From: Anaerolineae bacterium
Lineage (GTDB): Bacteria; Chloroflexota; Anaerolineae; S016-19
Direction of reading: 5' to 3'
Length of the DNA stretch: 33,883 nucleotides
NCBI GenBank assembly: GCA_027016315.1
Contig: JALWAP010000114.1
Coordinates: 1 to 33,883, forward strand
Under the pieces are notes generated by a model. That model saw nothing but the letters and a program-made list of their open reading frames with translations, had not been told where the DNA came from and did no database searches. This document shows positions 1-33,883 of the stretch, one piece after another. Each line of letters begins with the position of its first letter. Position 1 is the stretch's first letter. The translations under genes and the position numbers were made by a program.

Positions 1-521
1 GGTACATGGTCGATCCGTTCGTGCACGCCAAGATGTTCGTGGTTGACCACAGGCTTGCATTCGTCGGTTCGGAAAACTTCTCCACCAACTCCCTCGATTT
101 CAACCGGGAGCTGGGCATTGCCGTTACTCAGGCCGACATAATCCGGCGGCTCGAGGATCAGTTTGAGAAGGATTGGTCGAAAGCTACCACAGAGGCGTTT
201 CCGAAGAGCGGGTTCGTTACCCCGCAGTGCGGCTACATTTCCTACAAAGACGCCCGTAAATTCCTGTTCCAGAAAGTCACCGTCCAGATGCCGGTCAATG
301 AGACTTATAACAGCGGAAGGGTGATATGGCTCATGCCGGATTCCGACATCGATTCCAATTTCAAAGTGGTGATATTCCCCAGCGTCTGGAGCAAGTGGCC
401 GGAGACGCCGGACGTTTACTACAAAGGGAAGACGATCCGCGTCCATGGCTTGATCAAGGTTTACAGAGGCTGGCCGGAAATGATAATAAACGATCCTTCG
501 GAGATTCAGGTGGTGAAATGA
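1..521 (+). CDS. Phospholipase D-like domain protein, C-terminal part (truncated by window start)
   Basis: HAKMFVVDHRLAFVGSENFSTNSLDFNRELGI matches the PLD HKD-type motif (HxK...GSxNxxxxS...NRE). Confidence 0.8.
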   Translation, partial: YMVDPFVHAKMFVVDHRLAFVGSENFSTNSLDFNRELGIAVTQADIIRRLEDQFEKDWSKATTEAFPKSGFVTPQCGYISYKDARKFLFQKVTVQMPVNETYNSGRVIWLMPDSDIDSNFKVVIFPSVWSKWPETPDVYYKGKTIRVHGLIKVYRGWPEMIINDPSEIQVVK

Positions 522-868
522 AGGGGATCGATTTGAAGAAAGCCGCCGAGGTGCTGCGCGGGCAGGGGTTCGACGTGGTGATCGGCGATGGAGAGATCTC
601 CGGCCGCAGGGACGGCGTGCAGGGAGTCTGGACGCTTTACATGGACAGGGCTGGGCGCATCCGGGTGGTTGTGACCATGCCTGGAGATATTCCGCGCGGG
701 CAGAGGGTAAAGAGTGGAGGTAGGGTCTTTCGTGTTTTGCGAGAGGTGCAGAAGACCACCACCGTTTTGACGGAGATAAGCTCGCTCGAGGAACTCCCGG
801 ATGCGCTCGATGGAATCGGGCAGGTGCTGGCATCGGAGGAGCAGCAAGAGCACGAAAATGTCGGATAG
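518..868 (+). CDS. Conserved hypothetical protein
   Basis: ATG at 518 overlaps upstream stop (ATGA); in-frame part of ORF 326..868; co-directional with neighbours. Confidence 0.5.
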   Translation: MKGIDLKKAAEVLRGQGFDVVIGDGEISGRRDGVQGVWTLYMDRAGRIRVVVTMPGDIPRGQRVKSGGRVFRVLREVQKTTTVLTEISSLEELPDALDGIGQVLASEEQQEHENVG

Positions 869-1460
869 TCCTGGAGGCTGGAAGCCGTTTCTGGAAGGGT
901 TCGTGTTGGCCTCGCTTGCGTGGGTTGGTGTGATCTTTGTGTACAGGTTGTTCGATCGCCCTCCCCGAAGCGAGGTTGCCCTGGTTCCGCCTCCTCCAAC
1001 CGTCACCCCAGCGCCGACGTTCACCCCTTCGCCGCTCTACGTCCACGTGAGCGGCGACGTACATTCTCCGGGTGTCTACATGCTTTCTCCGGGAGACAGG
1101 GTTGAGGATGCAATCCGTGCCGCTGGGGGAGCGTTGCCGGATGCCGATCTCGATGCCATCGACCTGGCGGCGAAACCGGCGGATGGAGAGAAGATATACG
1201 TCCCGCGCATCGGCGAGGCCACGCCAGCACAGAGGACCTCGAGGTTACGCAAGACTCCCACGCCCACGGTGGTCTTTCCTGTGGACATAAACACGGCATC
1301 TCTTCAGGAGTTGGAAGCGCTACCGCGGATTGGGCCGTCGCTGGCGAAAAGGATCGTACAAAATAGGCCTTACAGCTCCATCGAGGATATAATGAGGGTG
1401 CCTGGAATTGGGCAGAGCACTTTCGACAAAATCAAGGACAAGATAACGGTCGGGAAATGA
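858..1460 (+). CDS. comEA: ComEA-like DNA-binding protein (SLBB + helix-hairpin-helix)
   Basis: N-terminal TM, SLBB segment VHVSGDVHSPGVYMLSPGDRVEDAIRAAGG, HhH DINTASLQELEALPRIGPSLAKRIVQNRPYSSIEDIMRVPGIG. Confidence 0.85.
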   Translation: MSDSPGGWKPFLEGFVLASLAWVGVIFVYRLFDRPPRSEVALVPPPPTVTPAPTFTPSPLYVHVSGDVHSPGVYMLSPGDRVEDAIRAAGGALPDADLDAIDLAAKPADGEKIYVPRIGEATPAQRTSRLRKTPTPTVVFPVDINTASLQELEALPRIGPSLAKRIVQNRPYSSIEDIMRVPGIGQSTFDKIKDKITVGK

Positions 1461-2407
1461 AGAAAATCTTCGCGTCCGTGTTGGTTTCGTTGGCGTTTGG
1501 TTTGCTGCTTTCTGCGGCGTTGTGGGCGCAGTCGCCGCAGAACGAAGGTTCGCCGCGCCAGGAGAACTTTTTCGCCGAGTTGATGCGAATCCAATATCTC
1601 ATGAACTCTGGCCTCCCGTACCCTCCGCTTTGCACTCCGGACGAAGATATCGTGGAAGAGGAAAGTCTACCGGAGCGGACGGAGGTGATCACGTACACGG
1701 TTCAGCACGGAGACACAGTCTGGAGCATTGCCAGGAAGTTCGGTCTTGACGTGAACACGCTCCGCTGGGCAAATCCGGCCATCGAAAGGAACCCTGACAG
1801 GCTCTCCACGAAGCAGGTGCTGGTGATCCCGCCGGTGAGGGGCGTGTATTACACGGTGAAGAAAGGCGATACGGTCAGGCGGATTGCGAAGAAGTTCGGG
1901 GTGTCTCCGCAAGCCATCGAGTCGTTTCCGGGCAACCACCTCGAGCTTCCATTCGATCTCGAGCCAGGCCAGAAACTCATGGTGCCAGGAGGTAGGCTGC
2001 ACCTCTACCGGCCTCCCAGGCCGACGCCAGTTCCGGGCTACAAGTTCATGTGGCCTGCCATCGGCCCGATCACGCAGGGGTATTGGTCGGGGCACCGGGC
2101 TATCGACATCGGTCTTCCTTACGGCTCGCCGGTGTACGCGTCGAGGGCTGGGCGCGTGGTCTACCTTGGATGGGAAAAGAGCGGGTACGGGTACCTTTTG
2201 ATCCTGCAGCACCCGGATGGAATGCGGACTTACTACGCCCACCTGAGTAGCTACTGGGTGCACAAAGGCGACCGCGTGCGGCAGGGGCAGCTGATCGGGA
2301 GTTCCGGGAGCACCGGGAATTCTTCCGGCCCGCACCTCCATTTCGAGATCAGGAAGGGACATTACGTGCACCTCAACCCTCTCGACTACCTGCCGCCGAG
2401 GAAGTAG
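1457..2407 (+). CDS. Secreted LysM-domain M23 family metallopeptidase
   Basis: Two LysM repeats (YTVQHGDTVWSIARKFG; YTVKKGDTVRRIAKKFG) and M23 motifs (GHRAIDIGLPYGSPVYA, GSSGSTGNSSGPHLHFEI). Confidence 0.9.
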   Translation: MKKIFASVLVSLAFGLLLSAALWAQSPQNEGSPRQENFFAELMRIQYLMNSGLPYPPLCTPDEDIVEEESLPERTEVITYTVQHGDTVWSIARKFGLDVNTLRWANPAIERNPDRLSTKQVLVIPPVRGVYYTVKKGDTVRRIAKKFGVSPQAIESFPGNHLELPFDLEPGQKLMVPGGRLHLYRPPRPTPVPGYKFMWPAIGPITQGYWSGHRAIDIGLPYGSPVYASRAGRVVYLGWEKSGYGYLLILQHPDGMRTYYAHLSSYWVHKGDRVRQGQLIGSSGSTGNSSGPHLHFEIRKGHYVHLNPLDYLPPRK

Positions 2408-2410
2408 CGG

Positions 2411-3364
2411 ATGAGGCGAATCATCCTCTGGCTTTCCGTCGCGCTGGCGTTGGCTCTGGTTACGTTGGGCGTCAGGCGCGCTCGCGCCACTTCCGACGTG
2501 TGTAAGCCGCCCAACGTAATCGACCCTCACGTCTGTGATTTCGACTATTTCTACGGTTCTCCGCCCAGGCAGATTCCGCAGGGCTGGACAGCCTTTGTTC
2601 TTAGCGGCGATCTCACGTTCAAGCAAGCCATCGATACGTATTGGGGCGCGCCGAGCCTATGCATGTGGAGCGACGGCGGTACTTTCAAGGCAGGGATATA
2701 CACGCAGGTTCACGTCACGCCCGGAGCAGGGTACCGGGCGACGGTCGGGTGGGCAGGTCCGAACGCTCCGGAGACTTTCGGGCGTCGGCTCGGCCTCGAC
2801 CCTACCGGTGGAACGGACCCAAACGCGCCGACAGTGATTTGGGGCCCGATTCACTGGGGGCCTGGAAAGATGTTCAACCTGCCAGATTTCAACATCGATG
2901 TCAAGTCCAGGGCAATTGGCGACACGATGACGGTGTTCTTCCTGGTGGATCACAATCGCAGCACAGGGAACAACCTGATTTTCGTCGATGCCATTGCTCT
3001 TTACCCTGACGAAAGCGCCCCGCCGCTTGCAACCAGTACCCCTGTGCCCCCGACGGCTACGCCAAGGCCCACCAGAACGCCTACACCCACGCCGACAGCC
3101 ACTTTCACGCCATCGCCGACGCCGAGTGCGACGCCTACGGCTACCGCTACCGCAGCCGCAACCGCCACGCCGACTTTCACGCCATCTCCGTCGCCGACGG
3201 CTACCGATACCCCTGAGCCCACCATGACGCCATTGCCCACGCCTACGCCAGGTCGAGGCGCTGGGCGCGGCGGTTTTCTCCCGACGATTGGCGTTGCTTT
3301 GATCGGGGGCGGGATTTTGCTTGCCGTTGCCGGCACGAGTATGTTTGGATCGCCGATGAAATGA
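2411..3364 (+). CDS. Secreted hypothetical protein with Thr/Pro-rich stalk and C-terminal TM
   Basis: Signal peptide, globular region, low-complexity [18 protein letters not shown] tract, C-terminal hydrophobic helix. Confidence 0.7.
3045..3255 (+). repeat. Low-complexity coding repeat (Thr/Pro/Ala-rich linker)
   Basis: Degenerate ACG-CCX codon repeats; near-duplicate ACTTTCACGCCATC(G/T)CCG(A/T)CGCC units at about 3101 and 3173. Confidence 0.8.
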
Positions 3365-3404
3365 TCGAGCTATGCGATATTATCTCATTCTTGGGAGGTG
3401 AAAA

Positions 3405-4307
3405 TTGAGCGATTTCAAGTATCTGCTTGGACCGATGCGTTTGCCGTTTCTGATCCTTACGCCCGCGTGCGTTTTCGTCGGATTTGGCACTGCTTTGTGG
3501 AGCACCGGACACGCCAATTTGTTCTATTTCTTGCTGGCGCTGATAGGTGGGCTGGCTGCCCATATCAGCGTGAACGCGTTCAACGAGTATTTTGATTTCA
3601 AGAGCGGTTTGGATTTCCACACCCAACGCACGCCTTTCAGCGGCGGAAGTGGAACTTTGCCCGAGCGCCCTGAGCTTGCGCAACACGCGCTGGTTCTGGC
3701 CGTGGTCGCGGCGGTAGTCGACGTGCTCATTGGGCTGTATTTCCTGTGGGTGTGGGGGTGGGGGATCGTACCGATAGGAGTTCTCGGGCTGCTTGTCGTC
3801 GTGGCCTACACTCCCTGGATCACCCGCAGCCCGTTGGTCTGTCTGATAGCTCCCGGGCTTGGCTTCGGGACGTTGATGGTGATCGGCACCCACTTTGTCA
3901 TCACCGGGCGATATGCGTGGCCCGCATTCTGGGCTTCGCTTGTGCCGTTTTTCCTGGTGAGCGATTTGCTTTTGCTGAACCAGTTCCCGGATGTGGAAGC
4001 TGATCGAACCGTGGGCAGGCGTCACTATCCCATGGTGCTCGGCAGGCGGAAGAGCAGCCTCATCTACGGGACTTTCCTTGCCCTCGCTTACCTTTCCCTG
4101 CTGGTTGGCGTGGCGGTGGGCGAGTTGCCGTGGCTTGCTTTGTTAGGGCTGTTGACCCTGATCCTGGCGGTTCCGACGGCGATTGGCGTTTATCGGAACG
4201 CGGATGACATGGAGAAACTCATGCCCTTCCTGGCAAAAAACGTGTTGATAAACATCCTGACGCCATTGTTGATGGGGATAGGACTGACGGTGGCGCACTT
4301 CGTGTAG
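3405..4307 (+). CDS. UbiA-family prenyltransferase (MenA-like)
   Basis: Polytopic; motifs NAFNEYFDFKSGLD and NQFPDVEADRTVGRRHYPMVLG; TTG start after GGGAGGTG. Confidence 0.8.
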   Translation: MSDFKYLLGPMRLPFLILTPACVFVGFGTALWSTGHANLFYFLLALIGGLAAHISVNAFNEYFDFKSGLDFHTQRTPFSGGSGTLPERPELAQHALVLAVVAAVVDVLIGLYFLWVWGWGIVPIGVLGLLVVVAYTPWITRSPLVCLIAPGLGFGTLMVIGTHFVITGRYAWPAFWASLVPFFLVSDLLLLNQFPDVEADRTVGRRHYPMVLGRRKSSLIYGTFLALAYLSLLVGVAVGELPWLALLGLLTLILAVPTAIGVYRNADDMEKLMPFLAKNVLINILTPLLMGIGLTVAHFV

Positions 4308-4362
4308 TCAGGAGGCTACACAACCAAAACCACGGAACCTCTATCTTTGCGAAATCACACCA

Positions 4363-4400
4363 ATGCAGCGGGGACAGACTGTGGACTGTCCCTGCTGCAT
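4363..4400. terminator. Hairpin between convergent genes, probable bidirectional terminator
   Basis: ATGCAGCGGGGACAG-ACTGTGGA-CTGTCCCTGCTGCAT, 15-bp stem with one wobble. Confidence 0.65.
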
Positions 4401-4401
4401 T

Positions 4402-4773
4402 TCATTCCTGTAGCTTCTGGACCCGCTCCTCCAGCTCGTCGACTGCTTCTCGGAGCCTCTCGATGTCCTCCTGGGTGGGGAGGCCGAGGCGCTTGAGCAC
4501 CTTTTCCACGGATGCGCCGACCGCATCGAGGAGAATTCCCTCGCTGCCCCTGACCATTGCGGTCAGCAATGACAGGGGGAGGGGAGTGCTGCGGCTTGCT
4601 TTCGTCAGTATTTGCACCATAACCTGCGCTGTGATGTCCCTGCCGGTGGCATGGTCTATCACTTGTACTTCCTCTCCCGATCGGACGATATCGGCGATGT
4701 CGGAGAGTGTCACGTACCGCTTTGCGGCAGCGTCGTAGAACTTGCGGTTTCCGTATCGCTTGATCTTCCTCAT
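4402..4773 (-). CDS. phaR: Polyhydroxyalkanoate synthesis regulator (PhaR-like DNA-binding protein)
   Basis: MRKIKRYGNRKFYDAAAKRYVTLSDIADIVRSGEEVQVIDHATGRDIT is typical of the PHA accumulation regulator DNA-binding domain. Confidence 0.85.
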   Translation of the reverse strand: MRKIKRYGNRKFYDAAAKRYVTLSDIADIVRSGEEVQVIDHATGRDITAQVMVQILTKASRSTPLPLSLLTAMVRGSEGILLDAVGASVEKVLKRLGLPTQEDIERLREAVDELEERVQKLQE

Positions 4774-5237
4774 CCTTTGCTTTCACCTATCATCGCTTCG
4801 ACCTGTTTCGAAAGCTCCTGGATTTGCTGTTGTATCGCAGCCAACGTTTCTTCATCCGGCTGTGAGCCCTTTTTCTGCTCCGCTCTGATCGCATCCAGCT
4901 TACGAGAAAGCTCTCCGATCCGGTTCTCCAACTCTTCGATGTCCTCTTTCTTTGGCAGGTTCATCCGGTCGAGGACTTCTTCGATCTTTTCCTCCAGCTT
5001 GAGCTTCCCTCCTACTTCCCCGGCTTTCTCTCGTTGCCGCTCCATCGCTTCCTTGAGAATCGACTTTGCGTCCTTTTCCGCAATCTCCCCACGCTCTACG
5101 AGCTTGTCGAGGAATTCATCGACTTCGTCCTTGGTCAGAGCCATTGCCCCGATCCCTGCAAGTATCAACCGCTTGACCACGCCGGTCATGTCGAGCATGT
5201 CTTTTTCTTCGCGTTTCCGATCCGCTTTCCTGGCCAT
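4770..5237 (-). CDS. Phasin-family / PHA granule-associated-like protein
   Basis: 155 aa helical protein; ATG at 5237 preceded by GGGAGGTGG; LPKKEDIEELENRIGELSRKLDAI phasin-like motif; stop overlaps start of phaR-like gene. Confidence 0.65.
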   Translation of the reverse strand: MARKADRKREEKDMLDMTGVVKRLILAGIGAMALTKDEVDEFLDKLVERGEIAEKDAKSILKEAMERQREKAGEVGGKLKLEEKIEEVLDRMNLPKKEDIEELENRIGELSRKLDAIRAEQKKGSQPDEETLAAIQQQIQELSKQVEAMIGESKG

Positions 5238-5260
5238 TTCCCACCTCCCGATGCATGATA

Positions 5261-5320
5261 GATAACGCACTGCGTTATCCGATTCAATTACATTATAACG
5301 CAATGCGTCATAGATTTCAA
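5261..5320 (-). promoter_or_regulatory. Sigma70 promoter with two palindromic operators for the phasin/phaR-like operon
   Basis: Minus strand TTGAAA (5320-5315), 17-nt spacer, TATAAT (5297-5292); palindromes GATAACGCA-C-TGCGTTATC (5261-5279) and ATAACGCA-A-TGCGTCAT (5295-5311). Confidence 0.8.
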
Positions 5321-5423
5321 GAAGGTTTTGCTTTAGGAACAAAGTGGACAAGCATGTCAGCGGTAGACATGCCTGCTCTGCTATGTTAAAATCACCCGAG
5401 AACCAACATGAGGGTCTGTAACT

Positions 5424-6686
5424 GTGGAAATTCACTTGACTGATCTCGAACAGGCGATGCTTTCCGGAGAAATGGGGCCCGGAGTCCGGCGTGCGATGGA
5501 GATCGTCGTGACGCTGGGAAGGATCTACGGCGCACTGGATCTCGTGCCCGTTTCCCACGTTCAGGTATCCGGGGTGAGTTACAAGAACCTGGGGAAGGCC
5601 GGGGTAGAATTCTTGCGCCGGTGGGCCGGCGAAGGTGCCCGGGTACGGGTGCCCACCATGCTCAATCCCATGGGGATGGAGGAAGCTTCCTGGCGGGAAC
5701 TCGGCATACCCGAATCGTTCGCGTTGCCGCAAATGGAGGTCGTAAGGGCCTTCGAGAGCATGGGAATTCAGCCGACGTTGAGCTGCACGCCGTACTTCAT
5801 CCCCCAGGGACTTCCACACCGCGGCGATCATGTGGCCTGGGCCGAGTCCTCGGCGGTTGTCTTTGTGAATTCGGTGGTCGGGGCTTACACGAACCGGGAG
5901 GGCGGGCCTGGAGCGCTTGCCGCTGCCATCGTAGGGCGCACGGCCAGGTACGGGTATCACGTTCCGGAGAACCGGCTGGCCACGCACCGCGTGCGGGTTC
6001 GGGCAAGGCTCGAAACGATGGCCGACTTCGGCGCACTTGGGTACCTGGTGGGAAAGGCTGTGCAGGACGGCGTTCCGTACTTCGAGGACCTGGGCGAGCA
6101 GCTTCCGCCGCTTCCTGACGATCTTTCGGAGGGAGGTGCTGCAATAGATCGTCTGAAGACGATGGGAGCGGCCATGGCGGCCAGCGGTTCCATCGCCCTG
6201 TACCACATTGCCGGAGTCACGCCGGAGGCCAAAGAGGCTGGGGAAAGCATCGTCCGCTCCGAGGCGGGGCTTGTCGAGATCGATTCTCTTCGGGAGGCGT
6301 ATGATTTCCTGGACAGAAGCAAGGATGTGGATCGAATCGATCTGGTCAGCATCGGGTGTCCTCACGCGAGCCTAGCGGAAGTTAAGCTCGTCGCGGACTA
6401 CCTGAAAGGGAAGCGTGTCAGGACGAGGTTGTGGATAACCACGTCCAGACACGTGAAGGATCTCGCAAAGCGTTTCGGGCTTGCGTCGATTATCGAGGAA
6501 GCCGGTGGGCGGATCGTGGCGGATACCTGTACGGTAGTGGCCCCTATCAACGCTATCGGGGTCAAGACGATGGCGACGAACGCTGCGAAGACCGCCTGGT
6601 ACGCGCCTTCCCATTCCGGCGTTGCTGTCCGGTATGGTTCGCTGGAACAATGCCTGGAAGCAGCCATAACCGGGCGATGGAAGTGA
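5424..6686 (+). CDS. Aconitase X (AcnX, DUF521) catalytic large subunit
   Basis: Start MEIHLTDLEQAMLSGEMGPGVRRAMEI, cysteines in LSCTPYF, IGCPHASL and ADTCTVVAPI; GTG start. Confidence 0.85.
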   Translation: MEIHLTDLEQAMLSGEMGPGVRRAMEIVVTLGRIYGALDLVPVSHVQVSGVSYKNLGKAGVEFLRRWAGEGARVRVPTMLNPMGMEEASWRELGIPESFALPQMEVVRAFESMGIQPTLSCTPYFIPQGLPHRGDHVAWAESSAVVFVNSVVGAYTNREGGPGALAAAIVGRTARYGYHVPENRLATHRVRVRARLETMADFGALGYLVGKAVQDGVPYFEDLGEQLPPLPDDLSEGGAAIDRLKTMGAAMAASGSIALYHIAGVTPEAKEAGESIVRSEAGLVEIDSLREAYDFLDRSKDVDRIDLVSIGCPHASLAEVKLVADYLKGKRVRTRLWITTSRHVKDLAKRFGLASIIEEAGGRIVADTCTVVAPINAIGVKTMATNAAKTAWYAPSHSGVAVRYGSLEQCLEAAITGRWK

Positions 6687-9469
6687 CCGTGGGCGAAAGC
6701 CGGGCTGATAAATGGTTCCGACCAGCGGTGATCGCCACGTTGCTGGTTGTCTGGGGTCTGCTGCTGTACAGGCTAACGATAGTTCCGGTAGGGCTTCAGC
6801 ATGACGAGACCTTCAACCTGCTGGACGTGATCTCGGTTCTGAACGGGCATCATCCCCTCTACTTTCCCGCGAACTTCGGACGAGAGCCGCTTTTCATTTA
6901 TTCTGTGGTTTTCGTCGTGAAGTACCTGACCGGGCTTCATTTCATCTGGGACCTTCGGTTTGCAGGCGTCTTGTGGGCGTTTCTTGGCCTATCGCTGTTC
7001 GTCCCGCTGGCGGTAAGGATCGAGGGCAAACGGACGGCGGTTATCGCTCTTTGGCTTATGGGAGCCTCTTTCTGGTTCCTTTTCACCGCAAGGGTCGGGC
7101 TCAGGGCAATTTCGCTTCTTCTTTTTTCCGAGGGGCTGGTGTATTTCCTGATCCGAGGTTTCGAAGATGCGAAATCCTGGGCACTTGCCGTTGCAGGCGC
7201 TTTCGGAGGTGTCAGCGTTTACACTTACCTGGCGTCGAGGGCGCTGTTTGCTGTCCCGCTGGTGTTCGGTGCTTACTGGGTGTGGCGAAAGAGGGGAAAC
7301 TTTCTGCGCGACGCGTTTGGCGCTTTGACTGCGCTCGTTCTGATGGCAGCAATTGCACTTCCGCTGTTCGCATACGGTATGTCTCATCCCATGGATCGGC
7401 GTATCGGCGAGCTGGGGTATGCGTTGACTGCTGCCAGGCACGGACACTTCGGCCCCGCGCTTCGGAGCTCCGCCGAGACCCTGGAGAGCCTGCTGTGGAA
7501 AGGGAAGGATGTTCCACATTTCCAATACAATCTTCCTTTCAGGCCCGCGCTACAGGTGCCACTGGCGGTGCTCTGGGTAATCGGGCTGATCCTGGCCTTG
7601 CGCGAGCCTCTGGGCGGAAGCGGGTTCGTTCTCTTGACCATGCTGGTGCTGGGCTTGGCGCCGGATTTGCTCACCACGGGAGGGCCGCTCTACCTGCGAG
7701 GGATCATCTCGCTCCCGTATGTGTTTCTGCTGGTTGGCAAAGGGAGCGACTGGTTGATCGCCATGCTGGAAAGACGCGGAAGGCGATGGAAGATAGCTGC
7801 TGCTTTCCTGATGATTGCGCTGTTCGCGTGGCATTTGTGGGATTCCGGCCATGCCTATTTCGATCTTTGGGCGAAAGCGCCTGAGACCTACGAGATTTAC
7901 AACGGAGACCTGCGTGCAGTAGCGATGGTTCCGAAAGAGAAAACAGCGAACCGGGTCTTCGTGAGCACCGATTACTGGATGGACATAGATCAACAAACTT
8001 ATCTCCTCTACAAGCCACGTCGCAGGAACGTGGGCTGGTTCAATGCCGAGCTGGCATTGCCTTTGTCCGACAGCGCGGCGACTTACTTCTTCACGATTTC
8101 CTCTCCCGGTTCCCAAGTGGTGATCACAGATACGGTTTGTGCGGGGTCTGCCTGGGACGTGAAAGCTTTCTACGGTGATCTGGTTGTTGCAAAAGCGTGT
8201 ACCACCTCGCGTTCGGGAAAAGAATCGGTGCCGGCTCGGCTGGGGATGCCGCCTTTATCGGAGCCCGTCTCGTTCGATAAGTCGGTGCGATTGCTCTCCG
8301 GCGCGGCGCATGTGGACGACAACGGCGAAGCGGAGGTGATGACGCTTTGGCAGGTGGTGGGGAGGTGGCCCGAGCACGAACCCCCGCGTATCTCCGTAGG
8401 CGTTCTCGATGCCGACGGAACGTTCGTCTGGGCCCATCGGGACGATTTGCTTGGGTTTGCTTACCAGGACTGGCGCCATGGTGACGAATTCGTCCAGTTC
8501 ACCAGAATTCGACTGCCCGCGGACATGCCTCCGGATCGGTACGACGTGCGCGTGGGGTTGTACGCGGTTCCCGGCAAATTGCTTCCCATGATCTCTGGCG
8601 GAAATTATCTTGGCGTTCCTCCTCGCGTTGCTGAGGTGACCGTGCCGCCGGGCGTCGGTGGTAGCGAAAAACCGCCGACCCCGCCTGCTCGGTTTGATTC
8701 CGTTGAAGCCGGAAATCCGATGCCGCTCGGACTTTGGCACAGGCCCAAGGAGGTGGTAGCCGGGGTACCTGTTTCGCTGAAAGCCTCATGGGTGCCGAAA
8801 CGAGACATCCGCAACGTAAGCTTTACTACTCAGCTTCTTTCCGGAGATGGTGAGGTAATCTGGAGTGGAAACGCTGCGTCCAATGCGCCGTCCAACTGGC
8901 CTCGAGGGCGGGTGTACAGGCTGACGCATTCGTTCACTCCCGACGTGAGCCCCGGTGAGCCGGTTTCAGTCACGCTGCGCCTGTGTGCACATGTGGATGG
9001 CGAGCCCGGCGGATGCGGGAGCGTTTCTGGTATCGAGCTGATATCTCCCCATTGGCAAATGCAGCTTGGGAGACAGCCTGAATATGGCGCCAACGCTGCT
9101 TTCGGTGGGGTTTTGGAGCTCGTGGGGTATGACTTGCACCCATCCGATGGGAGAGTTAAACTTGTGTTGTATTGGAAAGTCCTTGCTCGCCCTGCGATTC
9201 AGCCGAAAAGGTTCGTTCACGTTCTGGACGAAAGCGGCAAGGTCGTTGCGCAAAATGATTCGTTCATCCGTCACCCTGATGGAATACCGCCTTCAGCCTG
9301 GATCGAGGGAGAATACCTTGTCGATACGGTGGAAATCGGGGCGAGATCGGCACCAGGAGAGGCCATCGAAATCGGAATCTATGATCCGAACACCGGAAGA
9401 AGGTGGCATGTTACCTCTCCAGGTGGCTGGATAGTGAACGATGCGTTGCGTATTCGCATAGCACGTTGA
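6677..9469 (+). CDS. GT39/ArnT-like membrane glycosyltransferase with C-terminal beta-rich domains
   Basis: N-terminal multi-TM region with [11 protein letters not shown] and FGREPLFIY; about 350-aa soluble C-terminus. In-frame ATG at 6677 preferred over ORF start 6431. Confidence 0.75.
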
Positions 9470-9504
9470 ATCGAGACCGCTTGTTTTCCGCAAAGGAGGG
9501 GAAA

Positions 9505-11184
9505 ATGTACGATAGAGAGAAGTTAAAACGCATCCGCGAGCACAAGGAAGAGTGGGAGAAAACCACGCTTCAGAAGTCGATTTCTCGTTTCCCAGAACGA
9601 CAGGAAGAGTTCGTAACCACCTCCAGCGCCCCTGTGGAACGCCTGTACACCCCAGACGACGTCGCCGACCTTGATTACGAGCGCGATATCGGGTTCCCTG
9701 GCGAATTTCCATTTACCCGCGGCGTTCACGCCACCATGTACCGGGGCAAGCTCTGGACCATGCGGATGTTCGCCGGATTCGGCACGGCGGAGGAAACCAA
9801 CGCCCGCTTCAAGTATCTGCTTTCCCAGGGGGAGACCGGCCTTTCCATCGCTTTCGACATGCCAACCCTCTACGGCCTCGACACCGACGACCCGCGGGCG
9901 GTGGGGGAGTTCGGCAAATGCGGCGTGGCTGTCTCCTCGCTGAAGGACATGGAAGTGCTCATGGACGGCATCCCAATGGACAAGATCAGCACGTCCATGA
10001 CCATCAACAGCCCTGCGGCGGTCATTTGGGCTTTCTACATCGCCGCGGCGGAGAACAAAGGCATCCACCGGAGCAAGCTGGCTGGCACCATCCAGAATGA
10101 CATCCTGAAGGAGTACATCGCACAGAAAGAGTTCCTCTTCCCGCCGGAGCCCTCCATGCGCTTGGTGACGGACACCATCGAGTTCGGCAGCAAGGAGATG
10201 CCCCTTTGGAACACCATCAGCATCTCCGGCTATCACATCCGGGAGGCGGGGGCCACGGCGGTGCAGGAACTGGCTTTCACCCTGGCCGACGGGTTCACCT
10301 ACGTAGAGCACGCACTGGCCCGCGGACTTGAGATCGATTCGTTCGCACCACGGCTTTCGTTCTTCTTCAACTCCCACAACGATTTCTTCGAGGAGATTGC
10401 CAAGTTCCGGGCTGCCCGGCGCATCTGGGCAAAGGCGATGCGTGACAAATACGGCGCCAAGAATCCGCGCTCCTGGCTCCTGCGGTTCCACACTCAGACG
10501 GCTGGGTGCTCGCTGACGGCCCAGCAGCCGGAAAACAACATCATCCGGACGACCATCCAGGCGCTGGCGGCGGTTCTGGGCGGCACCCAGAGCCTCCACA
10601 CCAACTCCATGGACGAGGCGCTGGCGCTGCCCAGCGAGAAAGCGGTCACCATCGCCCTCCGGACGCAGCAGATCATCGCCTACGAGAGCGGCGTTGCGAA
10701 CACTGTCGACCCGCTGGCCGGGTCGTTCTTCGTGGAAGCGCTGACCAACCGCATGGAAGAAGAAGCCAACGCATATTTCGAGAAGATCGAAGCCATGGGA
10801 GGGGTGATAGCCGGGATCGAAAACGGATTCTTCCAGCGAGAACTGGCCGAATCGGCGTTCCGGTATCAGCAGGAGATAGACGAGAAGAAGCGGATCGTCG
10901 TCGGCGTTAACGAGTTTGTCGACGAATCTCCCATCGAGATTCCTCTGCTGGAAATGGATCCGAAAGGCTACGAGCGACAGGTTGCCAGGCTGGAACGGGT
11001 TCGGAAGGAGCGCGACAACGAGAAAGTTGGAAAGGCGCTTCTGGCGCTCGAGAAAGCTACCAAAGAAGGCGAGAATGTGATGCCTTACCTCATCGACGCA
11101 GCGCATGCCTACGCCACTCTTGGCGAGATCATGGGAGTGTTCCGAGACATTTTCGGGGAGTACCAGGAACCGGTATTCTTCTGA
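9505..11184 (+). CDS. B12-dependent acyl-CoA mutase, catalytic large subunit (annotates as methylmalonyl-CoA mutase; isobutyryl-CoA-mutase-like residues)
   Basis: [77 protein letters not shown] 9505 preceded by AAAGGAGGGG. Confidence 0.93.
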
Positions 11185-11277
11185 TCCTGCCTCGAGTGCA
11201 TTTGAACGACAGATATTTCGTGTAGTGAGGCAACTACACCAAAACACCAACCAAACAACCCAAAAAGGAGGCCAAAC

Positions 11278-11700
11278 ATGCCACGCAAGCGAAAAAAGAT
11301 CCGGGTCTTGATAGCAAAACCTGGACTCGATGGTCACGATAGGGGAGCGAAAGTGGTTGCACGGACACTGCGGGATGCAGGCATGGAAGTGATTTACACG
11401 GGCATTCGACAGACTCCCGAGATGATCGCCGAAGCAGCGTTACAGGAAGACGTGGATGTGGTGGGGCTTTCGGTGCTCTCAGGGGCACACATGGCCCTTG
11501 CGCCAAAAGTGGTGGAGCTCCTGAAGAAGGAAGGAATGGATAACGTGCTCTTGCTCATCGGTGGCATCATTCCGGACGAGGACGTGGAAAAGTTGAAGGC
11601 GCTCGGCTTCAAAGGGGTTTTCGGCCCCGGAACTTTGACGCAGGAAATCGTCGATTTCATTTACAAAGAGCTCGGCCTCGAAGAGCCGCAGCCAGCGTGA
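11278..11700 (+). CDS. Cobalamin-binding small subunit of acyl-CoA mutase
   Basis: DxHxxG in [34 protein letters not shown]. Confidence 0.92.
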
Positions 11701-11711
11701 GGGCTTCGCTA

Positions 11712-12698
11712 ATGGACGAACTGGTGCGACGCGTTCTGGACGGTGATAGGCGAGCGCTGGCGCGGGCGATATCGATCGTAGAGGACGATGGTGAAGACGC
11801 GAGGGAACTGCTGATGGCGCTTTACCCTCACACAGGGCGCGGTTACGTTATCGGCGTGACCGGCGCGCCCGGCACGGGCAAATCCACTTTGGTCAACAAC
11901 ATGGCCAAGGAGTACCGAAAGCGGGGATTGCGCGTCGGGATAATCGCAATTGACCCCACAAGCCCGTTTTCTGGTGGTGCGCTGTTGGGTGACCGTGTAC
12001 GGATGAAAGACCTCTCCGGCGATCCGGGTATCTTCATCCGCAGCATGGCGACCAGGGGAAGCCTTGGTGGGCTTGCCAAGGCAACCTCAGACGTGATCAT
12101 GGTGATGGATGCAGCAGGTTACGATCGAATCATCGTGGAGACCGTAGGGGTCGGTCAAGCCGAGGTGGATATCGCGAGCGAAGCGCACACCACGATCGTC
12201 GTTGAAAGCCCCGGCCTCGGCGACGAAATCCAGGCGATAAAGGCGGGCATTCTCGAAATCGCCGACATTTTCGTGGTTAACAAAGCCGACCGGGAAGGCG
12301 CAGATCATACCGTCATGGCGCTTAAGATGATGCTTGGACTTTCGCCAAAGACAGTGGCGCACCATGGCAAGGTGATGAAGACGGGTGATGCCACCCTGCC
12401 GAAAGAAGGCTGGACACCGCCAATAGTCAAAACGGTGGCGATCCGAAACGAAGGAACGAAGGAACTGGTAGACCTCATCGAGAGACATGCTGAGTACCTC
12501 AGGAAAAGCGGGCAACTCGAAGAAAGAGAGCTCAAGCGCACGCAAGCGGATATAACCAACGCATTGCAGAACCTTTTCCTGGAAAACCTGCTCTCTCATA
12601 TCACAGAGTCGGAGTGGAGCGAGGCGGTGAAATCCGTCGCTGCCAGAGATACCGACCCATACTCCAAAGCCAAAGAGATGCTCGAGAGACACAGCTGA
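11712..12698 (+). CDS. meaB: MeaB/ArgK-type GTPase chaperone of B12 mutase
   Basis: VTGAPGTGKSTLVNNM, AIDPTSPFSGGALLGDRVRM, IVETVGVGQAEVDI, VVNKADREGAD; GTG at 11697 is an alternative start. Confidence 0.92.
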   Translation: MDELVRRVLDGDRRALARAISIVEDDGEDARELLMALYPHTGRGYVIGVTGAPGTGKSTLVNNMAKEYRKRGLRVGIIAIDPTSPFSGGALLGDRVRMKDLSGDPGIFIRSMATRGSLGGLAKATSDVIMVMDAAGYDRIIVETVGVGQAEVDIASEAHTTIVVESPGLGDEIQAIKAGILEIADIFVVNKADREGADHTVMALKMMLGLSPKTVAHHGKVMKTGDATLPKEGWTPPIVKTVAIRNEGTKELVDLIERHAEYLRKSGQLEERELKRTQADITNALQNLFLENLLSHITESEWSEAVKSVAARDTDPYSKAKEMLERHS

Positions 12699-12731
12699 AG
12701 TATTGGCTCGTCAAGCATATTTCGTTTGATG

Positions 12732-12766
12732 GTGGGTAAACGAAGGCAGTGCCTTCGCTTACCCAC
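12732..12766. terminator. Strong hairpin downstream of meaB (terminator-like, no clear T tract)
   Basis: GTGGGTAAACGAAGGCA-G-TGCCTTCGCTTACCCAC, inverted repeat with one mismatch. Confidence 0.5.
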
Positions 12767-12815
12767 TGTAGAGGGTTGTCCTGTCAAGGCGAGCGATTTA
12801 CGCGGGCCTCGTTAA

Positions 12816-12844
12816 TTGACACACAAGAGACGCTCTGATAGAAT
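12816..12844 (+). promoter_or_regulatory. Sigma70-like promoter of tRNA-Glu
   Basis: TTGACA-N17-TAGAAT, 12 nt upstream of the tRNA. Confidence 0.75.
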
Positions 12845-12856
12845 TGGAGCGTCCTT

Positions 12857-12929
12857 GCCCCCATCGTCTAGAGGACTAGGACACCGGCCTTTCAAGCCGG
12901 TAACAGGGGTTCGAATCCCCTTGGGGGCA
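12857..12929 (+). tRNA. tRNA-Glu (TTC)
   Basis: Acceptor GCCCCCA/TGGGGGC, anticodon arm CCGGC-CTTTCAA-GCCGG, T arm AGGGGTTCGAATCCCCT. Confidence 0.95.
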
Positions 12930-13071
12930 TTCCTCCAAATGAATCCTGCTATGACAACCTCAGTGCTTGGCAACACTCGCCCTTGAGAGGTACAATAAGG
13001 ACGATAGTGCCCTTCACCGCAGCCTTTCTTCGCAAAGCCACGGGATGGGAATGAAGCGAGGGGTGTGAATC

Positions 13072-13713
13072 ATGGAAACGGAAACTGCTCCTAATCTGGT
13101 CGAACCGAAAACTCTAACGAAGAAAAAGCCTCCCCGCAAACTGACGGCGGAGGAATTCCTGGACTGGGTAGATGAGGACACGCTGGCGGAGTGGAAAGAG
13201 GGGGAGGTGATCATGGCAACGCCTGCATCTAAGAAGCACCAGGAAATAAGCGGCTTTTTGCTTGTGATCATGAGGGTACTTGCCCAGGCACACGGAGCCG
13301 GAACTGCAATAAGTGCTCCTTTCATGGTCAAGCTGAGTCGAAGCTTCCGGGAGCCAGACATCCTCTTTGTCGCCCGCGAGCACGAAGACAGGTTAAAGCC
13401 TACGTACCTTGACGGCCCGCCTGATCTTGTGGTCGAGATAATCTCGCCGGAGAGCGTCGGCCGCGACCGCGGCGAAAAATTCTACGAGTACGAAGAGGCC
13501 GGAGTCCCCGAGTACTGGCTTGTAGACCCGCAGCGCGAGGTACTCGAAGTGTACGTGATGGAGAAAAATGGCCGGTATCGGCTGGCGTTCATGGAGCACG
13601 AAGGCAAGTACGAAAGCAGCGTGCTGAGCGGGTTGTGGGTGAAAGCCGAATGGTTCTGGCAAGACCCACTCCCTCCAGCCTTGGATGTGTTAAAGGAGAT
13701 CGGCGTCATCTGA
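13072..13713 (+). CDS. Uma2-family (DUF820) putative restriction endonuclease-like protein
   Basis: LTAEEFLDWVDEDTLAEWKEGEVI, REPDILFVARE, PDLVVEIISPESVGRDRGEKFYEYEEAGVPEYWLVDP. Confidence 0.85.
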   Translation: METETAPNLVEPKTLTKKKPPRKLTAEEFLDWVDEDTLAEWKEGEVIMATPASKKHQEISGFLLVIMRVLAQAHGAGTAISAPFMVKLSRSFREPDILFVAREHEDRLKPTYLDGPPDLVVEIISPESVGRDRGEKFYEYEEAGVPEYWLVDPQREVLEVYVMEKNGRYRLAFMEHEGKYESSVLSGLWVKAEWFWQDPLPPALDVLKEIGVI

Positions 13714-14463
13714 TAAATTCCGTCCGCAATCCTTCTGATTTACCAACCATCGCATCTCTCGATGGAGCGCGTTCGCGTAAACGCCCCGCATTTCCTCCGG
13801 AAGCAGGCGAGCGATTTCGATCATCACCTCGTCCCCAATCTGTTCCAGCACTTCGGGCGAGAGTCTGCCCGGAAGTTCCCTTAGTCTGAACACAGGCCCG
13901 AACCTGTACACCACATGCGGGCGCCGGAGCCTTTTGTACGCGCCCGGGAACTCGGGCGTGCCGATCACGCCCACCGGTTGAATCGGAGCTCCGGACTTCG
14001 CTGCTATGTAGCCGATTCCGCCCTTCGGACGCTGTAACCGGTGATCTTTGCTCCGCGTTCCCTCCGGCGCAATGACAAACACATTCCCTGCTCTCAGTAC
14101 CTCGAGCGCCGTCCGGATTGCCTTTCTGTCGACCTCGCCACGGCGCACCGGGATCACCCCGTACTTGATCATCGTCCACCCGATCACCGGAATCTCGAAG
14201 TTCTCGATTTTGGAGATGGGGACGTTGTACCTCGGAAGGATACCGGCCAGGATGTACGGGTCGAGGTAGTGGATATGGTTGAAGGCCAGGATCAGTGGCC
14301 CTTCCCGAGGCATGCACTCCATTCCCGGCGTCTCCACGTGCGCCAGGACTTTGCTCAACACGTAGAGTACCCACCTGAAGAACACGTGCCCCGCCGGAAT
14401 CCTTTGTCCATGTGGGACGGCAAGCGACTTGTAGTAGCTATCGTCGAAGTGCGGCGCTTTCAT
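13690..14463 (-). CDS. plsC: 1-acyl-sn-glycerol-3-phosphate acyltransferase (PlsC-like)
   Basis: NHIHYLDPYIL (HxxxxD) and APEGTRSKD motifs. Confidence 0.85.
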   Translation of the reverse strand: MKAPHFDDSYYKSLAVPHGQRIPAGHVFFRWVLYVLSKVLAHVETPGMECMPREGPLILAFNHIHYLDPYILAGILPRYNVPISKIENFEIPVIGWTMIKYGVIPVRRGEVDRKAIRTALEVLRAGNVFVIAPEGTRSKDHRLQRPKGGIGYIAAKSGAPIQPVGVIGTPEFPGAYKRLRRPHVVYRFGPVFRLRELPGRLSPEVLEQIGDEVMIEIARLLPEEMRGVYANALHREMRWLVNQKDCGRNLSDDADLL

Positions 14464-15143
14464 GGATCGAGGGCAAGCTCCAAAGCTCTGTCCAGGACGT
14501 CTTCAATGTCCATGTCAGTGGTATCGATAATCACCGCGTCGTCGGCAGGGCGGAGGGGGGCCAGCGACCGCCTGGAATCGAGGGAATCCCGCTTCCTGAT
14601 CTGATCCACCACTTCGCCGAATCTGACAGACTCGCCTCTTTCCAAAAGCTCCCTGTACCGCCGCCTGGCGCGCTCTTCCACGGAAGCATCCAGGTAGATC
14701 TTCAGGTCGGCATCCGGCATCACCACCGTGCCGATGTCACGGCCGACCATCACCACTTTCCCTCTCCTGCCGATAGCCCTCTGCAGCCTCGTCATGGCTT
14801 CCCTGACCTTACGATATGCCGCCACATGGGACACCACGGAGTTCACCTCCGGCGATCGAATCTGCCAGGTGACGTCCTCCCCATCGAGCATCACGGTGTA
14901 CTGTCTCCCATCGGAGTCAGAGTGCACGGGCAGTATTTCCAGGTCGATTGCCTCGGCCAGTCGGCTTACGCTTTCCTCATCGTCGATGTCGATCCCGCGC
15001 TTCAGCGCCGCCAGTGCGACCGCCCTGTACATTGCTCCTGTATCCAGGTACAGATAACCGAGCTTTTCGGCCAGCAGCTGTCCAATGGTGCTCTTCCCAG
15101 ACGCCGCAGGCCCGTCTATTGCGATGGTGGTTGCTTTGGACAA
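14460..15143 (-). CDS. cmk: Cytidylate kinase
   Basis: TIAIDGPAASGKSTIG P-loop, LYLDTGAMYRAVA, GRDIGTVVMPDADLKIYLDAS. Confidence 0.93.
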   Translation of the reverse strand: MSKATTIAIDGPAASGKSTIGQLLAEKLGYLYLDTGAMYRAVALAALKRGIDIDDEESVSRLAEAIDLEILPVHSDSDGRQYTVMLDGEDVTWQIRSPEVNSVVSHVAAYRKVREAMTRLQRAIGRRGKVVMVGRDIGTVVMPDADLKIYLDASVEERARRRYRELLERGESVRFGEVVDQIRKRDSLDSRRSLAPLRPADDAVIIDTTDMDIEDVLDRALELALDP

Positions 15144-15201
15144 AGCTCATTTCCTCCTGTGAGTTTTTGGCAATCCCTCAACGATGCTCGATAGCCCTGA
15201 T

Positions 15202-16275
15202 TCACCCGGACTTTTCAGAAGCCAACAGGTCTGCTTTCTCTTTGGCCGCAAGTTCGTCGATGAATTCGTCCAGGTCGCCGTCGAGGATCTCCTGGAGCCG
15301 ATAGACCGTCTTCCCGATCCTGTGGTCGGTCACCCGGTTCTGGGGGAAATTGTACGTACGGATTTTCTCGCTCCTCTCGCCCGTTCCGATTTGGCTCAGC
15401 CTCTTCTCGCCGAGTTCGCGCCTGCGCTTCTCCTCCTCCAAAGCGTACAGCCGGGAACGGAGGATCGTCATGGCCTTGGCGCGGTTCTTGAGCTGAGACT
15501 TTTCGTCCTGGCAAGAGACCACTATCCCGGTGGGCAGATGGGTGATCCGTACGGCGGAGTCGGTGGTGTTGACGCTTTGCCCTCCTGGGCCGGTGGCGCG
15601 GAAAACGTCGATCCGGATCTCCTCCGGCTTGATCTCCACTTCCACGTCCTCCATTTTCGGCAAAACCGCCACCGTCGCTGTCGAGGTGTGAATCCTCCCC
15701 TGGGATTCGGTCTGTGGAACCCGCTGGACCCGATGCACGCCGCTCTCGTACTTCAGCCGGGAGTAAGCGCCTTTGCCTTTGACCTCGAAGATTATCTCCT
15801 TGAACCCGCCGATGCCGGTCTCGTTGGCGCTCATGACCGTGGTTTTCCAACCCTTCGATTCGGCGTAGCGGGTGTACATCCGGTAGAGGTCTGCGGCGAA
15901 GAGCGCGGCTTCCTCGCCGCCGGTTCCAGCCCTGATTTCCACGATCACGTCACGCTGATCGTTTGGATCCTTCGGTAGCAAGAGCTCGTGGATTCGCTCC
16001 TCCAACTCGGCGAGCCTGGACCGCAGCTCTTCCAGCTCGGATTCGGCCAGGTCCTGCATCTCAGGATCGCTTTCGTGCTCGAGCAGTTCCTTCGTTTCCC
16101 GTACCTGCTCCTTCACAGAGCGGTACTCCCTGTACGCGCTCACCAACGGCTCGAGTTCCGCCGCTTCCCTGGCCAGCTCGCTCATCCTCTGGTGGTTTCC
16201 GACCACTTCGGGGTCGGTCATTTCCTGTTGTAGCTTTTCGTATCGCTTCTCGACCTGTTCGAGCTTTTCGTACAT
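15202..16275 (-). CDS. prfA: Peptide chain release factor 1
   Basis: [67 protein letters not shown] 16275 with GAAGGA RBS. Confidence 0.93.
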
Positions 16276-16303
16276 TCCGTTTTCCTTCGAAGATGCGATC
16301 ATG

Positions 16304-16336
16304 AAAACGGCGGCCGATGTTCGCAGGCCGCCGTTT
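16304..16336 (-). terminator. Rho-independent terminator downstream of phosphoribosyltransferase gene
   Basis: Minus strand AAACGGCGGCC-TGCGAACATC-GGCCGCCGTTTT. Confidence 0.8.
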
Positions 16337-16357
16337 CAGCGTCGTGCAGGTATGATG

Positions 16358-16912
16358 TCAGTCGGTGAACACGGGCAGATGTCCCAACGAAATGATGTTG
16401 GCCCACTTGGCGGGATCACCTTCGGTAAAAACGGCTGCTTCGGCGATGACCTTGCCGCCTGCTTCGGCCACCAGCTTGCGCATCCCCTGGAGAGTGCTGC
16501 CAGTGCTGATCACGTCGTCGACCAGAATAGCGTTCTTTCCATCGATCAGGCCCCTGTCCTTCCCGTCGAGCCAAAGCGTCTGCGGAGCGCCTGTGGTGAT
16601 CGAAATCACTTCCGCCTTCAGGGCGTTGAGCATGTAGGGCTTGCGGATTTTCCTCAGCACCACGTAAGGAAGTCCGGTTTCGACGGACAGAGCGTGCGCA
16701 AGCGGGATGCTCTTGACCTCCGGCGTCACCAGCACATCGCCTTCGTCGACTGGAATTCGCTTGGCCAGCTCTTTGGCCGCCGCTTGCACCACTTCCGTAT
16801 CGCCAAGCATGTTGAAAATGGCTATCTTCACACCTGGAGCGACCTGGAAAAGAGGCAGATCGCGCTTGATGCCGCATATCTCCACAGTGTAGTATTTTTG
16901 TTCCTGTCCCAT
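16358..16912 (-). CDS. Phosphoribosyltransferase (adenine/orotate PRTase-like)
   Basis: PRPP loop [44 protein letters not shown]. Confidence 0.8.
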
Positions 16913-16936
16913 TTTGCCCTCCTCGAGAAGGTCGGT

Positions 16937-17899
16937 TTAGCGTGGCAACGAAGGCGCGCCCAGGCCGCTTTCTTTCTGAACCACGTTGGCCATCTGAATC
17001 CTCGCCATTGCCTCCAGCCGGTGATCCCCGGCACGATCCGCCGCTTGAGCCGCGAGGATGTACATCTGTTTCGCCTCGCCGAAGCGCCGCTGAGCAGCCA
17101 GCACGTTGCCCCGCAAATAATACGCCATTCCATTGTTCGGGTCAAGTTCGATTGCACGCTGGAGTTCCTGGTCTGCCGCTTCCGGCTTGCCCAGATAAAA
17201 ATAAACGTAGCCCTTGGAAAGGTGAAACTCGGAAGGTTTTAGCAGCTTTTGTGCTCTGGCAAACGCTTCTTTGCTCTTCTGTGCGTCTCCGAGTTCCATC
17301 GCAAGGGCCCCTATCCACACCTGTATCGTGCCGTCATCCGGCGCAACCTCCGCTGCGTCCTCGTATTTCCGAAGCGCCGTCCGGAGATCGCCCTTTTGAA
17401 TTGCTGCGGCTGCATCGTCCTCCAACTGGGTGACTTTCACAGCGTTTTTGTCCGGCGGAAAAGCGTATTCGAACAGCCTGATCCCTATTGCGAGCACGAG
17501 CACGGCAATGGCAGGGATCAGTATCGCCTTCATAAGCAGTTTGCGCCGTTTGGCAGCGATCTCTCTATCCAGAAACCACCACCAATGGCTTTCATCTGGC
17601 TTCACCTGGCTCCTGAGCAGAGCCAGCCCTCCGGCGGGCTTCAGGTCCCGCAGCAGAGCTGCCCCTTTCCTGCGAACCAGCCCGTGGAGCGATTGCATAC
17701 GCACAAGCTCTGGCTGTACCTCCACACCCTCTGCCTGCAGGGATTCGGCCATCTCCTGCGCTTTGTCCAGCGTGTGGAGCAATGCCCTTGCATCGCTTTC
17801 CGGCGTGCCGATGCTGGCAAGAAGGTGCTCGATTTCGTCCAGGGCGGAACGCAGCTCTTCCGCTGGGGTGTGAGGGGTAGAATCTACGTAATGAGCCAT
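16937..17899 (-). CDS. Membrane-anchored TPR protein
   Basis: Central TM (LMKAILIPAIAVLVLAIGIRLF) followed by TPR units (AAAAIQKGDLRTALRKYEDAAEVAPDDG..., AADQELQRAIELDPNNGMAYYLRGN). Confidence 0.75.
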   Translation of the reverse strand: MAHYVDSTPHTPAEELRSALDEIEHLLASIGTPESDARALLHTLDKAQEMAESLQAEGVEVQPELVRMQSLHGLVRRKGAALLRDLKPAGGLALLRSQVKPDESHWWWFLDREIAAKRRKLLMKAILIPAIAVLVLAIGIRLFEYAFPPDKNAVKVTQLEDDAAAAIQKGDLRTALRKYEDAAEVAPDDGTIQVWIGALAMELGDAQKSKEAFARAQKLLKPSEFHLSKGYVYFYLGKPEAADQELQRAIELDPNNGMAYYLRGNVLAAQRRFGEAKQMYILAAQAADRAGDHRLEAMARIQMANVVQKESGLGAPSLPR

Positions 17900-17902
17900 C
17901 GC

Positions 17903-18799
17903 TTACCCTTCGTCATCCTCGCTTCCCTTTTCCTTGTTCTTCTTGCTCTCGTAAATTTCCACTTCCCGGTAGACCCTTCTGATCCCCTGTTTCACCTGTG
18001 ATTCGATCTTGGAACGCCGCTCTGGCGGTATGGGGAACCAGGCAATGAACTCCTTTGCCAGGGCGACCGCCGTTTCCTGCTTGGTCATCCCCTGGTGATA
18101 ACACTGACGCACTTTCGCCCGCAGCGTTCTGATGTACTCCGAAAGCGCCTCGGTGGCATGGCGATTCGTCACCGGGCCATGTCCCGGCACGATCTTGATT
18201 TCGTCCCCGAGACGCCGTATGGCCGTGAGGGCTTCCAGCCATTCCTTGGAGTTGGCCTGGGCCATGAACGGGTGTTGCTCGGCAAGGACGCAATCCCCTG
18301 CGAACAACACTTTCTGCTTGGGCAGGTATATCAGGCTGGTTGCCGGTGTATGCCCGCCGACGTGGATCAGCCTGATCACTTTGTCGCCTTTGACGATGGT
18401 CATACGGCGCTGGAAAGTTATCTGCGGAGGAAGCACTTCCCAATCCTCGAACTCTTTTGCCACCTCCGGTCGTTTTTTCTTGTACGAATTTATCAAACGC
18501 TGCTTGAAATTCTCCCGGTACCCTCGCATGTGCTTCCACGCCTGCTCGTGGGCGATGACCGGAACGCCGAAGTATTTGTTCCCCAGGCAATGCCCTTTGT
18601 GGTGATCGGTGTTGATCAGGTAAAGGAACGGAATGTCCGGCCCCACGTATTCCCTGACTTCCTGAAGCCACGCTTTTGCCTGCGACGGTATCCGCGGCGT
18701 ATCCACGAAGACAACGCCTTTCTTGCTGATTATCGCACCTACGTTCGCTCCTTCGAACGATCGGTCGATGATTACTCCCGGAGCAATTTCTTCTATCAT
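17903..18799 (-). CDS. MBL-fold metallo-hydrolase-like protein with atypical metal motif
   Basis: LINTDHHKGHCLGN, HVGGHTPATSLIYLPKQKVLFAGDCVL, VPGHGPV; start ATG at 18799 (MIEEIAPGVI). Confidence 0.8.
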   Translation of the reverse strand: MIEEIAPGVIIDRSFEGANVGAIISKKGVVFVDTPRIPSQAKAWLQEVREYVGPDIPFLYLINTDHHKGHCLGNKYFGVPVIAHEQAWKHMRGYRENFKQRLINSYKKKRPEVAKEFEDWEVLPPQITFQRRMTIVKGDKVIRLIHVGGHTPATSLIYLPKQKVLFAGDCVLAEQHPFMAQANSKEWLEALTAIRRLGDEIKIVPGHGPVTNRHATEALSEYIRTLRAKVRQCYHQGMTKQETAVALAKEFIAWFPIPPERRSKIESQVKQGIRRVYREVEIYESKKNKEKGSEDDEG

Positions 18800-18801
18800 T
18801 T

Positions 18802-20007
18802 TCACCCCACCTCGTTGACGATTTTCTCTGCAGCAAAATCCATCGCTTTCTCGATATCGATCCCCTCGGGAAGGCCGCACTGCGCCCGTTCTGGGCGTCC
18901 GCCGCCTCGCCCACCGAACTTTTCCGCAATCTCCTTGATCAGCGACGCCATGTCCGCGTCCACTCCATCGCCCCTGGCGAGGATCATCTGGGGGCGCCCG
19001 TTTTCGACCCAGCCGACGACCGCCGCAAGGCCGTCACCTGCAAGGCGGGAAGCGACGAACTGGGCTTCCTGCCTGTTTCCTGCCAGGTGCTTGACCAGCC
19101 TGCCCCCGTTGACACCGGCTTCTCTACGGAGTGCATCGACTTTTGCCTCGAGCAAGGCTTTCTCTGCGTTCTCCCGCAGTTTCTGTTCTTCACGAAGTCG
19201 CTTTTGAAGCTTCTGAATTACCGGCAGTATTTCTTCGTAGCCCGTCGTCAGGTGCCTGCTGATTGCGTCCAGCGTCTCCCTGGTTCGCGCGTAATCCTTG
19301 AGCGCACGCCACCCACACAGGAACGAGATCCTCAGCTTGTCGCCCCGCCGGTCGAGCCCGGTGACTTTGACTAGCCCAACTTCGCCGGTATGCGTGACGT
19401 GGGTGCCTCCGCAGGGGGTCACGTCGAATCCTGCGATCTCCACGATTCTGATCGGGCCCTGAACAGACGGCTGCTTGCGCAGTGGAAGCAGCGAAAGCTC
19501 GCCTTTGCTCACGAACCGGGCTTCCACTTTGCGATTGTCGGTGATGATTCGGTTGGCAAGCCATTCCGCTGAGGAAATTTCCGTTGCGGTAAGGTCCGGT
19601 TTGTCCACGTCGATCGTCACTTCTTCGGCGCCTAAGTGGAATCCCACAGTGTTGGCTTCCAGCATCTGAGCAAGCGCTGCCGAAAGGATGTGCTGACCCG
19701 TGTGCTGCTGCATGTGATCGAACCGCCGGTTCCACTCTACCCTCCCAACCACTTCACGCGTCTTGACCGGCCTTTTCAGCAAATGCCACACGCCGCCTCT
19801 TTCGTCTACTTCGAACCCCACCACCGCGACGCCGTTGAGCGTGCCCCTGTCCGGCGGTTGCCCGCCCCCGCCTGGATAGAAGGCCGTGGCGTCGAGCAGC
19901 AGGGCAGGGCGACCATCGATCTCGTTCCATTGCAAAACCCTGGCCCGAAAGGTCTTGATGTACGGGTTGTCGTAGTAGATACGCCTTGTCAAATAGTATG
20001 TTCCCAT
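18802..20007 (-). CDS. AlaX-type alanyl-tRNA editing protein with DHHA1 domain
   Basis: TAFYPGGGGQPPDRG, HTGQHILSAAL, DVTPCGGTHVTHTGEVG, C-terminal DHHA1 GGRGGGRPERAQCG. Confidence 0.9.
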   Translation of the reverse strand: MGTYYLTRRIYYDNPYIKTFRARVLQWNEIDGRPALLLDATAFYPGGGGQPPDRGTLNGVAVVGFEVDERGGVWHLLKRPVKTREVVGRVEWNRRFDHMQQHTGQHILSAALAQMLEANTVGFHLGAEEVTIDVDKPDLTATEISSAEWLANRIITDNRKVEARFVSKGELSLLPLRKQPSVQGPIRIVEIAGFDVTPCGGTHVTHTGEVGLVKVTGLDRRGDKLRISFLCGWRALKDYARTRETLDAISRHLTTGYEEILPVIQKLQKRLREEQKLRENAEKALLEAKVDALRREAGVNGGRLVKHLAGNRQEAQFVASRLAGDGLAAVVGWVENGRPQMILARGDGVDADMASLIKEIAEKFGGRGGGRPERAQCGLPEGIDIEKAMDFAAEKIVNEVG

Positions 20008-20268
20008 TTCCCCTCTGCCATAGAGATTTACACTACTCGTACGCGAAAATTATATCCTTCAGCCTGGCATAGAGCAACCAGACGAGAGGCTTCGTGTAGC
20101 CGCGCAAAAGATTGGAGAGGTCTCAGCTTCGGAAAACTTGTAGGCTCCCGAAGTTGAGCAAAATCGGCTTGTGAGGTATGATTTTTATGAAGGCAGACCA
20201 AAAATTGGCACCTGCAGGTATCCCGCCGGGAGCCTGGGGTGGTTGCCAAAGACAAGGAGGTCGCTACG

Positions 20269-21855
20269 ATGAAGGTTTCCACGGTTCAGCAGATGCACAG
20301 CCTCGATAGACGAGCCATCGAGCAGTACAAAATCCCCGGCTATATTCTCATGGAAAATGCTGGAGAAGCGGCTTACTACGTCATCCTCGAGGAGTTCGGC
20401 GTGAAAGGCAGGAAATTCGTCGTGTTCTGCGGTTCAGGGCACAATGGAGGCGATGGGTTGGTCGTTGCCAGGAAGATCAACTCCACCGGCGGGCAGGTGG
20501 TCGTCCTGTGCCTGAGTTCTCCGCAGAAATTCGATGACACGGTGCGATTCCACTACGAAATGGTCGAGAAAGCAGGCATTCCTTTCGTCCTGCTGAACGA
20601 CGAGAACGTGGAAGAGATTTCCCGAAAATACGTGTCGGAAGCCGATGCAATCGTCGATGCAATTTTCGGCACGGGAATCAGCCGGGAGGTGCGTGGACGG
20701 TATCGGAAGGCGATCCAAATCATTAACGAAAGCGGCAAAACGGTCTTCAGCATCGACATACCGTCCGGCGTTCACGGCGATACGGGGCAGGTCATGGGTG
20801 TCGCAGTGCGCGCCGATTACACCATCACTTACGGACTTCCCAAAACCGGAACGATGCTTTTCCCTGGTTTCGAGCTGTGCGGCAAACTTTACGTGACGCA
20901 CATTTCGTTCCCTCCAGAAAATTACAATGACCCGGCGATCCGCACCGAGCTGACGAGGCTCCTCCCGCTTCCCGAAAGGCCGATGGATTCCCACAAAGGT
21001 GCATTCGGCAAGGTGATGTTCGTATCCGGCTCCGCCAGGTACATGGGCGCTCCGTACTTCTCCGCCATGTCGTTCCTCAAAGCAGGGGGTGGCCTTTCGT
21101 ATCTTGCCACGCCGAGATCGGCGGCACCGTTCATCGCAAACAAAGGAAGCGAAATCGTGTTCCTGCCTCAAAAGGAAACGCCTTCCGGCAGTCTCGCACT
21201 GGAAAACCTCGACGAACTGCTGGAGCTTTCCAAGGGGATGGACATGGTGGTGCTTGGCCCGGGTATCTCCCTGGACGAAGAGCCGCAGGAGCTGGCTCGG
21301 AGGCTGAGCGAATCCCTGGACAAGCCTTTGTTGATCGATGGAGATGGGCTCACCGCCGTTGCGGAACACCCCGCAGTCGTGAGCAGGCGTACCGCTCCGA
21401 CTGTGCTGACGCCTCATCCTGGCGAGATGGCGCGGCTGATGGGCATCACCGTGTCGGATGTGCAGGCAGACCGCATCGGCGTGCTCAGGGAAGCGACGAA
21501 GAAATGGAACTCCTACATCGTCCTCAAAGGCTCGCATTCCCTCATCGGTCACCCGGACGGCACGGTCTACATAAACCTGAGCGGCAATGCGGGGATGGCC
21601 ACTGCCGGAAGCGGCGACGTGCTGACCGGCACCATCGCGGCCATGTACGCGGCGGCCAAGTTCGACTTTCCGGACGCTGTCAGGATGGGAGTCTTCATCC
21701 ACGGATTTGCTGGCGACATGGCTGCTGTTTCCATCGGAGAGGACGGGATGGTCGCCGGAGACATCCTGGCGTTTCTACCGGAAGCGATAGACGCTTACAG
21801 GGAGAATTACGAGGACATCGTCGAGAATTTCTACTACAGCCTTTGGGTGATCTGA
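20269..21855 (+). CDS. nnr: Bifunctional NAD(P)H-hydrate epimerase / ADP- or ATP-dependent NAD(P)H-hydrate dehydratase
   Basis: YjeF_N: VFCGSGHNGGDGLVVAR, DAIFGTGISREVRG, IDIPSGVHGDTG; YjeF_C: LTPHPGEMARLMG, LKGSHSLIGHPDG, GNAGMATAGSGDVLTGTIAA; ATG 20269 after AAGGAGGTC. Confidence 0.93.
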   Translation: MKVSTVQQMHSLDRRAIEQYKIPGYILMENAGEAAYYVILEEFGVKGRKFVVFCGSGHNGGDGLVVARKINSTGGQVVVLCLSSPQKFDDTVRFHYEMVEKAGIPFVLLNDENVEEISRKYVSEADAIVDAIFGTGISREVRGRYRKAIQIINESGKTVFSIDIPSGVHGDTGQVMGVAVRADYTITYGLPKTGTMLFPGFELCGKLYVTHISFPPENYNDPAIRTELTRLLPLPERPMDSHKGAFGKVMFVSGSARYMGAPYFSAMSFLKAGGGLSYLATPRSAAPFIANKGSEIVFLPQKETPSGSLALENLDELLELSKGMDMVVLGPGISLDEEPQELARRLSESLDKPLLIDGDGLTAVAEHPAVVSRRTAPTVLTPHPGEMARLMGITVSDVQADRIGVLREATKKWNSYIVLKGSHSLIGHPDGTVYINLSGNAGMATAGSGDVLTGTIAAMYAAAKFDFPDAVRMGVFIHGFAGDMAAVSIGEDGMVAGDILAFLPEAIDAYRENYEDIVENFYYSLWVI

Positions 21856-21873
21856 GGAAACGGAGGCGGTGAC

Positions 21874-22875
21874 ATGAAAGCATGGTTGCTGGAGAAACAA
21901 GCCCCGGTCGAGCAACGGCCGCTTAGGCTGGCGGAAATCCCAACCCCGCACGCGGGGCCCGGGCAGATCAGGATCAAGGTGATGGCCTGCGGCGTGTGCC
22001 GAACCGATGCCCACATCGCCGAAGGCGACCTGCCGCTGCACAAGAGCCCGCTGGTGCTCGGCCACGAGATAGTCGGCGTGGTGGACGAAGTGGGCGAAGG
22101 TGTGGACAGGTTCAAACTGGGAGACCGCGCGGGCGTGACATGGCTGAATTGGGCGTGCGGCGAATGCAAGTTCTGCAAAATGGGCAAGGAAAACCTGTGT
22201 CCCCACGCCCGATTCACCGGCTGGGACGCCGATGGTGGATACGCCGAGTACACAATCGTGGATGCGAACTTCGCCCTGCATCTGCCTGATCGCCGCCCAT
22301 TCGAAGAGCTTGCCCCATGGATGTGCCCCGGAGTGGCCGGTTACAGGGCGTTCAGGCTCACCGAGCTAAAGGCCGGGGACAGGCTGGGACTCTACGGCTT
22401 CGGGCCGACTGCGGCTTACGTTCTGCAAATCGCACACGCGAAAGGCCTGGAAGTGTTCGTGGTGACCCGGAGCGAGAAGAACAAACAGGCCGCAAGGGAA
22501 TTGGGAGCGGAATGGGTCGGCGGATATGACGACGAAATGCCAGTGAAGCTGGACGGCGGGATCATCTTCCCCCCGGTGGGCGAGTTGGTGAAATTCGCCC
22601 TGGGGCAGATGGACAGCAACGGGCGGCTGGTGCTCGGGCCTGTGACCATGAGTCCCATAGTGATCGACGATTTCAACCTGATATGGCACGAGCGATCCAT
22701 CATCAGCCTTGCCAACGTGACCCGCAGGGACGGGGAAGAGTTCGTGAAAATCGCGGACGAGGTTAACATCAAGCTGAATATCGAGGTCTTCCCGTTCTCC
22801 CAGGTTCCCGAAGCGTTGATAGCCGTCCGGCACAGCCGCATCAAAGGGAACGCTGTGATACGGGTTGCGGAGTGA
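21874..22875 (+). CDS. Zinc-dependent alcohol dehydrogenase
   Basis: ACGVCRTDAHIAEGDLPLHKSPLVLGHEIVGVV, CGECKFCKMGKENLC structural zinc site. Confidence 0.88.
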   Translation: MKAWLLEKQAPVEQRPLRLAEIPTPHAGPGQIRIKVMACGVCRTDAHIAEGDLPLHKSPLVLGHEIVGVVDEVGEGVDRFKLGDRAGVTWLNWACGECKFCKMGKENLCPHARFTGWDADGGYAEYTIVDANFALHLPDRRPFEELAPWMCPGVAGYRAFRLTELKAGDRLGLYGFGPTAAYVLQIAHAKGLEVFVVTRSEKNKQAARELGAEWVGGYDDEMPVKLDGGIIFPPVGELVKFALGQMDSNGRLVLGPVTMSPIVIDDFNLIWHERSIISLANVTRRDGEEFVKIADEVNIKLNIEVFPFSQVPEALIAVRHSRIKGNAVIRVAE

Positions 22876-23032
22876 GGTGAAGTCGAACCGCTCGGCTGCT
22901 TCGATAAGGCATCGTTGACCACCGGCGTCGGGCCGCGCGCCCGGCGCCGATTTGGGTGCGCACAGCCGTCGTGCTAAAATCTTCCGGTATCCGTCGGTCT
23001 GGCTTCGACCGTCTAAGCGAGGAGATGGCAGA

Positions 23033-23614
23033 GTGTACGTGCTCCTGAAATCGATATCTGCAATGCCTCTCGGCACGGTGCTCGTGGTAATCCTGGTGCT
23101 TCTCGCCGTGCTGCGCGACTGGCGCTGGCTGGTTCTCCTCTGGGCGCTCCAAAGCGTCCCCGTGGCGATGCTTCTGCGCCCCTATCTCCCGCTGCCATGG
23201 GCGATCGCGCAGGTTTTCGTGGCAGGTTTGATCGCACTGATGCTCGCGCTATCCCTCAGAGGGAAGCAGACTAACTCCAATCTCCCGACCGTCTGGCTCT
23301 GGAGGATCGGTTTCCTGCCTCTGGTGGCCGTTGTCGTGTGGTGGCTTGGGGGATACATCCCCACCCCGTGGCACAACAACGTTTACCTGCTATCCCTGGC
23401 TACGGTGGCAGCGCTTGAGATCCTGGTGGGAGACGACAGACTATCGTCCGGGATCGGGCTGCTGCTGGCCTGGGAGGGATTCATGGTCGCTATAGCGATG
23501 GTCTTACCGCCTGAGACGGCGATGCTTGGACTCTACGTGGCGGAAATCGTGCTCGGCCTGTCGATTGCTTATCTGGCGCTGGTGGAAAACTCCCGGGAAG
23601 AGGGATTCGCGTGA
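23033..23614 (+). CDS. Multi-TM protein, possibly HyfE/MrpC-like antiporter-associated subunit
   Basis: GTG start after AGGAG; about six predicted TM helices; overlaps next ORF; identity tentative. Confidence 0.45.
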   Translation: MYVLLKSISAMPLGTVLVVILVLLAVLRDWRWLVLLWALQSVPVAMLLRPYLPLPWAIAQVFVAGLIALMLALSLRGKQTNSNLPTVWLWRIGFLPLVAVVVWWLGGYIPTPWHNNVYLLSLATVAALEILVGDDRLSSGIGLLLAWEGFMVAIAMVLPPETAMLGLYVAEIVLGLSIAYLALVENSREEGFA

Positions 23615-24864
23615 TGCACAGCTTCGCCTTCTGGATCATCGCCTGGCCGCTGGTCACCGCAGTGCTGGTTTATCCGTTCAGAAAAAAGTGGCTTTCCGGC
23701 GCCATTGCCTCCCTTTGCTCCCTGATGGCGTTGTGGCTGGTCAGAGCGTGGCCCGCTGGGGATTTCTGGGTGTTCGGCTATCGGCTATCCGCGACGGAAC
23801 CGTGGCGCTTTTCGGGTGGGACGTTTATCGTCACTGTTGCGAGAAAGGAACTCTTGCTGGCCTATGCAGTGCTTGCTTCCGTGGGAATCCTGGCACTTGC
23901 CTTCGATTCGTATCGCAAGGCACTTGTTTGGGCTTTTGTCTGGGCTTCGGCGCTCTCAGCGCTTTGGGAAGCTACCGGGGTGGGAGGGGTGTTCTTTTTG
24001 CTCGTCTTGGCCTCGTCACTGGGAGCCATCGGCGTGGCCGGAAAACCGCACGCGAGGGGCGGTTGGCGGGCAATGCTGTTCCCAAGCCTCTCCTATCCAC
24101 TGGTATTGATTGCAATGTGGTATGCCTCGCAGGCGCCGTTGAACCCTGAGGATGGGCATGTCCTGTTCAGGGCGTCTATGCTGATCAGCGCCGCGATTTT
24201 CCTTTCTTTGATGATCTTCCCGTTCCACGGCGCTTTTCCGGCAATCGGCGAAGAAGCGAATCCGCCTGCGGGGTTCGTGTGGTTCATGCTATGGCCTGCA
24301 GCTGTGTGGTCTGTGGTATTGAAGATGCACCAGAGCCTGACGTGGTGGCACGCTTCCCGATGGACTTCGTGGGTAGAACTGTCGCTTCTGGGCACGCTGA
24401 TCCTGGTTGCGGCTGCCGGGTTCTGGCAGAGATCGCCCGGCAGGGTGCTCGGGTACGCCGTCCTGGCGACCTGGACGCTTTTCCTCCAGACTGGAACTTT
24501 CGGCTCCATGGGACTTTGGGAGCGCGGCGTGGGCATCGAGGTTGCCGTGTTAGGCCTGACCATGCTGCGTGAGACTCTGGAGGCGGTCCCGTTCCGCTGG
24601 CGAAGGCACTGGAAGGCGCTTGCCACCCTCCTCTACCTTGCAGGGATTTGGATCGTGGTTCTGGGGATCATCAAATCTGGGAGCAGCCTGAAATCTCACC
24701 GTCTCATGGTCTACGGAGCTGCGTTCTCCCTCCTTGTGGGTTCTGTAGTGGCTTCCGCCTGGAAGCTTTCCGACGAGGGGATTTTCACCCTTCCGTCCGT
24801 ATTCCGGGAGGAAGATTCAGGCGATCTCAGGCGGAGCGGGTTTCCCGCCGATCCCCAATCTTGA
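23611..24864 (+). CDS. Multi-TM protein resembling a divergent NuoL/M/N-MrpA/D antiporter-like subunit
   Basis: LWEATGVGGVFFLLV and SLMIFPFHGAFPAIGEEANPPAGFVWFML resemble the TM5 Glu and PFHxWLPxAxxxAPxP regions of complex-I antiporter-like subunits. Confidence 0.5.
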   Translation: MMHSFAFWIIAWPLVTAVLVYPFRKKWLSGAIASLCSLMALWLVRAWPAGDFWVFGYRLSATEPWRFSGGTFIVTVARKELLLAYAVLASVGILALAFDSYRKALVWAFVWASALSALWEATGVGGVFFLLVLASSLGAIGVAGKPHARGGWRAMLFPSLSYPLVLIAMWYASQAPLNPEDGHVLFRASMLISAAIFLSLMIFPFHGAFPAIGEEANPPAGFVWFMLWPAAVWSVVLKMHQSLTWWHASRWTSWVELSLLGTLILVAAAGFWQRSPGRVLGYAVLATWTLFLQTGTFGSMGLWERGVGIEVAVLGLTMLRETLEAVPFRWRRHWKALATLLYLAGIWIVVLGIIKSGSSLKSHRLMVYGAAFSLLVGSVVASAWKLSDEGIFTLPSVFREEDSGDLRRSGFPADPQS

Positions 24865-25752
24865 TTTCAGCGTAGCGATCACTTGTTGCAAAGGCGACAC
24901 TTCCATCCTTTCGGCGAACGCTTTGACCGTTTCCTCCGGAGATAGCGTCCTGCCAGCCGCTTCCTGCAGCTTCCCCCTGTTCTCTATGACCCAGATGTAG
25001 AGGTCTGCTTCCGTGCGCCCCGGGAAATGCTTCAAAATGCCTGATTTCCTTACCGCCTCCACGAAAGGCAGATACACGTTGTAGTACCAGCTCTTGACCG
25101 CCTCGTCGTAGGGGATTTCCCTGTCCTGCTCGATCCCAAGGTAATACCGATGCACGTCGATGTGTTCGAGGAGCCGATGGTACAGGTCTGGCTCCGAAAG
25201 CTCGATTTTGGCTTCCGGTATCAGTTCGTCGATCCTGGTCTTCTCCAGGAACCTCTTCTTACCGGCAGCAAGCGCGATCTCGCCCAGGTCGCTATCCGGC
25301 GTGATGTCGATGTCGGAATCGATTTCGTAGACGTAGGCTGCGATCTCCTTGAGCCCGTTGGCCCTGGCGACGGAAATGCGATGGTGGCCGTCCCGGACGA
25401 AGTACACGTCCCCGATTTTGTACAGCTCAACCGGAGGGATGTTCTCCAGCCTGTTCAAAGCCCTGTCCAGCCGTTTCCACCGTTCTTTGTCCGCGTTGTC
25501 CTTCGGGAAGAACGCTCGGGTGAAGTCCTGATAGCGGCCCTCGCTTCCGACGATTTTGTCGATTGGCACGTCCTGCAACCCTTTGTGCTGCAACCTGTTG
25601 CCCCTGACGAGCTTTTGGACTTCATAGAACGGCAGAAGATCGTTTTGCTTGCCGAGGATGCGGGCCCACCAGCCCTGTATTTTCCCCTTCCGTTTCATTT
25701 CGTAAAATTTATCTTCAGCGCGTGATGCCGGATACGGCAGCGATTGGTCCAT
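24817..25752 (-). CDS. ParB/sulfiredoxin-like N-terminal domain protein (DUF4032-like)
   Basis: VPIDKIVGSEGRYQDFTRAFFP, VYFVRDGHHRISVARANGLKEIAAYV; ATG 25752 preceded by AGGAGGTG. Confidence 0.7.
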   Translation of the reverse strand: MDQSLPYPASRAEDKFYEMKRKGKIQGWWARILGKQNDLLPFYEVQKLVRGNRLQHKGLQDVPIDKIVGSEGRYQDFTRAFFPKDNADKERWKRLDRALNRLENIPPVELYKIGDVYFVRDGHHRISVARANGLKEIAAYVYEIDSDIDITPDSDLGEIALAAGKKRFLEKTRIDELIPEAKIELSEPDLYHRLLEHIDVHRYYLGIEQDREIPYDEAVKSWYYNVYLPFVEAVRKSGILKHFPGRTEADLYIWVIENRGKLQEAAGRTLSPEETVKAFAERMEVSPLQQVIATLKSRLGIGGKPAPPEIA

Positions 25753-25901
25753 CGTAACACCTCCTTCTTCCAAACCGAAGAACCGCCTTAGAGGTTACCA
25801 CCTGGAACCGACCCTGTCCAGGCACGGGGTTTCGAATTTGCGGATAAAGCAATTGCATCATACCACGGAGGCAATGCGAGAAGATTGGAGGGAAAAAGAA
25901 A

Positions 25902-25937
25902 GACCGGCTCCTCCGTCAGGAGACGTGGGAGCCGGTC
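25902..25937 (-). terminator. Rho-independent terminator of rplI
   Basis: Minus strand GACCGGCTCC ... GGAGCCGGTC followed by TTTCTTTTTCC. Confidence 0.85.
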
Positions 25938-25955
25938 GCCTTCACAGGGTGAGGT

Positions 25956-26423
25956 TCAGTCTTCTTGTGCTTCTTCCTGATCCGCTACCACGGACACAGC
26001 AACTTCTGCTGTCACGCTTGCTGCCAGCTTGACCGGCACGGTGTAATCGCCAAGTTCGTGGATGGGGCGCTTGAGCACGATCTTGCGCTTGTCGATCTCC
26101 TGTCCAAGCGCTTCGCTGAGCTTCTCCGCGATGTCGGCGTTGGTTATCGAACCGTACAGGGTGCCCGTTTCCCCGGCTTTCGCTTTGAACTCCAGTTTCA
26201 CGGACTTGATCTTCTCCGCAAGCTCCTCCGCCGTGGCGAGTTCTTTCTGTAGCCTGCGCTTTTCCGCTTCCATTCTCTGCTTCGCCTCGGCGATGGCGCT
26301 CTTGGTGGCCATTTTCGCCAGCCCCTTTGGGATCAGATAATTGCGCGCAAATCCGTCGGACACGTTCTTGATTTCGCCAGCCTTGCCGAGGTTCGGCACG
26401 TCTTTCAGAAGTATGACCTGCAT
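25956..26423 (-). CDS. rplI: Ribosomal protein bL9
   Basis: [36 protein letters not shown]. Confidence 0.95.
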
Positions 26424-26505
26424 TTCCACCACTCCTTCTTCAAAGATTCGAATCTACCGAAGTTTACAATACCGAACCGCTGTGAACAAATTCGGCCTGC
26501 CGGGT

Positions 26506-27528
26506 TCATTCTTCGGCCGTGATTTCCTCGAGCCGCACAGGCCGGCGCTCTTTCAACGATTTCCACGCCGCCAGCCCCATCACGACGGGTATCTTCCCAT
26601 CGATGCCAGTGACGGGCGGTTCGGTGTCTTCCACGATGCTCCGCACGAATGCCCGCATTTCTTCCGCATAGGCAACCCTGTATCGATCGAGGAAGAAGTG
26701 CAAAAGCTTGTCGCTGTGCAGCCCGCTTCCATCCATGAACGTCGTCCGTGTAGGCGTTTCGTTGTGTGCCATCGCTCTGCCACCGGACCCGAACACCTCG
26801 ACCCGCTGATCGTACCCGTACACCGCCTTCCGGCAGTTGTCGATCGTGCCCATCGCGCCGCTTTCGTACTCGAACGTGATCAGCGCCGTGTCGATGTCGC
26901 CCGCTTCCGAGATGGTTGGATCGACCAGAGTGCCGCCGATGGCGTATATCTCCTGCACTTCCTCTCCGAGCAGAAACCGTGCCATGTCGAAATCGTGGAT
27001 CGTCATATCAAGGAAGATGCCGCCGGATACTTTGATGTAATCGATCGGCGGAGGTGCCGGATCGCGGCTGATGATGTGCACCAGGTACGGCTTGCCGATG
27101 CTTCCGTTCTCGATGAGTTCTCTCACGCGTCTGAAGTTCGGGTCGAAACGGCGCTGAAACCCAATCTGCAGTTTGACCCCGGCACTTTCGACAGCATCCA
27201 GAGCCCTATCGATTGCGCTCAGGTCGTGGCTTATTGGCTTTTCACAGAAGACGTGCTTTCCAGCCCGTGCCGCCCGCTCGATGAAATCAGCGTGCGTATC
27301 GGTGCTGGAGCAGATCAACACCGCATCGATGCCGGGGTCGGAGAAAATGTCTTCCGGGTCTTCCGTGTACTTAGGGATTCCATACAGTTCAGAGGCTTCT
27401 GCGGCTGCTTTGACGAACACATCCGCTACGGAAACGATCCTGGCTTCAGGAATGCTCCTGGTGATGGTTTCAGCGTGCACCCTGCCGATTCTGCCTGCGC
27501 CTATCAGTCCCAAATTAACTGTGCTCAT
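26506..27528 (-). CDS. iolG: Inositol 2-dehydrogenase / Gfo-Idh-MocA oxidoreductase
   Basis: NLGLIGAGRIGRVHAETI, GKHVFCEKPISHD, GFQRRFDPNF, GGIFLDMTIHDFDMARFLLGEE. Confidence 0.85.
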   Translation of the reverse strand: MSTVNLGLIGAGRIGRVHAETITRSIPEARIVSVADVFVKAAAEASELYGIPKYTEDPEDIFSDPGIDAVLICSSTDTHADFIERAARAGKHVFCEKPISHDLSAIDRALDAVESAGVKLQIGFQRRFDPNFRRVRELIENGSIGKPYLVHIISRDPAPPPIDYIKVSGGIFLDMTIHDFDMARFLLGEEVQEIYAIGGTLVDPTISEAGDIDTALITFEYESGAMGTIDNCRKAVYGYDQRVEVFGSGGRAMAHNETPTRTTFMDGSGLHSDKLLHFFLDRYRVAYAEEMRAFVRSIVEDTEPPVTGIDGKIPVVMGLAAWKSLKERRPVRLEEITAEE

Positions 27529-27581
27529 GAGGCCACCTCCTGATCACCGGTTTTTGGAAAGATCGTGCGAAATCCAACGAG

Positions 27582-27628
27582 AGTATACAGCCGAAGCTAG
27601 ACGCAGTCAATGTGAACACGTGTGCACA
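27582..27628 (-). promoter_or_regulatory. iolG promoter with abutting near-palindrome
   Basis: Minus strand TTGACT (27610-27605), 17-nt spacer, TATACT (27587-27582); TGTGAACAC/GTGTGCACA at 27611-27628. Confidence 0.7.
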
Positions 27629-27696
27629 CAGGGTTGGGTGGTGTTTGGGTTCTCGATACAGCGCCCGCTGGACTAAGGAGGTTTGGAGTCCAATCG

Positions 27697-27725
27697 TTGA
27701 CAAACGGGTTCCTTTCGTGTAACAT
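27697..27725 (+). promoter_or_regulatory. Sigma70-like promoter of SRP RNA
   Basis: TTGACA-N17-TAACAT ending 6 nt before the RNA 5' helix. Confidence 0.8.
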
Positions 27726-27730
27726 AGCCT

Positions 27731-28002
27731 TGGCCGTGCTAAGCGGGGAGCTAGCGGTGCCCTGTACCCGAAATCCGCTCAAGCGGGGCTTAATTCCCCT
27801 CTTGAGGGCCGGTGGTGTCGAGTCTGCCCTGGTCAAGCGGTGTGGAAGGTTGGGTCCCGCGCGGCAGGCAGCCGTGAACCTGGTCAGGTCCGGAAGGAAG
27901 CAGCCATAAGCGGTGTAGCCTGGGCGACGCGGGGGTGCCTGGCCGGAGCTGGCTAACCAGGGTAAGGCGGTACCACCGGTTCGAGAGAGGGGTGCACGGC
28001 CA
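27731..28002 (+). ncRNA. ffs: SRP RNA, large bacterial type with Alu domain
   Basis: Domain IV GAACCTGGTCAGGTCCGGAAGGAAGCAGCCATAAG; Alu-like GTGCTAAGCGGGGAGCTAGCGGTGCCCTGTACCCG; terminal helix GGCCGTGC (27732) / GCACGGCC (27994). Confidence 0.93.
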
Positions 28003-28077
28003 TTTCTTCGCGTTTGTATTTCTTGCATCGTCTCCGGCTTCGCAAAAACACAGAACCTCAAAGAGGAGGTCGAAAAA

Positions 28078-29224
28078 ATGGATTTCGAGCTCGACGAAGA
28101 GCAGCGAATGGTCAGGCAGGCAGTCCGCGAATTCGTGGAACGGGAAGTCAAACCGCGTGCCAGAGAGGTAGACGAAACAGGCCAGTTCCCATGGGAGACC
28201 ATCCGTAAGATGGGGCCGCTTGGCTTCCTTGGCATCAACATGCCGGAGGAATACGGAGGCGCAGGTGGAGACAAGATAAGCCTGGCCATTCTGTTGGAAG
28301 AGCTGGGGAGAGGCTGCGGCTCCACCGGGCTCATAACGGAAGCGCACATCTGCCTTGCTTCTGCTTCCATAGCGGATTTTGGCACGGAGGAACAGAAGCG
28401 AAAGTACCTGGTGCCGCTTGCACAAGGCCATATGCTTGGTGCCCTTTCCCTGACCGAGCCAGGCGCTGGCTCGGACCTGGTAGGTGGAGTCAAAAACCAC
28501 AGCCCATCGCGACGGCAATGAGTGGGTCCTGAACGGGAGCAAGATGTGGACCACGAACGCAGGCGTCGCGGGCGTCATCGTCGTGCTCGCCCGAACGGAC
28601 CCCAGGGGTGGATCGCATAGCCTCAGCGAATTCATCGTGCCAAAAGACACGCCCGGGTTACACGTCGACCCGCCGGAGAAAAAGATGGGGCTGCACGGGT
28701 GCTGGAGCCACGCCGTAAGTCTGGAGGACGTGCGCGTGCCGCTCGACAATTTGCTGGGCGAGGAAGGGCGGGGAATCCATCAGGCGTTGCACGTGCTGGA
28801 CGGCGGCAGGATCGGCATCGGTGCGCTGAGCGTTGGGCTTGCACAGGGAGCATACGAAGCGGCTCTGAGCTATGCCAGGGAACGGATGACTTTCGGTAAA
28901 AAGCTCATCGAGCACCAGGCGATCCAGTTCAAACTGGCGGACATGGCGACCAAAATCCACCTTGCGAGGCTCGGAGTGCTTCACGCAGCCTGGCTCAAAG
29001 AGCAGGGACGACCGTACACGAAGGAAGCCGGCATGGCGAAACTCTTCGCCACGGAAATGGCCGAATGGGTCGCTTATCAGGCAATTCAAATACACGGTGG
29101 CTACGGTTACAGCCGGGAATACCCGGTCGAGAGGATCTACAGAGACGCGCGGCTGATGACCATCGGAGAGGGGACAAGCGAAATCCAGCGGCTTGTCATA
29201 GCACGTCAGATCGCCCGCGAGTAA
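28078..29224 (+). pseudogene. Acyl-CoA dehydrogenase, interrupted by frameshift (ORFs 28078..28521 and 28484..29224)
   Basis: N-part MDFELDEEQRMVRQAVREFVERE...[13 protein letters not shown] and C-part [21 protein letters not shown]...[36 protein letters not shown] rejoin by +1 shift at A5 run 28492-28496. Confidence 0.85.
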
Positions 29225-29241
29225 AACCGGGTGGCCCGAGC

Positions 29242-29270
29242 TTGACGAAAGCAACGACCCCGGCTATACT
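29242..29270 (+). promoter_or_regulatory. Sigma70-like promoter of tRNA cluster
   Basis: TTGACG-N17-TATACT, 12 nt before tRNA-Pro. Confidence 0.75.
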
Positions 29271-29282
29271 AAGGGGGTGATT

Positions 29283-29359
29283 CGGGGCGTGGCGCAGTTG
29301 GCTAGCGCGCAGCGTTTGGGACGCTGAAGTCGGAGGTTCGAGTCCTCTCGCCCCGACCA
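29283..29359 (+). tRNA. tRNA-Pro (TGG)
   Basis: CGGGGCG/CGCCCCG acceptor, anticodon loop TTTGGGA, encoded CCA. Confidence 0.95.
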
Positions 29360-29376
29360 ATCTTAACAAGCAGTGC

Positions 29377-29447
29377 GCGGGTGTAGCTCAATGGTAGAGC
29401 CCCAGCCTTCCAAGCTGGTCGTGGGGGTTCGATTCCCCTCACCCGCT
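29377..29447 (+). tRNA. tRNA-Gly (TCC)
   Basis: GCGGGTG/CACCCGC acceptor, anticodon loop CTTCCAA; no encoded CCA. Confidence 0.95.
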
Positions 29448-29454
29448 TTTGAAC

Positions 29455-29528
29455 GGGCCCCTAGCTTAATCGGTCAAAGCAGCGGTCTCATAAACCGCTG
29501 AGTCTGGGTTCGAGTCCCAGGGGGCCCA
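29455..29528 (+). tRNA. tRNA with CAT anticodon (Met elongator or Ile2)
   Basis: GGGCCCC/GGGGCCC acceptor, anticodon loop CTCATAA, T arm CTGGGTTCGAGTCCCAG. Confidence 0.93.
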
Positions 29529-29534
29529 CTACAA

Positions 29535-29630
29535 GGGGCTAGCCTGGATTGATTTTGGAGCGCGCGAGGGCGTTGCTCTTCATTCCCTGAACTGTGAGAG
29601 TGTAAATCAAAAGGCAGCCCCCCTATTTTA
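29535..29630 (+). other. Intergenic structured element (tRNA-operon terminator or candidate small RNA)
   Basis: GGGGCT..CC....GATTT / AAATC....GG.AGCCCC long-range pairing with inner GAGC-g-CGC/GCG-tt-GCTC hairpin, followed by TATTTTATT. Confidence 0.45.
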
Positions 29631-29651
29631 TTGCTCGAAAAGGCGGTGAAC

Positions 29652-30122
29652 ATGCTTGTCAAAGAAATTATGAGTCCGAACGTCGTATCTTTGAACCCCG
29701 ATACCCCGGTGCAGGAAATCGCAAGGATTTTTAGAGAACACAACATTTCCGGAGCGCCGGTGCTGGATGCCGATGGAAACATCATTGGAATCGTAACCGG
29801 GATAGACCTGATAGCGCGGCACGCCAGGATCCATTATCCCCGATACCTCCCATTTCTCGACGCCATGATCCCTCTCGAGAACCCAAAGGAATACAAGGAG
29901 ATGCTCCGAAGGATCCTCGGCACCACCGCGAAGGACATAATGACCAGGAAAGTGGTTACCATCTCCCCGGACGCCGATCTCGAAGAGCTGGCGACGTTGA
30001 TGGTGGAGAAAAGAGTGAACCCTGTCCCGGTCGTGGACGACGAAGGTAAGCTCGTCGGAATAGTCAGCCAGGCGGATGTACTGAGGGTTATAGAGAAACT
30101 GGAACAACCGGATTCGGATTGA
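29652..30122 (+). CDS. CBS-domain pair protein
   Basis: VKEIMSPNVVSLNPDTPVQEIARIFREHNISGAPVLD and KDIMTRKVVTISPDADLEELATLMVEKRVNPVPVVDDEGKLVGIVSQADVLR. Confidence 0.88.
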   Translation: MLVKEIMSPNVVSLNPDTPVQEIARIFREHNISGAPVLDADGNIIGIVTGIDLIARHARIHYPRYLPFLDAMIPLENPKEYKEMLRRILGTTAKDIMTRKVVTISPDADLEELATLMVEKRVNPVPVVDDEGKLVGIVSQADVLRVIEKLEQPDSD

Positions 30123-30174
30123 CCACACCCCCGGTTTCTTCTCATATCAATTCCATCGTCGCAGGAGGTGCAAA

Positions 30175-30945
30175 TTGAGAACACCTTTCATAGCAGGAAA
30201 CTGGAAAATGCACATGACCATCCCGGAAGCAAAATCCCTCGTCGAGGAAATGCTGCCGGGATTGGAGGAGATATCCGGGATCGAAAAGGCGGTTTGTCCG
30301 CCGTTCGTGGATCTACCCGTGGTAGCTGAGATCCTTCGCGGCACCAGCGTGCGGGTGGGGGCGCAAAACATGCACTGGGAGGAAAAAGGAGCTTTTACCG
30401 GGGAGATTTCTCCGCTGATGCTCCAGGGTCTGTGCGACTATGTGATACTTGGACATTCAGAGCGGCGTAAGTACTTCGGGGAAACCGACGAAATGGTGAA
30501 CCTGAAAGCGAAATCGGCGCTGGCACACGGGCTGACGCCCATAATCTGCGTCGGCGAGAATCTGGAGCAAAAGGAAAAGGGCCTCACTTCCCAGGTGGTC
30601 AGGTCTCAGATTGCAGCAGACCTGGATGGCCTGACCGCGGATCAGGTTTCTGGCCTCGTGATCGCCTACGAGCCGATCTGGGCGATAGGCACCGGGAAGG
30701 CCGCCACCCCGGAGTACGCTGAAAAAGTCATCCGCGAGGACATTAGAGGCACGATTGCTGGGCTCTTCGGGGAAAGTGCCGCCAGGTCGGTACGCGTGCA
30801 GTACGGAGGAAGCACCAAAGCCGCAAACATCGAAAGCTTCATGTCCGTGCCGGAAATAGACGGTGCTTTGGTCGGGGGCGCAAGCCTGAGGGCGTCAGAG
30901 TTCGTCGAGATGATCAGGATCGCCGCTCGAGTCAAAGGAGTGTGA
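30175..30945 (+). CDS. tpiA: Triosephosphate isomerase
   Basis: FIAGNWKMH, VILGHSERRKYFGE, AYEPIWAIGTGKAATPE, VQYGGSTKAAN; TTG start after AGGAGG. Confidence 0.95.
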   Translation: MRTPFIAGNWKMHMTIPEAKSLVEEMLPGLEEISGIEKAVCPPFVDLPVVAEILRGTSVRVGAQNMHWEEKGAFTGEISPLMLQGLCDYVILGHSERRKYFGETDEMVNLKAKSALAHGLTPIICVGENLEQKEKGLTSQVVRSQIAADLDGLTADQVSGLVIAYEPIWAIGTGKAATPEYAEKVIREDIRGTIAGLFGESAARSVRVQYGGSTKAANIESFMSVPEIDGALVGGASLRASEFVEMIRIAARVKGV

Positions 30946-30957
30946 CTCGAGGTTTTT
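30926..30957 (+). terminator. Rho-independent terminator overlapping tpiA stop codon
   Basis: CTCGAGTCA-AAGGAGTG-TGACTCGAG-G-TTTTTT. Confidence 0.9.
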
Positions 30958-31203
30958 TCGGGAAGAGTAGGGCGAGCAGTATAGCGTCGCCTCGCCAGAG
31001 GAAATCTCTCCCCGACGGGAACGGGTTTTATGCGTTCAGGCGAAGCCGTGTAGCTGCGGCAGGGGTGTCTGTATTTATCTGGCTGTCATGCGTCCAAGGA
31101 GTCGCTTCGTCTTGAGCGCCGGGGAATGTGCTCGCGGGGCGACAAGTGCCTGGAGCCTTGGGGGCGTTGATTCAGATATCTTCTTTTGATGGGGTAGACG
31201 AGC

Positions 31204-32592
31204 GTGTCAAACTTCGCATCACGGGTAATCCATAGAATCGACGAGAAGTTCCCTTCGACAAGACCGTACAACGTTCTGGTTTGGAGCGTCCTCGCGCTGG
31301 CGTTACCGGCGGTTGGCGAACAAGTGGTCAACCTGGCCGTCAACCTCGTCGATGTCTATCTCGCCGGGCACCTGGATGCAGCCTCCGTGACTGCCATGGG
31401 CATATCCCAGCAGTGGACTCAACTGGTCATGGTACTCTTCGTGATATTGAACGCCGGCTCCGTTGCTCTTGTAGCCAGAAGCGTCGGCGCTGGAGACCTC
31501 GAGTTCAGCAACCATATCCTCTCACAGGCGCTCCTGTACGGGTTCATCATAGGGGCGATAAGCGCAATCCTGGTGTGGGACCTGGACTTCTTGTTGGTGA
31601 AGCTGCTTCAAACGCCCAAGGAATCGGTGATGGCCTCCAGGAAGTACCTGCGGGTCATATCGATCGGTTTTCCGCTCTGGGGCGCGATGTTAGTCGGGAA
31701 TTCGGTGATGCGCGGTGCGGGCGATACGAAGACGCCGTTCGTCATAATGACGATCTTGAATGTGGTCACCATTGTGGCGGAGGTGTTGTTCGTCTTCGGA
31801 TTTGGCATCGTCCCCAAAACCGGTGTGGTCGGTATCGCCATAGGCAGCGTGATCGGACTGCTCGTAGGGTTCGTGATAACCATCGGCATCCTCATCAGCG
31901 GGAAAGCCAAGCTGCGATTGAGACGCATCGAACTGCTGCCGGACCTGTCGCTCCTATCTCGGGTTCTCAAAGTGGGATGGCCTGCGGGCATAGAAACCGG
32001 GTTGATGATAGGGGCTTTCCTTGTTCTCACTGGGGTGATAGCGAGCCTTGGCTCGAAGGCGTACGCTGCGTACAAGATCGTTTCGGTAACCGGCTCCATC
32101 ACCGGGTTGATCGGAACCGGATTCGGAATAGGCGCTGCGTCTCTGGTAGGCCAGGCCCTGGGAGCAAGCAAACCAAAGCGCGCCAGACGAAGCGCCTACC
32201 TGTCCGCTGTCCTTGCTGCAATCGTGATGAGCCTGGTCGGGCTGCTGTTCATCCTCTTCCCCAGTTACATCATCGGCATTTTCACCCACGACGCAACGGT
32301 GATAAGGCTTGGGAGGTTGCCCCTTCAGTTGTTGGGAATCATTCAACCGCTGTACGCCAGCCAGATCGTGTTCTCGAGATCCTTGCGTGGGGCAGGGGAT
32401 ACTTCTTCCCCTATGGTGATAACCAGCACATCCATATGGGTGATACGCCTCGGCGGAGCGTATCTGCTCGGTCACATCCTTGGATTGGGCTTGCTGGGGG
32501 TCTGGATCGCCATCGTTTCCGATTTTGGCGTCCGGGGCATCGCCTACCTGTTCTGGTTCCGGGTAGGCAAATGGGTTTCAATCCGAGTGTAG
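31204..32592 (+). CDS. MATE family efflux transporter
   Basis: 12-TM pattern; QVVNLAVNLVDVYLAGHLDAASVTAMGIS, MRGAGDTKTPF and SRSLRGAGDTSSPM repeats; GTG start. Confidence 0.88.
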   Translation: MSNFASRVIHRIDEKFPSTRPYNVLVWSVLALALPAVGEQVVNLAVNLVDVYLAGHLDAASVTAMGISQQWTQLVMVLFVILNAGSVALVARSVGAGDLEFSNHILSQALLYGFIIGAISAILVWDLDFLLVKLLQTPKESVMASRKYLRVISIGFPLWGAMLVGNSVMRGAGDTKTPFVIMTILNVVTIVAEVLFVFGFGIVPKTGVVGIAIGSVIGLLVGFVITIGILISGKAKLRLRRIELLPDLSLLSRVLKVGWPAGIETGLMIGAFLVLTGVIASLGSKAYAAYKIVSVTGSITGLIGTGFGIGAASLVGQALGASKPKRARRSAYLSAVLAAIVMSLVGLLFILFPSYIIGIFTHDATVIRLGRLPLQLLGIIQPLYASQIVFSRSLRGAGDTSSPMVITSTSIWVIRLGGAYLLGHILGLGLLGVWIAIVSDFGVRGIAYLFWFRVGKWVSIRV

Positions 32593-33513
32593 GATCAGCT
32601 CCTCGACTTCCGGCTCCTTGTCCCCGCCCATGCCTACCAGTGAGATCCCCAGGATCGATACAGTCATCCCGACGAGCTGCACCACGGTTATCGTCTGCCC
32701 GAGCCATACCCAACTCGTGAGCGCCGTCCCAAATGGTACCAGGTTCGCCAGCGTGTTTACCTCGAAAGCCTTCAACACTCCGAGCGCCTTGTTCCAGAGC
32801 CAGTATGCGAGTGCCGACGTAACCACGCCAAGGAAAAGAAGCGCGTAAATCGAGTTTGCCGAAAGATGCGGCATTCCTTCCACGTAAGCCCCGATTGGGA
32901 CCAGCGCCAGGCTGCCGATGCCCATCGGAATCGCCGAAAGGGTCAATGTGTCCAACGATTTGTCCCGGGCAAACGGCCTGCCGATGATGCTGAAAGCGGC
33001 GAAGCCTATGTCCGCGGCCACGACCAGGAGCACCGCCCACACCGGGGAGAATGCTCTTGGCGCAGAAAAGAAAACGTACGCTCCTACGATCATTATCCCC
33101 ATCCCAACCCACTGGATGGCCGACGGCATCTCTCCCAACGTGACGATGCCCATCAGCACTACGAAAACCGGGATGAAATTGAACAGGAACGCCACGGTTA
33201 CCGGTGGAAGATAGAGCTGACTCCAGATGGACGCTGTATTGCCGAAAGTGTAGGTCAGAAGTCCCGACGCCGCCAGTAGTCCCCACGCTTTAGCAGAAAG
33301 CCTGGGGAGGAACCGTTGCCCTGTGAGCATCCTCGCCGCCTGAAGCGCTGCAAACGCTATGAGGAAGCGGATGGCAGTGATGGTTATCGGCGGGACTTCC
33401 TGTAGCAAGAGATTGATCAGCACGAAGGAAAACGCCCAAATCCCCACGGTCACCAGCACCATTGCCACCGCCACGAGTCTGCTGATCGAACCGCTGTTTC
33501 GTTCGGAAGGCAT
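32578..33513 (-). CDS. EamA/DMT family permease
   Basis: About 10 TM helices, WAFSFVLINLLLQEVPPITITAIRF, internal duplication typical of EamA. Confidence 0.85.
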   Translation of the reverse strand: MPSERNSGSISRLVAVAMVLVTVGIWAFSFVLINLLLQEVPPITITAIRFLIAFAALQAARMLTGQRFLPRLSAKAWGLLAASGLLTYTFGNTASIWSQLYLPPVTVAFLFNFIPVFVVLMGIVTLGEMPSAIQWVGMGIMIVGAYVFFSAPRAFSPVWAVLLVVAADIGFAAFSIIGRPFARDKSLDTLTLSAIPMGIGSLALVPIGAYVEGMPHLSANSIYALLFLGVVTSALAYWLWNKALGVLKAFEVNTLANLVPFGTALTSWVWLGQTITVVQLVGMTVSILGISLVGMGGDKEPEVEELILHSD

Positions 33514-33529
33514 GATTTCCCTCGTTTGA

Positions 33530-33557
33530 AAAAGCGGGGGAAGCATGTCCCCCGCTT
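33530..33557 (-). terminator. Rho-independent terminator of EF-G-like gene
   Basis: AAAGCGGGGGA-AGCATG-TCCCCCGCTTT; minus strand followed by TTTTTC. Confidence 0.85.
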
Positions 33558-33585
33558 TCGTGATCTCAACAACCGATGGCGGTTG

Positions 33586-33883
33586 CTATTCTTGCTCTTC
33601 CTGCTCTCGCTTGAGCTTTTCTATCACCTGCTCGGCGATATGGGCAGGGACGATTTCGTAGTGAGAAAGCTCCATGGTGTAGACGCCGCGCCCCTGGGTC
33701 AGGGATCGGAGTTCCGTGGCGTAATGGAGCATCTCGGCCAGCGGCACCTGCGCCGTTATGACGCTCTTGCCTTTTTCCTGCTCCATCCCTTGCACTCGCG
33801 CTCGCTTGGTGTTCAGATCACCAAGCACATCGCCCATGAAGTTCTCCGGCACGACGATGCGGACGTTCATGATAGGCTCGAGC
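33586..33883 (-). CDS. fusA: Elongation factor G-like protein, C-terminal part (continues past window end)
   Basis: [79 protein letters not shown]. Confidence 0.88.

Follow-up and report, generated by a model that had tools for sequence, protein, structure and literature searches.

A split isobutyryl-CoA-mutase-type operon of an Anaerolineae bacterium, whose small subunit and MeaB probably also serve a methylmalonyl-CoA mutase

Three genes on one strand of an Anaerolineae contig encode the large subunit, the small cobalamin-binding subunit and the MeaB-type GTPase chaperone of a split acyl-CoA mutase (Table 1). The locus raises two questions: which acyl-CoA is isomerised, and whether the small subunit and MeaB belong to this large subunit alone. 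The features of the window (the whole stretch of DNA analysed, 33,883 nucleotides) and of its relatives argue with good confidence for an unfused AdoCbl-dependent isobutyryl-CoA mutase (ICM), whose small subunit and MeaB probably also serve a methylmalonyl-CoA mutase (MCM). HCM, 2-hydroxyisobutyryl-CoA mutase. F/Q, Y/R and I/Q: residues at positions 89 and 207 (MCM numbering).

Table 1. Features of the mutase operon, with positions in the window.
Feature	Position	Strand	Basis
Ribosome-binding site AAAGGAGG of the large subunit, strong, 5′ of the ATG	9492..9499	+	Read from sequence
Large (substrate-binding) subunit of a split acyl-CoA mutase, probably of isobutyryl-CoA-mutase type, 559 aa	9505..11184	+	PF01642 and TIGR00641 above cut-off; tree
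Phe89, codon TTC (Tyr89 in MCM, Ile in HCM)	9769..9771	+	Alignments
Leu122, third position that sorts the groups (split Y/R proteins have Gln)	9868..9870	+	Alignment columns
Gln207, codon CAG (Arg207 in MCM)	10123..10125	+	Alignments
Small cobalamin-binding subunit, 140 aa, intact ORF	11278..11700	+	Full-length TIGR00640 match above cut-off
MeaB-type GTPase chaperone, 333 aa, intact ORF	11697..12698	+	Full-length TIGR00750 match above cut-off

All three ORFs are whole and the profile matches of the small subunit and MeaB are full-length; the split large/small/MeaB layout described in the sequence-only reading is intact. The start of MeaB falls within the end of the small-subunit gene, overlapping its stop, on the same strand as the large subunit. 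Since MeaB is closely followed by a promoter-like site and a tRNA, the transcription unit probably consists of the three genes alone. No riboswitch was found by Rfam, and no pathway-specific genes were found in the window flanks of the operon. On the large subunit, TIGR00641, a general model, is the only NCBIfam model that reaches its cut-off; NF045497 (IcmF) is far below its cut-off, and the B12, GTPase and mutase parts are three separate ORFs.

The window also includes a bacterial large signal recognition particle RNA (27734-27999, +), four tRNA genes (12857-12929, 29283-29356, 29377-29447 and 29455-29528, all +) and a 531-aa ORF (4770-6365, −) whose residues 398-493, towards the C-terminus, are phasin-like (PF05597). 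In an acyl-CoA dehydrogenase (28078-29224, +), the N-domain (28078-28521) and the middle plus C domains (28484-29224) are encoded by separate ORFs that overlap and differ in frame; the frameshift is either real or assembly-made.

In MCM, the methylmalonyl carboxylate is held by the pair Tyr89/Arg207. The large subunit was aligned with HMMER to the MCMs of P. shermanii (1req) and human (2xij), to 5req and to HCM (4r3u). MCM Tyr89 and Arg207 are chain positions 88 and 206 (+1 for the removed Met). The F89 and Q207 regions are gap-free in all these alignments, and the codons encode Phe and Gln. The two residues thus fall on MCM Tyr89 and Arg207, as had been proposed from a hand alignment; non-equivalence of the sites, which had been named as an outcome that would overturn the proposal, was checked and is not the case. 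The 5req chain, which we take to be the Y89F mutant of MCM, carries Phe at site 89. In HCM, site 89 is Ile and the counterpart of Ala116 is Asp, also as had been stated. The window protein lacks both the HCM signature Ile89/Asp116 (it has Phe89 and Ala116) and the MCM signature Tyr89 plus Arg207 (Phe and Gln instead). Lys is indeed present at the position of MCM Arg82, but its value as evidence did not hold: K and R vary in both types, and Lys82 was discarded as a discriminator (K in 51/128 F/Q and 5/32 Y/R proteins). F89 and Q207 are not there by chance, since they are invariant among the orthologues read across Chloroflexota (67-76% identity).

The relatives read (169 rows) came from Chloroflexota, Actinomycetota and plasmids as well as from 80 named genome contigs. 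The pair is F/Q in 128, Y/R in 36 and I/Q in 3 (all HCM); the remaining 2 rows are one fragment and one divergent Helarchaeota paralogue. Mixed pairs (F/R or Y/Q) were found in none of the 169 rows, and in intact typical rows the two sites are coupled as F/Q, Y/R or I/Q only. At site 89, F occurs throughout the F/Q set (128/128) and Y throughout the Y/R set (32/32). An equally clean split is seen at position 122, with Leu/Ile in F/Q and Gln in Y/R proteins (human and Propionibacterium MCM have His), and position 208 separates F/Q from Y/R nearly as well. The sorting of mutases by two such sites is a published practice (PMC7238569, which cites Jost et al. 2015).

Among the relatives, a divergent subfamily of split acyl-CoA mutases, which shares about 45% identity with the window protein, is found in Helarchaeota (L135/L220, G304:C6:158968-160635) and in the Actinomycetota-phylum sample (L217, L218, L219; G373, G384, G406). 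The Gln207 region is replaced in its members (ILTMTIGYVPW in most), and SGYHIRE is changed to TTYNYRE, hence Asn at the position of MCM His244. All of them have an adjacent small subunit, and L135/L220 an adjacent MeaB as well. Another divergent split mutase (L221, G420:C67; L222, G398:C142; 42% identical) has the active-site motifs IRQINGFG, ILEEVVRSG and NLNGYNLHDFG, and its flanking genes encode a small subunit and MeaB.

A tree of 116 rows was built with the trait columns (82, 89, 116, 117 and 207) masked. One set (SH-aLRT 99) groups 78 F/Q rows, including the window protein, which lies within a mainly Chloroflexota subset of 33 rows (support 99). The residue state changes three times on the tree versus about 33 times when shuffled. 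Two rows of the F/Q set, L165 and L169, come from actinomycetes with large genomes; L165 presumably matches S. cinnamonensis IcmA and is used as the anchor for the Streptomyces-type IcmA. HCM is a separate group on a long branch. Placement in an MCM clade, which together with measured methylmalonyl-CoA activity had been named in advance as contrary evidence, is not seen, the window protein being found in the F/Q set with the presumed IcmA. The deep branches are weakly resolved, and at the base F/Q (one row) and Y/R (two rows) proteins of Bathyarchaeota are intermingled.

Two large subunits were found by a search of the whole genome, that of the window and one on contig C235. The latter has Tyr89 (WTMRQYAGY) and Arg207 (LKEYIARGT), is 62% identical to the former and groups with Y/R proteins in the masked tree, the window protein being apart from them. 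A methylmalonyl-CoA epimerase is found on contig C62 of the same genome. Having its own Y/R paralogue and epimerase, the genome does not need the window enzyme as an MCM.

For its two large subunits, the source assembly (G000; 306 contigs, 92% completeness) has a single TIGR00640 match and a single MeaB, both in the window. As candidates for a second small subunit, the B12 protein of C47 was rejected, as it looks like a corrinoid protein of the methyltransferase type, and so were the matches on C91, C109 and C128 (radical-SAM-like or unrelated). Because this assembly is fragmentary, near-finished Chloroflexota (at most 10 contigs) were examined. Sixteen of them carry a single TIGR00640 match and a single MeaB each: 15 have two large subunits (G005, G112, G208, G046, G088, G092, G150, G158, G279, G288, G110, G124, G300, G281 and G218) and one has three (G146). 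Assemblies in one contig include G005, G112, G208, G092 and G279. For 13 of the 15, the two large subunits were read directly and are an F/Q protein and an unfused Y/R protein. The single small subunit and MeaB stand together; they adjoin the F/Q gene in G158, are close to a Y/R gene in G146 and are distant from both large subunits in G005 and G092. The second mutase of G118 and G166 is long and B12-fused, and these genomes have two B12 domains and two MeaBs. In an Anaerolinea sp. MAG (L054, 7850-12500), an F/Q and a Y/R gene on one strand are followed by the single small subunit and MeaB, which is a natural arrangement for testing subunit sharing. Elsewhere (L014, G029:C1:36528-40981), F/Q and Y/R large-subunit genes are near each other on one strand.

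A small subunit and a MeaB common to both mutases are the best explanation of this copy-number pattern. Those of the window, being the sole ones detected, probably pair also with the Y/R subunit of C235. The operon had been proposed to be a functional holoenzyme set; its genes are intact, but its large subunit is probably not the only one that its small subunit and MeaB serve. For much of Chloroflexota, it appears likely that one small subunit and one MeaB are exchanged between ICM and MCM, with B12 loading pooled and substrate choice lying wholly in the large subunit. It is rather unlikely that the small subunit and MeaB serve the window enzyme alone, the partner of the Y/R subunit being missing from the assembly or being an unrecognised protein. 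The fragmentary assembly would allow this, and the small-subunit tree, which is mostly poorly supported and samples small subunits with an adjacent large subunit, leans the same way: F/Q-adjacent and Y/R-adjacent ones partly cluster apart (5 changes versus 16.7 when shuffled). However, the same count is found in near-finished genomes, several in one contig; the location of the single pair varies; a B12-fused second mutase goes with two MeaBs; and in L054 a single small subunit and a single MeaB stand in the same run of genes as both large subunits. No report of such subunit sharing was found in a literature search of limited extent.

Gene neighbours, as an independent line of evidence, were counted within 8 kb at loci of a single type (57 F/Q and 24 Y/R); the loci are related and some are ended by contig edges, and p-values would be too optimistic. 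Methylmalonyl-CoA epimerase is found near 16/24 Y/R versus 2/57 F/Q genes, decarboxylase beta subunit near 10/24 versus 0/57, biotin carrier near 10/24 versus 0/57 and carboxyltransferase near 15/24 versus 6/57. Acyl-CoA dehydrogenase is found near 13/57 F/Q versus 0/24 Y/R genes, and at least one of five beta-oxidation families near 21/57 versus 1/24; most F/Q loci have no beta-oxidation gene inside 8 kb. The direction is clear: Y/R genes go with methylmalonyl-CoA metabolism and F/Q genes with acyl-CoA oxidation.

In the proposed mechanism, the large subunit would bind an acyl-CoA, Phe89/Gln207 being in place of the carboxylate-holding Tyr/Arg; owing to this replacement, the substrate should be a non-carboxylated acyl-CoA. 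The earlier proposal of isobutyryl-/butyryl-CoA or a related substrate gains support from the equivalence of the sites, the placement in the F/Q set and the separate Y/R paralogue. The most likely reaction would be isobutyryl-CoA <-> n-butyryl-CoA, whichever its direction in the cell, linking valine (branched-chain acyl-CoA) breakdown to beta-oxidation. The small subunit would carry the coenzyme and MeaB would gate its loading and repair. Thiolases and acyl-CoA dehydrogenases are encoded in the genome, as is one E1-type dehydrogenase; this is permissive for the pathway only.

Several known systems resemble the window enzyme. The large subunit of IcmA/IcmB (Streptomyces cinnamonensis, EC 5.4.99.13) is likewise unfused and belongs to the same length class. 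The IcmA-like L165, as we identify it, shares the Phe/Gln pair, Ala116, Leu122 and membership of the F/Q set, but is only about 53% identical; neither a small subunit nor a MeaB was found near L165, whereas in the window all three genes form one operon. HcmA/HcmB (4r3u; Xanthobacter, Methylibium) is unfused, has Gln207 and is about 50% identical; 4r3u is the top-scoring relative of the window protein among solved structures. It differs by Ile89, Asp116, an AMP-ligase gene in the HCM operon and its separate long-branch group. The split Y/R MCM (C235 paralogue) has the same split architecture and probably the same small subunit and MeaB, but has Tyr89, Arg207 and Gln122, and methylmalonyl-CoA pathway neighbours in relatives. 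IcmF, with the same expected reaction and the same three functional domains, is one chain, whereas the window has three genes. Syntrophothermus lipocalidus is reported to degrade isobutyrate via butyrate, and Slip_0757-0760 has been assigned there as an isobutyryl-CoA mutase cluster (PMC5017805). Compared by description, this cluster has, like the window, separate N- and C-terminal domain proteins and a MeaB-like protein; it has an adenosyltransferase, which the window lacks (PMC5017805).

The same mutase could have another main substrate (isovaleryl/pivalyl-, 2-methylbutyryl- or hydroxyacyl-CoA), which is improbable. The HCM signature is lacking, the presumed Streptomyces-type IcmA is in the F/Q set and the beta-oxidation neighbours suit butyryl-CoA; on the other side, what the F/Q pair marks is the lack of the carboxylate contacts rather than a particular acyl group, the F/Q set is large and varied, and IcmF has been reported to act on isobutyryl/n-butyryl- plus pivalyl/isovaleryl-CoA (PMC10481361). 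That the window enzyme is an MCM with unusual residues, as its Pfam and NCBIfam family name and the presence of both subunits and MeaB would have it, is hardly credible given that both carboxylate-contact positions are altered, invariantly among orthologues, that a Y/R paralogue is in the same genome and that epimerase is rare at F/Q loci.

As judged by sequence, the window enzyme is most probably an unfused isobutyryl-CoA mutase, a known kind of enzyme; F/Q proteins like it are widespread in bacteria and archaea and are mislabelled. Mislabelling had been predicted and does occur: annotated plasmid relatives are named 'methylmalonyl-CoA mutase family protein', the NCBIfam cut-off being met only by the general model. 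Label-based reconstructions of propionate, 3-hydroxypropionate and branched-chain acid breakdown can consequently be wrong; positions 89 and 207, plus 122, sort F/Q from Y/R proteins. The sharing of the cofactor carrier is the more novel point and one that specialists may not expect. If one small subunit and one chaperone do serve two mutases, both pathways would compete for the same loaded cofactor.
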